64,000 bases of DNA from an uncultured Cellulomonas sp. Its GTDB lineage: Bacteria > Actinomycetota > Actinomycetes > Actinomycetales > Cellulomonadaceae. The DNA lies in the NCBI RefSeq assembly GCF_947494015.1, contig NZ_CANLTL010000007.1:157088-221087 (forward strand), written 5' to 3'. Made by a program: the position numbers and the translations under genes. The notes below the pieces were generated by a model. That model ran no database searches and was not told the DNA's origin. It was given only the letters and a program-made list of their open reading frames with translations. Shown here piece after piece: positions 1 through 64,000 of the stretch. Each line of letters begins with the position of its first letter. Within the stretch, counting starts at the first letter, position 1.

Positions 1-1247
1 GTCGGCCTCGCTGAGCAGCTGGGTCGGCGTGGTCGACGCCGTCGCGCAGCTGGCCCCCACGGTCGCGGTCACCGGCAGGTCCTGCTCGCCGACGCGGTAC
101 ACCCCGCGCAGGGCGTCGTGCAGGCGCCGGGTCAGGTGGACGAGCTCGGCCGGGTCGGCCAGGTCCTCGCAGACCACCACGAACTCGTCGCCGCCGAGCC
201 GCCCACGGTGTCCGACGGGCGCACCAGGGTGCGCAGCCGCTGCCCGACCTGGATGAGCAGCTCGTCTCCCGCGGGATGGCCGAGCGCATCGTTGACGCTC
301 TTGAAGTAGTCGACGTCGCACAGCACGAGCCCGACGTGGCCTCGGCCGGCGTCGGCGCCGGCCAGGGCCCGCTCCAGCTCGGCGTCGATCAGCCGGCGGT
401 TCGGCAGGCCGGTGAGCGGGTCGTGCAGGGCCTGCACCCGCAGCTGGTCGGACAGCTCGTGGTGCTCGGTGACGTCCCAGAGGTTGACGACGATGCCCCC
501 CACGTCGGGGTCGTCGACGTGGTTGGCGCCGCGCCCGCGGACCCACAGCCACCGGCCGTCGGAGTGCCGCAGCCGGACCTCGAGGTCGACCACGGTGCCC
601 GGCCCACCGGTCGCCAGCTCCCGCTGGGCGCGCTCGACGACGGGGCGGTCGTCGGGGTGCACCCGCGCGAACACGCCGCCCGCTGGTTGGTCGGGACCGA
701 GCACGCGAGCCATCGACGGGCTCTGGTAGAGCCGGGTGCCGCCGTCGACGGAGAAGACGTAGATGACCTCACCCGCGTTCTCGAGCAGCGCGCGCAGCCG
801 CGCCTCCGACCGTTCCGCGACCAGCGCGGCCTCGTGCTCGGCGGTCGCGCTGCGCCAGTTCACCGCGATGTGGCAGCCGGCGCGGCGCACGTCCATCGCC
901 GTCCAGCCGGGCTGCCACTCGGTGCCGCCGCGGACGATGTTGGGGAACACCGAGCGGTGCCGCACACCGGTGGCCAGCACCTCGCGCAGCACCGGGAACA
1001 CGAAGTCACGGGACTCGGGGACCATCTCCAGCATGCCGCGACCGGTGAGCGGACCGAGGCCCACGGACTCGTCGGCGGCGGCGTTGGCGCGCACGTACAG
1101 GAAGTCGACGACGGTGCCGGCGTCGTCGGTGACCGGGCGGTAGATCGCCCATGGCTCGTCGTCGGAGAGCAGAGCGTCCGCGAGCGCGATCCGCGCGTCC
1201 GCGTGCTCCGCCGCCTCGTCCTGCACCACCACGCGCCCCCTCGGCAC
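1..1247 (-). CDS. PAS-PAS-GGDEF diguanylate cyclase, 3' end beyond window, frameshifted in the GGDEF motif
   Basis: Would make cyclic-di-GMP from two GTP. An N-terminal PAS-like region (about residues 15-130) is followed by a clear PAS/PAC domain (about 145-265, ending in the NLWDVTEHHELSDQ linker). The GGDEF domain then starts with HDPLTGLPNR and has the metal-site segment LCDVDYFKSVND. At about 201-207 the frame breaks: the open frame reads VRPSDTVGGSAATSS, while the next frame reads RLGGDEFVVVCEDL and stays open to the window edge with a normal GGDEF C-terminus (TATVGAS, LLSEAD). One missing base at the motif explains this. It is either a real inactivating mutation or a sequence error; the intact sequence on both sides favours a recent event or an error. 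The GTG start at 1247 gives the longest frame and has only a weak RBS. rsgA lies 78 bases upstream on the same strand. Confidence 0.85.
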
Positions 1248-1325
1248 ATCGCGTCACCCGGCCGCAGCAGGCGCCGAGGTCGTGCAGGCACCCTAGGGCG
1301 TGCACGGCGCATCGCGCCCGGAGCG

Positions 1326-2369
1326 TCAGCGCTGGCGCGCCGCCCGGTGGTGCTCGACCGTCCGCTGCTTCCAGCGCGCCCGCTCCAGAGCCGCGAGCCG
1401 GGCGTCGGAGCGGCGGGCGTGCCAGGCGGCCTCGCGGGCGAGCCGCTGCCAGCTCGCGTACCGGCGCTCGGGCAGCTCCCCGGACTCCAGGGCGGCCTGC
1501 ACCGCGCAGCCGGGCTCGGTGCGGTGCGCGCAGTCGGCGAACCGGCACCGGCGGGCGAGGTCGGTCACGTCGGCGAACGTGGCGTCCACGGCGGTGTCGT
1601 CGGCGACCAGGCCGACGGCTCGCAGTCCGGGGGTGTCGATCAGCAGCGCCCCGCCGGGCAGGGCGACGAGCTCGCGGTGGGTCGTGGTGTGCCGGCCGCG
1701 GCCGTCGGCGCGGCGCTCACCGGTCGCCATGACCTCCGTCCCGGCGAGCGCATTGACCAGGGTCGACTTGCCCGCCCCGGAGGGGCCGACCACGACGAGC
1801 GTCGTCCCGGGGGCGAGCAGCGCGCGCACCGGGTCCAGGCCGGTCCCCGCGGTCGCGCTCACCGCGTACACGTCGGCCCCCGGCGCGGCCTGCGCCACCT
1901 CGGCCGCCATGCCGGCCGGGTCCGGCACGACGTCGGCCTTCGTCAGCACGACAACGGGGAGCCCCCCCGACTGCCACGCCAGGGTGAGCAGCCGCTCGAC
2001 GCGGCCGAGGTCCGGGTCGGGGTCGAGGTGCTCGACGACGAGGACCACGTCGACGTTCGCGGCGAGCGGCTGGGCGCGCGACGAGCCGCCGGCGGAGTCC
2101 CGGACGATCGCGGTACGCCGGGGCAGCAGCGCGGTCAGGCGCGGCGGCCGGTCGTCGTCGTGCTCGACGACGACGACGTCCCCGACCGTGGGTGGCAGCC
2201 GGTCGGCCGCAGTCGCGTCACGGCTCACCTCGGGGTCGGCGCCGGTCGCGACGAGGCCGTCGCGGTCCAGTGCGACCCGCAGCGTCGCCGCCGACGACGG
2301 GGCGTCCGCGGGGAGCAGCAGGACGGCGCCGCGGTCGACGCGGGCGACGAGCATGGTGGTGCCGGGCAT
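1326..2369 (-). CDS. rsgA: ribosome small-subunit-dependent GTPase RsgA
   Basis: Circularly permuted GTPase that helps late 30S subunit maturation. The permuted order is visible: G4 TKAD at 143-146, then the P-loop GPSGAGKS at 195-202, then DTPG at 245-248. The C-terminal zinc knuckle has Cys275, Cys280, His282 and Cys288. The length of 347 residues is normal for the family, and an N-terminal OB-fold-like region (about 1-95) precedes the GTPase. The ATG start at 2369 is the only sensible one. It reads in the same direction as purL and the GGDEF gene, with 120 bases separating it from purL. Confidence 0.95.
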   Translation of the reverse strand: MPGTTMLVARVDRGAVLLLPADAPSSAATLRVALDRDGLVATGADPEVSRDATAADRLPPTVGDVVVVEHDDDRPPRLTALLPRRTAIVRDSAGGSSRAQPLAANVDVVLVVEHLDPDPDLGRVERLLTLAWQSGGLPVVVLTKADVVPDPAGMAAEVAQAAPGADVYAVSATAGTGLDPVRALLAPGTTLVVVGPSGAGKSTLVNALAGTEVMATGERRADGRGRHTTTHRELVALPGGALLIDTPGLRAVGLVADDTAVDATFADVTDLARRCRFADCAHRTEPGCAVQAALESGELPERRYASWQRLAREAAWHARRSDARLAALERARWKQRTVEHHRAARQR

Positions 2370-2489
2370 GCCGGGACGCTAGGCCGGTGGGCTCGGCGGG
2401 GGCCACCGAAATTTGCGTCCGGCCGCGGGGCGGCCCGGCGGACATGATCGGCGGAGCTGACCCGGCCGAGGCGACCCGGCCGGGCCGGC

Positions 2490-4847
2490 TCAGGCGAAGT
2501 AGCGGGGCAGGGTCCCGGTGTGCGCGGCCCGGGCCTCGTCCAGCGGCAGGGTGAACAGACCGTCGACGGTCACGGCCGCTCCCCCGGCGCCGCCCTCGTC
2601 GGCGTCCGTGGTGACGCCGATCCGCAGCACGGGCACGCCCCGGGCGCCGCACGCGTCGACGAACCGGACCTCCTCCGAGCGCGGCACCGCGACGATCGCC
2701 CGGGCGGTCGACTCGGAGAACAGCGCCTCGAACGGTGTGACGTCGTCCCGCTCGCAGACCCCGTCGAGCGAGACCCGCACGCCGGTGCCGTACCGCAGCG
2801 ACGACTCGACGAGCGCCTGCGCGAGGCCGCCCTCGGACAGGTCGTGCGCGGCGTCGACCAGCGCGTCCCGCGCGGCGAGGGCGAGCACCTCGGCCAGCGC
2901 CCGCTCGGCGTCGAGGTCGACGGCCGGCGGCAGCCCGCCGAGCTGACCGTGCACGACGTCCGCCCACGCGGAGCCGTCCAGCTCGGCGCGCGTGGTGCCG
3001 AGCAGCAGCACGGACTGGCCGGGCGTCGTCCAGCCCGAGCCGACGGCGCGGGCGACGTCGTCGAGCACGCCGAGGACGCCGACCACCGGGGTGGGGTGGA
3101 TGGAGGAGTCGATCTGGCCGGGCTCGCCGGTGCCGTTGTAGAGGGACACGTTGCCGCCGGTGACCGGGACGCCGAGGGTCTGGCAGGCGTCGGCGAGGCC
3201 GCGGATCGCCTCGACGAGCTGCCACATCGAGTCCGGGTCCTCCGGCGAGCCGAAGTTGAGGCAGTCGGTGACGGCCAGCGGGCGCGCCCCCGTGACGGCG
3301 ACGTTGCGGTACGCCTCGGCGAGCGCGAGCTGGGCGCCGGTGTACGGGTCGAGCTTGGTGTAGCGGCCGTTCGCGTCCGTCGCGAGGACGACGCCGAGGC
3401 CGGTCCCCTCGTCGACCCGGATGACGCCGCCGTCGTCGGGCATGGCCATCTTGGTGTTGCCCTGCACGAATCGGTCGTACTGGTCGGTGACCCAGGCCTT
3501 GGAGGCGAGGTTGGGGGAGGCGAGCAGGCGCAGCAGCGTCGCGCGGACCTCCTCGACGGTGCCCGGACGGGGGTAGGCGCGGGCGCCCGCCTCCGTGCTG
3601 ACCGAGTCCGCCTGCAGCCCGTCCTGCCAGGCCGGGCGGGCGTAGGGACGGTCGTAGACGGGACCCTCGTGCGCGACGGTGCGCGGGTCGACGTCGACGA
3701 TGCGCTGGCCGTGGTGGTCGATGACGAGGCGGCCGGTCCCGGTGACCTCGCCGATCACGGCGGTCTCGACGTCCCAGCGCGAGGTGATCGCGAGGAACTC
3801 CTCGAGCTTGTCGGGGCGGACCACGGCCATCATCCGCTCCTGCGACTCCGACATGAGGATCTCGCCGGGGGTCAGGCTCGGGTCGCGCAGCAGGACCTTC
3901 TCGAGCTGGACGTACATGCCGCCGTCGCCGTTGCTCGCCAGCTCGGAGGTCGCGCACGAGATGCCGGCCGCACCCAGGTCCTGGATGCCCTCGACGACCT
4001 GGGCGGAGTACAGCTCCAGGCAGCACTCGATGAGCACCTTCTCCATGAAGGGGTCGCCGACCTGGACGCTGGGGCGCTTGCTGGGCTTGGTCTCGTCGAA
4101 GGTCTCCGAGGCGAGGATGGACGCCCCGCCGATGCCGTCGCCGCCGGTGCGCGCACCGAACAGCACGACCTGGTTGCCGACGCCGGACGCGTTGGCCAGG
4201 TGGATGTCCTCGTGCCGCAGCACGCCCAGGCACAGCGCGTTGACCAGCGGGTTGCCCTGGTAGGACGGGTCGAACACGACCTCGCCGCCGATGTTCGGCA
4301 GGCCGAGGGAGTTGCCGTACCCGCCGACGCCGGCGACGACGCCGTGCACCACGCGGGCGGTGTCGGGGTGGTCGATCGCGCCGAACCGGAGCTGGTCCAT
4401 GACGGCGACCGGGCGTGCCCCCATCGAGATGATGTCGCGGACGATGCCGCCGACGCCGGTCGCGGCGCCCTGGTACGGCTCGACGAAGCTCGGGTGGTTG
4501 TGGGACTCGACCTTGAACGTGACCGCCCAGCCGTCGCCGATGTCGACCACGCCGGCGTTCTCGCCGATGCCGACCAGCAGGTGCTGCCTCATGGCGTCGG
4601 TGGTCTTCTCGCCGAACTGCCGCAGGTGGTTCTTGGACGACTTGTACGAGCAGTGCTCGGACCACATGACCGAGTACATGGCGAGCTCGCTGGCCGTGGG
4701 GCGCCGGCCGAGGATGTCGACGATGCGCCGGTACTCGTCCGGCTTGAGCCCGAGCTCGGCGTACGGCAGCGCGAGGTCCGGCGTGGCCGACGCCCGGTCA
4801 ACGGTGTCGACGGTGTCGAGGGGGGCGAGGTCAGGCGCGGAGGTCAT
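2490..4847 (-). CDS. purL: phosphoribosylformylglycinamidine synthase subunit PurL
   Basis: Converts FGAR to FGAM in de novo purine synthesis, using ATP and ammonia supplied by PurQ, with PurS as structural partner. At 785 residues it is the small PurL type. It shows the conserved [18 protein letters not shown] segment near residue 65, the duplicated AIRS-like domains (two glycine-rich GGIVRDI and MAMPDDGG regions), and a normal C-terminus. Notably, purQ and purS are not adjacent but lie at 57.2-58.1 kb on the same strand. The ATG at 4847 follows a short leader containing a GGGAA-type RBS. Confidence 0.97.
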
Positions 4848-4883
4848 AGGTTCCCTACCGGAAGGTCCACGTGGGCAGGGACG

Positions 4884-4889
4884 AGTTTA
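4884..4889 (-). promoter_or_regulatory. candidate -10 element for purL
   Basis: Read on the minus strand this is TAAACT, one of the few AT-rich hexamers in the region, about 37 bases before the purL start. No good -35 is visible, so it is tentative. Confidence 0.3.
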
Positions 4890-5120
4890 CGGTCGCGCGC
4901 CCACACGGCGGCCGGGCCGTCCGGTCCGTGAGGCGACCCGCGCCGACAGCCTCAGCGCCGCGCCGGCTGTCGGCAGCCGCCGTCCCCGGCCCGCCGGTGC
5001 GCCGACCGGCCCTCCGTGAAATCGACGGGAAAGCGTGCCCGCTGTCGTCACCCGGTGGGCCTAATCGCAGGCGATGCTGCTCCGATCGGGGAGCGACGCG
5101 GCCGCCGGGCGGCATTCGCG

Positions 5121-5126
5121 TAGCAT
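5121..5126 (+). promoter_or_regulatory. candidate -10 element giving a leaderless transcript
   Basis: TAGCAT ends 6 bases before the GTG start of the acyltransferase at 5133. A start of transcription 6-8 bases downstream would fall on the GTG, so a leaderless mRNA is likely, as is common in actinomycetes. No RBS is visible before the GTG. Confidence 0.4.
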
Positions 5127-5132
5127 CACCGC

Positions 5133-5687
5133 GTGGCCTGGCCGAAACACGTCTCCGCGCTCGCCGCACTGCGCGCCCAGCGGATCCTGCGATCCGCGGG
5201 GGCGGATTTCCGTGGGCTTCCCAGGTTTCGCGGGCAGGTCGCCGTGGCGAACCAGGGACGGCTCGTCGCCGGCGCGGGCCTTCTCGTCGACAGCCGCCGC
5301 TACCCGACCCAGATCGCGGTCGGTCCCGATGGCGAGCTCGTGCTCGGTGACGACGTCTTCATCAACCAGGGCGCCGACATCTGGGCCGCGCACCGCGTGG
5401 TCATCGGCGACCGGGTCATGCTCGGCCCGCACGTCACCGTGGCCGACGACGGCGCCCACGACGTCGCGCCCGGGATCCCCCGGCGGGTGGAACCCGTGGT
5501 CATCGAGAGCGACGCCTGGCTCGGTCGGCGCTCGATCGTGATGCCAGGGGTGACGGTCGGGCGGTGGGCCGTCGTCGGCGCCGGCTCGGTCGTGACGGCC
5601 GACGTGGCCCCCTGCACCGTCGTCGCAGGAGTGCCGGCTCGCGTCGTGCGGACCTTCCCGCAGCCCCCCGACTCGTTCAGGCGCTGA
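5133..5687 (+). CDS. hexapeptide-repeat (left-handed beta-helix) O-acyltransferase
   Basis: Probably transfers an acetyl or other acyl group to a sugar of the nearby polysaccharide. Hexapeptide-type turns run from about residue 65 to 175 (LVLGDDVFINQGADI, VVIGDRVMLGPHVTV, DAWLGRRSIVMPGVTVG, AVVGAGSVVTADV), ending in the family's typical VVAGVPARVVR. His109 in DDGAHD is the likely catalytic base by analogy with CatB/NodL-type enzymes. The length of 184 residues is normal. It is the first gene of the left EPS block, 337 bases before the WecG gene. The substrate is unknown. Confidence 0.85.
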   Translation: MAWPKHVSALAALRAQRILRSAGADFRGLPRFRGQVAVANQGRLVAGAGLLVDSRRYPTQIAVGPDGELVLGDDVFINQGADIWAAHRVVIGDRVMLGPHVTVADDGAHDVAPGIPRRVEPVVIESDAWLGRRSIVMPGVTVGRWAVVGAGSVVTADVAPCTVVAGVPARVVRTFPQPPDSFRR

Positions 5688-6024
5688 CGGACCTGGCGGC
5701 GCGCCACCTCCGGGACCGTCGACTCCGCAATGTCATCAATGACGTCGACGAATGTGACAAATTTCCGTGACAGGTGGCGCGCAGAATGAGCTGCTCCGTC
5801 GCAGCCAACACCTGCAGCCGCCGGGCGGGTGAATTCCTCCCGGTGGCGAACACGCACTGCTGCTCCATTGGCCTGAGCGAGCGTGATCGTCGTCTCACTT
5901 CGCACCGGGACGGGACTTTCTCGCCCTACGATCAGCGCGGTCGAGGCCCGACGCGGGCCGAGGTCTCGGGTGGGCGCCCCGCCCCCACCGACGACCCGTA
6001 TCTCTGCGAGAAAGCAGTGTCAGC
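5688..6024. promoter_or_regulatory. upstream region of the left EPS operon with palindromes and a candidate -10
   Basis: This gene-free stretch is AT-richer than its surroundings at 5725-5775. It holds the perfect inverted repeat GTCATcaATGAC (5732-5743), two GTCGAC sites (5718, 5744), two GTGACA direct repeats 13 bases apart (5754, 5767), and CGGGTGAA (5826-5833), the reverse complement of the TTCACCCG motif seen before other EPS genes. CCCTACGAT near 5924-5932 matches the CCTACGNT -10-like box of other EPS genes here. No coding sequence is convincing. Confidence 0.4.
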
Positions 6025-6873
6025 ATGCTCAACGAAGGCGTCACAGGGGACTGGGCCGGCTCTGCCGCGCTCCTCAGCACGACCCGCCGCACGGCCGGCC
6101 CGTCGCGTCACCGCGTCCTGGACGGGTACGTGGACGCCTTCGAGGTCGACCAGTTCATCGACATGCTCAGCGGTGCCGCACGTCGTGGTGAACGCGCGCT
6201 CGTCGGCAACCACAACATGCACAGCCTCGCCCTGCAGCGCAGCGACGCCCGCTTCGCGATGCTGTACGAGCAGCTCGACTACATCTTCATCGACGGCACG
6301 CCGGTCGTCTGGCTGTCCCGACTTCGTGGCCCCGGGGTCCGTCTCGAGCACCGGCTGGCCGTCCTCGACTGGATCTGGCCGCTGTTCGCGTACGCCGAGG
6401 CCCACGGCCTGTCGATCGTCCACGTGGGTGGTGCCGAGCCCATGCTGGGGCGCGTGCGCGACGCCGCCCTCAGCCGTCACCCCGGTTTGCGTCTGACGCT
6501 GGTGGACGGGTTCTTCGACACCGAGGACCCGGTCCAGAACCAGGCGGTGGTCGACGCCATCTCCGCAGCGAAGCCGGACGTCCTGCTGGTGGGGATGGGC
6601 ATGCCGCGCCAGGAGCGGTGGCTCCTCGCCAATGTGGAGTCCATGCCGCGGTGCCCGATCGTCACCGTGGGGGGCGTCCTGTCCTTCATCGGCGACGACC
6701 GGCCGACGCCGCCGCGCTGGCTCGGTCCGCTCGGCGTCGAGTGGATCTACCGCCTCGTGACCGAGCCGACCCGGTTGTGGCGTCGGTACCTGGTCGAGCC
6801 GCTGCCGCTCGTGCCCGTGGTGGCGCTCGAGGTGCTCGGCGCGGTCAGACGGTCGCGACGACGGGCCACGTGA
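6025..6873 (+). CDS. WecG/TagA/CpsF-family glycosyltransferase
   Basis: Family members (GT26) add the second sugar, often a ManNAc-type residue, to an undecaprenyl-linked sugar at the membrane. The conserved NHNMHSLAL near residue 63 and the hallmark KPDVLLVGMGMPRQERWL near 178-195 are present, and the length of 282 residues is slightly above average because of an N-terminal extension. It is the first gene of a tightly packed run: its TGA overlaps the GTG of the flippase gene (GTGA), and the flippase overlaps the next glycosyltransferase in the same way. No priming phosphoglycosyltransferase is found anywhere in the window, so the lipid-linked acceptor must be made elsewhere. Confidence 0.9.
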   Translation: MLNEGVTGDWAGSAALLSTTRRTAGPSRHRVLDGYVDAFEVDQFIDMLSGAARRGERALVGNHNMHSLALQRSDARFAMLYEQLDYIFIDGTPVVWLSRLRGPGVRLEHRLAVLDWIWPLFAYAEAHGLSIVHVGGAEPMLGRVRDAALSRHPGLRLTLVDGFFDTEDPVQNQAVVDAISAAKPDVLLVGMGMPRQERWLLANVESMPRCPIVTVGGVLSFIGDDRPTPPRWLGPLGVEWIYRLVTEPTRLWRRYLVEPLPLVPVVALEVLGAVRRSRRRAT

Positions 6874-8243
6874 GATCGGTGCGGGGCCGATCCCCGGCCG
6901 CCCGACGAGGCGACCGGAACGGCGGTGGACCCGACCAGCCGTCCGTCGGCGCGGGCTCGCGCCGACGACGACGTGCGCCGCTGTCGGCGCGCAGCAGCCG
7001 GCTGGCCAGAGACAGCGTCTGGTCGTTCGCGAGCGAGGGGTTCCAGCTCGTCGCGACGCTGGCGGTCTTCTACCTGCTGACCACGCACCTGGGACCCGCG
7101 CAGTACGGGTACTTCTCCGGCTCCCAGGCGCTGGTGGCGATCCTCGCGACGCTGTCGCACTCGTGGATCGCTCTGCTCCTGCTGCAGGAGATCGTGCGCG
7201 AAGGTCGCCCGGAGCCCCACGTGTTCGGGATGGGACTGGGCCTGCTGGGCGTGACCGGTGTCCTCGCCGTCGGGGCTGCCGCCGCGCTGAGCCCGCTCCT
7301 GCTGCCCGGGATCGGGGTGCTGGTGGTGGTGCTGTTCGCCGTCGCCGAGCTGTTCGGGCTCGGCGTCGTCTTCGTCTCGGCCGCACTGCTCCAGGCCACG
7401 GTCTCCTACGCCGAGTCGGCCCGGGTGCGGATCGCCTTCCTCGCCGTGCGCCTGTCCGCCGTGGTCGGGCTCGCGGTGACCGACCGGCTCTCGCTGCTCA
7501 GCGTCGCGGTCGCCTACTGCGCGGTCAGCGTGACGTGCGGGCTCGGTTCGCTCGCCTACGTCAGCGCGCGCCGGGGCTTCGTGCCGCGACCCCGGCGACC
7601 TGACGCCTCGGAGCTGCGCAGCGGCCTCGGGTACGCCGGGACGCTGGCGTCCTTCGCCCTGCAGGAGGACTCCGACAAGATCCTCCTGGTGCGCCTCGCC
7701 GACCCGGTGACGGCCGGGCTCTACGCCGCTGCCTACCGCGGCGTGCAGATCGCCGTGGTACCCATCCGGGCGATCCTCGCCTCGTCGCACAGCCGCTTCC
7801 TCGAGCACGACCCCCGCGCGCGCGGTCAGCACCTGCGCCGCTCCCTGCGGTTCACCGGCCTGGCCACCGCCTACGCCGTGGTCGCGGTCGGCGTGCTGGT
7901 GGTCGGCGCCCCGCTGATCCCGCTCGTCCTCGGCGACGCCTACCGGCAGACCGCCGCGATGCTGCCGTGGCTGGCCGGCCTGGTCCTGCTGCGCGCGCTC
8001 AGCCTCTTCGGGTTCAACGGCCTCATGGGCCTGCGCCGGAACGGCGCACGGCTGGGCATCATCGTCTGCAGCGCGCTGGCGGCCGTGGTCGGGGGCGTCG
8101 TCCTCATCACCGGGTACTCGTGGCGCGGGGCGGTCCTGGCGACCGTCGTCGCCGAGCTCGTGTTCATCGGTCTGACCTGGCTCGCACTCGTCCGGTACCA
8201 GCGGGTGCACGACCGCACCGTCCCAGAAGGAGCACCGGCATGA
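6870..8243 (+). CDS. Wzx-type polysaccharide flippase (MATE/MOP superfamily)
   Basis: Would move lipid-linked repeat units across the membrane. About 12-14 hydrophobic segments are visible after a basic N-terminus, beginning with DSVWSFASEGFQLVATLA, typical of polysaccharide biosynthesis membrane proteins. The GTG at 6870 overlaps the TGA of the preceding gene by 4 bases, supporting this start and translational coupling; it gives 457 residues. The stop overlaps the ATG of the next gene (ATGA). A second, different flippase is encoded at 20356. Confidence 0.85.
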   Translation: MRSVRGRSPAARRGDRNGGGPDQPSVGAGSRRRRRAPLSARSSRLARDSVWSFASEGFQLVATLAVFYLLTTHLGPAQYGYFSGSQALVAILATLSHSWIALLLLQEIVREGRPEPHVFGMGLGLLGVTGVLAVGAAAALSPLLLPGIGVLVVVLFAVAELFGLGVVFVSAALLQATVSYAESARVRIAFLAVRLSAVVGLAVTDRLSLLSVAVAYCAVSVTCGLGSLAYVSARRGFVPRPRRPDASELRSGLGYAGTLASFALQEDSDKILLVRLADPVTAGLYAAAYRGVQIAVVPIRAILASSHSRFLEHDPRARGQHLRRSLRFTGLATAYAVVAVGVLVVGAPLIPLVLGDAYRQTAAMLPWLAGLVLLRALSLFGFNGLMGLRRNGARLGIIVCSALAAVVGGVVLITGYSWRGAVLATVVAELVFIGLTWLALVRYQRVHDRTVPEGAPA

Positions 8244-10477
8244 CTGCCACACTGCCCGACCACGGCGACAGCGCCCGACCGGGACGGCTCGTCACGGTGG
8301 CGGTCTGCACCTACCGGCGACCGGAGGCCCTGCACCGTCTCCTCGCCGCGCTCGAGCGGCTCACGTTCCCCCGATCGGGCACGCCGGAGGTGGCGGTCGT
8401 CGTGGTCGACAACTCGCCGGAGGGCGATGCGCACGAGACGGTGGCGCTGGCGCGGTCGCGCGGCGTCCTGCACGTGACGTACGTCCCGCTCGGGGCCGGC
8501 AACATCTCGGTGGCGCGGAACGCCGCTCTGGACGCCGCCGCCCCGGGGAGCGAGTTCGTCGCCCTGATCGACGACGACGAGGTGCCCGAGCCGATGTGGC
8601 TCGACGAGCTCCTCGTGGTGGCCGACAGGACGCGCGCCGACATCGTGTGCGGCCCCGTCCTGCCGGCCTACCCGGAGGGCGCACCGTCGTGGCTGCGACG
8701 TGACGACTTCTTCGCGGTGACGGGCTTCCCCGACGGAGCCGAGCTGACCGAGGGCATCACCGGCAACGCGCTGCTCCGGACGGCCGCGATCTCGCGCCTG
8801 GCGCTCTCGTTCGACGCGACGCTCGGTCTGTCCGGCGGCGAGGACCAGCTGTTCTTCCGGTCGGCGTGGACGCGTGGCGCCCGGCTGCGGTGGGCAGCAC
8901 GCGCCGTCGCCCACGAGGACGTCCCGCAGCAGCGGCTTTCCGTGCGCTACCTGATGCGTCGGGAGTATCGAAAGGGCAACACGTTGGGTCTCCTTGACCG
9001 CGGCGGCCCCGGGTGGCCCGTGGGCAGGCCGGTCCGTCGCGCCGCCGGCGCGGGCTTCTGGGCGCTCACCGGCACGGTCGCCGCGGTCCGCGCTCTGGCC
9101 GGACGACACCGGTCCGACGCGCTTGCGGGTGCGCTGCGCGTCGTCCGCGCCGTCGGCATGGTGGTCGGCCTGGCCGGGCACCGCTACGACCACTACTCGT
9201 CGGGGACGGGCTCGGCGCACGGCCGACCGCTGGCCGCCTTCGTCACCTCGGAGAGCCCCTTCTACCAGGCCGCCGGACACTCACGCTTCCTCGGGGGGCT
9301 GGTCGACCACGCGCGCAGCATGAGCGGGCTGACGGTGGTCGTGGTGACCACGAACCGGGTGGGCTTCCTGGTGCGGCGAGCCGACGCGGACGGGCTGAGG
9401 TTCGTCGCCCCGGGCGTGCGTCGGATCGGAGGGCTGGACGTGGTGGTGAGCCCGTCCGCGCTGGCGTCCGGCGTCGCCTGGCGACTGTTCCGCGCGGCTC
9501 CCCGGCAGCTCCAGGGGCGCGTCGACGCGCTGCGGACGCGGTTGCGGTCCGGTCGCGGTGTGGACCACCACCTCGGCACCCGGCCCGACGCCGCGCTCAG
9601 CGCCTGGATCAGTCAGCGGCTCGCCGAGCAGCAGCCGGAGGCCGTCTTCTTCTGGACGCTGTGGTCCCTGCCCCAGCCGCTGCGGCTGCCCACCTCCGTG
9701 CGCGCGCCATGCGTGCTGACCTCTGACGTGATGTGGCAGCGGGCCGACGCGCTGCGGGCCAAGGGGTACCGGGTGACCCCGTCGGCCTTCGGGGTGGACG
9801 ACGAGCGCGCCCTGCTGGCCAGCGTCCCGGCCGTCGTCGCCATCCAGTGGGACGACGCCGAGGAGTTTCGGCGGCTCGCTCCCGACACCGAGGTGCTGGT
9901 GTCCCCCGTCGCCTTCACCACGCCCACCAGGGGGCGTCGCGCGGACCCCGACCGCTGCCTGTTCGTCGGCAGCGGGTCGCTGCCGAACGTCGACGGGCTC
10001 CGGTGGTTCCTCGACGAGTGCTGGGCCGGCGTCCGGCGGGCACGACCGGAGGCCGAGCTGCACGTCGTGGGGACGGTGTGCGCGCGGATCGGGGCCGTAC
10101 CGGACGGCGTCGTGCTCCGTGGCGAGGTCTCCGACCTCGACGCGGAGCACGCACGGGCCGCTGCGGTGGTGGTCCCGCTCCAGATGGGCAGCGGGCTCAA
10201 GATCAAGATCGTCGAGGCGATCTGCCACGGGGTGCCCGTCATCACGACGTCGGTGGGCGCGCAGGGCCTGATGGCCCTCGAGCCGCGGCCCTTCGTGCTG
10301 GCGGACGACCCCGACGACTTCGCCGGCGCGGTGGCCCGGCTGCTGGGCGACCTCGGCGCCAGCGACGCGCTGGCGGCATCGGCCCGGGAGCAGGCGACCT
10401 TGTTCACCCCCGAGCGCGCCTACCAGGAGATCGACGCGTACCTGGAGCGCTGCGGCGTCCAGGCGCGGTCGGTGTGA
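8240..10477 (+). CDS. two-domain glycosyltransferase, GT2 fused to a GT4-like domain
   Basis: A 745-residue fusion. The N-terminal GT-A domain (about 14-250) has VTVAVCTYRRPEAL, the metal-binding LIDDDEVPEPMW and the GEDQLFF segment of GT2 enzymes. The C-terminal GT-B part (about 345-740) ends in SLPNVDGLRWFLDECW and IVEAICHGVPVITTSVGAQG, typical of the nucleotide-sugar-binding half of GT4 enzymes. Two successive sugar additions by one polypeptide are therefore likely. The ATG at 8240 overlaps the flippase stop (ATGA). A strong hairpin overlaps its stop codon, so it probably ends the wecG-wzx-GT operon. Confidence 0.85.
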   Translation: MTATLPDHGDSARPGRLVTVAVCTYRRPEALHRLLAALERLTFPRSGTPEVAVVVVDNSPEGDAHETVALARSRGVLHVTYVPLGAGNISVARNAALDAAAPGSEFVALIDDDEVPEPMWLDELLVVADRTRADIVCGPVLPAYPEGAPSWLRRDDFFAVTGFPDGAELTEGITGNALLRTAAISRLALSFDATLGLSGGEDQLFFRSAWTRGARLRWAARAVAHEDVPQQRLSVRYLMRREYRKGNTLGLLDRGGPGWPVGRPVRRAAGAGFWALTGTVAAVRALAGRHRSDALAGALRVVRAVGMVVGLAGHRYDHYSSGTGSAHGRPLAAFVTSESPFYQAAGHSRFLGGLVDHARSMSGLTVVVVTTNRVGFLVRRADADGLRFVAPGVRRIGGLDVVVSPSALASGVAWRLFRAAPRQLQGRVDALRTRLRSGRGVDHHLGTRPDAALSAWISQRLAEQQPEAVFFWTLWSLPQPLRLPTSVRAPCVLTSDVMWQRADALRAKGYRVTPSAFGVDDERALLASVPAVVAIQWDDAEEFRRLAPDTEVLVSPVAFTTPTRGRRADPDRCLFVGSGSLPNVDGLRWFLDECWAGVRRARPEAELHVVGTVCARIGAVPDGVVLRGEVSDLDAEHARAAAVVVPLQMGSGLKIKIVEAICHGVPVITTSVGAQGLMALEPRPFVLADDPDDFAGAVARLLGDLGASDALAASAREQATLFTPERAYQEIDAYLERCGVQARSV

Positions 10478-10496
10478 CGCTTCAGAGCGTCACACC
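10471..10496 (+). terminator. hairpin terminator overlapping the GT2-GT4 stop
   Basis: Perfect 11-bp stem GGTGTGACGCT / AGCGTCACACC around the loop TCAG. The stop codon lies in the left arm. No U-tract follows, as is usual in actinomycetes. Confidence 0.65.
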
Positions 10497-10640
10497 TGCC
10501 CGCCGAACCCTCACACCTGGCGCGAGGATGCCGATGCGCAGGGCGTCCACGTGAGCCGCTGGTCACGCGATCCGTGCGACGCCGGGCCACCTCGCGACCG
10601 CGGGTGGCCCGCCGGTACGGACACACACGGAGCGCACCCC

Positions 10641-12317
10641 ATGCACAGGACTGGCCGCACCCTCCTGCCCTCGTGGCGACCGGCCGCAGCGCGCGGGCAG
10701 CGCCTGTCGGCCGCGGCGCTGTCCACGGCAGGGGCGGCCACGATGGTCCTCGTGCTCGTCACCGGCGGGGGGCCCGCGCCCGCTGCCGCCAGCGACCTCG
10801 TGTCCGAGGTCGGCACGACGGCCGGCGTGATCACGCCCACGCCGCCGCTGGCTGGCTCCTGGGCTCTTGCGTTCGCGGACGAGTTCACCGGCAGCGCACT
10901 CGACCGGACCAAGTGGACCCCCAACTACATCCACGGCGGCGACGCCGGCCTCGCCACGCTGGCCGGTCGCGCCGATCCACCCACCACCAATCTGGGCAAC
11001 CAGGAGCTCCAGGCGTACGTCCCGGCCGCCGACGTCGTGGCCGACGGCTCGCTGCGGATCGTCGCCGACCGCGCGGCCGAACCGGTCACCGCCTACGGCG
11101 ACAACAACGGCACGACGTGGCCGTCCGCACCGATGTCCTACACGTCCGGCATCATCAGCAGCCACCGGAAGTACGAGTTCACGTACGGGCTCGTCGAGTT
11201 CAGCGCGAAGATGCCGGCCCACGGCGGCGGCAAGGGTGGCCTGTGGCCCGCCGTCTGGATGCTGTCCGCCGGGCGGACGTGGCCGCCGGAGGTCGACCTC
11301 ATGGAGTGGGCGTCCAAGGCGCCCGACACCGTCTTCATGAACAACATCTACGCGTTCGCGCCCTGGAACGACCAGGGCGTCCGCACCGACGCCGCCGCGG
11401 ACTGGTCCGGGCGCTTCCACCACTTCGCCCTCGACTGGCAGCCGACGCACCTGCGCTACTACGTCGACGGCGTCCTGCGCCACGAGGTCACCGATCCGGC
11501 CCGGATCCCGCAGGTGCCGATGTACCTGCTCGCCAACCTGGCGGTGGGCGGCACGTTCCTCGGCCCCGGCCGCAACGAGCCGGAGGCGGGCACGCCGTTC
11601 CCCGCGACGTTCGAGCTCGAGTACATGCGCGTGTGGAAGGCGGCCACCACGCCGGCGCCGGCGACCGACGCCGCCAGCCTGCCGCCGGCGGTCGTGGCCC
11701 CCGCACCGACGCCCGTGCCGGTGACGCTCCGGCCGGCCTTCTGGCGGGACTGGCGGTACTCGTTCCAAGGCACCTCATCGACCGACAGGCCGAACTTCTC
11801 GGTGCGCAACGGGATCGGGTCCATCACCACCCCCGCCCGCACCGGCTACGGCTCCTACGTCGACGTGCGCACCACCCAGTCCGTCGCCCGCGGGGAGTAC
11901 CGGTACGACTTCCACGTCGACGACAAGGCCGACTACACCGTGGCGTTCTCGGCAGCCGTCACCGGGGCCGCTCCGACGTCGTGGTCCTGGTACCCGCAGA
12001 ACGGCTACGTCCTGCGGTTCACACCTGGCACCGGCCCGCACAGCTCCCTGACGTACCAACGGGCCGCCGGCTACGCGCTGACGAAGTTGGGCGGCCCGAC
12101 CACCCTGCCGACCGCCAAGGGAGACGTGATCCACGTCGCCCTGCGGCCCGGCACCGGCGCGTTCGTGTGGAAGAACAGCGAGCCGCGCCCGATCCGACCT
12201 ACGATCGCGACCGCCGATGCCACCTACACCGGCGGCGCCGGGGGCATCGGGTACCAGGGCGGGCCGGTCGGCAAGCGCACCCTGAGGTTCTCGGCGGTCA
12301 GCCTGACGAGCGGCTGA
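10641..12317 (+). CDS. secreted glycoside hydrolase family 16 enzyme with C-terminal accessory domain
   Basis: An endo-acting beta-glycanase exported to the cell exterior. The first 50 residues are a basic region and hydrophobic core ending in an Ala-rich cleavage region. The GH16 domain (about 72-340) carries the catalytic signature EVDLME, with Glu217 as nucleophile, Asp219, and Glu222 as acid/base. After a Pro/Ala/Thr linker, residues about 370-558 form a second beta-rich domain resembling a concanavalin/laminin-G-like binding module. Position inside an EPS block suggests trimming of the polymer rather than nutrition. The start ATG follows CGGAG at about 8 bases. Its 3' end overlaps the convergent polymerase gene by 20 bases. 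The 163-base leader contains an 8-bp hairpin (10584-10610). Confidence 0.9.
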   Translation: MHRTGRTLLPSWRPAAARGQRLSAAALSTAGAATMVLVLVTGGGPAPAAASDLVSEVGTTAGVITPTPPLAGSWALAFADEFTGSALDRTKWTPNYIHGGDAGLATLAGRADPPTTNLGNQELQAYVPAADVVADGSLRIVADRAAEPVTAYGDNNGTTWPSAPMSYTSGIISSHRKYEFTYGLVEFSAKMPAHGGGKGGLWPAVWMLSAGRTWPPEVDLMEWASKAPDTVFMNNIYAFAPWNDQGVRTDAAADWSGRFHHFALDWQPTHLRYYVDGVLRHEVTDPARIPQVPMYLLANLAVGGTFLGPGRNEPEAGTPFPATFELEYMRVWKAATTPAPATDAASLPPAVVAPAPTPVPVTLRPAFWRDWRYSFQGTSSTDRPNFSVRNGIGSITTPARTGYGSYVDVRTTQSVARGEYRYDFHVDDKADYTVAFSAAVTGAAPTSWSWYPQNGYVLRFTPGTGPHSSLTYQRAAGYALTKLGGPTTLPTAKGDVIHVALRPGTGAFVWKNSEPRPIRPTIATADATYTGGAGGIGYQGGPVGKRTLRFSAVSLTSG

Positions 12318-13545
12318 GCGCTGGACGCTCGGGCGTCGTCGTGCTCGGCTCTGCTGTTGGCGCGGAAAGGAGACCGGGCCCGGACGCCACCGCGACCACG
12401 AGCGGCACGAGCAGCAGCAGCCCGCGGCCGGTGAACGGAGCAGACTCCGTCACGGCGGCGACGAGGCTTGTCAGGATGATGAGCAGCCCCCACAGCGCGG
12501 CGCCGTCGGCACGGTCCCGCCACAACGTGCGGATCGCCGGCCCCAGCGCCAGGAGGAACAGCGCCAGCCCGACGACACCGACCTGCAAGGCAAGGTCGAG
12601 GTAGCCGTTGTGGGCGTAGAACGCCGGGAACCTGACTTCCCGCCAGATCTCCTGGGTGGGCGCGGACCACTCGCGCCACACACCGCCCCAGCCATAGCCG
12701 GCGATCGGACGCTCCACGACGTGTCGCCACACCGCCGTCCAGATCTCCGTGCGGCCCGTGAGGGAGCCACTGCGGCCCAGCGCCACCGCGAAGAGATCGA
12801 ACCGGGTGACCGCGGCCACCAGCACACCGAGCGTCGCGACCAACGAGACAGCGCCGAACACCCCGCGATGCCGGGCCTCGCGGATGCTCGCCGCCAGCCG
12901 CTGCCACCCGACCACAGCGGCGGCCAGCGCGACGACCGCCACCGCCGTTGACGACTGGCTGCCGGCCAGAAGCACCAGGGCCAGCACCATCCACACCCAG
13001 CGGGAGCGGCGCGGCCCGAACCACACGGTGACCACAGCCACAGCGCAGAACGCGCCGAGGTCGTTCTTGTGAGAGAAGGGTCCGTGCCAGCCCGGCGCGC
13101 CGTCCTCCGCCGGGACCATCGCCCAGCCGGGGGCCACCACGAGCGACACCGCTGTGACGACGAGGATCCATCGCACCGTGCTGAACACGGCCCGGTGCAC
13201 CTCCGGCACGGTCATCCGGACGCCCACCGCGATGCCCACCGCGAGCAGGACCACGAGATCGAGCAGCGCGCGGGCGCTTCCGGCACGGTCGGCGCTCCAG
13301 ACCAGCGATGCGCAGGCCCAGACGCCGAAGAGCACCAGTGGCCAGGGCACGCGTGAGGTGACCACGCGGTCGTGCCGGGGAACGGCCAGCGCCGCGGCCA
13401 CGACGGTCAAGGCTCCGACGAGCGTCCCGAGCTCCCGCGCTCCGGGCAGGTCGGGCAGGTACCAGGCGACCAGGGTGATCGGGAACAGCACGGTCACGGC
13501 GCTCGTGCCACGGCTCGCCGTCACCGTCGGCGCAGGCCCGTCCAC
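12298..13545 (-). CDS. O-antigen ligase/polymerase-family membrane protein (Wzy-like)
   Basis: Likely polymerises lipid-linked repeat units at the outer face of the membrane. The 415 residues contain about 10-12 hydrophobic segments with a large loop (about 250-310) holding the family-typical GRTEIWTAVWRHVVERPIAG and YAHNGYLDLALQVGVVG. A further diagnostic piece is GPFSHKNDLGAF near residue 150. Its start overlaps the end of the Wzz-type gene by 25 bases, so the two are co-transcribed. A second Wzy-like gene lies at 35808. Confidence 0.85.
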   Translation of the reverse strand: MDGPAPTVTASRGTSAVTVLFPITLVAWYLPDLPGARELGTLVGALTVVAAALAVPRHDRVVTSRVPWPLVLFGVWACASLVWSADRAGSARALLDLVVLLAVGIAVGVRMTVPEVHRAVFSTVRWILVVTAVSLVVAPGWAMVPAEDGAPGWHGPFSHKNDLGAFCAVAVVTVWFGPRRSRWVWMVLALVLLAGSQSSTAVAVVALAAAVVGWQRLAASIREARHRGVFGAVSLVATLGVLVAAVTRFDLFAVALGRSGSLTGRTEIWTAVWRHVVERPIAGYGWGGVWREWSAPTQEIWREVRFPAFYAHNGYLDLALQVGVVGLALFLLALGPAIRTLWRDRADGAALWGLLIILTSLVAAVTESAPFTGRGLLLLVPLVVAVASGPGLLSAPTAEPSTTTPERPALSRSSG

Positions 13546-14954
13546 GGTCCGCGCAGCCTGACCAGGACCGGGTGCACCGGCGCACCCCTGCCGATGAGCG
13601 TCCGATGTGCCAGCAGGAGGTCGTCATTCCGCTCGGCGCCCGCCACGACGGCGAGGAGGACCGCGTCGACGTCGGCCGCCAGGTGCGCGACCAGCGGCGA
13701 GTGCAGCACCGGCGGCGCCTGGACGACGACCGCGTCGTGGTCGCCGGACACATCGGCCACGTGATCGCGGACCTCCTCGGCCGACAGGGGCTCCGCCGAC
13801 GTGGGACGCCACACGCTCATCCCGGACCGGCCGCCGTCGGCCCGGGTCCACTTGGCCGCGTGGTCGCCGGTTGCGGCTCGGCCGGCGGGGCCGCCCGCTG
13901 CCGCCGTTGCGTGGGCCAGCGCGACGAGCGCGACACGCTCGCCCTGGCGCGCAAGGGCGTCACCGAGCGACACGGCGACGTCCCACGATGCCGACGCATC
14001 GGCCACACCGCAGACCGCCAGACGGCGTGGCGAGCTACCCGCAAGCCCGCCGGAGATCGTCGCCGCCAGCGACGTCCCTCCGCCAGGACTCCCGTCACGC
14101 CCGTGCCGCGTGCCCGCGGCGGCCCCTGGTCGCCGCCCGCGGTCGACCGTGATGTCGACGACCGAGGCCGTGTCGAGCAGGCTCTGCGCATCCGCCGGGC
14201 CCATGACGTGCGGGTGCTGCGCCTCGCGCACCGTCGCGAGGATCGCCCCGGCCAGAAGGCCGAGGGCCGCTCCCCCGAGCGCGACCAGAAGGGTCGACGG
14301 GGTCTGGGAGGACGTCGGTGCGATGGCCGGATCGATGACCGCAGTTCGGTCCTGGACCGCCGTCGGCAGCACCAGGGCGTTGCGCTGGCTCTGCAGGTCG
14401 GCGATCTGGTCAGCCAGCAGCTGCTGCGCCGAAGACGCGGAGTCCGGGACGGCCGCGGGTGAAAGGCTCGACTCCAGGTCGGCGATCTGGCTGTCCAGCG
14501 CCTGGATCTGCTCCTGGCGTGCCGAGCTCGACTCCTCGCCTCGGGTCGTGACGTAGGCGAACGCCACCGCGTTGGCCAGGTCGCGGGCGGCCTCGGCGGT
14601 CTGCGCCTCGGCGGTGACGTCCACGACGTCGCTGCCGGTGATCTGGGTCAGGGTGAGCGCGTCCTGGACGTCCTGCGCCGAGGTTCCCGACAGCTCGGCG
14701 GCGGCTCGCTCGGCGAGTGCCGCGCTGGTCAGCACCCTGAGCTGGGAGTCGACGTAGCGCTCCGGGTCGCCCGTGGCGATCCGCTGGCCGGGTACCAGCA
14801 CAGCGGTCGGGTCCAGAAGCAGCGTGGCCGAGGCCCGGTAGCGCTCATCCAGCGTCCCGGCGACCACAACGGCACCAAGTGCGCCGACCAGCCCGAGGAC
14901 GAGGATCAGGACGCTCCACCGACGGACTGCCGCTGCGACGATTCCTAGCTCCAC
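13521..14954 (-). CDS. Wzz/polysaccharide co-polymerase with a degenerate BY-kinase-like domain
   Basis: Chain-length control protein of the membrane. There is a membrane segment at about 14-32, a periplasmic-type region with a coiled coil (about 140-205, QEQIQALDSQIADLESSL), and a second membrane segment at about 228-246. A cytoplasmic domain of about 200 residues follows. It resembles the tyrosine-kinase half of CapB/Wzc, but where a P-loop should be it reads LAVCGVADASASWDVAVSL, with no GxxGxGKS/T, and no Tyr cluster ends the protein. It is therefore probably a pseudokinase. It precedes and overlaps the Wzy gene. Confidence 0.85.
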   Translation of the reverse strand: MELGIVAAAVRRWSVLILVLGLVGALGAVVVAGTLDERYRASATLLLDPTAVLVPGQRIATGDPERYVDSQLRVLTSAALAERAAAELSGTSAQDVQDALTLTQITGSDVVDVTAEAQTAEAARDLANAVAFAYVTTRGEESSSARQEQIQALDSQIADLESSLSPAAVPDSASSAQQLLADQIADLQSQRNALVLPTAVQDRTAVIDPAIAPTSSQTPSTLLVALGGAALGLLAGAILATVREAQHPHVMGPADAQSLLDTASVVDITVDRGRRPGAAAGTRHGRDGSPGGGTSLAATISGGLAGSSPRRLAVCGVADASASWDVAVSLGDALARQGERVALVALAHATAAAGGPAGRAATGDHAAKWTRADGGRSGMSVWRPTSAEPLSAEEVRDHVADVSGDHDAVVVQAPPVLHSPLVAHLAADVDAVLLAVVAGAERNDDLLLAHRTLIGRGAPVHPVLVRLRGPWTGLRRR

Positions 14955-15092
14955 GGACTCCCTCTCACGGCGTCACCGTACCCAGTCCCGACCCGACCCA
15001 TGTCGGCGCGCTGCCCGGGCACGCACGAGTTCACCCGGACGCCGATCGTCGCCGGGCTGCTGGGCCGGCAATCGACGACCCGCGCCGCGACG

Positions 15093-15869
15093 TCACTCCC
15101 CGCCGCTGGGCGGCTCCAGCAGCGCGAGCGCGACGAGCACCGCGGAGTACCCGGCCAGGCCGGACAGGAACGGCCACACCCGGGACCGCCCGGCCCGGGG
15201 CAGCTCCTCCTGGAACACGGTGAGCAGCACGGTCCCCGCGACCAGCGCCGTGGTCACATGCACGACGACGGCCGGCACCGGTGCGGCGATCGCGCCGACC
15301 GCCCAGCCGGCGAGCAGCGCCCCGGCGAGCAGGAAGCGCCCGCGTCGGGCGTACCGGTGCGGGTACTTCTCGGCGAGCCCGCGGTCGACGACGAGCACGT
15401 GCACCGCGATCGCGACCGTGAACACCGCCGCGCTGAGCCGGTCGGCGGCGACCCGCTCCGGCAGGGTCAGCGCGATCGCGACGTTGTAGACGGCGAACGC
15501 GACGACGTGCACGGTGAAGGCGCTACCGGCGGACTGGCTCTGCTCGCCGTGCTCGCGCCGGTCCTGGCTGTACCGCTCGGCCAGGTAGAAGGCCGTGAAC
15601 CCGATCAGCGCGACGACGAACGCCGCGATCTCCCGCAGCGGCACGCGCGGGGCGACCTCGCCCAGCGACTCCCCGACCACCCCGGCGCCCGCCGCCACCT
15701 CGGGCAGCAGGTGCAGGAAGACGTACGCGACCGAGACGCCACCGGCCGCCGAGACCACTGCCTGCTCGTGCTCGCCGACCACCGCGCGCACCCGCATCGC
15801 CAGGACGTGCAGGGTGCACAGGATCAGCACCGGGAGCAGCGCGCCCAAGGGGTCGGCTTCCACGGTCAC
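15093..15869 (-). CDS. ZIP-like multi-pass integral membrane protein, function unknown
   Basis: About 258 residues with some seven or eight hydrophobic segments. The first (DPLGALLPVLILCTLHVLAM) is followed by a region with a conserved-looking HLLPEV, and a later one has FTVHVVAFAVYNVAIALTL. The helix-embedded His/Glu residues recall ZIP-type metal transporters, but the family assignment is a guess. GTG at 15869 is chosen because GAAGG lies 9 bases upstream; GTG at 15878 is possible but has that RBS abutting it. It lies 138 bases downstream of the Wzz start region, on the same strand. No link to EPS is evident. Confidence 0.7.
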   Translation of the reverse strand: MTVEADPLGALLPVLILCTLHVLAMRVRAVVGEHEQAVVSAAGGVSVAYVFLHLLPEVAAGAGVVGESLGEVAPRVPLREIAAFVVALIGFTAFYLAERYSQDRREHGEQSQSAGSAFTVHVVAFAVYNVAIALTLPERVAADRLSAAVFTVAIAVHVLVVDRGLAEKYPHRYARRGRFLLAGALLAGWAVGAIAAPVPAVVVHVTTALVAGTVLLTVFQEELPRAGRSRVWPFLSGLAGYSAVLVALALLEPPSGGE

Positions 15870-16171
15870 GGCGTTCACCCTTCGTCGTCTGGACGGTGCT
15901 GCGGAGAGCACCGTACGGAGTCCCGGCGCGGGGCCCTTCGTACCGCGGCCGCGTCCAACCGGCGACCGGGGTGCCCCGATCCTGGGCCGGCTCCGCGCCC
16001 GGGTGGCGAGGAGCGGACAGGGCTCCGCCCCTCGGTCAGTACGGTGGCGTCCACAGGTGTCGGGACGACCGGGGAGTGCGGCCAGCGGTGCTGAACGTCG
16101 ACGACCATCCACGGCGTGGACCGCGCGTGCAGGGCGTCCCGCCCGGCCGTGCGGAGGTGCCGCCGGCGACC
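15870..16171. other. divergent intergenic region
   Basis: Lies between two divergent genes. It contains TTCACCC at 15874-15880, overlapping the RBS region of the membrane-protein gene, and no convincing promoter hexamers or hairpins. Alternative GTG starts for the lipoprotein gene (16088 and nearby) fall within it. Confidence 0.4.
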
Positions 16172-17002
16172 GTGCGCGCCGCGACGCGCCGGCGACGGGC
16201 CGGTCATCGCCTGCTCGCGGTGGGCGGCGTGGCGGCACTCGTGCTCACCGGTTGCGCGGCGGTGCTCGGGGAGACCGCGCCGTCACCGTCGGCCGCCTCG
16301 ACGGGCACGCCGTCGCCCGAGCCCGCCCCGTCCCCTACCGAGGGGCCCACGCCCGACGCGACGTCCGTCCGTACCCGCGGGCTCGCGGTCACCGCCGGTG
16401 ACCGCACCGTCCTGCACGCGCTCGCCACCGCTCCCGGCGCGGTCGTCACCACCGTGCCCGACGGCGACCAGGCCGTCCTGACGATCGATCCCGGCGATCC
16501 CACCGCACCGGTGAGCGCGCTGCTCGCGGTGCCGGACGGCGCCACCGTCGAGGTGCAGGACGACGACTCGGTGGTGGTCCGCGCGGCCGACAGCAGCTTC
16601 CTGGGCGGGGCAGCGCCCCCGTCGGGCGCGCCCGGCGCCGGCGCCGGCGCACCGAGGGTGACGGTCGCGGGCGACGGGCTGATCGCCCTCACCGGCGTCG
16701 GCCCGGTCACCGTGCGCGTGGGATCGGTGGCGCTGCTGGGCACCGACTGGGGCGACCGTGAGGGTGGCCGCTCGCTCGCCGTCGAGCCGTCGGGCTGGGC
16801 GCGATCGGCGGGTCTTGCCGGCGAGGTGGCGGTCTGGGCGGAGCTCGTGGCGGCCGAGCCGGACGCCGACACCCCGGTCATGCACGATCAGCTCGTGTGC
16901 CACACGGTCGGCGCACCGGACAAGCCGACCTGGAACCTGGAGCCGTGGCGGCCGGACGTGGGGCTGCTGGAGGTGATGCTCGCGGGGTGCAACCCGACGT
17001 AG
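16172..17002 (+). CDS. secreted lipoprotein with C-terminal DUF2599-like domain
   Basis: A surface lipoprotein of unknown function. Starting at GTG 16172 gives a classic signal: MRAATRRRRAGHR, then LLAVGGVAALV and the lipobox LTGC, with Cys28 as the lipidated residue. A Ser/Pro/Thr-rich spacer follows (about 35-65). The C-terminus LVCHTVGAPDKPTWNLEPW ... LAGCNPT matches the pattern of DUF2599 proteins, with a conserved Cys pair. Upstream GTG starts at 16088 and nearby are in frame but would add about 28 residues before the signal peptide. Its 3' end faces the ATP-grasp gene 27 bases away. Confidence 0.75.
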   Translation: MRAATRRRRAGHRLLAVGGVAALVLTGCAAVLGETAPSPSAASTGTPSPEPAPSPTEGPTPDATSVRTRGLAVTAGDRTVLHALATAPGAVVTTVPDGDQAVLTIDPGDPTAPVSALLAVPDGATVEVQDDDSVVVRAADSSFLGGAAPPSGAPGAGAGAPRVTVAGDGLIALTGVGPVTVRVGSVALLGTDWGDREGGRSLAVEPSGWARSAGLAGEVAVWAELVAAEPDADTPVMHDQLVCHTVGAPDKPTWNLEPWRPDVGLLEVMLAGCNPT

Positions 17003-17028
17003 GGATGCCAGCAGGCGGCGCTGTGCGC

Positions 17029-18033
17029 CTACCCCACCCGCAGCAACCCACGCTCGACGAAGAAGTCCCGCACCTCCGGTGCGTTCGCGAACGGCCCGTG
17101 CGCCTGCAACGTCGCCAGGTTCGGCCAGGTGGCGTTCCCCTCGAGCACGATCGGGCCACGCTCGGCGATGGCGATGTCCCATCCGACGTAGAGCGCGTCC
17201 GGGTACAGCGTCATGAGCTCGCGCGCCAGGTCCAGCGCCTCGGCGTAGAAGGGGACCACGCGGCCGGTGATCTGACCGCCGGTCTCGTAGTGGGTGTCGA
17301 AGCGCTCACGGTGGCGGCCGCGGGTCGGGCCGATGGCGTACGTCAGCACGCCGTCGGGAGTGACGCGGGCGACCAGGCCGCCGGCCGTCAGGGAGTGCGC
17401 AGGGGCCGTCGCGCGGCTGCCCATCCGCTGCACCACGGCGGCGACGACCGGCCCGGCGCCCGGCGTACGGCGGACCACCTGGACCCGCAGCGCGTTGAGG
17501 GACCCGGGGAAGATCTCCCGCCCGTAGGCGTGGGCCTGGACCCGCTCCTGGACCAGGAAGGTGCGGTCGGGCGGGCAGGCCGCGAGGGCGTCGTCGAGCG
17601 AGGTGAACGCGGAGATGCCCTGGCCGGCCCGGCCGTCCACGGGCTTGATGATGATCGGCTCGCCTGAGTACTCCTCGGTGACCTCGAACCGGCCATCCCG
17701 GCTGACGCCGAACATCCGCGGCATCCGGTCCCCGAAGCCCTCGGCCTGCATGCGCTCGGCGAAGCCCAGCTTGTCGGACAGCTCACGCCGCACCTGGGCG
17801 GGGTTGAGGCCGTCGATGCGTCGCAGGAAGTCCAGGTCGCTGATGTAGCCCTTGGCGGTGCTCGGGCGCTCGGGGTACACGAAGGGGCGGTTGGAGTGGA
17901 AGCCGCTGAGCATGAGAGCGGGGTCGGAGAACGGGAGCGTGGACTTCCGCTCCGCTGTCAGGAAGTTGCGCAGGGCCTTCACGTCGGTGGGGACCACCCG
18001 CCGTGCCCACTGCTTCATCGCGTCGTCGAGCAC
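17029..18033 (-). CDS. sugar-transfer-associated ATP-grasp protein
   Basis: ATP-grasp enzymes join a carboxylate to an amine or thiol using ATP. This 334-residue protein fits the ATPgrasp_ST family often found beside polysaccharide genes. Visible are the lysine strand EPIIIKPVDGRAGQGIS (about 125-142), QERVQAHAYGREIFPGSLN, and the metal-binding C-terminus VGWDIAIAERGPIVLEGNATWPN (about 285-307) with the Glu/Asn pair. It reads alone on the minus strand between the lipoprotein and the DNA ligase. Substrates are unknown; it may decorate the EPS with an amide-linked group. A different ATP-grasp family (TupA-like) is encoded at 33680. Confidence 0.8.
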   Translation of the reverse strand: MLDDAMKQWARRVVPTDVKALRNFLTAERKSTLPFSDPALMLSGFHSNRPFVYPERPSTAKGYISDLDFLRRIDGLNPAQVRRELSDKLGFAERMQAEGFGDRMPRMFGVSRDGRFEVTEEYSGEPIIIKPVDGRAGQGISAFTSLDDALAACPPDRTFLVQERVQAHAYGREIFPGSLNALRVQVVRRTPGAGPVVAAVVQRMGSRATAPAHSLTAGGLVARVTPDGVLTYAIGPTRGRHRERFDTHYETGGQITGRVVPFYAEALDLARELMTLYPDALYVGWDIAIAERGPIVLEGNATWPNLATLQAHGPFANAPEVRDFFVERGLLRVG

Positions 18034-18097
18034 GGCTGAACGCTAACCGATGTCGGCGCAGTGGCCCCACCCGGCCGCGACCAGCACACTGCCCGTC

Positions 18098-19171
18098 ATG
18101 GACCTGCCGGTGATGCCGCCCGTGAAGCCGATGCTCGCCAAGTCCGTCGCCGACATCCCGCCCGGGCAGCACTACGAGCCCAAGTGGGACGGCTTCCGCG
18201 CGATCGTGTTCCGCGACGGCGACGAGGTCGAGATCGGCAGCCGCAACACCAAGCCGATCACCCGGTACTTCCCCGAGGTCGCCGCCGCGGCGCTCACCGA
18301 GCTGCCCGCGCGGTGCGTCGTCGACGGCGAGATCATCGTCGCCGGCACCGACGCCACCGGCCTGGACTTCGAGGCGCTGCTGCAGCGCATCCACCCCGCG
18401 GCGTCGCGGGTGCAGCTGCTCGCCCGCGAGACGCCGGCCGTGCTGGTGGTCTTCGACCTGCTCGCGCTCGGCGACGAGGACCTGACCGGGCGCCCGCTCG
18501 CCGAGCGGCGGGCGCTGCTCGAGCAGCACGTGCCCGGCGGTGGCCCCGGCGTCTACCTCACGCCCGCGACCGCCGACCTCGCCGTGGCCCGGCAGTGGTT
18601 CGAGCTGTTCGAGGGCGCCGGCCTGGACGGCGTCGTCGCCAAGGACCTGACCGGGACGTACCAGCCGGACAAGCGCGTGATGACCAAGATCAAGCACGAG
18701 CGCACCGCCGACTGCGTCGTGGCGGGCTACCGCGTGCACAAGGCCGCCGACGACGCCGTCGGCTCCCTCCTGCTCGGGCTGCACGACGACGCGGGCGTGC
18801 TCGCCTCGGTCGGCGTGACCAGCTCCTTCCCGATGGCCCGCCGCAGGGAGCTGTTCGCCGAGCTGCAGCCCCTGGTCACCGACGCCGCCGACCACCCCTG
18901 GACCGCCCGGCCGGCCGGCAGCGCCGCCACGGGTCGCACCCCGCGCGACTCCGAGACCAGCCGCTGGAACAGCGGCAGGGACCTGAGCTTCGTCCCGCTG
19001 CGCCCCGAGCGCGTGGTCGAGGTGCGCTACGACCACATGGAGGGACCCCGCTTCCGCCACACGACCCAGTTCGTGCGGTGGCGCCCGGACCGGGACCCGG
19101 CCAGCTGCACCTACGCCCAGCTCGAGGTCCCGGTCCGGTTCGACCTCGCTGACGTGCTCTCCGGCGGCTGA
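18098..19171 (+). CDS. ATP-dependent DNA ligase (LigC-type, ligase domain only)
   Basis: Seals nicks through a lysine-AMP intermediate. Motif I is KWDG with Lys29 as the adenylated residue. Further nucleotidyltransferase motifs are CVVDGEII, FDLLA, GVVAKD and MTKIKHERTADCV (motif V), followed by an OB-fold domain to residue 357. There is no polymerase or nuclease domain, unlike LigD, so it resembles LigC used in alternative repair. The ATG at 18098 starts just before the conserved PPVKPMLAKS; an in-frame ATG at 18050 would add 16 residues. The alpha/beta hydrolase gene follows after 17 bases and may be co-transcribed. Confidence 0.9.
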   Translation: MDLPVMPPVKPMLAKSVADIPPGQHYEPKWDGFRAIVFRDGDEVEIGSRNTKPITRYFPEVAAAALTELPARCVVDGEIIVAGTDATGLDFEALLQRIHPAASRVQLLARETPAVLVVFDLLALGDEDLTGRPLAERRALLEQHVPGGGPGVYLTPATADLAVARQWFELFEGAGLDGVVAKDLTGTYQPDKRVMTKIKHERTADCVVAGYRVHKAADDAVGSLLLGLHDDAGVLASVGVTSSFPMARRRELFAELQPLVTDAADHPWTARPAGSAATGRTPRDSETSRWNSGRDLSFVPLRPERVVEVRYDHMEGPRFRHTTQFVRWRPDRDPASCTYAQLEVPVRFDLADVLSGG

Positions 19172-19188
19172 CGCCGCACGATGGGCAC

Positions 19189-20031
19189 GTGGACAGCTTC
19201 AGCCGCGGCGGACTGACCTTCGACGTCCGCGACTCCGGGCCCCCGGACGGACCTGTCGTGGTGTGCCTGCACGGGTTCCCCCAGGACGGCTCCGCCTTCG
19301 ACGCGGTCGCGCCGCTGCTCGCCGCGCAGGGCCTGCGCGTGCTCGCGCCGGACCAGCGCGGCTACTCCCCCGGTGCGCGCCCGACCGGCCGCGCCCCGTA
19401 CGTGCTGCGTGAGCTGGTCGACGACGTCGTCGCCCTGCTGGACGCCGCCGGCGTCGAGCGCGCGCACGTCGTCGGGCACGACTGGGGCGGAGCCGTGGCC
19501 TGGGCGCTGGCCAGCCGCCGGGCCGACCGGGTGGCGTCCCTGACGGCGCTGTCCACCCCGCACCCCGCGGCCGTCGTGCGCAGCCTGACCCGCAGCCTGC
19601 AGCCGCTGCGCTCGTGGTACATGGCCGCGTTCCAGCTGCCCGGCTTCCCCGAGCGCCTCCTGCTGGCCGACGACGGCGCCCGGCTGCGCCGCACGCTGGT
19701 GTCGACCGGGCTCGCCGAGGACCGCGCCGCGGCCTACACCCGGCGGATGCAGGAGCCCGGCGCCCTGACGGCCGCGCTCGCGTGGTACCGGGCCATCCCG
19801 CTCGGCCGCGGCTTCGGCGCCGGGACCGTCCGGGTGCCGACGGCCTACCTCTCGGGGCGCCACGACCCGTTCTTCGCGCCCGCCGCGGTCCGCGGCACCG
19901 CCCGGTACGTTCGCGGCCGGTTCCGGTCGGTCGCGCTCGACGCCGGTCACTGGGTGCCGGAGGCCGAGCCGGACCGGGTCGCCGACGTCGTGACGAGCCT
20001 GGCCCGGGCCGCGGAGCGCGACCCGCACTGA
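19189..20031 (+). CDS. alpha/beta hydrolase, epoxide hydrolase-like
   Basis: A soluble 280-residue hydrolase. The oxyanion segment HGFPQDG is at 28-34, the nucleophile elbow VGHDWGGA has Asp98 (an acid nucleophile as in epoxide hydrolases and haloalkane dehalogenases rather than the esterase Ser), Asp226 lies in SGRHDPFF, and His254 in DAGHWVPE. A cap domain occupies about 125-205. It directly follows the DNA ligase gene. The substrate cannot be read from sequence. The GTG at 19189 has no clear RBS. Confidence 0.85.
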   Translation: MDSFSRGGLTFDVRDSGPPDGPVVVCLHGFPQDGSAFDAVAPLLAAQGLRVLAPDQRGYSPGARPTGRAPYVLRELVDDVVALLDAAGVERAHVVGHDWGGAVAWALASRRADRVASLTALSTPHPAAVVRSLTRSLQPLRSWYMAAFQLPGFPERLLLADDGARLRRTLVSTGLAEDRAAAYTRRMQEPGALTAALAWYRAIPLGRGFGAGTVRVPTAYLSGRHDPFFAPAAVRGTARYVRGRFRSVALDAGHWVPEAEPDRVADVVTSLARAAERDPH

Positions 20032-20355
20032 GCGAGCGCCCGCACCGCGAGCGGGTGAACCTCGCCGCCCCACGCCGACGGCGACCGGCCGGGGTGGGGC
20101 CGGGCCGTAGACTCTCGCGGACGACGAGCGCCGTCGACCGCCCCAGCGGCGCACCACCAGGCAGCTCGCCGTCTGCAGCACCGGTGCCGCGCGTCGCCGT
20201 CTGCGAGCCGTGCGGCGTGACCGAGCCGCAGCGAACTGGCAGGCCGCCGCCCCCGGGTGGCGGCGTCACGACGAAGGGAACCCGCCCGTGCCGTCCCAGG
20301 TCCCGCAGATCGCAGGCACCCGGTGACCGACGGGCCCTCCGGGAAGGCGCCGCTC
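20032..20355 (+). promoter_or_regulatory. 324-base upstream region of the second flippase gene
   Basis: Holds CGGGTGAA at 20052-20059 (reverse complement of the TTCACCCG motif found before other EPS genes) and a -10-like TAGACT at 20108-20113. If used, that -10 leaves an untranslated leader of about 240 bases. No riboswitch motif is recognised in that leader, and no hairpin stands out. Confidence 0.4.
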
Positions 20356-21906
20356 GTGTCGGACCCCACCCAGCCTGCCGCGGCGGCCACCCCGGACCTG
20401 CCGTCCGAGCCGGGCGAGCCGTCCGCGACGCCCGCACCCGGCGGGTCCCCGGGTGGACTGCGCCAGAAGGCCGTCACCGGGGTGATGTGGACGGCGACCG
20501 AGAAGTGGTCGCTGAAGCTGAGCACCCTGGTCGGGTTCATCATCCTGGGCAACCTGCTCTCGCCCGTGGACTTCGGCATCGTCGCTCTCGCCATGTCCTT
20601 CATCGGGTTCCTCACCACGCTGGCCGACGGCGGCTTCAGCGCCTACCTCGTGCAGAAGCAGCGGCTCACGTCCGCCATCACGAGCACGTCGTTCTGGTCC
20701 ACGTCCGCCCTCGCCCTGCTGCTCGCGCTCGCCCTGGTCGCCCTGGCGCCGCTGTTCAGCCGGCTGCTCGACGTGCCGGAGCTCACGGCCGTGCTCCGCG
20801 CGCTCGCGCTTGCGCTGTTCATCTCCGGCCTGTCGGTGGTCCCGGCGGCCCTCATGTCCCGTGAGATGCAGTTCAAGCAGCTCGCGATCCGGCAGATCTC
20901 CGCGACCGTGGTCTCCGTGGTGGTCGCGATCGCGCTCGCGCTCGGCGGCGCGGGCGTGTGGGCCCTGGTGGCCCAGACCCTGGTGCGCAGCGTGGTCGCC
21001 CTGATCATCCTGTGGTTGAGCACGGACTTCCGTCCCCGCTTCACCTTCGACCGCGGCGAGGCCCGGGCGATGACGTCCTACGGCAGCAAGTCGCTCGCGG
21101 TCGGCATGCAGGTGCAGCTGCGCGCACAAGGGCAGCTGCTCATCATCGGCGCCCTGGCCGGGCCGGTCGTCGTCGGGTACTGGACGGTCGCCGGTCGCCT
21201 GGTCGGTGTCGTCGTCGACGTCTTCTCCTCCGTGGTCGGCGCCGTCGCCCACCCCGTCTTCGCCCGCCTGCAGGGATCCCCCGAGCGGCTGAGCCGGGCG
21301 CTGAGCAGCACCCGAGCGCTCAGCTCGCTGGTGCTCGTGCCGGCGCTCGTGCTGCTCGCCCTGGTCAGCAAGGACGTCGTCCCGGCGGTGTTCGGCGACC
21401 AGTGGACGCCGACGACCACCGTCGCCTCCCTGCTGGCGATGTCGGCCCTGTTCAACATGGTCACCCGGTTCGACCGGTCGGCGCTGCTGGCGACCGGCCA
21501 CCCCGGTGCCGAGCTGTGGGTCACGACCGTGTTCATGGTCATCCAGCTCGGGCTGGCCGCGCTGTTCGCCACCGACCTCGAGCTGCTGGCCGCGGCGACG
21601 GGGCTGTCCATGGTGGTGGCCGTCCCGGTGCGCCTGCTCGTGGTGCGTCGCCTGCTCGGCGTCCCGCTGCGCGGGGTGGTGCCGACCGCCCTGGTGCTCC
21701 TCGCCGGTGGCCTGGCGGCGGCCGCCGTCCTGGGCGCCGAGGCGCTGCTCGGCCTCGAGGACTGGGCGTACGTGTCGCTCGCCGTCGTGATCGGGATGGT
21801 GGTGTACGTCGGGGTGATCCTGCTGGTCGCGCGCCCCGTCGTGCTCGAGGCGGTCGGGATGGTCCCGGCCAGGCTGCGCCGGCGACTGCGCCTGCCGGGG
21901 GCGTAG
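20356..21906 (+). CDS. Wzx-type flippase of the oligosaccharide flippase family
   Basis: Membrane exporter of lipid-linked oligosaccharides, 516 residues with about 14 hydrophobic segments. The family-typical start GVMWTATEKWSLKLSTLVGF and LSPVDFGIVALAMSF are present, as in Wzx/TuaB/AmsL-like proteins. The GTG at 20356 is chosen because GGAAGG lies 8 bases upstream; an in-frame GTG at 20323 lacks an RBS. It opens the second EPS block, and with the Wzy at 35808 and the Wzz at 37301 gives this block its own Wzx/Wzy/Wzz set. It is clearly different in sequence from the flippase at 6870. Confidence 0.85.
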   Translation: MSDPTQPAAAATPDLPSEPGEPSATPAPGGSPGGLRQKAVTGVMWTATEKWSLKLSTLVGFIILGNLLSPVDFGIVALAMSFIGFLTTLADGGFSAYLVQKQRLTSAITSTSFWSTSALALLLALALVALAPLFSRLLDVPELTAVLRALALALFISGLSVVPAALMSREMQFKQLAIRQISATVVSVVVAIALALGGAGVWALVAQTLVRSVVALIILWLSTDFRPRFTFDRGEARAMTSYGSKSLAVGMQVQLRAQGQLLIIGALAGPVVVGYWTVAGRLVGVVVDVFSSVVGAVAHPVFARLQGSPERLSRALSSTRALSSLVLVPALVLLALVSKDVVPAVFGDQWTPTTTVASLLAMSALFNMVTRFDRSALLATGHPGAELWVTTVFMVIQLGLAALFATDLELLAAATGLSMVVAVPVRLLVVRRLLGVPLRGVVPTALVLLAGGLAAAAVLGAEALLGLEDWAYVSLAVVIGMVVYVGVILLVARPVVLEAVGMVPARLRRRLRLPGA

Positions 21907-21940
21907 CGCTCACCGCGCGACCCCGTCAAGGACACGATCC

Positions 21941-21957
21941 GGCCGGCGCCGCCGGCC
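21941..21957 (+). terminator. candidate terminator after the flippase gene
   Basis: Inverted repeat GGCCGGC / GCCGGCC with loop GCC, 35 bases after the stop codon. Short but perfect; no U-tract. Confidence 0.4.
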
Positions 21958-21981
21958 GCTGCTGAGGCGAACCCGGTCCGC

Positions 21982-22010
21982 GTCACCCGTTCGCCGCTCA
22001 ACTTCACCCG
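21982..22010 (+). promoter_or_regulatory. pair of TCACCCG repeats 21 bases apart upstream of the riboswitch
   Basis: GTCACCCG (21982-21989) and TTCACCCG (22003-22010) lie on the same face of the helix, 21 bases apart, just upstream of the c-di-GMP riboswitch. They are possible sites for a transcription factor shared with other EPS genes (see 24438, 38608, 15030, 20052). Confidence 0.35.
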
Positions 22011-22029
22011 CCCCGCGCCGATCGTTCGG

Positions 22030-22115
22030 CCGTCCACGAAAACGCAAACCCGTCGCGAGGCGGGGACGCAAAGCCATGGGACCCACGCGGTTCGCCAGGC
22101 CACCGAACGACGGAG
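22030..22115 (+). promoter_or_regulatory. class I cyclic-di-GMP riboswitch (GEMM-I)
   Basis: The leader contains GCAAACC (22044-22050), a 6-bp hairpin CCCGTC-GCGA-GGCGGG (22049-22064) capped by a GNRA tetraloop, then GGGACGCAAAGCCA (22063-22076), an exact match to the class I c-di-GMP consensus. A second arm with GGTTCG / CGAAC (22090-22107) is in the place of the tetraloop-receptor helix. CCGTC (22030) can pair with GACGG (22109) as the closing helix, directly next to the GGAG RBS (22112-22115), 6 bases before the GTG. The RBS next to the aptamer suggests control of translation; the direction (on or off) cannot be told. Confidence 0.8.
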
Positions 22116-22121
22116 AACACC

Positions 22122-24308
22122 GTGCACCGCACGCCCAACCTCCCCCTGCCCGCATCCATCCGGCCGGCACGACGCCGGCCCCGACCGTCCCTGCGGATCA
22201 GCTCCACCGCCGCGCTCGCCGCGCTCGCCGGCTCCCTGCTGGTCGGCCCCGGCGCAGCCCCGGCCGCGGCCGTCCCGTCGGGCGCTCCCGTCGGCTTCGT
22301 CGACAGCGTCGACGCCGTCGCCGGCGGCGTCCGGGTCCGCGGCTGGGCCGCCGACGGCGACACGGCCGGCGCGGTCACCGTGCGCATCACCGCCGGCGGC
22401 ACCACCCGCGACGTGCGGACCGGCGCGCCGCGCGTCGACGTCCAGAGCGTCCACCCCGAGCTGACCACCACGACCGGGTTCGACGCCGTCGTCCCGCTGC
22501 CCACGGGCACGCACCAGGTCTGCGTGACGTTGCTCAACGTCGGCGCCGGGTCGGACTCGGTGCTGCCCTGCCGCACGGCCACGGTCGGCGCCACCACCGC
22601 GGCGGCCGGCACCCGTCCCCTGACCTGGGCGCCGCCGACCCTGACCAACCCCGTCACCGTGACGGTCTCGGCGACGAACCGGCAGCCGCGACTGCAGTCC
22701 GGCCAGGACTACATCATCAAGATGCCGAGCACTCCGCTGGACGTCTCGGGCGGCCTGGTGCTGTCCGGCGGGCGCAACGTGGTGCTCATCGGCGGCGAGA
22801 TCAGGATGTCCAAGGCCGGCACGACGTCGAACGCGCTGCGGGGCCTGTACCTGAAGAACCAGACCGGCACCGTCCATGTCGAGGGCCTGCGGATCACCGG
22901 CTCCACCCTCGCCGAGGGCATCGACCTCGACCAGCGCGCCGGCGGCACCGTGCAGCTGCAGAACATCCGCGTCGACACCGTGCACGGCTCCGAGGGCGGG
23001 CTGCACGCCGACGTGCTGCAGACCTGGGGCGGGCCGACGGTGCTGCGCGTCGACGGCCTGACCGGGTACACCACCTACCAGGGCCTGTTCATGCTGCCCA
23101 TGCAGTACGACAGCCCGGCGCCGCAGGTGTTCGACCTGCGCAACGTCAACCTCGTCGGGCAGGCCGGCAGCAAGTACCTCCTGTGGCGCGACAGCGCGAC
23201 GTGGCCCATCAAGCTCACCAACGTGTGGGCGCAGACCTCGCAGGTCGACGCCCCGCGCCACCAGTTCCTCCGGGACAACGGCACCAACCCCTGGGCCGCG
23301 GTCCAGGAGGGCAAGCCCGCGACCGGCGACATCGTGCCCACCGGCATGGCCGGCCTGCGGTACGTCGCCCCGGGGTACATCGGCACGGCCGCCGTCCCGT
23401 CCACCCAGCCCGCACCCGCGACCACCCCGGCTCCGGCGCCGGCGCCCGCTCCGGCTCCGGCGCCCGCCGCGACCTCGGTGAACCACACGGCGTTCCGGTA
23501 CGGCGGGTCGTGGTCGGTGTCCACCTCGCGCGGTGAGCACTACACCAAGGTCGCGGGCCGGACGGCGTCCCTCACGGCCACGGTCGGCTCCGGCGGCGGC
23601 ACGGTGTCGCTGCAGGGCATCCTCGGCAGGAACAAGGGCATCGCCGCCATCAGCATCGACGGTGGGCCCGAGGTCACCACCAGCCAGTACCGCAGCTCCG
23701 GGCAGACGGCGACGTTCTTCACCACGCCGCAGCTGAGCGCCGGCACGCACACCATCACCGTGCGCGTCACCGGCACCCGCGCCCCGGGCGGAACCGACGC
23801 CTACGTCGCCCTGACCGGCGCCACCACCACCAACGGCACCCTGACGACACCGGCCACCCAGCCCGCGCCGGCGACCCAGCCGGCGCCCGCTGCCGAGCCC
23901 GTGCCAGCCTCCACCGCGACCTCGGTGAACCACTCCGCGTTCCGGTACGGCGGCTCCTGGTCGGTGTCCACCTCGCGCGGTGAGCACTACACGAAGGTGG
24001 CGGGCCGGACGGCGTCCCTCACGGCGACGGTCGGCTCCGGCGGCGGCACGGTGTCGCTGCAGGGCATCCTCGGCACCAACAAGGGCATCGCCGCCATCAG
24101 CATCGACGGCGGACCCGAGGTCACCACCAGCCAGTACCGCAGCCCCAGCCGGACCGGCACCTTCTTCACCACGCCGCAGCTGAGCGCCGGCACGCACACC
24201 ATCACCGTGCGCGTCACCGGCACCCGCGCCCCCGGCGGCACCGACGCCTACGTGGCCCTGACCGGCGCGACCATCACCAACGGGACGCTGAGCACGCCGG
24301 CCGGCTGA
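22122..24308 (+). CDS. secreted parallel beta-helix protein with two galactose-binding-like domains
   Basis: A 728-residue exported protein of no characterised function. Signal peptide about 1-50. Residues about 54-150 form a GWAADGD-type domain seen in actinobacterial surface proteins. Residues about 160-430 resemble a right-handed parallel beta-helix (SGGRNVVLIGGEIRMS, GLRITGSTLAEGIDLDQ, LHADVLQTWGGPTVL, GYTTYQGLFMLP). A Pro/Ala linker leads to two 120-residue repeats (about 453-575 and 602-725) like carbohydrate-binding jelly rolls. The fold recalls pectate lyases and other polysaccharide lyases or epimerases, so processing or binding of the EPS is a reasonable guess. Three paralogs are in the window (24628, 34631, 42337). 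The GTG start has GGAG at 6 bases and sits under a c-di-GMP riboswitch. Confidence 0.85.
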   Translation: MHRTPNLPLPASIRPARRRPRPSLRISSTAALAALAGSLLVGPGAAPAAAVPSGAPVGFVDSVDAVAGGVRVRGWAADGDTAGAVTVRITAGGTTRDVRTGAPRVDVQSVHPELTTTTGFDAVVPLPTGTHQVCVTLLNVGAGSDSVLPCRTATVGATTAAAGTRPLTWAPPTLTNPVTVTVSATNRQPRLQSGQDYIIKMPSTPLDVSGGLVLSGGRNVVLIGGEIRMSKAGTTSNALRGLYLKNQTGTVHVEGLRITGSTLAEGIDLDQRAGGTVQLQNIRVDTVHGSEGGLHADVLQTWGGPTVLRVDGLTGYTTYQGLFMLPMQYDSPAPQVFDLRNVNLVGQAGSKYLLWRDSATWPIKLTNVWAQTSQVDAPRHQFLRDNGTNPWAAVQEGKPATGDIVPTGMAGLRYVAPGYIGTAAVPSTQPAPATTPAPAPAPAPAPAPAATSVNHTAFRYGGSWSVSTSRGEHYTKVAGRTASLTATVGSGGGTVSLQGILGRNKGIAAISIDGGPEVTTSQYRSSGQTATFFTTPQLSAGTHTITVRVTGTRAPGGTDAYVALTGATTTNGTLTTPATQPAPATQPAPAAEPVPASTATSVNHSAFRYGGSWSVSTSRGEHYTKVAGRTASLTATVGSGGGTVSLQGILGTNKGIAAISIDGGPEVTTSQYRSPSRTGTFFTTPQLSAGTHTITVRVTGTRAPGGTDAYVALTGATITNGTLSTPAG
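23482..24303 (+). repeat. two tandem copies of a ~370-bp binding-domain repeat
   Basis: Copies at about 23482-23850 and 23930-24303 are nearly identical at DNA level, separated by a Pro/Ala linker. The second copy is also almost identical to 26109-26490 in the next gene, including the stop codon, implying recent duplication or gene conversion. Confidence 0.85.
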
Positions 24309-24370
24309 TCGACCCGAGCACGCTGCTCGAGCGCACCGCTCGAGCGCACCACCCGGCGCACTGCGGCGGA

Positions 24371-24396
24371 GGCGGACCACCGGTGGGTGGTCCGCC
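24371..24396 (+). terminator. terminator after the first beta-helix gene
   Basis: Perfect 11-bp stem GGCGGACCACC / GGTGGTCCGCC with a GGTG loop, followed by TTCGTCGTC. The remainder of this 319-base intergenic stretch holds the TTCACCCG repeats, promoter and leader of the next gene. Confidence 0.7.
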
Positions 24397-24437
24397 TTCG
24401 TCGTCCCGGCCGGGTGCCCGACGGGCCTGCGCGCGGA

Positions 24438-24457
24438 TTCACCCGCTGGTTCACCCG
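24438..24457 (+). promoter_or_regulatory. tandem TTCACCCG repeats upstream of the second beta-helix promoter
   Basis: Two exact TTCACCCG copies with a 12-base period (24438-24445, 24450-24457), centred about 55 bases before the -35 box. Candidate activator or repressor sites. Confidence 0.4.
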
Positions 24458-24501
24458 TTCAGCGCTTGCGGCTTCGAGTGTCGTGACGTATGTCACCATG
24501 C

Positions 24502-24530
24502 TTGCCCGGCTCTCGACGCCGCCCTACGGT
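24502..24530 (+). promoter_or_regulatory. promoter of the second beta-helix gene
   Basis: TTGCCC (24502-24507), a 17-base spacer, then TACGGT (24525-24530). The same TTGCCC and TACGTT pair with an 18-base spacer precedes the paralogous leader at 26644. Transcription would start near 24537, at the edge of the conserved leader. Confidence 0.55.
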
Positions 24531-24535
24531 GTCAC

Positions 24536-24621
24536 GCGTCCTGAAGGACACGCGGCCCCGTTCGGCGGGGACGTGACGCCACGGGCCGTGCGTTCGACGC
24601 GGGCCATCGAACGACACGGAG
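24536..24621 (+). promoter_or_regulatory. variant leader RNA homologous to the c-di-GMP-I riboswitch
   Basis: Aligns with the riboswitch at 22030: hairpin CCCCG / CGGGG (24556-24570), then GGGACGTGACGCCA where the class consensus is GGGACGCAAAGCCA, then a GTTCGA / TCGAAC arm and CGACACGGAG with the RBS. The upstream GCAAACC is replaced by GCGGCC, and the GNRA loop is lost. An extra hairpin GTCC-TGAA-GGAC (24538-24549) precedes it. It is either a decayed riboswitch or one with altered specificity. Confidence 0.55.
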
Positions 24622-24627
24622 AACCAC

Positions 24628-26490
24628 GTGCACCGCAGACGGATCACCCCTGCCCGCAGAAGCCGGGCGGCGGCCGGGCACAGGACCGTTCGGCGCCTCA
24701 CGGTCGCCGCGGCCGCCGGTGCGCTCCTGCTGGCCGGGGCGGCGCCCGCCCAGGCCGCGACCGTTCCGCCGTCGAGCACCGCCGAGGCGACCGAGCCGGC
24801 GCCGGTCGACACGACCCTCGCCACCTCGAGCAGCACCCGACCGCTGACCTGGGCACCGCCGCGGCTGACGAACCCGACGACGGTCACCGTCTCCGCCAGC
24901 AAGCACAACCTGAGCCTGAGCTCCGGCCGGGACTACGTCATCGCGATGCCCAGCACGCCCCTGAACGTGAAGGGCGGGCTCACCATCTCCGGGGGCCGCA
25001 ACGTCGTGCTCATCGGCGGCGAGATCAAGATCTCGCAGAGCAGCACGTCCGCCAACGCGCTGCGCGGCCTGTACCTCAAGGGGCAGAGCGGCACGGTGCA
25101 CGTCGAGGGTCTGAAGATCACCGGGTCCACCCTCGCCGACGGCATCAACCTCGACCAGCGCAACGGTGCGACGGTGCAGCTGCAGAACATCCGCGTCGAC
25201 ACGGTCCACGGCACGGGGGGCCTGCACCCCGACGTGCTGCAGTCCTGGGCCGGTCCCACGGTGCTGCGCATCGACGGCTTCACCGGGTACACCACGTACC
25301 AGGGCTTCTTCCTGACCCCGCTGCAGTACGGCCCGGCACCGTCCAAGGTGGACCTGCGCAACGTGAACCTGGTCGGTCAGGGTGGGAGCAAGTACCTCAT
25401 GTGGCGCGACGGCGGGTCGGGCTCGTGGCCGCTGACCTACCAGAACGTGTGGGTGCAGTCGTCGCAGACGGACGCCCCGCGCAGCCAGTTCCTGCGCACC
25501 AACGGAACGACGTCGTGGGCGAACGTCAACCTGGGCCGGCCGGGCGGGGTGGACTTCGTCCCCGCCGGGATGGCGGGGGTCGGGTACCGCTCCCCGGGCT
25601 ACGCAGGCTCCGCGGCACCGGCACCGGCACCCGCTCCGGCGCCCGCACCCGCTCCGGCCCCGGCCCCGGCCCCGGCTTCTGCGGCCTCGGTCGATCACAC
25701 GGCGTTCCGGTACGGCGGGTCGTGGTCGGTGTCCACCTCGCGCGGTGAGCACTACACCAAGGTCGCCGGCCGGACGGCGTCCCTCACGGCCACGGTCGGC
25801 TCCGGCGGCGGCACGGTGTCGCTGCAGGGCATCCTCGGCACCAACAAGGGCATCGCCGCCATCAGCATCGACGGCGGACCCGAGGTCACCACCAGCCAGT
25901 ACCGCAGCCCCGGCCGGACCGGCACCTTCTTCACCACACCCGCGCTGAGCGCCGGCACGCACACCATCACCGTGCGCGTCACCGGCACCCGCGCCCCCGG
26001 CGGCACCGACGCCTACGTCGCCCTGACCGGCGCCACCGCCACCAACGGCACCCTGAGCACGCCGACGTCGTCGCCGGCGACGGCGTCCGCCGCCGCGTCG
26101 TCGTCCGTGGACCACACCGCGTTCCGGTACGGCGGCTCCTGGTCGGTGTCCACCTCGCGCGGTGAGCACTACACCAAGGTGGCCGGCCGGACGGCGTCCC
26201 TCACGGCCACGGTCGGCTCCGGCGGCGGCACGGTGTCGCTGCAGGGCATCCTCGGCACCAACAAGGGCATCGCCGCCATCAGCATCGACGGCGGACCCGA
26301 GGTCACCACCAGCCAGTACCGCAGCCCCAGCCGGACCGGCACCTTCTTCACCACGCCGCAGCTGAGCGCCGGCACGCACACCATCACCGTGCGCGTCACC
26401 GGCACCCGCGCCCCCGGCGGCACCGACGCCTACGTGGCCCTGACCGGCGCCACCATCACCAACGGGACGCTGAGCACGCCGGCCGGCTGA
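24628..26490 (+). CDS. secreted parallel beta-helix protein with two galactose-binding-like domains (second paralog)
   Basis: A 620-residue paralog of the protein at 22122 that lacks the GWAADGD-type domain. Signal peptide about 1-45 (LTVAAAAGALLLAGAAPAQA). The beta-helix region is about 72-325, with PLTWAPPRLTNPTTVTVS, ISGGRNVVLIGGEIKIS, GINLDQRNGATVQLQNIRVD, LHPDVLQSWAGPTVLRIDG and TTYQGFFLTP. Note His-Pro-Asp where the paralogs have His-Ala-Asp. An alternating Pro/Ala linker precedes two binding-domain repeats (about 354-477, 493-618). The GTG start has GGAG at 6 bases, inside the tail of the variant leader RNA. It is probably co-regulated with the first paralog. Confidence 0.85.
   Translation: MHRRRITPARRSRAAAGHRTVRRLTVAAAAGALLLAGAAPAQAATVPPSSTAEATEPAPVDTTLATSSSTRPLTWAPPRLTNPTTVTVSASKHNLSLSSGRDYVIAMPSTPLNVKGGLTISGGRNVVLIGGEIKISQSSTSANALRGLYLKGQSGTVHVEGLKITGSTLADGINLDQRNGATVQLQNIRVDTVHGTGGLHPDVLQSWAGPTVLRIDGFTGYTTYQGFFLTPLQYGPAPSKVDLRNVNLVGQGGSKYLMWRDGGSGSWPLTYQNVWVQSSQTDAPRSQFLRTNGTTSWANVNLGRPGGVDFVPAGMAGVGYRSPGYAGSAAPAPAPAPAPAPAPAPAPAPASAASVDHTAFRYGGSWSVSTSRGEHYTKVAGRTASLTATVGSGGGTVSLQGILGTNKGIAAISIDGGPEVTTSQYRSPGRTGTFFTTPALSAGTHTITVRVTGTRAPGGTDAYVALTGATATNGTLSTPTSSPATASAAASSSVDHTAFRYGGSWSVSTSRGEHYTKVAGRTASLTATVGSGGGTVSLQGILGTNKGIAAISIDGGPEVTTSQYRSPSRTGTFFTTPQLSAGTHTITVRVTGTRAPGGTDAYVALTGATITNGTLSTPAG
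25690..26482 (+). repeat. two further copies of the ~370-bp binding-domain repeat
   Basis: Copies at about 25690-26060 and 26109-26482. The downstream copy is close to identical to 23930-24303, to the last codon and stop. Such direct repeats about 2.2 kb apart could recombine and delete or amplify one gene. Confidence 0.85.
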
Positions 26491-26560
26491 TCGCTGCCTC
26501 CGGGCGCAGCCTCGGCACCCCATCCTCGGCACCGCGGCCTCCGCACCGCGGCCCGGCAGC

Positions 26561-26594
26561 GCGTGGCGGCCCGTCGCAGGACGGGCCGCCACGC
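26561..26594 (+). terminator. terminator after the second beta-helix gene
   Basis: Perfect 15-bp stem GCGTGGCGGCCCGTC / GACGGGCCGCCACGC with a 4-base loop (GCAG). Very strong. Confidence 0.75.
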
Positions 26595-26608
26595 GGCCGG
26601 CACCTCGC

Positions 26609-26638
26609 TTGCCCGCGTCGCGGGCGCTCGCCTACGTT
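26609..26638 (+). promoter_or_regulatory. promoter upstream of the GT2 leader
   Basis: TTGCCC (26609-26614), an 18-base spacer, then TACGTT (26633-26638), closely matching the promoter at 24502. It starts transcription at the third homologous leader. Confidence 0.55.
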
Positions 26639-26643
26639 GTCCC

Positions 26644-26731
26644 GCGTCCTGACGGACACGCGGCCCTGCCCGGCAGGGACGTGACGCCACGCGCCGCGCG
26701 TCCCAGCAGGCCGTCGACCGACACGGAGAAC
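26644..26731 (+). promoter_or_regulatory. third leader RNA of the GEMM-I-like family
   Basis: Homologous to 24536: GTCC-TGAC-GGAC (26646-26657), hairpin CCCTGC-CCG-GCAGGG (26664-26678), GGGACGTGACGCCA, and CGACACGGAG with the RBS. The stem differs from the other two leaders by paired changes, so the helix is kept by selection or was until recently. The second arm is weaker than in the other two. Confidence 0.5.
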
Positions 26732-26734
26732 CAC

Positions 26735-26785
26735 GTGCACCCCAGCCGGACCCCGGTCCCCAGCGCCCCGCGGGCGCACCGGTGA
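26735..26785 (+). CDS. 16-codon leader ORF, probable remnant of a beta-helix gene start, coupled to the glycosyltransferase
   Basis: GTG with GGAG at 6 bases, in the same leader context as the beta-helix genes. It encodes MHPSRTPVPSAPRAHR and its TGA overlaps the GTG of the next gene (GTGA). The N-terminus resembles the signal-peptide starts MHRRRITPARRSR and MHRTPNLPLPAS of the beta-helix proteins. It looks like the 5' end of a lost paralog that now translationally couples the downstream gene, which has no good RBS of its own. Confidence 0.5.
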   Translation: MHPSRTPVPSAPRAHR

Positions 26786-27753
26786 GCGACCGGCGCACCG
26801 TCTCGGTCGTCATCCCGTCCTACCGGCGCCCCGACCGGCTGCCCCCGCTGATCGAGGCGTTCGGACGGACGTCGGCCGACCAGATCGTCGTCGTGCTCGA
26901 CGGCCCGCACCCCGGCGCCGTCGACGCGCTGCGAGCGCTCGGCGTCGACCGGCTCACGATCCTCGAGCTGCCGCAGAACGTCGGCGTGGCCCGGGCCCGC
27001 GTCGCCGGCGTCGAGGCGGCCACCGGCGACGTCGTCCTCGTCGCCGACGACGACGTCATGCCGGGGGCGGACGACGTCGTCGAGGCGCACCGCCGCTTCC
27101 ACGAGACGACACCCCGCGGCGTCCTGGTCGGCTACATGCCGGTGGCCGAGCCCGCCCGCCCCGGGCCGGACGACGCCCCGACCCGGCTGTACGCGCGGGA
27201 GTACGAGGGTGCCGCACGGCGCTGGGAGGCCGACCCCGGCTCCGTCCTCGGTGGCCTGTGGGGCGGTGCGGTGAGCATCGACACCGGCCTGTTCCGCGAG
27301 GCCGAGGCGCTGCTGCCGTCGATCCGGATGGACTACAGCGAGGACCTCGACCTCGGGCTGCGGCTCGAGCAGCTCGGCGCCACCGCCCGGTTCGACCGGT
27401 CCGTCGCCAGCACCCACCTGCACCGGCGCGGCTGGGACGCCTTCCTGCGCGAGTCCGCCGCCCGCGGACTGGCCGCGCACCAGCTCGAGCAGCGGTGGGG
27501 CCGCCTGCCGGTGCACGTCGCCGCACTCGTCCAGGGTGCCGGCGTGCAGGGGCGGGTCGCCGACGTCCTCGCGCGGGCCCCGCGCGCCGCGACCACCGTG
27601 CCGCTGACCGTCGCGTACCGGCTCACCGGCCGGCTCGGGGCGTCCGGCCCGCAGGAGGCGGTGTGCCGGCTCGCGCGTCGCCTGGTGGCCGGCCGCACGT
27701 ACCGGTCGGCCCGACGCGGCGCCGCCCCGATCGCGGCGCAGCCGGCGGCCTGA
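26782..27753 (+). CDS. GT2 family glycosyltransferase
   Basis: Adds a sugar from a nucleotide donor in the cytoplasm. It is GT-A fold: VSVVIPSYRRPDRLPPLIEA at the N-terminus, the metal-binding VLVADDDVMPG near residue 90, and a catalytic ED pair in YSEDLDLGLRLEQLG near 190. The length is 323 residues, and the C-terminal 60 residues are basic and Arg/Ala-rich. The GTG start overlaps the leader ORF stop by 4 bases. It inherits the leader and promoter of the beta-helix family, so it may respond to the same signal. Confidence 0.85.
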   Translation: MSDRRTVSVVIPSYRRPDRLPPLIEAFGRTSADQIVVVLDGPHPGAVDALRALGVDRLTILELPQNVGVARARVAGVEAATGDVVLVADDDVMPGADDVVEAHRRFHETTPRGVLVGYMPVAEPARPGPDDAPTRLYAREYEGAARRWEADPGSVLGGLWGGAVSIDTGLFREAEALLPSIRMDYSEDLDLGLRLEQLGATARFDRSVASTHLHRRGWDAFLRESAARGLAAHQLEQRWGRLPVHVAALVQGAGVQGRVADVLARAPRAATTVPLTVAYRLTGRLGASGPQEAVCRLARRLVAGRTYRSARRGAAPIAAQPAA

Positions 27754-27958
27754 CGCCGCCGTCCCCGGCTCGCGGCGACCCCGTCCGGGGCGCCACCACC
27801 CGGGCGGACCACCCCGACGGGCCTCCGGTCCGGGCCGCACTCACCTACGCTGGGCCGCGGCGACGGCGCCGGTGTGCCCGTCGTAGCGTCCGTCGCCGCC
27901 GGGGCACCGGTCCGCGTCGTCGGCCCGTCCGCTGCCACCAGCCACCGCGAGGAGCCCC

Positions 27959-30016
27959 ATGCAGGACCGACCCCCCGCCGACGTCCCGGCCACGGCAGGA
28001 AGACCGCGACGACTGGACCGGCTCACCACGTTCGACTGCTTCGACACGGTGATCACGCGTGCCGTCGGCGACCCCGAGGGCATCGCCTACATCACCGGCC
28101 GGCGGCTGCAGCGCGACGGCGTGACCGACGTCAGCGGCGAGCGGTTCGCGGCGGCCCGCGCCGAGGCCGAGCGACTGGTGCAGCGCAGCCACGGGGACGA
28201 CGGCACGATCGACGACATCGCGGTGCAGCTCACCGAGCTGCTCAACGTGCCGGCGACCCTGGCGCCCGTCCTGCGGGACGCCGAGCTGGCCACCGAGCGC
28301 GAGCTCAGCCGCCCGGTCCCGGGCGCGCACGCCCGGATCGCCGAGGCGCGCGCGTCCGGCAGCACGGTCGGGTTCCTCTCGGACACCCCGCTGCCGCACT
28401 CCGTCGTGGACGGGCTGCTGCGCCAGCACGACCTCATCACCGACACCGACCTGCTGTGGGTCTCCAACGAGCTCGGCGCCGGCAAGGGCCGCGGCTCGGC
28501 CTATCCCGCCGTCGTCCAGCGCCTCGGCGGCCCGCCCGCCTCGTGGACGCACCAGGGCGACGACGCGCGCTCCGACGTGCGCAACGCCCGGCTGGTCGGG
28601 ATCACCGGCGTGCACCGCCCGGCCGGCCGGCTGAACCGGTACGAGAAGGTGCTCGAGCGGTACGGCGCCTCGAGCGGAGGGCTCGCGTCGGTGCTGGCGG
28701 GTGCGTCCCGCCGCACGCGGCTGGGCCTGGCCGCCGAGCGCCCCGACGTCCCGGCCGGGCACGCCACCGTCGCGGCCGGGGTGGCCGGGCCGCTGCTGGC
28801 CGGCTACGTGCTGTGGTGCCTGCAGCAGGCGCAGGCGGCCGGCTGCCGGCGGCTGTACTTCGTCGCCCGCGGCGGCGAGGTGCTGCTCGAGATGGCGCAG
28901 CGGCTCGTGGAGCACCTCGACCTCGACCTGGAGCTGCGCTACCTGTACGGCAGCCGCAAGGCGTGGATGCTGCCGGGCACCGCGGCCGAGCGGCGCGACT
29001 TCCTGCTCGCGGTGGCCGGCCGCGAGGACCGCGTCACCGTGCACAGCACCCTGAAGTGGTTCTCCGTCCAGCCCGACCAGATCGAGGCGCCGCTCGCCGC
29101 GGCCGGCTTCCCACGGTCGGCGTGGGACCAGCCGCTGGGTCGCGACGGGCTGGTCCGGCTGGCCGGCGTGGTCGAGGACCCGGCGGCCGACGCCGTCCTG
29201 ACCGCGCACGCCGCCCCGCGCCGGGACGCGGCCCGGACCTACCTGGGCGGCGTCGGCCTGCTCGACGACGTGCCGTTCGGCATCGTCGACATGACCGGCC
29301 GCGGCACCACCGGCCGATTCCTCACCGACACGCTGCGCAGCTTCGGCGGGACGGCACCCACGGCCGAGCTGTACTTCGGCCTCGAACGCGAGACGCATGA
29401 CGTCGGCGACCGGACGCTGCGCGCGTACATGTTCGACGACCGCCGCGGGATCGGGGTGACCCGGCGCGACGTCGACCTGTGGGTGCCGCTCGAGGCGTTC
29501 ACCCAGGCGCGCCACGGGCACGTGCAGCGCTACGAGGAGGTCGACGGCGAGGTGCGCCCGGTGCTCGCCGAGGAGGTGAACGCCGAGCTGCTCGCGTGGG
29601 GCCTGGACGGCTTCCGCGGGGGGCTGGACACGTTCTGCCGCGAGCTCGGACCGGTGCTGCGGCACGTCGACGCGTGGGGCGACGTCCGGCGGTCCACGTG
29701 GGAGGCGCTGCGCACGTTCTGGCTCAGCCCGACCCCGCAGGAGCTCGCCGACTGGCAGGACTTCCCGCTCGAGGACGACGACACCACCTACCCGATGGGC
29801 CGCGGGTACACCGGCAAGCAGGTCCTGAGCACGGCACTGTCCGGCAAGCCCCGCTTCCGGGCCCGCGGCACCTGGCCGGCGGCCGTGCGGCAGAACGCAC
29901 CGGCCGGGATCAAGGCCGCCCAGGCGGGTGCCGGCCTGGCCGCGACCGGTCTGCACAAGGTCCGCCGCGCCGGGCACTTCCTGGGTCACCGCCGGCAGGT
30001 CCGACCCGGCTCCTGA
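27959..30016 (+). CDS. COG5610-type HAD protein of the polysaccharide locus (paralog 1)
   Basis: A 685-residue cytoplasmic protein. The N-terminal HAD domain has motif I TFDCFDTVITR (about 24-34; the two Asp are the nucleophile and acid/base positions), LSDTPLP as motif II, Lys in GAGKGRGSAY as motif III and GDDARSD as motif IV. A second region (about 275-560) contains LYFVARGGEVLLEMAQRL and FGIVDMTGRGTTGRFL. In the paralog at 30277 the matching segment is FVARDGEVML, so this copy has Gly in place of an Asp. Such proteins occur in capsule and EPS clusters, but their substrates are not established. The ATG has GAGGAG about 5 bases upstream, and CCTACGCT at 27842-27849 is a candidate -10. Confidence 0.75.
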   Translation: MQDRPPADVPATAGRPRRLDRLTTFDCFDTVITRAVGDPEGIAYITGRRLQRDGVTDVSGERFAAARAEAERLVQRSHGDDGTIDDIAVQLTELLNVPATLAPVLRDAELATERELSRPVPGAHARIAEARASGSTVGFLSDTPLPHSVVDGLLRQHDLITDTDLLWVSNELGAGKGRGSAYPAVVQRLGGPPASWTHQGDDARSDVRNARLVGITGVHRPAGRLNRYEKVLERYGASSGGLASVLAGASRRTRLGLAAERPDVPAGHATVAAGVAGPLLAGYVLWCLQQAQAAGCRRLYFVARGGEVLLEMAQRLVEHLDLDLELRYLYGSRKAWMLPGTAAERRDFLLAVAGREDRVTVHSTLKWFSVQPDQIEAPLAAAGFPRSAWDQPLGRDGLVRLAGVVEDPAADAVLTAHAAPRRDAARTYLGGVGLLDDVPFGIVDMTGRGTTGRFLTDTLRSFGGTAPTAELYFGLERETHDVGDRTLRAYMFDDRRGIGVTRRDVDLWVPLEAFTQARHGHVQRYEEVDGEVRPVLAEEVNAELLAWGLDGFRGGLDTFCRELGPVLRHVDAWGDVRRSTWEALRTFWLSPTPQELADWQDFPLEDDDTTYPMGRGYTGKQVLSTALSGKPRFRARGTWPAAVRQNAPAGIKAAQAGAGLAATGLHKVRRAGHFLGHRRQVRPGS

Positions 30017-30054
30017 CCCGTCCGACGTCGACCATTCGGCACGCCGCAAGCCCC

Positions 30055-30219
30055 CACGACGTCGCACCCGCCCGCGGTTGCTCGGCCAGTGCGACGTCGC
30101 GGACCGTTCGAGGCGCCCGAAGCGTCCACGACGTCGCACTCGCGCGTGGTTGCTCGGCCAGTGCGACGTCGTGGACCGTTCGAGGACCTTGAGAGGTCCG
30201 CAACGTCGCACTCGCACGG
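30055..30219. repeat. 72-bp-period palindromic repeat array between convergent HAD genes
   Basis: Two near-identical units (about 30055-30113 and 30127-30185) and a partial third (about 30200-30219). In unit 2, ACGACGTCGCACT pairs perfectly with AGTGCGACGTCGT around an 18-20 base loop containing GGTTGCTCGGCC, and GGACCGTTCGAGG closes each unit. It could act as a two-way terminator or be a mobile palindromic element. It fills the gap between the two convergent HAD genes. Confidence 0.75.
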
Positions 30220-30276
30220 TCGGGAGGCGCGGGTGGGGGGTGCGCGGTGGCGGCGCGGGGTGGCGGCGCGGGACGG

Positions 30277-32334
30277 TCAGGGGTGCGCGGCCGGACCGTT
30301 GTCGTCCGTGGCCCGCAGGGCGGCGCGGCCGGCCGCGAAGGACCGCGCCCGGGCCACCTTGCCGACCGCACCGCGCGCGGACCTGGCCCCCCGGTGCAGC
30401 ACCTGCACGGGCGCGGGCGTGCTCGCCCACACGCCCGCGGGCCAGGTGCCCTTGGCGCGCAGCCGGGGACGACGCTGCAGCACCGAGCGCACGATGTCCT
30501 CCACCGGCAGGTGGCCGGCGATCGGGTAGCGGCTGACGTCGTTCTCGAACGGGTAGCTCCCCCAGGCGGCGACCTCGGCCGCGGTGGGGTGCTGCCAGAA
30601 CCGGCGCAGCGCCCGCCAGGTCGGCGTCCGGACGTCGACGAAGGGGTCCAGCAGTCCCAGCGCGGGCACGAGCTCGTCGCAGAACACCTCGATGCCCCGC
30701 CGCACGTCGGCGATCCACCCGGTCGCGGCGTCGGCCGGAGCGCCGAGCACCGCCTCGGCGTGCCCGTCGACCGTCCGGTAGCCCTCGACCCGGCCGTGCG
30801 TGGCCGCGGTGAACAGCTCCAGGGGGATGTAGATGTCGTGGCCGTACCGGGAGAACCCGGTGCCCCGCCAGTCGTCGTACATGTAGCCGTGCACGTCCCG
30901 GCCGGGGGCGTCGTGCCGTGGGTAGGTCACGCCGAAGTAGCACTCGACGGCCGGCGCGGACCCGCCGCAGCGCTCGAGGACCGCGGTGAGCAGCCGGCCG
31001 ACGGTGCCCTGCCAGCCGATGTCCACCAGGGCGTAGAGCTCGCCGTCGAGCAGCCCGGCGCCGCGCAGGTAGTCCTGGGTCGCGGCGGTGCGCTCCTGCG
31101 CCTGCGCGGCGACCACCGGTCCCAGGCCCGGGCCGACCACCAGCGCGATCAGCCGGTCCAGCGCCGCGGGATCCAGGTGCTCGTCCCACGTCCCCGCGGG
31201 GAAGCCCGCCCCGGCCAGGACGTCGGCCTGCGTCTCGGGGTCGACGTCGACCCAGCCGAGGCAGTTGCGGACCGTCACCCGGTCCTCGCGGCCGAGGACC
31301 GCGGCGAGGCGGCCGGCGTCGAGCTCGGCCATCGACGGCAGCAGCCACGCCCGGCGCGAGCCCTCGAGGTAGCGCAGGTCCAGGTCCAGGCCGAGGCCCT
31401 CGACGAGCCGGCGGGCGATCGCGAGCATCACCTCGCCGTCCCGCGCCACGAAGTACACCCGCCGGCACCCGGACCGCACGGCCCGCTGCAGCGACCACAG
31501 CACGTACCCGACGAGCAGCGGCGCGGCGACCCCGGCCACCACGGACGCCCGCGCCCGGGCCATCCCGGGCTGCTCGACCTCGAGCACCAGCCGGGTGCGA
31601 CGCGACGCACCGGCCAGCAGCGAGGAGAACCCGCCGGTCGCCGGCGCGGCGTCCTCGAGGATCTGCTCGTAGCGGTTGAGCTGCCCGCGGCCCTCCCAGG
31701 TCGCCGTCAGGCCGGACAGCCGCGCCATCCGCACGTCGCTGCGCTGGTTGTCACCGACGTGCCGCCACGGTCCGGGTACGCCACCGAGCCGGCGCGCGAC
31801 CTCGAAGTAGGCGGACCCCTTGTCCTTGCCGGCTCGCAGCTCGTTGGACACCCACAGCGGGTCGCCGTCCGCCAGGACGCCGTTGCGGCGCAGCAGGTCG
31901 GCGACCACCGCGTGCGGCAGCGGTGTGTCGGACAGGAAGCCGACCCGCTCGCCCCCGGCCCGGGCGGCGTCGACCTGCGCCTTGGCCGCGGGGACCGGGC
32001 GGGTCAGCTCGACCTCGACCTCGAGCTCGGTCCGTTCGAGCACCGCCGCCACCCCCGGGTCGAGCCCCAGCAGGTCGGCCCACTGGACCGCGATCTGGGT
32101 CAGGGTGTTCGCCTCGCCGTACCGCTCGTGGACCAGCTCCTCGGCGCGGATCCGGGCCGAGACGACGATCTCCGCGGGGGCGGTCAGCACCCCGGCGGAC
32201 GCCAGCCGGGCGGCCGTCACGTAGCCGACCGACCGCGGCCCGCCCACCGCGCGGGTCACCACCGTGTCGAAGCAGTCGAACGTCACCAGCGGCGCGGCGC
32301 CGGCCGGCTGTCCCTGCGGTTCCCCTGACGACAC
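30277..32334 (-). CDS. COG5610-type HAD protein of the polysaccharide locus (paralog 2)
   Basis: 685 residues, the same length and domain plan as the gene at 27959, in convergent orientation. HAD motifs: VTFDCFDTVVTR near residue 17, LSDTPLP, LRAGKDKGSAY, and GDNQRSD. The second region has RRVYFVARDGEVMLAIARRL and ALVDIGWQGTVGRLL, and keeps the Asp that paralog 1 lacks. The C-terminus is Arg/Ala-rich. It probably modifies or transfers a phosphorylated EPS precursor; this is inferred from context only. Divergence suggests an old duplication rather than a recent copy. Confidence 0.75.
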   Translation of the reverse strand: MSSGEPQGQPAGAAPLVTFDCFDTVVTRAVGGPRSVGYVTAARLASAGVLTAPAEIVVSARIRAEELVHERYGEANTLTQIAVQWADLLGLDPGVAAVLERTELEVEVELTRPVPAAKAQVDAARAGGERVGFLSDTPLPHAVVADLLRRNGVLADGDPLWVSNELRAGKDKGSAYFEVARRLGGVPGPWRHVGDNQRSDVRMARLSGLTATWEGRGQLNRYEQILEDAAPATGGFSSLLAGASRRTRLVLEVEQPGMARARASVVAGVAAPLLVGYVLWSLQRAVRSGCRRVYFVARDGEVMLAIARRLVEGLGLDLDLRYLEGSRRAWLLPSMAELDAGRLAAVLGREDRVTVRNCLGWVDVDPETQADVLAGAGFPAGTWDEHLDPAALDRLIALVVGPGLGPVVAAQAQERTAATQDYLRGAGLLDGELYALVDIGWQGTVGRLLTAVLERCGGSAPAVECYFGVTYPRHDAPGRDVHGYMYDDWRGTGFSRYGHDIYIPLELFTAATHGRVEGYRTVDGHAEAVLGAPADAATGWIADVRRGIEVFCDELVPALGLLDPFVDVRTPTWRALRRFWQHPTAAEVAAWGSYPFENDVSRYPIAGHLPVEDIVRSVLQRRPRLRAKGTWPAGVWASTPAPVQVLHRGARSARGAVGKVARARSFAAGRAALRATDDNGPAAHP

Positions 32335-32400
32335 CCGACACTCCGCTCTGCTCGGCCCGTGCTGCCGCGGCAGCGTAGCGGTCGGACGTCGTCGGGCGCG

Positions 32401-33474
32401 TCAGGTCAAGCGGCGCAGGACCGCCTTCACCCTCGGCACCAGCCGCTGGGCGGTCGCCTCGGGCGACGCCTGACGCCGGTACCAGTCCTGGACGCCCTCG
32501 TGCAGCGCGAGCGCCTCCTCGGGCCGTGCGGTCATCCGGCGCATGGCCGGGCCGAGCTCGGTCCAGTGCCGCAGCCGCAGGGCCGGTGCACCGGCGTACA
32601 GGCCACCCGACGGCAGCGAGGTCACGACCGGGACGGCGCCGACGCGAGCCGCCTCGAAGAACCGGAACGACTCCCGGCTGGTGCCGCGCGGGTCGATGCT
32701 GAACCGGGTCTGGGCCATCCGGTCGCTGTACTCGTCTCGCTTGTCGGTCACCTGGTTGCTCGGCATGATGTCGAGCAGCACGTTGAGGTCCGGCCGCTCG
32801 TCGCGCAGGCTCTCCATCGCGGCGACCATCGCATTGCGGTGCAGCGTCTTGACCGCGAGCCCACCGGCACGCAGCCGCTGGCGCAGCGCGCCGCCGCGGT
32901 CGGTGGTGAAGATCGTGCTGCCGGCGAAGAACGCGTCGATCTCGCGCTCCTCCCACGGCACGAACGGACGCTCACGCTGGTGGGAGTAGCCGAGCGGCAT
33001 CGCGAAGATGTCCTCGACCCGCGTCCGGGGGCGGTGCCCCTGGCGGGCCCAGATCGCGCGCTCGGCGGTCACCCGCACCTCGTCGGCGAGCTCGGCCCAG
33101 CCCAGCGGGCGGGGCAGCATGCGGGTGGAGTCCAGGAAGCGCCGTCCCCGGTTCACCGCCATGACCAGGCCGACGTCGTCCGCCCAGTAGGGGACGCGGG
33201 CGAAGTTGTCGCCCCACAGCATCGCGATGACGTGGGGACCGGTCTCGTCCAGGTGCGCGGGGTTCGGGGTCACCACGACCTTCAGGCGGTCCAGGCGCCG
33301 CGCGAGGTCGGGGTCCTGCCGCTCGATCTCGGACTCGACGGTGCTGAAGACCTCGGCGAGGAACGCGGCGTTGTCGACGGGAGCGGTGGGACCGTCCGGG
33401 TGCTCGAGGTCCCAGGGGGCGGGCGTCGGCGTCTTGGTCGAGTCGAGCCAGCTCAGGTAGGTCGCACGGGGCAT
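32401..33474 (-). CDS. exostosin-like glycosyltransferase
   Basis: A 357-residue soluble protein whose C-terminal half resembles the exostosin/GT47-type domain: TRFSIDPRGTSRESFRFFEAARVGAVPVV (key residues Arg, Glu, Phe-Phe-Glu, Gly) near 255-285. A membrane anchor is absent. It presumably adds a sugar to the EPS repeat unit. It lies 67 bases beyond the 5' end of the HAD gene on the same strand, so it is the first of the pair, and is divergent from the TupA-like gene. Confidence 0.7.
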   Translation of the reverse strand: MPRATYLSWLDSTKTPTPAPWDLEHPDGPTAPVDNAAFLAEVFSTVESEIERQDPDLARRLDRLKVVVTPNPAHLDETGPHVIAMLWGDNFARVPYWADDVGLVMAVNRGRRFLDSTRMLPRPLGWAELADEVRVTAERAIWARQGHRPRTRVEDIFAMPLGYSHQRERPFVPWEEREIDAFFAGSTIFTTDRGGALRQRLRAGGLAVKTLHRNAMVAAMESLRDERPDLNVLLDIMPSNQVTDKRDEYSDRMAQTRFSIDPRGTSRESFRFFEAARVGAVPVVTSLPSGGLYAGAPALRLRHWTELGPAMRRMTARPEEALALHEGVQDWYRRQASPEATAQRLVPRVKAVLRRLT

Positions 33475-33573
33475 CCGGGCACGCTACCAGCCGGTCGGCC
33501 GACCCCCTCCGCGGGCCGTGCTGGGGTCACCCGGTCGGGTCGAGCGGCCCGGTCCGGCCGCCGGCCGCGGTGC

Positions 33574-33579
33574 TAATCT
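33574..33579 (+). promoter_or_regulatory. candidate -10 element for the TupA-like gene
   Basis: TAATCT, isolated in very GC-rich DNA, about 100 bases before the ATG at 33680. No recognisable -35. Confidence 0.4.
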
Positions 33580-33679
33580 GCACCGGCCGCGGAGCACCGG
33601 CGCCCCCGGCGTCGCGCCGATCGAGCCCCCGGCCGCCCGCAGGCGGCCGCCGGACCCAGCGACCACGAGCGGACCCCTC

Positions 33680-34564
33680 ATGGCACTCCCCAGACCGCTG
33701 ACCCAGCGTCAGGTTCGTGGGCTGATGATGCACCTGCCCCTTCCCGTGGCCCGGTACCTGCTGCTGCTGCAGGAGTACAAGCGGCTGCCGCACCTGGCGA
33801 ACCCGGTGACGTTCAACGAGAAGATCAACTACCGCATCGTGCACGACCGCCGCCCCATGCTCGCGATGGCGTCGTCCAAGGTGGCGTCCAAGGAGTACGT
33901 GGCCGGGCTGGGGACCGGCGTGCACGTGCCCACCACCTACTGGAACGGCGTCGACCTGCGCGAGATCGACGGGATGACCGTGCCCACGTCGTGGGTGCTC
34001 AAGGCGAGCCACCGCAGCCGTCGCCTCGTGCACGGCGAGGCGGGGACCATCGACGTCGGCGCTCTCGACGTGGACGTCGACGAGTGGCTGGTCGACCGCG
34101 AGTACCTCGACGACCGCCTGTGGGGCTACCGGGAGGCACGCAAGGAGCTGCTGCTCGAGGAGCGGGTCGGCAGCCCGGAGGAGTTCCCCGACGACCTGAA
34201 GTTCTTCGTCTTCGACGGGCGCGTGGAGATGATCCAGGTCGACCACGGTCGGCGCGGCGCCCACACCCGCAACCTGTACTCGGCCGACTGGACGCCGCTG
34301 CGGTGGAACTACACCCGGCCGACCGGGCCGGTGCAGCCCGCGCCGGCGAACCTGGACCGGCTGCTGGACGCCGCGGGGCGGATCGGCGCGGGCTGGGACT
34401 TCGTCCGGGTCGACCTGTACAACCTCACCGACCAGATCGTGTTCGGGGAGATGACGGCCTACCCGGGTGCGGGCGTCTCGCCATGGCCGTACGAGCTGGA
34501 CCGGTTCATCGGCGGCAAGTGGACGCTGCCCGGCCGGTCGGTCCTCGCGGGGCCCGCGGCCTGA
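33680..34564 (+). CDS. TupA-like ATP-grasp protein
   Basis: Belongs by pattern to the TupA-like ATP-grasp family found in teichuronopeptide and capsule clusters, where members are thought to form amide bonds on a polysaccharide. The N-terminus has VTFNEKINYRIVHDRRPML, then SWVLKASHRSRRL (substrate/ATP region), LEERVG with DDLKFFVFDGRVEMIQVD, and the metal-binding C-terminus FVRVDLYNLTDQIVFGEMT followed by YPGAG. The length of 294 residues is normal. The ATG at 33680 is chosen because the family homology begins just after it. The preceding 200 bases separate it from the divergent glycosyltransferase. Confidence 0.8.
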   Translation: MALPRPLTQRQVRGLMMHLPLPVARYLLLLQEYKRLPHLANPVTFNEKINYRIVHDRRPMLAMASSKVASKEYVAGLGTGVHVPTTYWNGVDLREIDGMTVPTSWVLKASHRSRRLVHGEAGTIDVGALDVDVDEWLVDREYLDDRLWGYREARKELLLEERVGSPEEFPDDLKFFVFDGRVEMIQVDHGRRGAHTRNLYSADWTPLRWNYTRPTGPVQPAPANLDRLLDAAGRIGAGWDFVRVDLYNLTDQIVFGEMTAYPGAGVSPWPYELDRFIGGKWTLPGRSVLAGPAA

Positions 34565-34570
34565 CACGCA

Positions 34571-34597
34571 CGGGGCACGGCGTCACGCCGTGCCCCG
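34571..34597. terminator. bidirectional terminator
   Basis: Perfect 12-bp stem CGGGGCACGGCG / CGCCGTGCCCCG with a TCA loop, between the convergent TupA-like and third beta-helix genes. Confidence 0.7.
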
Positions 34598-34630
34598 CGG
34601 TGCTCGCGTCCCGTGTCCGGCCGCCGGCGG

Positions 34631-35671
34631 CTAGCCCTCCGGCTGCTCGGCGTCCTCGAGGTACCCCGGCGACTCGTACCCGAGGCCGACGTCCTCGGCC
34701 TTGACGAAGTCGCCGCCCGGCGGGACGCCGACCTGCACGTCCTCCCAGCTGCCGGCCCCCTCGCGGCCGGACCACACGAACGCCTCGACGTCGTCGTCCT
34801 CGGTGCGGTTGTCCTCCTCGGCCGGGGCGACCCACACGTCCTGGACGTCGATCGGCCAGTCCTCGCCGTCACGCCAGAGCATGTAGGCGGCGTCGTCCGC
34901 ACCGCGGATGTTCACCCGGCGCAGGTCGAAGCGCTCGGGGTCCTCGTCGGTGAACTGCCGGGGCAGCAGGAACAGCCCCTGGTAGGTCGTGTAGCCGGTG
35001 AGCTTGTCCACCCGCAGCTCGGCCGGGCCCGCCCAGGTCTGCAGCACGTCGGCGTGCTGCCCCTCCTTCTCGCCGTGCACGGTCTCGACCCGGATGTTCT
35101 GCAGCTGGACCATCGCACCGCGCCGCTGGTCGAGGTTGATGCCCTCGCCGAGCTCGTCGCCGGTGATGAGCAGGCCCTCGGCGTGCACCGTGCCCTCCTG
35201 GCCGCGGAAGTACAGCCCGCGGATCTCCTGGGCGCGGTCGCCGGACCGGGTGATCCGGATCTCCCCGCCGATGACGACCACGTTGCGCCCGCCGTTGACG
35301 ACCAGGCCGCCACGGACGTCGAGCGGCTCGTCCGGCATCTCGAGGACGTAGTCCTTGTCCCGGTCGAGGTGGAACTCCCGGTTGCCCTCCTTGACCTCGA
35401 TGGTGGTCGGGTCCTCGAGCTCGGGCGGGGCCCACGCGAGCTTGGTGGTGTCGATCTCCGGCTCGGCGGCTTCCGCAGCGCGCTGCGCGTCCTCGGCCAC
35501 GGGGGCTCCGCCGCCGCCGGCGACTCCCAGGCCCAGGCCGAGGATGAGCGCAGTCGCGACCGCCGCTCCGACCAGCGCGGATCCCACCAGGGCGAGCACG
35601 AGGGGGGTCCGTCCGCGCGGGGCGGACGGCGGTGTGGTCACGGGGCTGACGGTCGATCCGGTCTGGACCAT
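34631..35671 (-). CDS. membrane-anchored parallel beta-helix protein (third paralog)
   Basis: 346 residues. Unlike the other paralogs it has no cleavable signal or binding domains: residues about 26-54 form a signal anchor (LVLALVGSALVGAAVATALI). The rest (about 75-346) is the beta-helix module. Conserved pieces are KLAWAPPELEDPTTIEV, NGGRNVVVIGGEIRIT, GINLDQRRGAMVQLQNIRVE, QHADVLQTWAGPAELRVD, GYTTYQGLFLLPRQF and YMLWRDGEDWPIDVQDVWV. It would sit on the outer face of the membrane. The ATG at 35671 has AGGAG at 5 bases. It follows the Wzy gene on the same strand after 136 bases, so it may be the last gene of a wzz-wzy-beta-helix unit. Confidence 0.8.
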   Translation of the reverse strand: MVQTGSTVSPVTTPPSAPRGRTPLVLALVGSALVGAAVATALILGLGLGVAGGGGAPVAEDAQRAAEAAEPEIDTTKLAWAPPELEDPTTIEVKEGNREFHLDRDKDYVLEMPDEPLDVRGGLVVNGGRNVVVIGGEIRITRSGDRAQEIRGLYFRGQEGTVHAEGLLITGDELGEGINLDQRRGAMVQLQNIRVETVHGEKEGQHADVLQTWAGPAELRVDKLTGYTTYQGLFLLPRQFTDEDPERFDLRRVNIRGADDAAYMLWRDGEDWPIDVQDVWVAPAEEDNRTEDDDVEAFVWSGREGAGSWEDVQVGVPPGGDFVKAEDVGLGYESPGYLEDAEQPEG

Positions 35672-35807
35672 GGCTGCTCCTGACGGTGCTCGGGACGGAC
35701 GTACGGAGGTGGCCGCGACGGCGGGCGCTCCGCCCGCGGCTGCGGAGGTCGCGCACCGCGGCCCCACGCGGCGTGCGGGGGGCCTGCGGTGCGGTGCGGT
35801 GCTGAGG

Positions 35808-37304
35808 TCAGATGGCGGCGGGGAGCCGGCGGCGAGCCAGGATCTCCCGCGCGACGGCGGGTTCAGGGGGTCCCCCCGCGAGGCCCACGACGGCCCCCGC
35901 GATCGCGAAGATGGACTGCGGGAACCCGGCGTTGGTCACGTACGGCCAGATGAAACCCGCGGCCGGCAGGAACACCAGGATGCCGACGATGGCCGCCGAG
36001 GCGGCGCTGACGGAGCCGGGCTCCGTCTGGGTGGCCCGCCACGCCCGGCGGGCCAGCACGACGAAGGAGATGGCCGTGATGAGGAGCAGGCCGACGCCGC
36101 CGCGCAGGACCAGGGTGATGTACTGGCTCTCGGTCGAGGGGAAGATGTCGTCCGGACCGACGGTCAGCCCGTGCGGGGCGGCCTCGGTGAGCAGCGGGAG
36201 GTAGTCCCCGCGCCAGACCAGGAAGCGGAACTGCAGCGTCTGCGGGATCACGCCCTCGGAGGTGCCGGTCGCGGCCGTGGTCTGCTGCACGTACCGCGCC
36301 TGCAGGGACGGCCAGAACACCCACGTGCACAGCGCGGCCGCCACCAGCAGCGCCAGGGCCCCGCGCCGGAACCGGCCGACCAGCGCGGCTGCGACGAGGA
36401 AGCCCACGATGACCCACAGGCCGGTGGTCAGGGTCACGGAGAGGACGATCGCGGCGAGGTCCACCGCCAGGACGACGACCAGGACCCGCCGGCGCAGCAC
36501 CTCGCGGTTCCCACGCAGCAGCAGCACCGCGGCCACCATGAGCGGCACGATGAGGTAGCCGCCGAAGGAGTGCGCGATGGTGAACGGACCTGTGACGCGC
36601 CCGCCGGGCTGGCCGGGGTCCGGCAGCAGCCCGCCGTCGACCACGGTCAGCAGCGTGTCCCGCACACCCGGGACGTCGAGGAACTGCAGGATGCCGATGC
36701 CGGCCGGGACGAGGCTGACCAGCAGCACCCAGCGCAGCACGACGTTGATCTCGACCCGGTTGGAGATGCCACGGGAGACGACCCACCAGGTGGCGAACGT
36801 GAAGGACGGGAACAGCGCCTCGCGGAGCAGCTCCATGAGCTCCAGGTGCCCGCGCAGGCCGTTGTACAGGCCGACGACCAGACCGACCAGAGCCACTGCG
36901 GCCAGCGACACGTCGACGGCATTCAACCGCCGCCACCGCGGGAGCCGGCGGACCAGCAGCGGCAGGAGGCAGACCACGAGCAGCAGCTCGGAGGCCTTGA
37001 ACCCCGGCACCGGGAACCCGCGGCTGAGCCCGGCCATGGCCGGCACGATCGAGGCGACGACGACCGAGGCGACCAGCGGCCGCTGCCAGATGACGCCCAC
37101 CAGGACGACGCCCACGACGGCCGCGAGGGGCGCGAGCGGCGACACCATCCAGGTGGCGCCCGCGAGCAGCGCGGCGACCGCCACGCCGAGGACGGTCAGC
37201 AGCACCCGCAGCCGCGTCGCGGTGACCTCACGGCCGGTCTCGAGCGAGTCGGCCCGGTGCGAGCCGTGCGCGGGTGGGGCGTGCACGGGTGGGGCGGAGG
37301 TCAC
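35808..37304 (-). CDS. second O-antigen ligase/polymerase-family protein (Wzy-like)
   Basis: 498 residues with about 12 hydrophobic segments, many with clusters of Val/Leu. A long hydrophilic loop (about 330-390, YVQQTTAATGTSEGVIPQ and RFLVWRGDYLPLL) precedes SQYITLVLRGGVGLL, in the position of the Wzy/WaaL signature loop. It likely polymerises the repeat unit of the second EPS block. The GTG start overlaps the stop of the Wzz-type gene by 4 bases (GTGA), so the two are translationally coupled. Sequence differs strongly from the polymerase at 12298. Confidence 0.8.
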   Translation of the reverse strand: MTSAPPVHAPPAHGSHRADSLETGREVTATRLRVLLTVLGVAVAALLAGATWMVSPLAPLAAVVGVVLVGVIWQRPLVASVVVASIVPAMAGLSRGFPVPGFKASELLLVVCLLPLLVRRLPRWRRLNAVDVSLAAVALVGLVVGLYNGLRGHLELMELLREALFPSFTFATWWVVSRGISNRVEINVVLRWVLLVSLVPAGIGILQFLDVPGVRDTLLTVVDGGLLPDPGQPGGRVTGPFTIAHSFGGYLIVPLMVAAVLLLRGNREVLRRRVLVVVLAVDLAAIVLSVTLTTGLWVIVGFLVAAALVGRFRRGALALLVAAALCTWVFWPSLQARYVQQTTAATGTSEGVIPQTLQFRFLVWRGDYLPLLTEAAPHGLTVGPDDIFPSTESQYITLVLRGGVGLLLITAISFVVLARRAWRATQTEPGSVSAASAAIVGILVFLPAAGFIWPYVTNAGFPQSIFAIAGAVVGLAGGPPEPAVAREILARRRLPAAI

Positions 37305-38440
37305 GGCCGGGCGGCGAGGTCGTGCGTCGGCGTCTGGGGCTGCGCGTCCTCGGCGGCCTCGACCGGCGCGGCGTCGGCGGCGGCACCGGGGTTGGCGCGG
37401 GCCCAGCGGCGCGGGCTGGGCGTCAGGGCGATGGCGACCGTGGAGATACCCAGCGCACGCAGCCGCACCACGGCACGGTCAGCGGCTCGCAGTCGCGTCC
37501 CGGTGGTCATCACGAGCACCGTGGCGTCGGCACGCTGCGCGCCCAGCTCCCCCTCGTTGCCGGAGCCGAGGACACCGCACGGCGTCCAGGCGGCGGCGGG
37601 GACGTGGCCGGCCGGGGAGGACGACCGGACGAGGTTCTGGTTGGCCGCTCGCAGCCGCTCGGCCAGGTCCGCCGAGATGCCGTTGGACGGTCCGTCGGTC
37701 GCGACCACCGCGACCTCCTTGACGTCGGGCGCCAGCCGCAGCGCACGCAGCGCGAGCACGTCGGCCGCGACGGGCTTGCGGCTGCGGGACAGGTCGATGA
37801 CCGGCAGGTCGGTCAGGGACCGCACGTCGGCCGCGGAGCGGACCCGGGAGTCCAGGCGCTCGAGCAGCATCGCCGCCGCCAGTCCGAGCAGCAGGCCCGC
37901 CACGATCCCGACCGTCCGGTTGGAGACGTCCAGCCCGGCCTCCTCGGTGACCTGCGCGTCCTGCAGCAGCAGGAGGTTGGGCACCGGGATGTTGGCCGTC
38001 ACGCCCGTCGCCAGCGCGGTGTTCAGGCTCGTGAAGAAGGTCCGCACGCGCTCCTCGTCGGTGCCGGTGAACGACACCTCGACCACGCCGGTGTTGGAGA
38101 TGGCCTCGACGCTCATCGCGGAGGCGACCTCACCGACCGGCGCGCCCGACTGCTGGGCGATCGAGTCCAGGATGACCGGGTCGGTCGGCAGGATCTCCGC
38201 GTACGTCCGGGCCAGCAGCTGGGCGTCGTTCGGCGACGTGTTGCGCAGCGGGGAGTCCGGGTCCTGCACCGTGCGGACCGGCACCAGGAAGCGGCCCTGC
38301 GCCGTGTACTCCGGGGCCGGCGCGAACGGCGCCGCCGCCTCCGCGGCCATGGCCGTCAAGACGGTCACGCCGAGGACGACCCACCAGAAGCGGCGCAGCG
38401 CGCTCCAGAAGTGCGAGCTCGGGGAGGCAGATGAATTCAC
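37301..38440 (-). CDS. second Wzz-type co-polymerase with a vestigial kinase-like domain
   Basis: 379 residues: N-terminal membrane segment at about 14-36, an extracytoplasmic Wzz-like region (ARTYAEILPTDPVILDSIAQ), and a second membrane segment at about 180-200 (VGIVAGLLLGLAAAMLLERL). The remaining cytoplasmic part has Rossmann-like pieces (VKEVAVVATDGPSNGISADL) but no P-loop, so it is not an active tyrosine kinase. The GTG at 38440 has AAGGAG at 5 bases; longer in-frame starts lack an RBS. It leads the wzz-wzy pair and is divergent from the glycosyltransferase at 38750. Confidence 0.8.
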   Translation of the reverse strand: MNSSASPSSHFWSALRRFWWVVLGVTVLTAMAAEAAAPFAPAPEYTAQGRFLVPVRTVQDPDSPLRNTSPNDAQLLARTYAEILPTDPVILDSIAQQSGAPVGEVASAMSVEAISNTGVVEVSFTGTDEERVRTFFTSLNTALATGVTANIPVPNLLLLQDAQVTEEAGLDVSNRTVGIVAGLLLGLAAAMLLERLDSRVRSAADVRSLTDLPVIDLSRSRKPVAADVLALRALRLAPDVKEVAVVATDGPSNGISADLAERLRAANQNLVRSSSPAGHVPAAAWTPCGVLGSGNEGELGAQRADATVLVMTTGTRLRAADRAVVRLRALGISTVAIALTPSPRRWARANPGAAADAAPVEAAEDAQPQTPTHDLAARP

Positions 38441-38607
38441 GCGTTCTCCTTGTGGTGGCCGGCCGGCAGGGAGATCACCCCTGGTGGCCGCAGCCGCACA
38501 TGGTGGTGCGGCCCGACTGCCGTCCGCGGGCAGCGCCAACGTCGACGCAGCAGTGAGATGCCAGGCTACTGCACCCCCTCGGGGCGACCGGTGGGTGGGC
38601 GGCGTAC

Positions 38608-38659
38608 TTCACCCACAAGGTCGAGGGTCTTCACCCCGTGCACGCACCCTCTTCACGCG
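38608..38659 (+). promoter_or_regulatory. three TTCAC(C/G)C repeats at exact 22-base spacing in a 309-base divergent region
   Basis: TTCACCCA (38608), TTCACCCC (38630) and TTCACGCG (38652) lie exactly 22 bases apart, two helical turns each, within the divergent region 38441-38749 between wzz and the GT4 gene. This spacing is typical of a row of activator sites. No strong -10 is recognised elsewhere in the region. Confidence 0.45.
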
Positions 38660-38749
38660 GGGCCCGGGACGGCGCGGGTCCGGGTGGATGAGAGCATCGG
38701 GTCCACGTGCGCCCCGGTGCACACCAGGTCGTCGAGCGAAGGACCCGCC

Positions 38750-39754
38750 GTGCCCCACACCCCCAGCCCCGCGCGCCGACGCGGTGGCCGACCCGACGTC
38801 GTCCACGTCACCTGGCAGCGCCACGGCGGCCGGGCGGAGGAGATCTCCCACGCGCTGGGCGGTCGCGCGCTGCACGTGCACCCCGGCGGCATGACCCGGC
38901 GACACCTCGTCCCGCTGCGCTACCTCGTGAGCCTCGGCCTGACGGTCGGCGGCCTGGTGCGGCTGCGGCCGCGGTCGGTCATCGTGACGAACCCGCCGGT
39001 GTTCCCCGGCGTCGCCGTGGCCGCGTACTGCGCGGTGACCCGGCGCCCGTTCGTGCTCGACAGCCACCCCGGCTCGTTCGGGGTCAAGCGCAACGCCGTC
39101 GCCCGCCGGCTGCTGGGCGTGACGCGGTGGCTCGCCCGTCGGGCGGCCGGGGTGATGGTGACCGTGGACGTGTACGCCGAGCGGGTGCGGTCGTGGGGTG
39201 GGCACGGCCTCGTCGTGCACGAGGCGCCGCCGCTGTGGCGGCTGCCGGCGGTCGAGCCGGTGGACCGGCCGCGGGTGCTGTGCGTCGGCGTGTTCTCCGT
39301 GGACGAGCCGATCGAGGAGGTCGTGCGCGCCGCGGCGCTGCTGCCCGACGTCGACATCGCGATCACCGGCGACCTCGCCAAGTGCCCGCCCGCCCTGCGG
39401 GACGCGGCCGGCCCGAACGTGGAGTTCGTCGGCTTCCTCGGACCGGACGCCTACGCCCGCGAGTTCGCGCGGGCGGACGCCGTCATCACGCTCACGACGG
39501 AGCCGACGTCGATCATGCGGTCCGCCTACGAGGCGGTGTACGCGCGGCGTCCGCTGGTCACCTCGGACTGGCCCGCGCTGCGGGCCGTCTTCGCGTACGG
39601 CCACTTCGCGGCCAACGAGGGACCGGCGCTGGCCGCCGCGGTCCGCGAGGCGCTCGGGGACGGTCCGGAGGTGCTCGAGGCCGCCCTCACCGAGCAGCAG
39701 CAGCGCTGGGACGCCCAGCTCGCCGACCTGCGGACGGCCCTGCGACTGGGCTGA
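38750..39754 (+). CDS. GT4-like glycosyltransferase
   Basis: 334-residue GT-B fold enzyme. N-terminal half: RPDVVHVTWQRHGGRAEEIS and RPRSVIVTNPPVFPGVAVAA, then LDSHPGSFG. C-terminal half: RPRVLCVGVFSVDEPIEEVV and EPTSIMRSAYEAVYARRPLV, whose two Glu lie in the donor-binding position of GT4 enzymes. The GTG has AAGGA at 6-7 bases, which fixes the start. It stands alone on the plus strand, divergent from wzz and convergent with the HAD/PRTase pair. Confidence 0.8.
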   Translation: MPHTPSPARRRGGRPDVVHVTWQRHGGRAEEISHALGGRALHVHPGGMTRRHLVPLRYLVSLGLTVGGLVRLRPRSVIVTNPPVFPGVAVAAYCAVTRRPFVLDSHPGSFGVKRNAVARRLLGVTRWLARRAAGVMVTVDVYAERVRSWGGHGLVVHEAPPLWRLPAVEPVDRPRVLCVGVFSVDEPIEEVVRAAALLPDVDIAITGDLAKCPPALRDAAGPNVEFVGFLGPDAYAREFARADAVITLTTEPTSIMRSAYEAVYARRPLVTSDWPALRAVFAYGHFAANEGPALAAAVREALGDGPEVLEAALTEQQQRWDAQLADLRTALRLG

Positions 39755-39809
39755 GGACGCCGCCGGTCAGCTCGCCACCGGTCGCCCTCGCCGGCCGGCT
39801 CCCGGCCGG

Positions 39810-40406
39810 TCAGCTTCCCGGGTGCAGGTCCACCGTGCGGATCCGTCCGCCCGGCCCCACCTCGAGGACGCGATCGGCGACCTGGGCCATCGGCCGGTCG
39901 ATCACCATGTCGTCGGTGAGGAACACCTCGACCCGGTCCAGGCCCGCCAGCGCGAGCTGGCGCACCTTCTCGGGCCCCTCGTTGTTCAGCAGCGCGCCAC
40001 CGCGCACGTGGCTGGCGTGCACCTCGGTGATGCCGAGCAGCGCCGCGAGGTGGACCGCGTAGACCTGAGGCGCCGCCGTCGTGAGCAGCGCACGGCCGGT
40101 CCAGCCGCGCACCGTCTCGACGACCTCGGGGTGGCCGTGCTCGGCGAGCACGAGCCGGGCCCACTCGGCGACCTCCGCCGGGGGCAGCGTGGCACCCAGC
40201 TCGCAGACGACCCGCTTGAGGCCGTGGTGGGAGACCACGTGCAGCCGGCGCAGCCCGCCCGCGGCGACCAGCCGGGCCAGCGCCACCGGCCGTCGGGCCG
40301 CGACCAGGCGCCGGGTCAGGAAGCGCACGAAGTGCGGGAACGTGTTGACGTCGACGACCGTGCCGTCGAGGTCGGTCGCGAGCACCCCGGTGCGCGCGTC
40401 AGGCAT
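39810..40406 (-). CDS. HAD-IB-like phosphatase paired with a phosphoribosyltransferase
   Basis: 198 residues. Motif I is ATDLDGTVVDVN (about 9-20), motif II LLTTAAPQ near 106-113, Lys in GPEKVRQ near 146, and motif IV FLTDDMVIDRP near 160. The fold matches small HAD phosphatases acting on phosphosugars or phosphoserine. It overlaps the upstream phosphoribosyltransferase gene by 8 bases, so the two are co-translated. The pairing suggests that it removes the 5-phosphate left after phosphoribosyl transfer (see findings); direct evidence is lacking. Confidence 0.75.
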   Translation of the reverse strand: MPDARTGVLATDLDGTVVDVNTFPHFVRFLTRRLVAARRPVALARLVAAGGLRRLHVVSHHGLKRVVCELGATLPPAEVAEWARLVLAEHGHPEVVETVRGWTGRALLTTAAPQVYAVHLAALLGITEVHASHVRGGALLNNEGPEKVRQLALAGLDRVEVFLTDDMVIDRPMAQVADRVLEVGPGGRIRTVDLHPGS

Positions 40407-41001
40407 CGAAGCTCGACGGCAGGCGCAGCAGCAGCCGCGGCTTGAGCACGTAGTCCGGGTGCACCGGCGGGCGACGCCACGTGGTGGCCAGCACCGCGGT
40501 GTGCACGTCCGCCGCGGGGTTCGCCTCCCGGACGGCGTCGACCACGCCGCGCAGGGTCTGGCCGGAGTCGAGGGTGTCGTCCACCACGAGCACCCGGCTC
40601 GCCTCCGCGACCGTCTCGGCCAGCGCCTCCGGGTCGACGATCCGGCTCTGCGGCTCGGACTGGTCGCTCCCGTGCCGGCGGACGTGCAGGTAGTACGCCA
40701 GCTCGCGGTACTCCACCTCGAGCCAGCGCGCGTGGTTCGCCAGCCGCTCGGGCAGCGCCGCGAGCATGCCGGCCACCGGACGGCTCTGCTTGACGAGCGT
40801 GCCGGGGCGCTGACTCTTGACGATCGCGACCCGTGGCCCGCCCAGGGACTCGGCGATCGCCACCGCGACGTCGGCGCCGCCGGTCGCGATGCCCACGACG
40901 AGGTCGGGGTCGTAGGGGCGGATCCGCTCCGCCAACTGGGCGCACATGACGCGCAGCTCGCGCTGTGTCACCCGCGCCACCACTGGTCTGTGCAGTCGCA
41001 C
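40399..41001 (-). CDS. phosphoribosyltransferase-family protein
   Basis: 200 residues with the type I PRTase fold: DLVVGIATGGADVAVAIAE near 33-51, a flexible-loop region, and the PRPP-binding signature SRVLVVDDTLDSGQTL near 137-152. Such proteins use PRPP as ribosyl-phosphate donor. It does not resemble purine, pyrimidine or pyrE-type enzymes closely enough to name. It is in an EPS locus and overlaps a HAD phosphatase gene. The GTG at 41001 has AGGAGG at 5 bases, a very clear start. Confidence 0.8.
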   Translation of the reverse strand: MRLHRPVVARVTQRELRVMCAQLAERIRPYDPDLVVGIATGGADVAVAIAESLGGPRVAIVKSQRPGTLVKQSRPVAGMLAALPERLANHARWLEVEYRELAYYLHVRRHGSDQSEPQSRIVDPEALAETVAEASRVLVVDDTLDSGQTLRGVVDAVREANPAADVHTAVLATTWRRPPVHPDYVLKPRLLLRLPSSFDA

Positions 41002-41265
41002 GGCGTCCTCCTGGGTCGTGGTGCGGCGGCGTTCGGCGCAGCACCATGAGGCGGGCCGTCGAGGCCCAGGGGACATGTCTACTTCACCCGGCGGATCAGG
41101 GCCCGGTCGGGACGGGGCCGACCGCGTCACGTCCCGCAGGCGGCGGCCACGGACGGGTGACGCCGGGGCCGTCGGGCACCGCAGCGCCCCTGGTAGCGTC
41201 CGGGGCGCCCGCGGCCACCGGTCCCGCCCGGACCACCTGTCGCGCCCGACCCGGAGGTACCTGCC

Positions 41266-42270
41266 ATCGCCCGCGTCCATCTCGTCGCCTCCCTGGGCGG
41301 CCACCTGGAGCTGCTCCAGGTCGTCGCGCCCACCATCGACGGCGTGGAGCGCACCTGGCTGACCAGCGAGGGCGTCGCGGCTACCCGGCTGCGCGGGCGC
41401 GGTGAGCGCGTCCTCGCGCTCCCCCGGCTGGACCGCGGCAGCGCCGGTCCCCGGTCCGTGCTCGCCGGCGTCCTGCTCGCGCTGCGCGAGCGGCCCCGCG
41501 TGGTGGTCACCAGCGGCGCCGGCCTGGCGGTGCCGTTCTGCCTGATCTCGCGCCTGCTCGGCGCCCGGATCGTGCACGTGGAGACGATGGCGCGCGTGAC
41601 CAGCGGCAGTAGCACCGGTCGCCTGCTGGCGCGCTTCGCCGACGCGGTCCTGGTGCAGTGGCCCGAGCTCGCACGGGTCTACCCGCACGCGGAGGTGTGC
41701 CGGCCGTCGCTGCTCGAGGACGTCGGCGCACCCCGACCGGGCGGCACCGGCACCTTCGTCACCGTGGGGTCACACGACCAGCCGTTCACCCGGCTGCTCG
41801 ACGCCGTCGTCGGCGCCGCCCGCGACGGCGTGCTGCCGCAGCCCGTGCTCGTGCAGCGCGGGGTGGCGCCGGAGCTGGACGGGCCAGTGCGCAGCGTCGA
41901 CTTCATGCCGCGTGAGGAGTTCGAGCGGGCGATGGACTCCGCGGAGGTCGTGGTGGCCCACGTCGGGGCCGGCGCCGTCGCGTCGTCCATCCGGGCCGGG
42001 AAGCGGCCGCTGATCTTCGCCCGTCGGGGGGCCCTGGCCGAGCACGTGGACGACCACCAGCTCCAGCTCGCCGAGAAGCTCGACGAGCTGGAGCTCGCGG
42101 TGCTGGTGGGTGACCGGATCACCACCGACCACGTCGCCGCCGCGCGGCACGTGACGGCCGCGCCGGTGCACCCGGACCTGCCGCGGGTGGCCGACCGGCT
42201 GCGGGAGATCGTCACCGACCTCGTCGGCCGGCCCCGGTCCTTCCGCCTGCTGCGGCCCACGCGCCCCTGA
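41266..42270 (+). CDS. Alg14-Alg13-like fused glycosyltransferase with an ATC start codon
   Basis: 334 residues. The N-terminal half matches the Alg14/PssD type (VASLGGHLELLQ with the key Gly-Gly-His, VTSGAGLAVPFCLISRLLG, IVHVETMARV); the C-terminal half matches Alg13/PssE (FVTVGSHDQPFTRLLDAV, VVAHVGAGAVASSIRAGKRP). The two halves are separate proteins in many bacteria, so this is a fusion. Upstream of the Gly-Gly-His motif the frame has no ATG, GTG or TTG back to the in-frame stop at 41194. GGAGG at 41253-41257 sits 8 bases before ATC at 41266, which is the likely start. GTG at 41344 would delete the motif. TAGCGT at 41194-41199 is a candidate -10. Confidence 0.8.
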   Translation: MARVHLVASLGGHLELLQVVAPTIDGVERTWLTSEGVAATRLRGRGERVLALPRLDRGSAGPRSVLAGVLLALRERPRVVVTSGAGLAVPFCLISRLLGARIVHVETMARVTSGSSTGRLLARFADAVLVQWPELARVYPHAEVCRPSLLEDVGAPRPGGTGTFVTVGSHDQPFTRLLDAVVGAARDGVLPQPVLVQRGVAPELDGPVRSVDFMPREEFERAMDSAEVVVAHVGAGAVASSIRAGKRPLIFARRGALAEHVDDHQLQLAEKLDELELAVLVGDRITTDHVAAARHVTAAPVHPDLPRVADRLREIVTDLVGRPRSFRLLRPTRP

Positions 42271-42297
42271 CCGACGCCGGCCGTGCCGGCGGGCGCC

Positions 42298-42329
42298 GGT
42301 CGCTGCGCGCCCCGGGGCACGCAGCGACC
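42298..42329. terminator. bidirectional terminator
   Basis: GGTCGCTGCG and CGCAGCGACC form a perfect 10-bp stem with a 12-base loop between the convergent glycosyltransferase and beta-helix genes. Confidence 0.65.
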
Positions 42330-42336
42330 GACCCTG

Positions 42337-45111
42337 CTACGAGCCCGCCATGTAGCCGACGACGTCGACCACCACGTGGGTGCTCGCCCCCGGTGCCTGG
42401 TCGCTGTACACGTCGATCTTGCCGTCGTCGCCGATGCCGGCGATGACCATGTTCGCGACGTCGTGCCCCACGATGTAGTTCAGGCTCGACGTCGACGGAC
42501 GGCCCCCGCCGGCCCGGCGGAACGGGTACACCTGCAGGTTGCCGCGGGACGACGGACCGACGGCCACCGTGGACAGCACGACCGCGGTCGCGTCGTCGGG
42601 GACACCGGCCGACGTCGCCTGCACCTGCAGACCCTTCCCGGCGCGCAGCGCGCCGGTCGCACGGGTGTCCGTGACCCGCACCGGCGTGACGGGGTGGTAG
42701 GTCGACCCGGTCAGGACGTACCCGACGACGTCGACCACCACGCGCACGCGGTTGGACGCCGCCGTGTCGGTCACGTAGGTCAGCGCACCGCTCGGGGACA
42801 GCTGGACGATCGCCGCGTTGGCCCGGTCGCCCGACGTCGGCAGGTTGAGCGTGGACGTGCCGGGCGCCGACGAGCCGGCGGCGTACGCCTGGACGTTCCC
42901 CGACGCGGTCGAGCCGGCGGCGGTGACGTTCACCAGGACGGCGGTCGCCCCGGCGGGCACCCCACCGCGGCCGGTCACCTGCACGGTCCGGGCAGCACCG
43001 GGGACGACGCCGGTGCGGTCCTCGATCCGGACCGGGCTGCGCAGCTCGATCCGGGACGACGCGACGGTGTAACCGGTGACGTCGAGGATGACCCCCGACG
43101 CACCACCGGTCAGCAGGTAGCAGACCTTGCCGCTCGCCGGCAGGGCGACGACCGCGGCGTTGGCCACGTCGGCGCCGGGCACGAAGTTGACCGTGGACGC
43201 GTCGGGTGCCGCGCTCGCCGCGGTGGTGCCGGGGTCCGGGTACACCACCAGGTTGCCGGGGCCGGCGGAGCCGACGGCCGTCACGTTGAGGGCGACGCCG
43301 GTGGCCTCGGCGGGCACCCCGGCGGTGCCCGCGACGCGCACGCACCGGACCGTGCCCGCGGTGACGGGGGTGCGCATGTCGTGCACGCGGGTGGGGTCGA
43401 CCGGGACGTACCCGGGTGCCGGCACGGGGTCGGCCGCGGGAGCCGGCACGGGGACCGGCGCCGGTGCGACCGACGGCGTGACGAGGGTGCCGTTGGAGAT
43501 CGTGGCACCGGTCAGGGCCACGTAGGAGTCGGTGCCGCCGGGGGCGCGGTTGCCGGTGACCCGCACGGTGAGGGTGTGCGTGCCGGGCGTCAGCGCCGGC
43601 GTGGTGAAGAAGGTGCCGGTCTGGCCGGGGTTGCGGTACTGGTTCGCGCTGACCTCCGCGGCGCCGTCGATGCTGACGCCGGCGATGCCCTTGTTGGTCC
43701 CCAGGATCCCCTGCAGCGAGACGGTGGCACCGCCGGTGCGGACCTGGGCCGTGATGGAGGCGGTGCGCCCCGAGCTCTTCGTGTAGTGCTCACCGCGCGA
43801 GCTGGACACCGACCACGAGCCGCCGTACCGGAACGCGGTGTGGTCCACGGACGAGCCGGCCGCCGGCGCGGGCACCGGGTCGGTGACCGTCGGTGCGGGG
43901 ACCGGGGCAGGAGCGGGCGCAGGCGCGGGGACGGGGGCCGGCGCGGGCGTCGGCGCGGGCGTCACGACGGTGCTCGGGGACGCGTACCCCGGGGACACGT
44001 AGGACACCCCGGCCGTCCCGGCCGGGACGAACTCCCCCGCCGCCGGTGTGCCGACCTTCACGGACGGCCAGGCCGCGGACCCGGGCTTGGTGCCCTTCGG
44101 CCACAGGAACCCGTCCCGCCAGGACGGGTCCTTGGGAGCCACCCACACGTCGTCGACGGTCAGCGGCCACGCCGCCGAGTCGCGCCACATCATGTACGCC
44201 GAGCTCGGGGTGCCGTTCAGGTCGACCCGCCGCAGGTCGAACAGCTCAGGCTGCGGGCCGTCGAACAGCTGGTTGGGCAGCAGGAACATGCCCTGGTACT
44301 GGGTGTGACCGGTCAGCCCGTCGATGCGGAGCTGGCGGGGGCCGGCCCAGGTCTGCAGCACGTCGGCGTGACGCCCGGCCTGGGAGCCCTGCACCGTCTC
44401 GACCCGGATGTTCTGCAGCTGCACGACGGCGCCCTTGCGCTGGTCGAGGTTGATGCCCTCGGTCAGGCCGGGCCCGGTGACCGCCAGGCCCTCGACGTGG
44501 ATCGTGCCGGTCTGCCCGGTCAGGTACAGGCCCCGGCCGCCGTGGTTGTTCGCGGTGAGGCCCTCGACCGGGACCCGCACCTCCCCACCGATGAGCACGA
44601 CGTTGCGGCCGCCGTAGATGACGAGACCGCGCGTGGCGGTCAGTGGCTCGGCCGGCATCTGGATGATGTAGTCCTTCGTCAGCGACAGCTTGAGGTTCCG
44701 GTTCGACGAGGACGCCTTGATCGTCGTCGGCGCGGTCAGCGCCGGCGGCGCCCAGGCCAGCGGTCGGGTCGTGACGCCGGCCACCCGGACGTCCGTGCCC
44801 TCGTCCGTCCCCGCGGGCGCCTCGGGCGCGGGCGCGACCTCCGCAGCCGGCGCAGGCTCGCTCTCCCCAGCCGACGCAGCCGGCGCAGGCTCGCTCTCCC
44901 CAGCCGACGCAGCCGGCGCAGGCAGGGTCTCCGCAGCCGACGCGGACGGAGCGGGGGCGGTCTCCGACGCCGACGCCGACGGCGCGAGCACGAGGCCGAG
45001 CGCCGTCGCCAGCGCGACGACCGACGTCTGGGCGCCGCGTCCCCCGCGGCGACCGACGTGGCCGGGCCGCCGGTCGGCGCGAGCGCGGGCGAAGGGGCTG
45101 AGCGGAGTCAT
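42337..45111 (-). CDS. large secreted parallel beta-helix protein with binding and repeated C-terminal domains (fourth paralog)
   Basis: 924 residues. Signal peptide about 1-52; an Ala/Pro/Glu-rich repeat (SAGESEPAPAA twice); beta-helix at about 100-390 (PLAWAPPALTAPTTIKAS, IYGGRNVVLIGGEVRV, GINLDQRKGAVVQLQNIRVE, RHADVLQTWAGPRQLRIDG, HTQYQGMFLLPNQL); a Pro/Ala linker; one galactose-binding-like domain (about 417-543); then three ~115-residue domains of the kind starting PTRVHDMRT, PVRIEDRTG and PVRVTDTRA with VTGY/VVGY ends, common in actinobacterial surface proteins. The ATG at 45111 has GAGGA at 7 bases; an upstream in-frame ATG at 45195 lacks an RBS. It is the most elaborate paralog, and its leader does not carry the GEMM-like RNA. 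Confidence 0.85.
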   Translation of the reverse strand: MTPLSPFARARADRRPGHVGRRGGRGAQTSVVALATALGLVLAPSASASETAPAPSASAAETLPAPAASAGESEPAPAASAGESEPAPAAEVAPAPEAPAGTDEGTDVRVAGVTTRPLAWAPPALTAPTTIKASSSNRNLKLSLTKDYIIQMPAEPLTATRGLVIYGGRNVVLIGGEVRVPVEGLTANNHGGRGLYLTGQTGTIHVEGLAVTGPGLTEGINLDQRKGAVVQLQNIRVETVQGSQAGRHADVLQTWAGPRQLRIDGLTGHTQYQGMFLLPNQLFDGPQPELFDLRRVDLNGTPSSAYMMWRDSAAWPLTVDDVWVAPKDPSWRDGFLWPKGTKPGSAAWPSVKVGTPAAGEFVPAGTAGVSYVSPGYASPSTVVTPAPTPAPAPVPAPAPAPAPVPAPTVTDPVPAPAAGSSVDHTAFRYGGSWSVSSSRGEHYTKSSGRTASITAQVRTGGATVSLQGILGTNKGIAGVSIDGAAEVSANQYRNPGQTGTFFTTPALTPGTHTLTVRVTGNRAPGGTDSYVALTGATISNGTLVTPSVAPAPVPVPAPAADPVPAPGYVPVDPTRVHDMRTPVTAGTVRCVRVAGTAGVPAEATGVALNVTAVGSAGPGNLVVYPDPGTTAASAAPDASTVNFVPGADVANAAVVALPASGKVCYLLTGGASGVILDVTGYTVASSRIELRSPVRIEDRTGVVPGAARTVQVTGRGGVPAGATAVLVNVTAAGSTASGNVQAYAAGSSAPGTSTLNLPTSGDRANAAIVQLSPSGALTYVTDTAASNRVRVVVDVVGYVLTGSTYHPVTPVRVTDTRATGALRAGKGLQVQATSAGVPDDATAVVLSTVAVGPSSRGNLQVYPFRRAGGGRPSTSSLNYIVGHDVANMVIAGIGDDGKIDVYSDQAPGASTHVVVDVVGYMAGS

Positions 45112-45351
45112 CGTGGGGTCCTCAGATCGGCTCGGACCGGCGGAGCTCCGGTCCGGCAGCCCCATCGACGTGGCCCCTGGCCCGTGAAGCGGCACCCCGT
45201 CGGCACGGGTCCGGTCGGGTGACCCCGGCCGGGGACGTACGTCCCGGCTCGCCCGCCGATGCCCGGTTCGTGCCGAGACGAATCACCCGGTCGGCGCAGT
45301 CACCCGTTCGTGGCAGCTGGGGCGCGTCCCGGCGGCACCCGGGCACGACGA
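45112..45351 (-). promoter_or_regulatory. upstream region of the fourth beta-helix gene
   Basis: Contains ATCACCCG (45282-45289) and GTCACCCG (45299-45306), 17 bases apart, in the opposite orientation to the gene, and the palindrome GGGACGTACGTCCC across 45236-45249. No convincing -10/-35 or riboswitch is visible. Confidence 0.35.
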
Positions 45352-45386
45352 CGACCGGCTCCACGCGGTGTGCGTGGAGCCGGTCG
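45352..45386 (-). terminator. terminator of the acyl-CoA oxidase-type gene
   Basis: Perfect 15-bp stem CGACCGGCTCCACGC / GCGTGGAGCCGGTCG with a 5-base loop, 91 bases beyond the stop codon. It separates the lipid module from the EPS locus. Confidence 0.7.
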
Positions 45387-45476
45387 GGAGGGGGACGCCG
45401 TCGTGCACGGCGCGGTGCGAGCGGGCCCGGGGGGGGTAACACGCCGGGCCGGAGGCCCGGGCGACGCGCCCGCGGG

Positions 45477-47531
45477 TCACCCAGCCGCGGGGCGCACCGC
45501 CTTCTCCGGGACGGCCTCGGCGCCGGACGCCCGCAGGCGTCGCAGGTACTCGCGGGCCTCGGCCTGCCGGTCGCCCTCCGCGCCGGAGGCGATCGCCGCG
45601 CGCACGTGCCCGGGTGCGTACCCGAACGCGTCGACGAGGTCCTGGGCGTGCGGGCGCAGCCGCGTCAGCAGCCGGTCGATGTAGGACGTCACCGTCCGCG
45701 CCCGGCCGGCCGACAGCCGGCCGTTGATGAGGTACCAGGCCAGGTTGCGCTCCACGACGATCAGGCCGAACAGGTCCCGCAGCCAGGTCAGCACCTGCTT
45801 GGTCCCCGGGTCCTCGACGCTCTCCAGACCGGCCGTGAAGGCCTCCCACTGCAGCAGGTCCGCGTGCGCCCGCGCGCACTCCAGCAGCGCGTGCTGGTGG
45901 GTGGTGAACAGCCGGGTGGCCTCGGCACGGGACGCCTTCGCCGCCGGTCGCAGCGCGGTGGCCACCTCGGCGACCATCGTCTCCATCCGGTCGGTCAGCA
46001 GCTCGCGCTGCGTCTCGGTGTCCTGGAGCTTGCCCGCCGAGCGACGCCGGTCGCCGCCGTCGGCCAGGGTCTGCACGACCCGGACGAGGGGCGTGCGGTA
46101 CAGGGCGGCGTCGGCGGCACGCTCGGCCACCATGCGCGCCACCCCGCCGGCGTCGATGTCCTTGAACTGCCGGGAGAAGTCGCCGAGGAGCCGCTTGGCG
46201 ACGAGCTGCAGCAGGACCGTGTTGTCGCCCTCGAACGTCGCGTAGACGTCGAGGTCGGCGCGCAGGCCGACGAGGCGGTTCTCGGCGAGGAAGCCCGCGC
46301 CGCCGCACGCCTCGCGGGCCGTCTGCAGCGTGGTCAGCGCGTGCCAGGTCGACGTCGGCTTGAGCGCGGCGGCGATGGTCTCCAGGTCCTGCCGGTCCTC
46401 GTCGGTGTCGGACCGACCGGAGAACACCGCGTCGAACTTCTCCAGCAGCCGCTCGTGCGCGAAGGTCTGCGCGTAGGTCTGGGCGAGCAGCGGCAGCAGC
46501 CGGCGCTGGTGCTCGGCGTAGTCGAGCAGCACGACCTCGTCGGTGGCGTGCTCACCGGCGAACTGGCGCCGCTGGTTGCCGTACGTGACCGCGATGATCA
46601 GGGCGAGCTTGCTCGTGTTCACAGCGGCGCCGTCGAGCGAGACCCGGCCCTGGACCAGCGTGCCGAGCATGGTGAAGAACCGCCGGCCCGGGCTCGCGAT
46701 CGGCGAGGAGTAGGTGCCGTCCGGGGCGACGTGGCCGTACCGGTCGAGCAGGTCACCGCGCGGCACCCCGACGTGGGTGAAGTGCAGCCGGCCGTTGTCG
46801 ATGCCGTTCAGGCCACCCTTGAGGCCGTCGTCCTCGCCGCCGATGCCGGGCAGGAACCTGCCGGTGGCCGGGTCGCGCAGCGGCACGTAGAACGCGTGCA
46901 CGCCGTGGTTCACGCCGCGGGTGACCAGCTGGGCGAAGACGACCGCCGCGGTGCCGTGCACGGCGGCGTTGCCCAGGTAGTCCTTCCACGCGCCGCGGAA
47001 CGGGGTGTGCAGGTCGAAGGTCTGCGTCGCCGGGTCGTAGGTCGCGGTGGTGGCGATGCTGGCGACGTCGGACCCGTGACCGGTCTCGGTCATCGCGAAG
47101 GCGCCGGGGACGTCGACCGACATCGCGCCGGGCAGGAACCGCTCGTGGTGGTCGGCGGTGCCCAGGTGCAGGATCGCCGAGGCGAACAGCCCCCACTGCA
47201 CGCCGGCCTTGATCTGCAGCGACGGGTCGGCCACGACGGTCTCCTCGAACCGCGCGAGGCTGCCGCCGTGGTCGTCGGCGCCACCGAGCGCCGTCGGGAA
47301 CGCCCGCAGGACGTCGCCCTCCTGCGCCAGGATCCGCAGCTGGCCGAGCACGGTCTCGCGGTGCTCGGCCATGGACTGCCCCTCGACGCGGTGCAGCCGC
47401 GGGTCGAGCAGCAGGGTGCGGGCGTGGCGCCGGATCTCGGCCCACCGGCCGAGCAGCACGGTCTCAAGCGCGCCGACGTCGACCGTCGGGCTGTCGACGG
47501 CGGAGGGCTTGCGGTCGGTCGTCGTGCTCAT
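45477..47531 (-). CDS. acyl-CoA oxidase/dehydrogenase-family flavoprotein
   Basis: FAD enzyme that forms the 2,3-double bond of acyl-CoA in beta-oxidation. The length of 684 residues and the C-terminal second helical domain fit acyl-CoA oxidases rather than short acyl-CoA dehydrogenases. Visible are FAMTETGHGSDVASIATTATYD near 144-165 (FAD/substrate strand), QGRVSLDGAAVNTSKLAL, LQTAREACGGAGFLAENRL near 405, and DVYATFEGDNTVLLQLVAKRL near 427. Whether O2 or an electron-transfer flavoprotein takes the electrons cannot be told. Its 5' end is 66 bases from the stop of the TetR gene on the same strand, so the two may be one unit. Confidence 0.85.
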   Translation of the reverse strand: MSTTTDRKPSAVDSPTVDVGALETVLLGRWAEIRRHARTLLLDPRLHRVEGQSMAEHRETVLGQLRILAQEGDVLRAFPTALGGADDHGGSLARFEETVVADPSLQIKAGVQWGLFASAILHLGTADHHERFLPGAMSVDVPGAFAMTETGHGSDVASIATTATYDPATQTFDLHTPFRGAWKDYLGNAAVHGTAAVVFAQLVTRGVNHGVHAFYVPLRDPATGRFLPGIGGEDDGLKGGLNGIDNGRLHFTHVGVPRGDLLDRYGHVAPDGTYSSPIASPGRRFFTMLGTLVQGRVSLDGAAVNTSKLALIIAVTYGNQRRQFAGEHATDEVVLLDYAEHQRRLLPLLAQTYAQTFAHERLLEKFDAVFSGRSDTDEDRQDLETIAAALKPTSTWHALTTLQTAREACGGAGFLAENRLVGLRADLDVYATFEGDNTVLLQLVAKRLLGDFSRQFKDIDAGGVARMVAERAADAALYRTPLVRVVQTLADGGDRRRSAGKLQDTETQRELLTDRMETMVAEVATALRPAAKASRAEATRLFTTHQHALLECARAHADLLQWEAFTAGLESVEDPGTKQVLTWLRDLFGLIVVERNLAWYLINGRLSAGRARTVTSYIDRLLTRLRPHAQDLVDAFGYAPGHVRAAIASGAEGDRQAEAREYLRRLRASGAEAVPEKAVRPAAG

Positions 47532-47597
47532 GGGGACTCCTGTGTCGGCGAGCGGGTGGGGACGGACGGGGCGCGGTCGGGGCGAGCGGTCGGGGGG

Positions 47598-48311
47598 TCA
47601 GGTGGTGCGGGCGCGGGCGAGGACCCCGACCGGCCCCGCCCACAGCCACGCCGCGACCTGGGCGGTGAGCACCTCGCGGTCGACGGCGGCGGGCGTGCCC
47701 TGGCTGCGCAGCCAGCGCTCCCCCGCCCCGCGGACGAACCCGACGGCACCGGAGGCCCAGGTGTCGGCGAGCTCGCGGCCGTCCGGGTCCGGCAGCGTGC
47801 CGACCTGCGCGCCGGCGTCGGTCAGCGCACGCGCGAACGGTGCCGCGACGAGCTCGGTGACGGCGTCGAGGAAGTGGCCCAGCGGCGAGGACGGCTCGAG
47901 CGAGCCCTCGCGCGTGACGAAGAAGTAGACGTGCGGCGAGGACTCGATCATCTCGAGGTACACCGCGACCATCGCACGCAGGCCGTCGCGCGGCGTGGCC
48001 GCGGCGTGCAGCGCGTCGGCGAGCGCGTCGCGGATCTGCAGCACGACCGCCTCGGCCACGGCCCGCTGCAGCCCGGTCTTGTCGGTGAAGTAGCGGTACA
48101 CGATCGACTTCGACGTGCCGGCGGCTGCGGCGATCTCCTCCATGGACACGTCCGGGCCGCGCTGGTGGACGCACTTGCGCGCGACCCGCACGAGCTCGGC
48201 GCGCCGGGCCTGGCGGTGGTCGGCCCAGCGCGCGGAACGCCCGTCGGTGGCGTCCGCGAGCACGGGGTTCGACGGCGCCGTCCGGGACGGCTCCGGGGTG
48301 ACATGGCTCAC
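47598..48311 (-). CDS. TetR-family transcriptional regulator of the lipid module
   Basis: 237 residues. N-terminal helix-turn-helix: VARKCVHQRGPDVSMEEIAAAAGTSKS with IVYRYFTDKTGL (about 43-81), the TetR pattern. The C-terminal ligand domain is long and helical. Divergent from the thiolase-fabG-maoC operon and upstream of the acyl-CoA oxidase-type gene, so an acyl-CoA ligand is likely. A perfect interrupted palindrome starts 4 bases upstream of its GTG and fits autoregulation and control of both sides. GTG at 48311 is supported by the operator position. Confidence 0.9.
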   Translation of the reverse strand: MSHVTPEPSRTAPSNPVLADATDGRSARWADHRQARRAELVRVARKCVHQRGPDVSMEEIAAAAGTSKSIVYRYFTDKTGLQRAVAEAVVLQIRDALADALHAAATPRDGLRAMVAVYLEMIESSPHVYFFVTREGSLEPSSPLGHFLDAVTELVAAPFARALTDAGAQVGTLPDPDGRELADTWASGAVGFVRGAGERWLRSQGTPAAVDREVLTAQVAAWLWAGPVGVLARARTT

Positions 48312-48314
48312 GAG

Positions 48315-48339
48315 ACCGACGGTATCAGGTACTGTCGGT
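48315..48339. promoter_or_regulatory. TetR operator palindrome
   Basis: 25-base interrupted palindrome: ACCGAC at 48315-48320 pairs with GTCGGT at 48334-48339, and GTA (48322-48324) with TAC (48330-48332), centred at 48327. It lies between the divergent TetR and thiolase starts. TACTGT (48330-48335) inside it is a possible -10 for the thiolase operon. Confidence 0.7.
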
Positions 48340-48422
48340 CCTGGACACCTGCTCTGCCCTGCCTGCGCGGCGGCGGGCACGCTGCGACCCCACCGATCGA
48401 CGACGACGCGAGAGGACCTGCC

Positions 48423-49769
48423 ATGACAGCGACCCCCAACCCCGACCACCCGGCACCCGCCGCCACCGGCGCGGACCGGCCCGGGGCCCCCCGCCGCGCC
48501 GTCGTCGTCGGCGGGAACCGGATCCCGTTCGCGCGGGCCGGCGGCCCCTACGCCCGGTCGTCGAACGGCGACATGCTGACCGCGGCGCTGGACGGTCTGG
48601 TGGCCCGCTTCGGGCTGGCCGGCGAGACGATCGGCGAGGTCGCCGCCGGGGCGGTGCTCAAGCACTCGCGCGACTTCAACCTCACGCGCGAGGCCGTGCT
48701 CGGGTCCGCGCTCGCGCCGCAGACCCCCGCGTACGACGTCCAGCAGGCGTGCGCGACCGGCATGGAGACCGTCGTGGGGCTGTCCAACAAGATCCGGCTC
48801 GGCCAGATCGAATCCGCCATCGCGGGGGGCGTGGACTCCACGTCCGACGCCCCGATCGCGGTCAGCGACCCGCTGCGCCGCGCGCTGCTGGACCTGTCCC
48901 GCGCGCGGACACCGCGGCAGCGCCTCGCCGCCGTGGCCCGGATCCGGCCCGCGCACCTGGCGCCGTCGGCCCCCACCACGGGCGAGCCGCGGACGGGGCT
49001 GTCGATGGGCGAGCACCAGGCGCTGACCACCGCGGCGTGGGCGATCACCCGCGAGGCGCAGGACGAGCTGGCCGCGGCGAGCCACCACCGTCTCGCCGCC
49101 GCGTACGAGCGCGGGTTCTTCGACGACCTGATGACGCCGTACCGGGGTCTGACCCGGGACGCGAACCTGCGCCCGGACACGTCGGTGGAGAAGCTGGCGG
49201 CGCTCAAGCCCGTGTTCGGCAGGTCGCTCGACACGCCCGCGACCATGACGGCCGGGAACTCCACGCCGCTGTCCGACGGCGCCTCGACCGTCCTGCTCGC
49301 GAGCGACGCATGGGCCGCCGAGCGCGGGCTGCCGGTGCTCGCCTCGGTCGTCGACGCCGAGGCCGCCGCCGTGGACTTCGTGCACGGCGACGAGGGCCTG
49401 CTGATGGCCGGCGCCTACGCCGTGCCCCGGCTGCTCGCCCGCACCGGGATGTCGCTGCAGGACTTCGACCTGGTGGAGATCCACGAGGCCTTCGCCGCGA
49501 CCGTGCTGTGCAACCTGGCGGCGTGGCAGGACGAGCGGTTCTGCACCGAGCGGCTCGGGCTCGGCGCGCCCCTCGGGTCGATCGACCGGGACCGGCTCAA
49601 CGTCGTGGGCTCGTCCGTGGCGGCGGGGCACCCGTTCGCCGCGACGGGCGGGCGCATCGTCGCCACCCTGGCCACGTTGCTCGCCCAGAAGGGCACCGGC
49701 AGCCGCGGTCTCATCTCGGTCTGCGCCGCCGGTGGGCAGGCCGTCGCCATGATCCTGGAGGCAGCATGA
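48423..49769 (+). CDS. acetyl-CoA C-acyltransferase (thiolase)
   Basis: Cleaves 3-ketoacyl-CoA in beta-oxidation, or condenses acyl-CoAs. The catalytic Cys110 is in QQACATGME, HEAF near residue 357, GHPFAATGGR near 402 and the second catalytic Cys in ISVCAAGGQ near 434. The length of 448 residues is in the long (FadI/FadA2-like) thiolase range. The ATG has AGAGGA about 7 bases upstream. Its stop overlaps the ATG of the reductase gene (ATGA), and the reductase overlaps the hydratase (GTGA): a three-gene coupled operon. Confidence 0.92.
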   Translation: MTATPNPDHPAPAATGADRPGAPRRAVVVGGNRIPFARAGGPYARSSNGDMLTAALDGLVARFGLAGETIGEVAAGAVLKHSRDFNLTREAVLGSALAPQTPAYDVQQACATGMETVVGLSNKIRLGQIESAIAGGVDSTSDAPIAVSDPLRRALLDLSRARTPRQRLAAVARIRPAHLAPSAPTTGEPRTGLSMGEHQALTTAAWAITREAQDELAAASHHRLAAAYERGFFDDLMTPYRGLTRDANLRPDTSVEKLAALKPVFGRSLDTPATMTAGNSTPLSDGASTVLLASDAWAAERGLPVLASVVDAEAAAVDFVHGDEGLLMAGAYAVPRLLARTGMSLQDFDLVEIHEAFAATVLCNLAAWQDERFCTERLGLGAPLGSIDRDRLNVVGSSVAAGHPFAATGGRIVATLATLLAQKGTGSRGLISVCAAGGQAVAMILEAA

Positions 49770-51130
49770 CCGACACCTACCTGACCCTGGTGAACTCCGG
49801 GATCAGCAAGACGATCGCGAAGAAGCTCGGCCTGCCGCGGCCGGTGCCGCTGCGCCGGTTCCGGCCCGGCCAGCCGCTGGTCTCCGGCCCGGTGCTGGTC
49901 CTGCACGACGCCGCCTCGACCACCGACGCGGACGCCGTCGCCGACGCGCTCGTCGGCTGGGACCTGGACGTCCGGCGCCACGCCGGCTCGGCGGACCGGT
50001 ACGCCGCCGTGGTGCTCGTGCTCACCGGCGCGAGCCACCCGTCGGACCTGTCGGCGCCCGTGCTGGCGACGGCCGGCACGCTGCGCTCGCTGGCCCCCGC
50101 GGGCCGTGTGGTGACCGTGTCCCGTCCGGCCGGCACCGACGACGCACCCGCGGTCGCCGCCGCCCGCCAGGGCGTGGACGGCCTGCTGCGCTCGCTCGCC
50201 AAGGAGCTGCGCGGCGGCTCGACCGGCAACGGCGTCGTCGTCGCGGACGGGGTCGAGGTCGGCGCGCCGTCCGTGCTCGGGGCGCTGCGGTTCTTCCTGT
50301 CGACGCGGTCGGCCTTCGTCGACGGCCAGCTGCTCGCGGTCGACTCGGCCGCCGGCACGCTCCCCGGTGACTGGGACACGCCGCTCGCCGGCCGGGTCGC
50401 CGTGGTGACCGGGGCCGCGCGCGGGATCGGCGCCTCGATCGCCGCGACGCTCGCCCGGGACGGGGCCACCGTGGTGGCCGTGGACGTGCCCGCGGCCGGC
50501 GAGCGCCTCGCGCACGTCGCGAACTCGGTGCGCGGCTCGGCGCTGCAGCTCGACATCACCGCCGCGGACGCCGGGGAGCGGATCATCGAGCACGCCGTCA
50601 CCCGGCACGGGCGGCTGGACGTCGTCGTGCACAACGCGGGGATCACCCGGGACAAGCTGCTCGCCAACATGACGCCGGACCGGTGGGACGCGGTGCTCGC
50701 GGTCAACGTCGCCGCCCAGCTGCGGATCGACGAGGCGCTGCTCGCCGCCCGCGGCGTCCGGGCCGGCGTGCTGGCCGACGCTCCCCGGATCGTGTCGCTG
50801 GCCTCGACCAGCGGCATCGCCGGGAACCGGGGGCAGACCAACTACGCGGCCTCGAAGGGCGGCGTGATCGGGATGGTGCGGGCCACGGCGCCGCTGCTCG
50901 CGGCGCACGGCGGCACGGCGAACGCCGTCGCCCCGGGCTTCATCGAGACCGAGATGACCGCGCGGATCCCCGCGGTGACCCGCCAGGTCGCCCGCCGGAT
51001 CAACTCGCTGCAGCAGGGCGGGCAGCCCGTCGACGTCGCGGAGGCGGTGGCGTTCCTCGCGTCGCCGCAGGCGGGCGGCGTCGTGGGGCGGACGTTGCGG
51101 GTGTGCGGGCAGAACATGGTGGGCGCGTGA
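49766..51130 (+). CDS. fabG: high-molecular-weight 3-oxoacyl-ACP/CoA reductase (FabG4-like)
   Basis: 454 residues in two Rossmann-like domains. The N-terminal ~200 residues (from MTDTYLTLVNSGISKTIAKK) form a degenerate flavodoxin-like domain. The C-terminal half is a complete SDR: VTGAARGIG near 214, NAG in VVHNAGITRDKLLANM, catalytic Ser in SLASTSGIAGNRGQ, YAASKGG, and PGFIETEMT. Same length and plan as mycobacterial FabG4, which prefers NADH and acyl-CoA. Overlaps both neighbours by 4 bases. The thiolase-reductase-hydratase order recalls the fadA2-fabG4-htdX neighbourhood of mycobacteria. Confidence 0.9.
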   Translation: MTDTYLTLVNSGISKTIAKKLGLPRPVPLRRFRPGQPLVSGPVLVLHDAASTTDADAVADALVGWDLDVRRHAGSADRYAAVVLVLTGASHPSDLSAPVLATAGTLRSLAPAGRVVTVSRPAGTDDAPAVAAARQGVDGLLRSLAKELRGGSTGNGVVVADGVEVGAPSVLGALRFFLSTRSAFVDGQLLAVDSAAGTLPGDWDTPLAGRVAVVTGAARGIGASIAATLARDGATVVAVDVPAAGERLAHVANSVRGSALQLDITAADAGERIIEHAVTRHGRLDVVVHNAGITRDKLLANMTPDRWDAVLAVNVAAQLRIDEALLAARGVRAGVLADAPRIVSLASTSGIAGNRGQTNYAASKGGVIGMVRATAPLLAAHGGTANAVAPGFIETEMTARIPAVTRQVARRINSLQQGGQPVDVAEAVAFLASPQAGGVVGRTLRVCGQNMVGA

Positions 51131-52131
51131 CGGCGACGCCGGGGACGCCCGGTGGGCGGGTCACGGCCGGTGAGGGGCGGCAGGCGGCCGCCGGTGACGC
51201 GCCGGCGCGCGTGGAGCTCGCGGCCGTGCCCGGGCTGGGAGCGCTGTACGCCCGCGGCGTCGCCGCGTCGGCCCGGCTGGCGGCGCTGTCCCGGGCGGGA
51301 CGGGCGCCCAGCCGCCTGCCCGACGTCGAGTACGTCGTGCACGGCGTGGTCGCGGACGCCGACCGGCTGACCGCCTACCAGCACCTGCTCGGCGAGACGG
51401 CGTCGGACGCGCTGCCGGCGGGGTACGTGCACGTGCTGGCGTTCCCGGTGGCGACCGCCCTCATGGTGGCCGGCGACTTCCCGCTGCCGCTGGCCGGGAT
51501 GGTGCACCTCGCGAACCGGGTGGAGCAGCACCGCGCGCTGCGGCTCGGCGAGCGGCTGACCGTCCGGGCCCGTGCCCAGCACCTGAGACCGCACCGGTCC
51601 GGCACGCAGGTCGACCTGGTCACGGAGGTCGGGGGCGAGGGGGCCGACGGCGTCGCCGGGACCGACGGCGTCGTCTGGCGCGGCGTGTCGACGTACCTGG
51701 CCAAGGGCGTCCGGCTCGCTACCGGGGGCGACGACGACGCGGCCGCGAGCGCACCGGCGCCCCGGCGCGAGGCGTTCGTCGCCCCGACGCCGACCGGACG
51801 CTGGACGCTGGCCGCGGACGCCGGACGCCGGTACGCGGCCGTCTCCGGCGACCGCAACCCGATCCACCTGTCGGCCCTCACGGCACGGCCGCTGGGGTTC
51901 CCCCGGGCGATCGCCCACGGCATGGACACCGCCGCGCGTGCGCTCGCCGCCGTCGGACCGGCCCGCGGGGAGTCCTTCACCTGGACCGCGGAGTTCGCCC
52001 GCGCGGTGCTGCTGCCGGGCACGGTCACGGTCCGCGTCGCGCCGGACGACGGCGGGTCGGGGTACGCGTACACCGGCTGGGACGCGCGGTCGGGCACGCT
52101 GCACCTGTCGGGCACGGTCGTCCCGAGCTGA
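51127..52131 (+). CDS. MaoC-like (R)-specific enoyl-CoA/ACP hydratase
   Basis: 334 residues, two hot-dog-fold halves. The hydratase-2 signature is in the C-terminal half: YAAVSGDRNPIHLSALTARP followed by AIAHGMDT, with Asp/His as the catalytic pair. The N-terminal half (about 60-200) is a degenerate hot-dog repeat, as in HtdX/FAS-type double hot-dog proteins. The first 30 residues are Gly/Ala-rich and look dispensable. The GTG overlaps the reductase stop by 4 bases. Confidence 0.85.
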   Translation: MTATPGTPGGRVTAGEGRQAAAGDAPARVELAAVPGLGALYARGVAASARLAALSRAGRAPSRLPDVEYVVHGVVADADRLTAYQHLLGETASDALPAGYVHVLAFPVATALMVAGDFPLPLAGMVHLANRVEQHRALRLGERLTVRARAQHLRPHRSGTQVDLVTEVGGEGADGVAGTDGVVWRGVSTYLAKGVRLATGGDDDAAASAPAPRREAFVAPTPTGRWTLAADAGRRYAAVSGDRNPIHLSALTARPLGFPRAIAHGMDTAARALAAVGPARGESFTWTAEFARAVLLPGTVTVRVAPDDGGSGYAYTGWDARSGTLHLSGTVVPS

Positions 52132-52323
52132 GAGGGGCGGACGGGCGGCTCGGCGGGCGGCGGTCGAGGCACCCGTCGGTCGGAGGTCGGCGCGCGGTCG
52201 GCGCGGCGGCCCGGGTCCGCGGCGGCGGTGATCCGTGTCGGTGTGCACCCCCTGGCACGCCGGCACGGTTCACCGCCTCCGCAGGGCCTGGGCCGCGTGG
52301 GCGGTGGCTGGCAGGCTGGCGAC

Positions 52324-52962
52324 GTGAAGCGAGCCATCGGTGAGGTCCATCTGCCCACGCTCGAGCCGTGGGCCGGCGAGCTGCAGGACGACGCCGTCCT
52401 GGACGGCGTCGAGCTGCGCGGCCTGGACCTCTCGGGTCAGCGGGCGACCGACGTCCGGCTCCTGGAGTGCGCACTGACCGAGTGCGTGCTCGACGACGTG
52501 GCCCTCGACCACGTACGGGTCGGCGACTGCGTGCTCACCGACGTCCGCTCGCACACCCTCACCGCGGTCGACTCGGTCTGGCGGGACGTGGCCCTGGCGG
52601 GGTGCCGGCTCGGGGCCGTCCAGCTCTCCGGCGCCGAGCTGCAGCGGGTGCGGATCACCGGCGGGAAGGTGGACTACCTCAACCTGCGCGAGTCCCGGCT
52701 GACCGACGTCGTGCTGGACGGCTGCGTCGTCGGCGAGCTCGACCTCATCGGGGCGACCGCGACCCGGCTGACGCTGCTCGGCTGCCGCGTCGACCGGCTC
52801 GACGTCACGCGGGCGACCCTCGACCGGGTCGACCTGCGCGGGGCCGACCTGTCCGGGCTGGACGGTCTCGGGTATCTGCGCGGCGCAACCATCAGCGGCG
52901 ACCAGCTGCTGGAGCTGGGGCCCGCGCTGGCGGCGCACCTGGGGATCGACGTCGTCGGGTGA
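52324..52962 (+). CDS. pentapeptide-repeat protein
   Basis: 212 residues with repeated A(D/N)LXX-like turns spread over about 20-195: LDGVELRGLDLSG, VLDDVALDHVRVGD, LRESRLTDVVLDG, VDLRGADLSG. These form a right-handed quadrilateral beta-helix. Members range from topoisomerase-protecting proteins to proteins of unknown role; the repeats here are rather degenerate (many Val in place of Leu/Phe), so no function is assigned. The GTG start has no strong RBS. It faces the GH3 gene across a likely terminator. Confidence 0.75.
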   Translation: MKRAIGEVHLPTLEPWAGELQDDAVLDGVELRGLDLSGQRATDVRLLECALTECVLDDVALDHVRVGDCVLTDVRSHTLTAVDSVWRDVALAGCRLGAVQLSGAELQRVRITGGKVDYLNLRESRLTDVVLDGCVVGELDLIGATATRLTLLGCRVDRLDVTRATLDRVDLRGADLSGLDGLGYLRGATISGDQLLELGPALAAHLGIDVVG

Positions 52963-52969
52963 GACGGCA

Positions 52970-53014
52970 GCGGCCGCCGCCCCGGAGCCGTCGGGCACCC
53001 AGGACGGCGGCCGC
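52970..53014. terminator. bidirectional terminator between convergent genes
   Basis: GCGGCCGCCG (52970-52979) pairs with CGGCGGCCGC (53005-53014) around a 25-base loop. Confidence 0.45.
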
Positions 53015-53031
53015 GCCGCGCGTGGCGCCGG

Positions 53032-56000
53032 CTACCGGACGGTCACGGTCGCCGTCCGCGAGTAGGTGGCGCCGTCGACCTCGGCCACGACGGTCACCCG
53101 CACCTCACCGCGCGTCGACGCCCGGAGCAGCCCGTCGGGGGTCACCGTCGCCCCAGCGGTGTTGTCCTCGTTGAGCGCGAGCCGATACGTATACGTCACG
53201 CCGTCGGCGGCTGGCACGAGGGACGCCGCCGCCACCGACACCCCGCGCCGTGCCTCGATCCATCGCACGCCCTGGTCCGCGAAGGACACGAGGTGGTCGT
53301 GCAGCGTCACGTCGCCGTCGGTGAGGGCACCGGAGCGCACCACCACGGGGAACGTGGTCGACTCCCGGTCGCCCTTGGCGCGGACCGTCGCGGTGATCTG
53401 CACGACGCCGGGACCCACGGGCCGCACCGCGCCGTCCCGGTCCACCGTCGCCACGCGCGAGTCGGAGCTCTCGTACCGGACCTGCACCCGGTCCAGGTCG
53501 TAGAACGAGTCGTCCTTGCCCGTCGCCGACAGGTTCGCGTGGATCACGCTGTCCGGCGTCGCGGTGTTCAGCACCACGCCGTCCGGCACCGCGGCCACCA
53601 CGCCGATGCCCGTCTTGAGCTGCCCGCCGAGCGTGAAGCCCGTGCTCAGGCCGCGCGAGGCGTCCGACGACGGCCCGACCCACAGGTCCCAGCGGCCGCG
53701 GTCGTAGGTCTTGCTGTCGTCCTCGGTGTCCCAGAACCACAGGTCCTCACCATCGACCTCGAGCGTCACCGTCCGGGTCTGACCGGCCGGCACGACGACC
53801 TTGTCGAACGCCTTGAGCTGGGCATCCGGCCGGGTCGCGGCGTCGGCCTCGGGCGACGCCACGTACAGCTGCACGACCTCGGCGCCGTCGACGTCGGAGG
53901 TGTTGCGCACGTCGACCGTGGCGGTCAGCGTGTCGTCGGGGTCCACGTGGGTGCTGTCCAGCCGCAGGTTCGAGTACTCGAACTGCGAGTACGAGAGCCC
54001 GTGCCCGAAGGGATAGGTGACGTCACCGGTGAAGTACTGGTACGAGCGCCCGTTGCGCCCGTCGGTGGGCGTCATCACGTAGTCCCGCGCGTCCGCGAGC
54101 TGCTCGACGTCGGCGTACTGCGTGAACGGCAGCTTCCCGCTCGGGTTGACGGTGCCGAACAGGACCCGGCCCACCGTGTCGCCCTGGTACATGCCGTTGT
54201 AGGTCGACCAGACGATGGCTGCCGCGGAGTCCTTGAACGGCTCGACGTCGACCGTGCTGACCGACTGGATCCAGGCCACCGTGCGCGGGTTGAGCGCCGC
54301 GACCGTGCTGACCAGGTCGGCCTGCCCGCGCGGCAGCTCGAGGTCGGGACGGTCCTCGTCCTCGGAGGAGTCCGACGGGTTCCCGGGGATCGCCGGGGTG
54401 GTCGAGCCGTTGCCCGCGATCGTGCCCACGTAGGTCACGACGGCGTCGGCGTCGCGGATCGCCTGCTCCTGCTCGGCGGTCAGCTCGGGCACGAAGGAGT
54501 CGTTCTCGTAGACGAAGTACAGCGTCTGGTCGCCCGTCGGGCCGGTGTAGGCGGCCGACGCCGGGGCGCCGGTCGCGGGGACCCGACCCGCGACGTCGCC
54601 GTCGCGCGAGCCGACGCGGACGTCGAAGCGACCGCCGTCGAGCGTCCCGGCGGCGCCGGACTGGCGGACCTCGACGCTCGCGGTGCCTGCGGGCACCTCG
54701 ACGTCGGCGCCGAACCAGCCGTTCCAGGCGCCGAGGGTCTGCATGCTGCTGTACGCCGTGGCCGGGTTGCTCCACGGCTGCACACCGCGCCAACCCGAGA
54801 ACAGGTGGCTGCGCAGGATCGTCTCCGGCGTCACGCGACCCAGCTCGTCGCCGGCGGCGTCGAGGAAGCGCACCGCGGCGGGCGTGGCGGGCTGCCCGGC
54901 GGCCGGGGCCACGGGCGAGCCGATGGACGGCTTGCGCTTGTTCTCCAGGCCGGTCTTGTTCATGCCCGAGATGTAGGTGACCTGGGCGTCCGGCGACACC
55001 GCGTGCACGGCCTTCTCGATGCCCTGCAACGCGTTGGAGTGCTCGGCGACGCGGGTCGGGGAGTAGTCCCCGTGGACCTCGGTCGTGGCGAGCGGCCCGA
55101 CGACGACGACGTCGTCCGCGTCCTCGGCGGTCAACGGCAGCGCGGGGGCGGCGCCGGCCGCCGGTGCGTCGTTCTTGAGCAGGACGACGGCCTCGTCGCT
55201 CATCTGCTGCGAGATGGCGAGGTGCTCGGGGCTCGAGACCTCGTTCTCGATCGAGTACTGCTCGCCGCGCCACGGCACCTGGTCGGCCGGGTCGAACTCG
55301 CCCGTGCGCATCCGGAGCGTGAAGGTGCGGGTCAGCGAGACGTCCATGTCGGCCTCGGTGACATCGCCGTCGAGGTAGGACTGCTCCAGGTACGTCGGGT
55401 AGTCCGCGTCCATGCAGTCCAGGTCGACGCCGGTCTTGAGCGTCCAGGCCACCGCCTGCGGCGCGGTGAGCGGCGCGGTGAAGCCCGGGGGCGTCCAGTT
55501 GTGGTTCGAGGTCTGCCACACGTCGCGGACGGCGTCGCAGTCCGACACCACGGCACCGTCGAAGCCGAAGGTGCGGCGCGCCAGGTCCTCGACCAGCTCC
55601 TTGCTGGCCGAGACGGGCGTGCCGTCGACCTCGTTGTAGGAGGTCATGAGCGATCCGGCACCGTACTCGCCCACGAGAGCCGCAAAGGCCGGCGTGTAGT
55701 ACTCACGCAGCTCGGCCTCGGTGACGTTCGAGCTGCCGGTGTGCCGGTTGTTCTCCGAGTTGTTCGCCACGTAGTGCTTGGGCGTGGCGACCGTCTTGAG
55801 GTACCGGTCGTCGTCGCCCTGCATGCCGAGGACGAACTGCCCACCGATCTGCGACGTGAGGAACGGGTCCTCGCCGTACGTCTCCTCGGCCCGGCCCCAG
55901 CGCGGGTCGCGGTCCATGTTGATCGTGGGCGACCAGTAGGTCAGGCCCTTGTTCGCTGCCGCGACGCCCGGCGAGGCGAAGTTGTTCATGGCGCGCGCCT

Positions 56001-56457
56001 CGTCGGAGGCCGCGGACGCCATCCGGCGCACGAGGTCGCGGTCCCAGGTGGCGGCGATGCCGAGGCCGGTGGGGAACTCGGTCGCCTCGCCGCCCTGGTT
56101 GAGCAGGTGCTGCCGGTCCTCGGCCGCGCGGGCGACGCCGTGCAGCGCCTCGTTCCAGTAGTTGTACGCCGCGACGCCCAGGCGCGGGATCGCGGGGGCG
56201 ACGCCGGTGGTCTGCTGCCGCTCGGCGCGGAACTGCTGGATCTTCTCGGCACGGGTCATGCGTGAGACGAGGTCCGCGGCGCGGACCTCGAAGGGCAGGT
56301 CGGTGTTCCGGTAGGCCGGTGTCTCGGCCCCGGACGCCGCGGACGGCGTGGGAGCGGCGGGCCTCGCGGCACCGGCTGCCGGGGCGACGAGGGCGACGGA
56401 CAGCAGCGCCGCGGCGACCAGCGTGCCGGCCGGGCGGTGTCCCAGGGGTGACTTCAT
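53032..56457 (-). CDS. secreted glycoside hydrolase family 3 enzyme (beta-xylosidase/beta-glucosidase type), multidomain
   Basis: 1141 residues. Signal peptide about 1-30. The GH3 N-terminal barrel (about 50-380) has RDPRWGRAEETYGEDPFL, KHYVANNSENNR and the nucleophile Asp306 in AVVSDCDAV. The GH3 C-terminal domain is interrupted (about 520-640) by a PA14/CBM-like insert with WNGWFGADVEVPAGTASVEV. A fibronectin III-like domain (YGHGLSYSQF-like FGHGLSYSQFEYSN, about 820-945) and one or two Ig-like/Big2 modules (VRYESSDSRVATVDRDG) follow. The barrel sequence most resembles xylan beta-xylosidases. Expression is probably repressed by a LacI-type protein at the operator in its leader. Confidence 0.88.
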   Translation of the reverse strand: MKSPLGHRPAGTLVAAALLSVALVAPAAGAARPAAPTPSAASGAETPAYRNTDLPFEVRAADLVSRMTRAEKIQQFRAERQQTTGVAPAIPRLGVAAYNYWNEALHGVARAAEDRQHLLNQGGEATEFPTGLGIAATWDRDLVRRMASAASDEARAMNNFASPGVAAANKGLTYWSPTINMDRDPRWGRAEETYGEDPFLTSQIGGQFVLGMQGDDDRYLKTVATPKHYVANNSENNRHTGSSNVTEAELREYYTPAFAALVGEYGAGSLMTSYNEVDGTPVSASKELVEDLARRTFGFDGAVVSDCDAVRDVWQTSNHNWTPPGFTAPLTAPQAVAWTLKTGVDLDCMDADYPTYLEQSYLDGDVTEADMDVSLTRTFTLRMRTGEFDPADQVPWRGEQYSIENEVSSPEHLAISQQMSDEAVVLLKNDAPAAGAAPALPLTAEDADDVVVVGPLATTEVHGDYSPTRVAEHSNALQGIEKAVHAVSPDAQVTYISGMNKTGLENKRKPSIGSPVAPAAGQPATPAAVRFLDAAGDELGRVTPETILRSHLFSGWRGVQPWSNPATAYSSMQTLGAWNGWFGADVEVPAGTASVEVRQSGAAGTLDGGRFDVRVGSRDGDVAGRVPATGAPASAAYTGPTGDQTLYFVYENDSFVPELTAEQEQAIRDADAVVTYVGTIAGNGSTTPAIPGNPSDSSEDEDRPDLELPRGQADLVSTVAALNPRTVAWIQSVSTVDVEPFKDSAAAIVWSTYNGMYQGDTVGRVLFGTVNPSGKLPFTQYADVEQLADARDYVMTPTDGRNGRSYQYFTGDVTYPFGHGLSYSQFEYSNLRLDSTHVDPDDTLTATVDVRNTSDVDGAEVVQLYVASPEADAATRPDAQLKAFDKVVVPAGQTRTVTLEVDGEDLWFWDTEDDSKTYDRGRWDLWVGPSSDASRGLSTGFTLGGQLKTGIGVVAAVPDGVVLNTATPDSVIHANLSATGKDDSFYDLDRVQVRYESSDSRVATVDRDGAVRPVGPGVVQITATVRAKGDRESTTFPVVVRSGALTDGDVTLHDHLVSFADQGVRWIEARRGVSVAAASLVPAADGVTYTYRLALNEDNTAGATVTPDGLLRASTRGEVRVTVVAEVDGATYSRTATVTVR

Positions 56458-56508
56458 CGTCGATCCATCTCGTTCGGTCGTGCGCGACGGGGCCGGAACA
56501 CGCCATGG

Positions 56509-56520
56509 CGAATCGATTCG
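56509..56520. promoter_or_regulatory. LacI-type operator in the GH3 leader
   Basis: Perfect 12-base palindrome CGAATCGATTCG with the central CG of LacI-family operators, about 20 bases downstream of the predicted transcription start. Fits sugar-induced derepression. Confidence 0.55.
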
Positions 56521-56538
56521 ATCTGGCCCGGCGGTGAC

Positions 56539-56567
56539 ACGTTAAGGTGAAGTGGTTGCCTCGTCAA
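56539..56567 (-). promoter_or_regulatory. sigma-70 type promoter of the GH3 gene
   Basis: On the minus strand TTGACG (56567-56562), a 17-base spacer, then TAACGT (56544-56539). This is the closest match to a consensus promoter in the window. Confidence 0.7.
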
Positions 56568-56635
56568 ACTAACCGTGACACCTGTCGTGGGTGCCATGAC
56601 GAGTGGGCGGTGCGCCCCCGGCGGCGACGGCCCAA

Positions 56636-57121
56636 TCAGGGGGCGACCAGGTCCTTGGCGTAGCACCGGGACTGCTCGACGTCTGCGTAGCCTCCGTAGC
56701 GCTCGGTCCGCACGTAGCCCGAGGCCTCGTAGAGCGCCATCGCCGCGGTCTGCCGGTCACCCGTCTCCAGGACGACCCGGTGCAGACCCGCCCCGGCAGC
56801 CAGCCGCTCGACCTCGGCGAGCACGCGCCGGGACAACCCGCGGCCCCGGAACCGGGGGGCGACGTACACGCGCTTGACCTCACCGAGGCCCGGCCCGGGC
56901 TCACCGGCGCCCCACGACCCGGGCCGCACGTGCCGCAGGGCCGCGCACGCGGCCGGGTCGCCGTCGACGCGCAGCAGGACCATGGCGGCGATGGTCGAGG
57001 TGTCGCGCAGCGGGACGGGCTCGTCGTCGTCCTGGTACAGGTCGCGCATCTCGGCCTGCATCGCGGTGCGCAACCGGGTCGCGTCGGCATCGTCCCAGGG
57101 GACGGTCTCCAGCGTGACCAC
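56636..57121 (-). CDS. GNAT-family N-acetyltransferase
   Basis: 161 residues. The acetyl-CoA-binding motif is EVKRVYVAPRFRGRGLSRRVLAEVERLA (key residues Arg-Gly-Arg-Gly near 92-95) and the C-terminal strand is MALYEASGYVRTERYGGYAD. The substrate is unknown. It begins 42 bases after purQ on the same strand and may be a downstream member of the purS-purQ transcript. The GTG at 57121 is the first in-frame start after the purQ stop; no RBS is clear. Confidence 0.8.
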   Translation of the reverse strand: MVTLETVPWDDADATRLRTAMQAEMRDLYQDDDEPVPLRDTSTIAAMVLLRVDGDPAACAALRHVRPGSWGAGEPGPGLGEVKRVYVAPRFRGRGLSRRVLAEVERLAAGAGLHRVVLETGDRQTAAMALYEASGYVRTERYGGYADVEQSRCYAKDLVAP

Positions 57122-57162
57122 ACCGGCGGGGGCGCCGGGGTCGGCGTCCCCCGTCGGCGGCC

Positions 57163-57855
57163 TCAGCCGACCAGGGTCTGCAGCACGGACGTGAACAGGC
57201 CGAGCCCGTCCGCCCCCCGGCGCGGACCCTCGGCGCTGTCGGGGCCGTAGCCGGGCTCGACCGCGTGCTCGGGGTGGGGCATGAGCCCGACGACGTTGCC
57301 GGCCTCGTTCGAGATGCCGGCGATGCGGCGACGCGAGCCGTTGGGGTCGGCGCCCTCGTAGCGGAACACCACCCGGCCCTCGCCCTCGAGCATGTCCAGG
57401 GTCCGGTCGTCGGCGACGAACTGGCCGTCCTGGTTCTTCAGCGGGACGGTGATCCGCTGGCCCGCCCGGAACGCCCGGGTCCAGGCGGTGTCGACGTTCT
57501 CGACCGTCAGCTCCTGCTCGCGGCACACGAAGGTGCGCACCTCGTTCTTGATCATCGACCCGGGCAGCAGGTGCGCCTCGGTGAGAATCTGGAAGCCGTT
57601 GCAGATGCCGAGCACGGGCAGGCCGCCGCGGGCGGCGTCGACCAGGGGCTCCATGACCGGCGCGAACCGGGCGATGGCGCCGGCGCGCAGGTAGTCGCCG
57701 TAGGAGAAGCCACCGGGCAGGACGACGGCGTCGACGTCGTGCAGCTCGGCGTCGGCGTGCCACAGCGAGACCGGCTCGCCGCCCGCGAGCCGCACCGCAC
57801 GCCTGGCGTCGCGGTCGTCGAGGGTGCCGGGGAAGGTGACGACCCCGACGCGCAT
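57163..57855 (-). CDS. purQ: phosphoribosylformylglycinamidine synthase subunit PurQ
   Basis: Glutamine amidotransferase that supplies ammonia to PurL. Class I triad: Cys85 in LGICNGFQ, His193 and Glu195 in [23 protein letters not shown] is also family-typical. The length of 230 residues is normal. The ATG overlaps the purS stop (TGATG), so the two are coupled. Its partner purL is 52 kb away, at 2490. Confidence 0.96.
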
Positions 57856-58145
57856 CAGGCCAGGTTCCCGGTGGACGCGACGGTCGCGGCCGCGTCGGCC
57901 TCGATGTCGGCGACGCGGACGACGTCCTCGATGACCGGGTTGGACAGCACGGTGGCGGCGGCCTGCGCGGCGGCCTCGAGGACCTCCGCCGTGACCTCGC
58001 CGTCCACCTCGAGCTCGAAGCGCTTGCCCTGGCGGACGCTGGTGAACTGCCCGAAGCCGAGCCGCGGCAGCGCTCCGGCGACCGCCTTGCCCTGCGGGTC
58101 GAGGATCTCGGGCTTGGGCATCACTTCGACGACGACACGTCCCAC
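57855..58145 (-). CDS. purS: phosphoribosylformylglycinamidine synthase subunit PurS
   Basis: Small bridging subunit of the PurSQL complex, 96 residues. Conserved [22 protein letters not shown] and [11 protein letters not shown]; the extra C-terminal Ala-rich tail is longer than in most bacteria. The GTG start at 58145 has the RBS region GGAGGC about 6 bases upstream. It is the first gene of the purS-purQ pair. Confidence 0.93.
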
Positions 58146-58561
58146 GGGGGTGCCTCCTGGCGTTGGGGGAGGCGGCCAGGATACCGGCGCGACGACGGCC
58201 GGCGGCGTCGGGGTCCAGGAGGGTTCCGGAGGGTTCCGGGGTGGTGAGGCGGGGGTGGCGAGACGGGGGCGCGCGGGCCGACGTCACGGCGGGGTCCGGG
58301 TGGGGTTCGGGCGGGGTTCGGGGTGGGCGGTGAGGCGGGGGCGAGCGGGCCGACGTCACGGCGGGGTCCGGACGGGGTCGTGGGGCGGGGTCGCGTGCGC
58401 CGACGCGAGGTCGGGTCCGGGAGCGGCAGGCTCGAGCCGAGCGGACGGGCGCGTCCGCACCGCACGCGGATCGACGTGGGCAGCGCAAGCCGCGGTCCAT
58501 TCCCGCGCCCTCCACAGGCGCCCCCTGCTCTCCCCCGCATGTCAGTGCGCGGCGATACTAT
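58146..58561. repeat. G-rich intergenic region with a 72-base direct repeat
   Basis: The segment GGGCCGACGTCACGGCGGGG occurs at 58275 and again at 58347, exactly 72 bases apart, each within GTGAGGCGGGGG-type G-rich DNA; a third, decayed copy follows near 58395. No ORF is supported here. The spacing and GACGTC core recall the array at 30055, though the sequences are not alike enough to call one family. Confidence 0.6.
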
Positions 58562-58577
58562 TCGAACATACGTTCGA
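58562..58577 (+). promoter_or_regulatory. LexA (SOS) box of the DUF222/HNH gene
   Basis: TCGAACATACGTTCGA, a perfect match to the actinobacterial SOS box TCGAAC-N4-GTTCGA, 19 bases before the ATG at 58597. TACTAT just upstream (about 58555-58560) is a probable -10, so bound LexA would block transcription. Confidence 0.85.
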
Positions 58578-58596
58578 CATGACGGAGGGAGGTGCC

Positions 58597-60369
58597 ATGG
58601 TGACGGTTGCAACGACGGTGCCGTCCGCGAGCGCTCCCCGGGCAGGCCGGTCAGCGGCCGAGGCGCGCCACCGTGCGGACCTCCTCGTCTCCACGATGAA
58701 GGTGATGGCAGACCTGGTCGGCGGCGCCGCCACGTGGCCGGACGGGGACCGGGCCGAGTTGCTCGTCGACCTGGACCGTGTGATCGACGGCCTCGGTGTC
58801 GTTCGTGCCCGGCTACTGATCTCCCGCCGCGACGCCCAGGGCGGGCTGGATCCGGATGCCGCGGCGTCCGACGCCCTGCGGCAGCGCGAGGCGTCGACGG
58901 GTCGACGGACCGCCGTGTCGCAGTTCCGGCAGGCCGAGCAGCTCGAAGCGACCCCGGTCGTGGCGGACGCCGTCACCGCGGGGCGGGTGAGCCTCGAGCA
59001 CGCGATGGCGCTGGCGAAGGTGGCGGCCACCGGCACACCCGCGCAGCGCGCCGCCCTGTCGACCGCGGGCGCCCAGGAGGCACTGCTCCAGACGGCCGAG
59101 CGGCAGGACCCCGGGACGTTCGCCACCACGGTCGCCCGGTGGGCGGCGACCGTCGATCCCGGCGGCTTGGAGCAGGACCACCAGGCACAGCGAGCTCAGC
59201 GGTACCTGCATGTCACCCGGTCCTCGGCGGGCACGTTCCTCAAGGGTCGGCTCGACTCGATCGCCGGCTACCGGCTCACCCTGGCGCTGGAGGCGCTGTC
59301 GCCTCGACCGGCCGCAGACGACGACCGCGACCCGGCTCAGCGCCGGGCCGACGCGCTCGACGCGATAGCCGGCCGCATCCTTGCTGCCGCGGACACCAAG
59401 CCGGGCGGGCACGTGCCCCCGCAGATCACGATGATCATGACGCCCGAGACATGGGTCGCCGCGCGGGCCGAACGGGACCGCCGGCGCGGGGGCGACGCCG
59501 CCTCCCGACGTGCGACCGGGGCTGCGGCTGCGGCTGGGCGTCCGGCTGGGGCGACGGTCGGCTACCCGCCTGCGCAGCTCGAGGACGGCACCCCGGTGCC
59601 GGTCACCGAGCTCGCCGCCGCGATGTGCGACTGCGACGTGACCAGGGTCGTGATCGACGCCGACGGCGTGGCAGTGGACCTGGGTCGGGCCCAGCGGCTC
59701 TTCACCGGCGCGCAGCGACGGGCCGTCATCGCCCGGGACCGCGGATGCGGGTGGCCGGGGTGCCACGCGCCGGCGCGGTGGTGCGAGATCCACCACATCG
59801 CCTGGTGGGACCGGGACGCCGGCGCCACATCCGTCGACAACGGCGTCCTGCTGTGCTCCTACCACCACCACGAGACCCACCGGCGCGACCTGGTCATCAC
59901 CCGTGTGCCGAGCGCGCGCGTGCCTGCTGAGGCGAGCGGACCGTCCCACCGCGGCGCGGGCGACGACGGCCGGCCACCGGCCGGTGGACTCGTCACCTAC
60001 GACGTCTCGGACCGGACCGGCCGGAGTGTCGGGCGGCGTGCGACCTCGCCACCCGACACCGGGGACCAGGCGACCGCGCCACCCGACACCGGCCTCCAGG
60101 AGTTGTCGCCACCCGGCACGGGTGACCAGAAGGCCTCACCACCCGGCACCGGCCACCAGGCGACCGCACCACCCGACACCGGCCACCAGGCGACCGCACC
60201 ACCCGACACCGGCGGACGGACGTTGTCGGCGCCCGGCACTGGGCGGCGGATGCCCGAGGCTCCGAGCGTGCCACGTCCGCGCGGCGGTGCTCCCGACGCC
60301 GGGTGGACCACCGACCCGTTGACGGGTGACCGCGTGCCGGCCTTCCTGCTGACGGCGTGGACATCGTGA
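58597..60369 (+). CDS. DUF222 / HNH endonuclease-domain protein (13E12-like), SOS-controlled
   Basis: 590 residues. The N-terminal ~330 residues are DUF222, all-helical, rich in Ala/Arg. The HNH region follows at about 375-430: RGCGWPGCHAPARWCEIHH, with the Cys pair and IHHI, then DNGVLLCSYHHHETHRR, which provides metal-binding Cys/His and the nuclease His. The C-terminal ~150 residues are disordered, with six tandem decapeptides. GGAGGGAGG directly before the ATG at 58597 supports this start; an in-frame ATG at 58579 is possible. Related 13E12 genes in mycobacteria are also LexA-controlled. The physiological role is unknown. Confidence 0.88.
   Translation: MVTVATTVPSASAPRAGRSAAEARHRADLLVSTMKVMADLVGGAATWPDGDRAELLVDLDRVIDGLGVVRARLLISRRDAQGGLDPDAAASDALRQREASTGRRTAVSQFRQAEQLEATPVVADAVTAGRVSLEHAMALAKVAATGTPAQRAALSTAGAQEALLQTAERQDPGTFATTVARWAATVDPGGLEQDHQAQRAQRYLHVTRSSAGTFLKGRLDSIAGYRLTLALEALSPRPAADDDRDPAQRRADALDAIAGRILAAADTKPGGHVPPQITMIMTPETWVAARAERDRRRGGDAASRRATGAAAAAGRPAGATVGYPPAQLEDGTPVPVTELAAAMCDCDVTRVVIDADGVAVDLGRAQRLFTGAQRRAVIARDRGCGWPGCHAPARWCEIHHIAWWDRDAGATSVDNGVLLCSYHHHETHRRDLVITRVPSARVPAEASGPSHRGAGDDGRPPAGGLVTYDVSDRTGRSVGRRATSPPDTGDQATAPPDTGLQELSPPGTGDQKASPPGTGHQATAPPDTGHQATAPPDTGGRTLSAPGTGRRMPEAPSVPRPRGGAPDAGWTTDPLTGDRVPAFLLTAWTS
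60046..60243 (+). repeat. 30-bp in-frame tandem repeat encoding decapeptides
   Basis: Six units of 30 bases plus a partial one, encoding variants of SPPDTGDQAT and APPDTGHQAT. In-frame and Pro/Thr/Gly-rich; probably a length-variable, unstructured tail of the HNH protein. Confidence 0.85.
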
Positions 60370-60398
60370 TGGGACGGCGAGACCGGAAGCCGAGTCGC

Positions 60399-61643
60399 CT
60401 ACGGCACGATCACCGTCATGCCTGCCGCCGCGGCGGGTCGGCTCATCGCGGCGAGCGCCGCCGGCGCGTCGGGCAAGCCGATCGTGCGCCCGACGAGCCG
60501 ATCGGGACGCAGCTCGCCCGAGGCGATCCGGGCCAGCATCGCGGGGTACTCGTGGGCGGCCATGCCGTGACTGCCGATGATCTCGAGCTCCCACGCGACG
60601 ACGCGATCCATCGGGAGCGGCGGGTGCGCGGCGGTGGCCAGCAGGAGGCCGACCTGCACGTGGCGTCCGCGGCGCCGGAGCCCGAGGACCGACGCCACGG
60701 CGGTCGCCGGGCTGCCGAGCGCGTCGAGCGAGACATGGGCGCCGCCACCGGTCGTGGCGACGACCCGCGCGGCGACCGCAGCGGGATCGACGACACCGCC
60801 GGTCGTGGTGCCCTCAGCCGGGTCCAGGACGACGTCGGCACCGCACGCGGCGGCGGCGGCGCGCGCCGCCGCCGAGGTATCGAGGGCGACCACACGGGCG
60901 CCGGCAGCGACGGCCACCATGACGGCGGACAGTCCCACGCCCCCGCACCCGTGCACGGCGACCCAGTCGCCGGGCCGCGGCCGGCCGTGGACGGTCACCG
61001 CGCGGTACGCCGTCGCGAACCGGCAGCCGAGTGCCGCGGCCGTGACCGGGGACAGGCCCTGCGGCAACCGCACGAGGTTGACGTCCGCGTGGTCGAGGGC
61101 GACGTACTCGGCGAACGAGCCGTCGTGCGTGAACCCGGGCTGCGTCTGGCGCTCGCAGACCTGGTGCTCGCCGGCCCGGCACGCCTCGCAGGTGCCGCAC
61201 GCGCACACGAACGGCACCGTGACCCGGTCGCCCACGGTCCATGTGCTGACGTCCGCTCCCACGGCGGCCACCGTGCCGGCGAGCTCGTGGCCCGGCACGT
61301 GCGGCAGGGTGATGCCGTCGTCGTGGCCCTGCCAGCCGTGCCAGTCGCTGCGGCAGACCCCGGTCGCCTCGACCCGCACCACGACCCCATCGGCGAGGCA
61401 CGCGGGCACCGGCGCGTCGCGCAGGCTCGGGAGAGCGCCGAACTCGTCAACGACGACCGCGCGCATCGACGCGGGCAGGACGTGGGCGAACGGCGCGGGT
61501 GCGCCGTCGGCATGCCGCCGCGGCGCGGGCGGGCCGTCGGTGGCGGCGGCGGCGGAACCGCCGGTGGCGGCGGCGGAACCGCCGGTGGGGGCGGCGGAAC
61601 CGCCGGTGGGGGCGGCGGGGCCGCGCGGCTCGGAGGAGGTCAC
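60399..61643 (-). CDS. zinc-dependent alcohol dehydrogenase-like oxidoreductase
   Basis: 414 residues, MDR superfamily. Catalytic zinc site: Cys in [12 protein letters not shown] and GHE in VPGHELAG; structural zinc Cys in [17 protein letters not shown] (four Cys). NAD(P)-binding [17 protein letters not shown]. Length is normal only from [10 protein letters not shown] (ATG at 61466); the GTG at 61643 adds a 59-residue Gly/Ala/Pro-rich tail made of direct DNA repeats, but overlaps the upstream stop by 4 bases (GTGA), supporting coupling. Which start is used is open. It is the last gene of a three-gene minus-strand unit. The substrate is unknown. Confidence 0.8.
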
Positions 61644-63229
61644 CGGTCCAGCGTGCACCACGTCCAGCGACCGGCGAGCAGCGTCCCGCTGACCGGCATG
61701 GCCCGGAGCGTCGCGGCGTCGGCGACCACGGGGTCGATGTCGACGACCGCGAGGTCGGCCCGGTCCCCCACTCGCGGAGTCGCCCGGCCGCCGGTGGAAG
61801 CGTCCAGCGCGTCCGCCACGCCGATGCGCTGCTCGGGGTGCCAGGGCTCACGGCCGTCACGGCTGCGGTGCACCGCGGCGGCGACGCCCCGCCACGGGTC
61901 CAGCGGGGCGACCGGCGCGTCCGAGCCGAACGCCAGGGTGGCACCGGCCCGCAGCAGCGTGCCGACGGCGAAGGCGCGCCCGGTCCGGCCGGGCCAGTAC
62001 CGGTCGGCGACGTCGCGGTCGTCCATCGCGTGCTCGGGCTGCACGCCGGCCACCACACCGAGCCGGGCGAACCGCTCGGCGTCGCCGTCGCGCAGCAGCT
62101 GGGCGTGCTCGACCGAGCCGCGCGCCCCGGTCGCCTCGAAGGCGTCGAGGACCAGCGTGTTCGCGGCGTCACCGATCGCGTGGATCGCCGAGGCGATGCC
62201 GTGGCGGTGCGCCGTGGCCATCAGCCGCGCGAGGTCCTCCCCCGCGACGACGAGCCGCCCACGGGCCTCGCCGGTGCCGTCCAGCCCGGGGTACGGGTCG
62301 TGGCAGAAGGCCGTGCGCGTGTTGAGGGACCCGTCGGTGATGACCTTGAGCGGACCCATCGTGACCAGTCCACCGGTGCCGGGCACGACGTCGCCGGTCG
62401 AGAGCCCGCGGGCGATGGCGCCGTCGAGGTGGTCGGGCCAGACGCCGACGGCGACGCGGAGCACGTCGGTCCCCGCAGCGACGCGCCGGCGCCAGGAGCG
62501 CAGGTTGTCGTCGATCTCGAGGTCGACCAGCTCCGTGACGCCGCGGGCGGCGGCAGCGCGGGCGGCCTCGTCGACGAACGCGTCGCCCCGCTGCGCCGGC
62601 ACGTGCTCGAGGCGATTCATGAGCGGCATCCACTCGTCCTCGCGGAGCAGCCCGGTCGGGTGGTCCCCGCGGCCGAGCCGCCTGAGCGCGGGCGTGCTCA
62701 GCCAGGCGCTGTGCAGATCACCGGACAGCAGGAAGACCGGCGCCGAGCCGTGGCCGGCGGCTCGCAATCCCTCGTCGAGCCGGGCAGCGGTCGGACCGTC
62801 TGGCCACAGCCCGTCGCGGAACCCCATGCCCACCAGCACCGGGCTGCGGTCCGGCCCGTCGCCGAGGGGCTCGGCGGCGAGTCGCTCGGCGGCGAGGGGC
62901 CCGTCTCCGAGGGGCTCGGCGGCGAGCCGCTGCACGACCAGCGCGACCGCGTCCGCAACGGATCGAGCCGAGGACAGGTCCAGCCGGCGGCGGGTGAGCG
63001 CCCACTGCGTCATGTGCACGTGGGCGTCGCGCAGTCCGCGAAGGACGGTGCGCCCGTCCATCGCGATCCGGTCCACGCCCGCGGTCCGCCCGGACGCAGC
63101 GAGACGCGGCCCGATCGCGGCGATGCGGCCCTCGCGGACGAGTACGTCGACCGGCTCACCCGACGAGCCGACGAGCCGGGCGTCGGTGAGCAGGAGGTCG
63201 CGGGCGGAGCCACCGTGGGGTGTGATCAC
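61640..63229 (-). CDS. YtcJ-like metal-dependent amidohydrolase
   Basis: 529 residues, TIM-barrel hydrolase. The first metal motif is RDAHVHMTQ (His-x-His) near 69-77; later metal/substrate residues include [20 protein letters not shown], and [14 protein letters not shown] near 420. Closest pattern: YtcJ/aryl polyene-type amidohydrolase 3 group, which acts on varied amides. An internal duplication [11 protein letters not shown] occurs twice (about 100-125). The GTG overlaps the FMN-protein stop by 4 bases and its own stop overlaps the dehydrogenase. Confidence 0.82.
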
Positions 63230-63846
63230 GTCGCGGCCCGACCGTGTGCGACCCGCATGCGGGCGGCCAGGGTCGGGTCGGCGTAGGGGCCGTCGCCGTC
63301 CAGGGCGTCGAGGACGCGGGCCACCACCTCGGGCGGCTTGTCCTGGCTCAACTTGGCCTTGGCCTGCACTCGGGTCACTCGCAGCCGGAAGCCGACGGCG
63401 CCCCGAGCGACCCGGGCGGCGTGGTCGGCGATGGGCTCGAGCGTCACCGGGTGCGGCATCGCGGACTCGTAGCGGTCGACGGTGTCCGCGAGCACCCGCA
63501 GGGTCGCGTCGGCGTCGAGGAGCTCGGGAGTGCCGTACAGGTGGGCGACGACGTAGTTCCAGGTCGGCAGCGCCGGGGTGTACCCGTACCAGCCCGGGGA
63601 CACGTAGCCGTGCTCGCCGGCCACGACGAGCAGCACCTCGCCGGAGCCGAGGGCGTGCAGCCGGTCGTCGGGGCGACCGAGGTGCCCGACCACGGTGAGG
63701 TCGGCCGCGTCCTCCAGCAGCACCGGCAGGTGCGAGGCGACCAGCCCGCTCACCGGGTGGCTGACCAGCGTGGCCCACCCGTGCGAGCGGACCAGGTCAC
63801 GCAGGGCCGCGTCGTCGTCCAGGCGGTACTCGGGGGTGTCGATCAC
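63226..63846 (-). CDS. PaiB-like FMN-binding split-barrel protein
   Basis: 206 residues. Conserved features are HLPVLLED, HLGRPDDRLHAL (flavin-binding), GYVSPGWYG, VPTWNYVVAHLYGTPELL-like ALPTWNYVVAHLYG near 86-105, and the basic C-terminus FRLRVTRVQAKAKLSQDKPPE. Annotated family name: FMN-binding negative transcriptional regulator, but direct regulatory roles are uncertain; flavin binding is the safe inference. First gene of the unit with the amidohydrolase and dehydrogenase, both coupled by 4-base overlaps. Confidence 0.88.
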   Translation of the reverse strand: MIDTPEYRLDDDAALRDLVRSHGWATLVSHPVSGLVASHLPVLLEDAADLTVVGHLGRPDDRLHALGSGEVLLVVAGEHGYVSPGWYGYTPALPTWNYVVAHLYGTPELLDADATLRVLADTVDRYESAMPHPVTLEPIADHAARVARGAVGFRLRVTRVQAKAKLSQDKPPEVVARVLDALDGDGPYADPTLAARMRVAHGRAAT

Positions 63847-63900
63847 GGCGAGGCTCCGATCACGGCGCGGTCAGGCTGGCGGGCCACCGGTCAGGCGCGC

Positions 63901-64000
63901 CCGCGACCGGTCAGGCGGGCGGCTGGCGGGTCAGGCGAGCAGGTGGCGGGTCAGGCGAGCAGGTGGCGGGTCAGGCGAGCAGGTGGCGGGTCAGGCGAGC
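63901..64000. repeat. 20-bp tandem repeat reaching the window edge
   Basis: Three exact copies of AGGTGGCGGGTCAGGCGAGC (63941, 63961, 63981) follow two degenerate ones (63901, 63921). The array continues beyond the window. Because 20 is not a multiple of three, and each unit carries TGA on the minus strand, it is unlikely to be coding. Confidence 0.85.

Follow-up and report, generated by a model that had tools for sequence, protein, structure and literature searches.

The window, a 64,000-nucleotide stretch of DNA from an uncultured Cellulomonas sp., harbors on its plus strand a canonical c-di-GMP-I riboswitch (22030..22113) in front of beta-helix gene 1, an open reading frame (22122..24308) for a predicted exported protein with two C-terminal repeats. 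Export was judged by eye, and the name beta-helix was taken over from a preliminary description of this DNA that rested on sequence. The protein matches no Pfam family above the curated cut-off, and a sequence search of solved structures returned matches only around a proline/alanine-rich linker as well as a weak one in the repeats. The riboswitch scores 53.8 bits with Rfam family RF01051 (gathering score 35), 51.3 bits with RF03167 (c-di-GMP-I-GGC), which lies below the gathering score of 59, and 85.7 bits with the canonical model R2. In Vc2 numbering, it carries A at position 47 (22070), C at position 92 (22103) and C (22043) at position 20, where Vc2 has G20. A P1 helix between CCGUC (22030-22034) and GACGG (22109-22113) is predicted from a start at 22030 and absent from a start at 22028; it takes in the initial GG of the GGAG ribosome-binding site. 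Stabilized by its ligand, P1 would shield part of this site, and the riboswitch may act as an OFF switch. A terminator scan gave a sole terminator-like site, at 22043-22057 of the minus strand, and none at the two variant leaders that follow downstream.

Variant leader 1 (24531..24627, plus strand) extends from the predicted -10 element to the start codon of beta-helix gene 2 (24628..26490), an open reading frame with homologs whose product is 71% identical to that of gene 1 over the domain. Its predicted promoter (24502..24530, plus strand) is composed of TTGCCC, 17 nt and TACGGT. A perfect 16-bp inverted repeat (26560..26595), terminator-like and without a T run, lies 3′ of gene 2 and upstream of variant leader 2 (26639..26734, plus strand), whose predicted promoter (26609..26638) is composed of TTGCCC, 18 nt and TACGTT. 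Both promoters were recognized by eye and by comparing the copies; a consensus promoter scan found none, these two included. Directly behind leader 2 there is a 16-codon frame (26735..26785, plus strand), the first 18 nt of which resemble the start of beta-helix gene 2 (15/18 identical). It overlaps by GTGA the start of a family 2 glycosyltransferase gene (26782..27753, plus strand; Pfam PF00535, 58.8 bits, cut-off 23.3). The genes behind leaders 1 and 2 encode a predicted surface protein and a predicted sugar-transferase, respectively.

Altered core and relatedness to the c-di-GMP-I family

The sequence changes listed in the preliminary description were confirmed on reading. Both leaders align with the riboswitch at 22030 through to the ribosome-binding site, and in both the core GACGCAAAGCC has become GACGTGACGCC (24570..24580 and 26678..26688, plus strand), GCAAACC has become GCGGCC, and the GNRA loop (GCGA in the riboswitch) is missing, with TTCGG and CCCGG as the respective loops. 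The two leaders share an identical core block of 16 nt, GGGACGTGACGCCACG. In c-di-GMP-I riboswitches, A47 intercalates between the two guanines of the ligand, C92 contacts one of them, and a GNRA tetraloop on P2 has its receptor in P3. In the variant leaders, position 47 is G (24575, 26683) and position 92 is U (24607, 26714), as compared to A and C in 33/33 aligned canonical riboswitches, a conservation that is partly built in by their selection via RF01051 score. U92 of leader 2 was placed through its alignment with leader 1, and R2 aligns that end otherwise. Retaining the outer P2 pair places C at position 20, and deleting the internal-loop AAA, as R2 does for leader 1, places G there. The underlying alignment comprises 33 of 48 canonical loci; left out were the riboswitch at 22030 (on purpose), L242 and 13 loci discarded by eye, most of them near-duplicates. 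The pattern that takes 40 of 49 loci itself demands A47, and its count for this position was excluded; of the nine remaining, eight were assessed by eye, and L249 is a 15.4-bit chance match. In L247 and L220, two of the 40 for which the pattern gave a wrong base at position 92, inspection by eye shows C.

Changes at ligand-contact positions suggest that the leaders have likely stopped sensing c-di-GMP. In a study of the V. cholerae riboswitch Vc1, binding was reported to be abolished by mutations at the positions equivalent to A47 and C92 (PMC4744006). In the same study, single core mutants had inconsistent effects in vivo and the reporter of the A47-equivalent mutant behaved like the wild type (PMC4744006), so core changes are not always visible as lost regulation.

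The proposed relationship to the GEMM/c-di-GMP-I family was borne out by the placement of matches to R1, a pair model built from leaders 1 and 2 alone, together with the ranking of the leaders by R2. Run over the 48 loci holding canonical riboswitches (147 kb), R1 gave 19 matches at E<=1, of which 12 fall on the riboswitch in the same strand and 7 elsewhere; 36 of the 48 riboswitches are unmatched at this threshold. The best five all lie on riboswitches (L022, 31.1 bits, E 1.2e-5; the riboswitch at 22030, 30.9; L248, 25.5; L245, 22.0; L241, 20.5 bits). On a set of six canonical riboswitches, three were found at E 3.3e-4 or better, L023 at 0.23 and L025 at 1.3, with L021 not listed. R1 scores just as high (32.0 and 31.1 bits) on stretches from other genomes, G103 and G018, that contain no c-di-GMP family according to Rfam; what carries the argument is thus the placement of the matches and not score alone. 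Conversely, R2 gives the variant leaders 15.3 and 9.2 bits, versus 85.7 for the riboswitch at 22030, and within 5.2 kb it ranks them second (E 6.2e-4) and third (0.072). In a search of 133 kb, leader 1 comes out at E 0.016 and leader 2 is missing from the matches at E<=1. Neither leader reaches the gathering score of RF01051 or RF03167, and the 126-nt stretch around each gave no match to any c-di-GMP family in Rfam even at E<=10. Taken together, common descent with the c-di-GMP-I family is supported at the level of sequence by a match placement above chance.

Similarity of the copies, predicted folds and the search for further members

Leaders 1 and 2 are identical at 83/96 positions. Since they are copies, the shared core changes represent one event, and the two leaders, previously treated as two samples, amount to one. 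Their promoter spacers agree at 10/17 positions (62% on average in shuffles) and the 100 nt upstream at 59/85 (63.5% in shuffles), an agreement that 12% of shuffles reach; both are near chance. That the leaders are conserved and the promoter spacers are not may point to selection on a functioning leader instead of decay.

The P2 arms are as originally quoted (CCCGTC/GGCGGG, CCCCG/CGGGG and CCCTGC/GCAGGG). The P2-like hairpin of leader 1, CCCCG-TTCGG-CGGGG (24556..24570, plus strand), is predicted with pair probabilities of 0.60-0.63 and that of leader 2, CCCTG-CCCGG-CAGGG (26664..26678, plus strand), with 0.97-0.98, its outermost pair with 0.28. Calling these helices maintained overstated the case, as there is one base change (C to T, column 31), pairable with either of two G-to-A changes. 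When the same substitutions were placed at random, paired changes as good arose in 96/2000 trials, and the paired-change evidence for kept helices is weak. A gained GTCC/GGAC hairpin at the 5′ end had been proposed for both leaders; its sequence is indeed found in both, yet the hairpin is predicted only for GTCC-TGAA-GGAC of leader 1 (24538..24549, plus strand; pair probability 0.52-0.64) and not for GTCC-TGAC-GGAC of leader 2 (26646..26657, plus strand; 0.01). The predicted pairing near the ribosome-binding site likewise differs between the leaders, and the consensus fold of both includes a small CACG/CGUG hairpin that spans the start codon. Two other helices were considered and discarded with a predicted probability of 0.0 in both copies, namely a "zipped pocket" in which CACG/CGUG pairs across the core, and an 8-bp helix of CGCGUCCU and GGGACGUG common to both.

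With the remaining c-di-GMP-I pairs imposed, the fold lies 19.4 and 22.4 kcal/mol above the best fold of leaders 1 and 2, as compared to a mean of 9.3 kcal/mol (3.9-13.8) in the 33 canonical riboswitches, part of this gap stemming from the fact that the fold imposed on the variants is partial and has ten pairs. The three-helix P1-P2-P3 fold is hence predicted to be energetically inaccessible to both leaders. Fold energy relative to shuffled sequences is uninformative, as the riboswitch at 22030 itself (z -0.13) does not outperform the leaders (z -0.63 and -0.88).

A variant core beyond this genome, as the idea of a wider family had implied, was seen neither in 221 genomes of the family (17 candidates scored per genome) nor in 396 genomes of the order (9 candidates per genome), in each case among the matches listed and with strict filters that can miss weak relatives. 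The order genomes are a sample of a larger group and share members with the family set. To the reach of these searches, the computational part of the refutation named in the preliminary description, a core without conservation outside this genome, is borne out. An exact 16-mer search in the 221 genomes gave no third copy. A contig scan for CGCGGCC-N9-15-GGACGTGACGCC returned at least 119 stretches; by eye, no leader-like surroundings were seen in 119, and 80 of them gave no match to the pair model at E<=0.05. A protein-based ortholog search of genome contigs found nothing. Twenty of 29 loci from relatives were run on Rfam, of which 3 carry c-di-GMP riboswitches and 17 none at E<=0.01. In the nearest relative, the gene that is likely the ortholog (tree support 85/82 at an unstarred fork) is preceded by a leader without aptamer. 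Similarity to the variants is confined to the 3′ end of this leader (14.4 bits, with E 4.5e-4 when 311 bases are searched and 0.22 in 153 kb). In the literature, no description of such leaders was found by title among the matches listed, subscription journals being thinly covered.

Probable loss of sensing and competing explanations

The leaders are near-copies of one c-di-GMP-I-related sequence; they have probably lost sensing and would now serve as ligand-independent 5′ leaders. This reading is favored by G47 and U92 versus A and C in 33/33 canonical riboswitches, by the lack of an Rfam match, by the fold gap and by the absence of a third copy from the searches; the aptamer-less leader in the nearest relative counts for decay as a loss elsewhere. 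The core could have been lost once, before duplication of the leader within the gene cluster. The copy at 26639 would then have come to lie before the glycosyltransferase gene along with the initial codons of the beta-helix gene, and the glycosyltransferase may be translated by coupling through the 16-codon relic frame. As read, the variant leaders lack the P1 partner, which would free their genes from c-di-GMP control, and they appear to retain a predicted promoter, one predicted hairpin and a ribosome-binding site. Of the two readings offered initially, the inactive duplicate, already described there as the simpler, is the better supported; the case for a new ligand or mechanism leaned on shared changes, which follow from a single duplication, and on maintained helices, for which the evidence is weak.

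Speaking against decay, P2 is paired in both copies with a C-G/U-A exchange, and GGGACGTGACGCCACG is identical in both. The main rival, possible at a clearly lower probability, is that c-di-GMP sensing was lost while a ligand-free regulatory role was kept or gained, either as a structured 5′ UTR with hairpins that determine mRNA stability or translation, or through recognition by a protein or small RNA. The contrast between the leader (83/96) and the near-chance promoter spacer and upstream DNA fits this role, as do the occurrence of the copies before two different genes, the prediction of P2 at about 0.6 and 0.97, and the small hairpin over the start codon. However, the conservation is accounted for just as well by gene conversion or by a short duplication of recent date. 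The copies also differ in their 5′ hairpin and in the pairing near the ribosome-binding site, and the double changes in the shared helices are as frequent in 96/2000 random placements. It is unlikely that the rebuilt junction binds another ligand, perhaps a dinucleotide, and still controls the ribosome-binding site. The common core block and the kept P2 would suit such a re-specified riboswitch, and U92 is half of the A20/U92 double change reported to let Vc2 bind c-di-AMP (PMC9049102). Yet A47, described as conserved in all class I riboswitches (PMC9049102), is G in the leaders, neither alignment puts A at position 20 (C or G), the GNRA tetraloop is missing, a c-di-GMP-I-like fold lies well above the best one in energy, and no homolog was seen in the genomes searched. 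A scaffold mid-way to a new job, its pocket rebuilt for a ligand other than c-di-GMP by G47, U92, a new internal loop and the 5′ hairpin, is similarly improbable; if true, it would be a species-private RNA switch co-regulating a surface protein and a glycosyltransferase. Least probable, and indeed rather remote, is a role of the conserved parts as DNA, with CGCGTCCTGANGGACACG as operator for a regulator protein. This near-palindrome lies at the predicted transcription start of both copies and occurs without mismatch nowhere else in the genome; its matches elsewhere with up to three mismatches (33 and 42) are about as numerous as in the reversed control (34 and 27), so no regulon is visible.

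Comparison with known riboswitches

The locus and its sister species present a compact series: a canonical-scoring riboswitch with C20, two core-less copies, and a sister-species leader without recognizable aptamer. Such a series in one gene cluster would test the escape of genes from second-messenger control after duplication. It also carries a warning, as changes common to neighboring paralogous leaders do not count as independent evidence of a new class of riboswitch.

A natural precedent for specificity changed by core changes is provided by the cGAMP-sensing GEMM-Ib variants, in which the fold is kept and position 20 is A. The variant leaders differ, with C or G at this position and a fold that is not favored, and thus do not present A20 in an intact fold. 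RF03167 belongs to the same clan as RF01051, and the leaders do not match it. Relative to c-di-GMP-I (RF01051), they show A47 to G, C46 to U and C92 to U, their P2 internal-loop AAA is replaced by GG or deleted, the GNRA loop is missing, the P1 partner is changed, and an Rfam match is lacking. Besides relatedness by model scores, they share with GEMM-I (RF01051) the position before a predicted surface gene, the P2 hairpin, the GACG joint, the GCC/GGC base of P3 and the spacing to the ribosome-binding site.

Two leaders as copies within the gene cluster

The window lies on contig C7 of a 4.28 Mb genome (G000) carrying five riboswitches of the Rfam c-di-GMP-I family RF01051, for which 116 of the 221 genomes of the family sample (25 genera, G000 included) give one or more matches at E≤0.001. 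The stretch contains, in listed order, a flippase-type gene (Pfam Polysacc_synt_3), a c-di-GMP-I riboswitch (R22030, 22033-22107, 53.8 bits to RF01051), beta-helix gene 1, leader 1 (24531-24627), beta-helix gene 2, leader 2 (26639-26734) and a family 2 glycosyltransferase gene. The term "beta-helix" was given to both genes in the preliminary description from sequence alone, and neither protein has a Pfam family above its cut-off. Their C-terminal repeats (23432-23731, 23879-24178, 25644-25943 and 26061-26360) display 87-92% DNA identity to the reference copy, vs 75-84% for the other long repeats common to both genes, and look as if they had been homogenised. Further downstream, two convergent 685-aa proteins with N-terminal ends that are alike by eye are encoded at 27959-30016 (+) and 30277-32334 (-), each with a weak HAD-hydrolase match.

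The substitutions previously named for the leaders are present in both, and both lack the GNRA loop, as had been described. Between the predicted -10 and the start codon, the leaders agree at 83 of 96 positions, and the frames behind them at 15 of their first 18 nt. In contrast, shuffle controls put two neighbouring stretches close to chance: the promoter spacers match at 10/17 positions, where shuffled sequences average 62%, and the 100 nt upstream at 59/85, where the average is 63.5% and 12% of shuffles do as well. Hence, the two leaders are duplicates of a single sequence, and the changes common to both, which had been presented as shared between two leaders, are indeed shared but count once, as a single event.

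Kinship with c-di-GMP-I riboswitches

A model built from leaders 1 and 2 only (R1) was searched over 48 loci (147 kb) with canonical riboswitches and gave 19 matches at E≤1. Twelve of these, including the best five (L022, 31.1 bits; R22030, 30.9; L248, 25.5; L245, 22.0; L241, 20.5), coincide with the riboswitch in position and strand, the others of this group scoring 12-16 bits (L225, L230, L023, L240, L228, L224 and L238); seven lie off the riboswitch. Of the 48 riboswitches, 36 have no match at this threshold. The score alone is not decisive, since unrelated, Rfam-checked stretches of other genomes also reach 31-32 bits. Conversely, a model from 33 canonical relatives with R22030 left out (R2) scored, in 5.2 kb, R22030 at 85.7 bits, leader 1 at 15.3 bits (E 6.2e-4) and leader 2 at 9.2 bits (E 0.072). 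Over 133 kb, leader 1 (E 0.016) comes close to an unclassified 14.1-bit match from a relative, while leader 2 is absent from the matches listed. Neither leader matches any c-di-GMP family of Rfam, even at E≤10.

The preliminary description had proposed a search for homologs beyond this genome. With R1, no third variant leader was seen in 221 family and 396 order genomes, few candidates being scored per genome, and the exact 16-nt core pattern is absent from all other genomes among the 221. R1 matches at E≤1 occur in 148 of the 221 genomes; 29 loci beside the window's own were inspected and 20 of them sent to Rfam, which found c-di-GMP riboswitches in three, while the remainder look like chance. 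At E≤0.001, the order genomes gave only both leaders, L022 and one match, viewed as plain sequence, in each of three other-family genomes. Relatives of the gene 2 domain are found at E≤1e-20 in five of the 221 genomes, its own counted, and in the tree it groups with a gene of G179, the nearest relative (support 85/82, fork not starred). The leader of that gene is without aptamer and resembles the variants at the 3' end only (14.4 bits). The similarity of genes 1 and 2 to each other is 71%, and that of gene 1 to its counterpart in G179 is 70%, values that fit a duplication before as well as after the species split. At the locus of the likely ortholog in the sister species (L029, 1286-1306), a perfect 9-bp hairpin GGACCGTGC/GCACGGTCC stands in place of the aptamer, just upstream of the ribosome-binding site.

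Retained helices and the fate of the leaders

The maintained helices with paired changes noted earlier are borne out in part. P2 is predicted in both leaders (probability ~0.6 in leader 1; ~0.97 in leader 2, outermost pair 0.28), and the copies differ there by a C-G to U-A exchange, but the paired changes carry little weight: the two double changes observed in shared helices of at least five pairs go back to a single C-to-T change counted with each of two G-to-A changes, and are matched by 96 of 2000 random placements of the same substitutions. Likewise, leader 1 is predicted to form the 5' GTCC/GGAC hairpin (0.52-0.64), but leader 2 is not (0.01). RNAalifold yields a branched structure in which one of 28 pairs is compensatory. 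Fold energy against shuffles is uninformative because the real riboswitch (z -0.13) scores no better than the leaders (-0.63 and -0.88).

The simplest account is that a c-di-GMP-I leader lost its core once and that the core-less leader then spread through local duplication, which would have freed the genes behind the variants from c-di-GMP control. The main rival is a ligand-free regulatory role, because the leader is kept where the promoter spacer is not. A re-specified riboswitch is less likely, supported only by the retained P2 and the core block common to both leaders. Directly after leader 2, a 16-codon frame (26735-26785) with its own ribosome-binding site starts like beta-helix gene 2. 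As it overlaps the glycosyltransferase start by GTGA, translation of the latter is probably coupled through this putative relic.

Predicted aptamer fold and ligand-contact positions

With an RNA start at 22030, the best predicted fold of R22030 is the c-di-GMP-I fold, whose P1 (CCGUC/GACGG) overlaps the GGAG ribosome-binding site at its first two bases and thus suggests an OFF switch in this model; with a start at 22028, a different predicted fold wins. The P1 partner strand is, as read, not kept in the variants. The c-di-GMP-I fold lies 3.9-13.8 kcal/mol (mean 9.3) above the best predicted fold in 33 canonical riboswitches, vs 19.4 in leader 1 and 22.4 in leader 2, where imposing only the ten still-existing pairs widens the gap.

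For the Vc2 riboswitch, three papers name G20, A47 and C92 as ligand contacts (PMC4744006, PMC9049102, PMC11218506). The otherwise canonical R22030 has C at the G20 position (22043). An exact-pattern search, which further cases may escape as it demands the exact core, returned seven matches without G20 in six of the 221 family genomes (A in four, C in two and T in one); the three matches with a pyrimidine, among them R22030, come from this genome and G181, both of the window's genus. In the leaders, position 20 reads as C or G depending on the alignment. Position 47 is G and position 92 is U in both, the latter assigned in leader 2 via alignment with leader 1, whereas all 33 aligned canonical riboswitches, chosen by RF01051 score, carry A and C. 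In the V. cholerae riboswitch Vc1, according to one report, mutating the A47 and C92 equivalents abolished binding, with inconsistent effects in vivo (PMC4744006).
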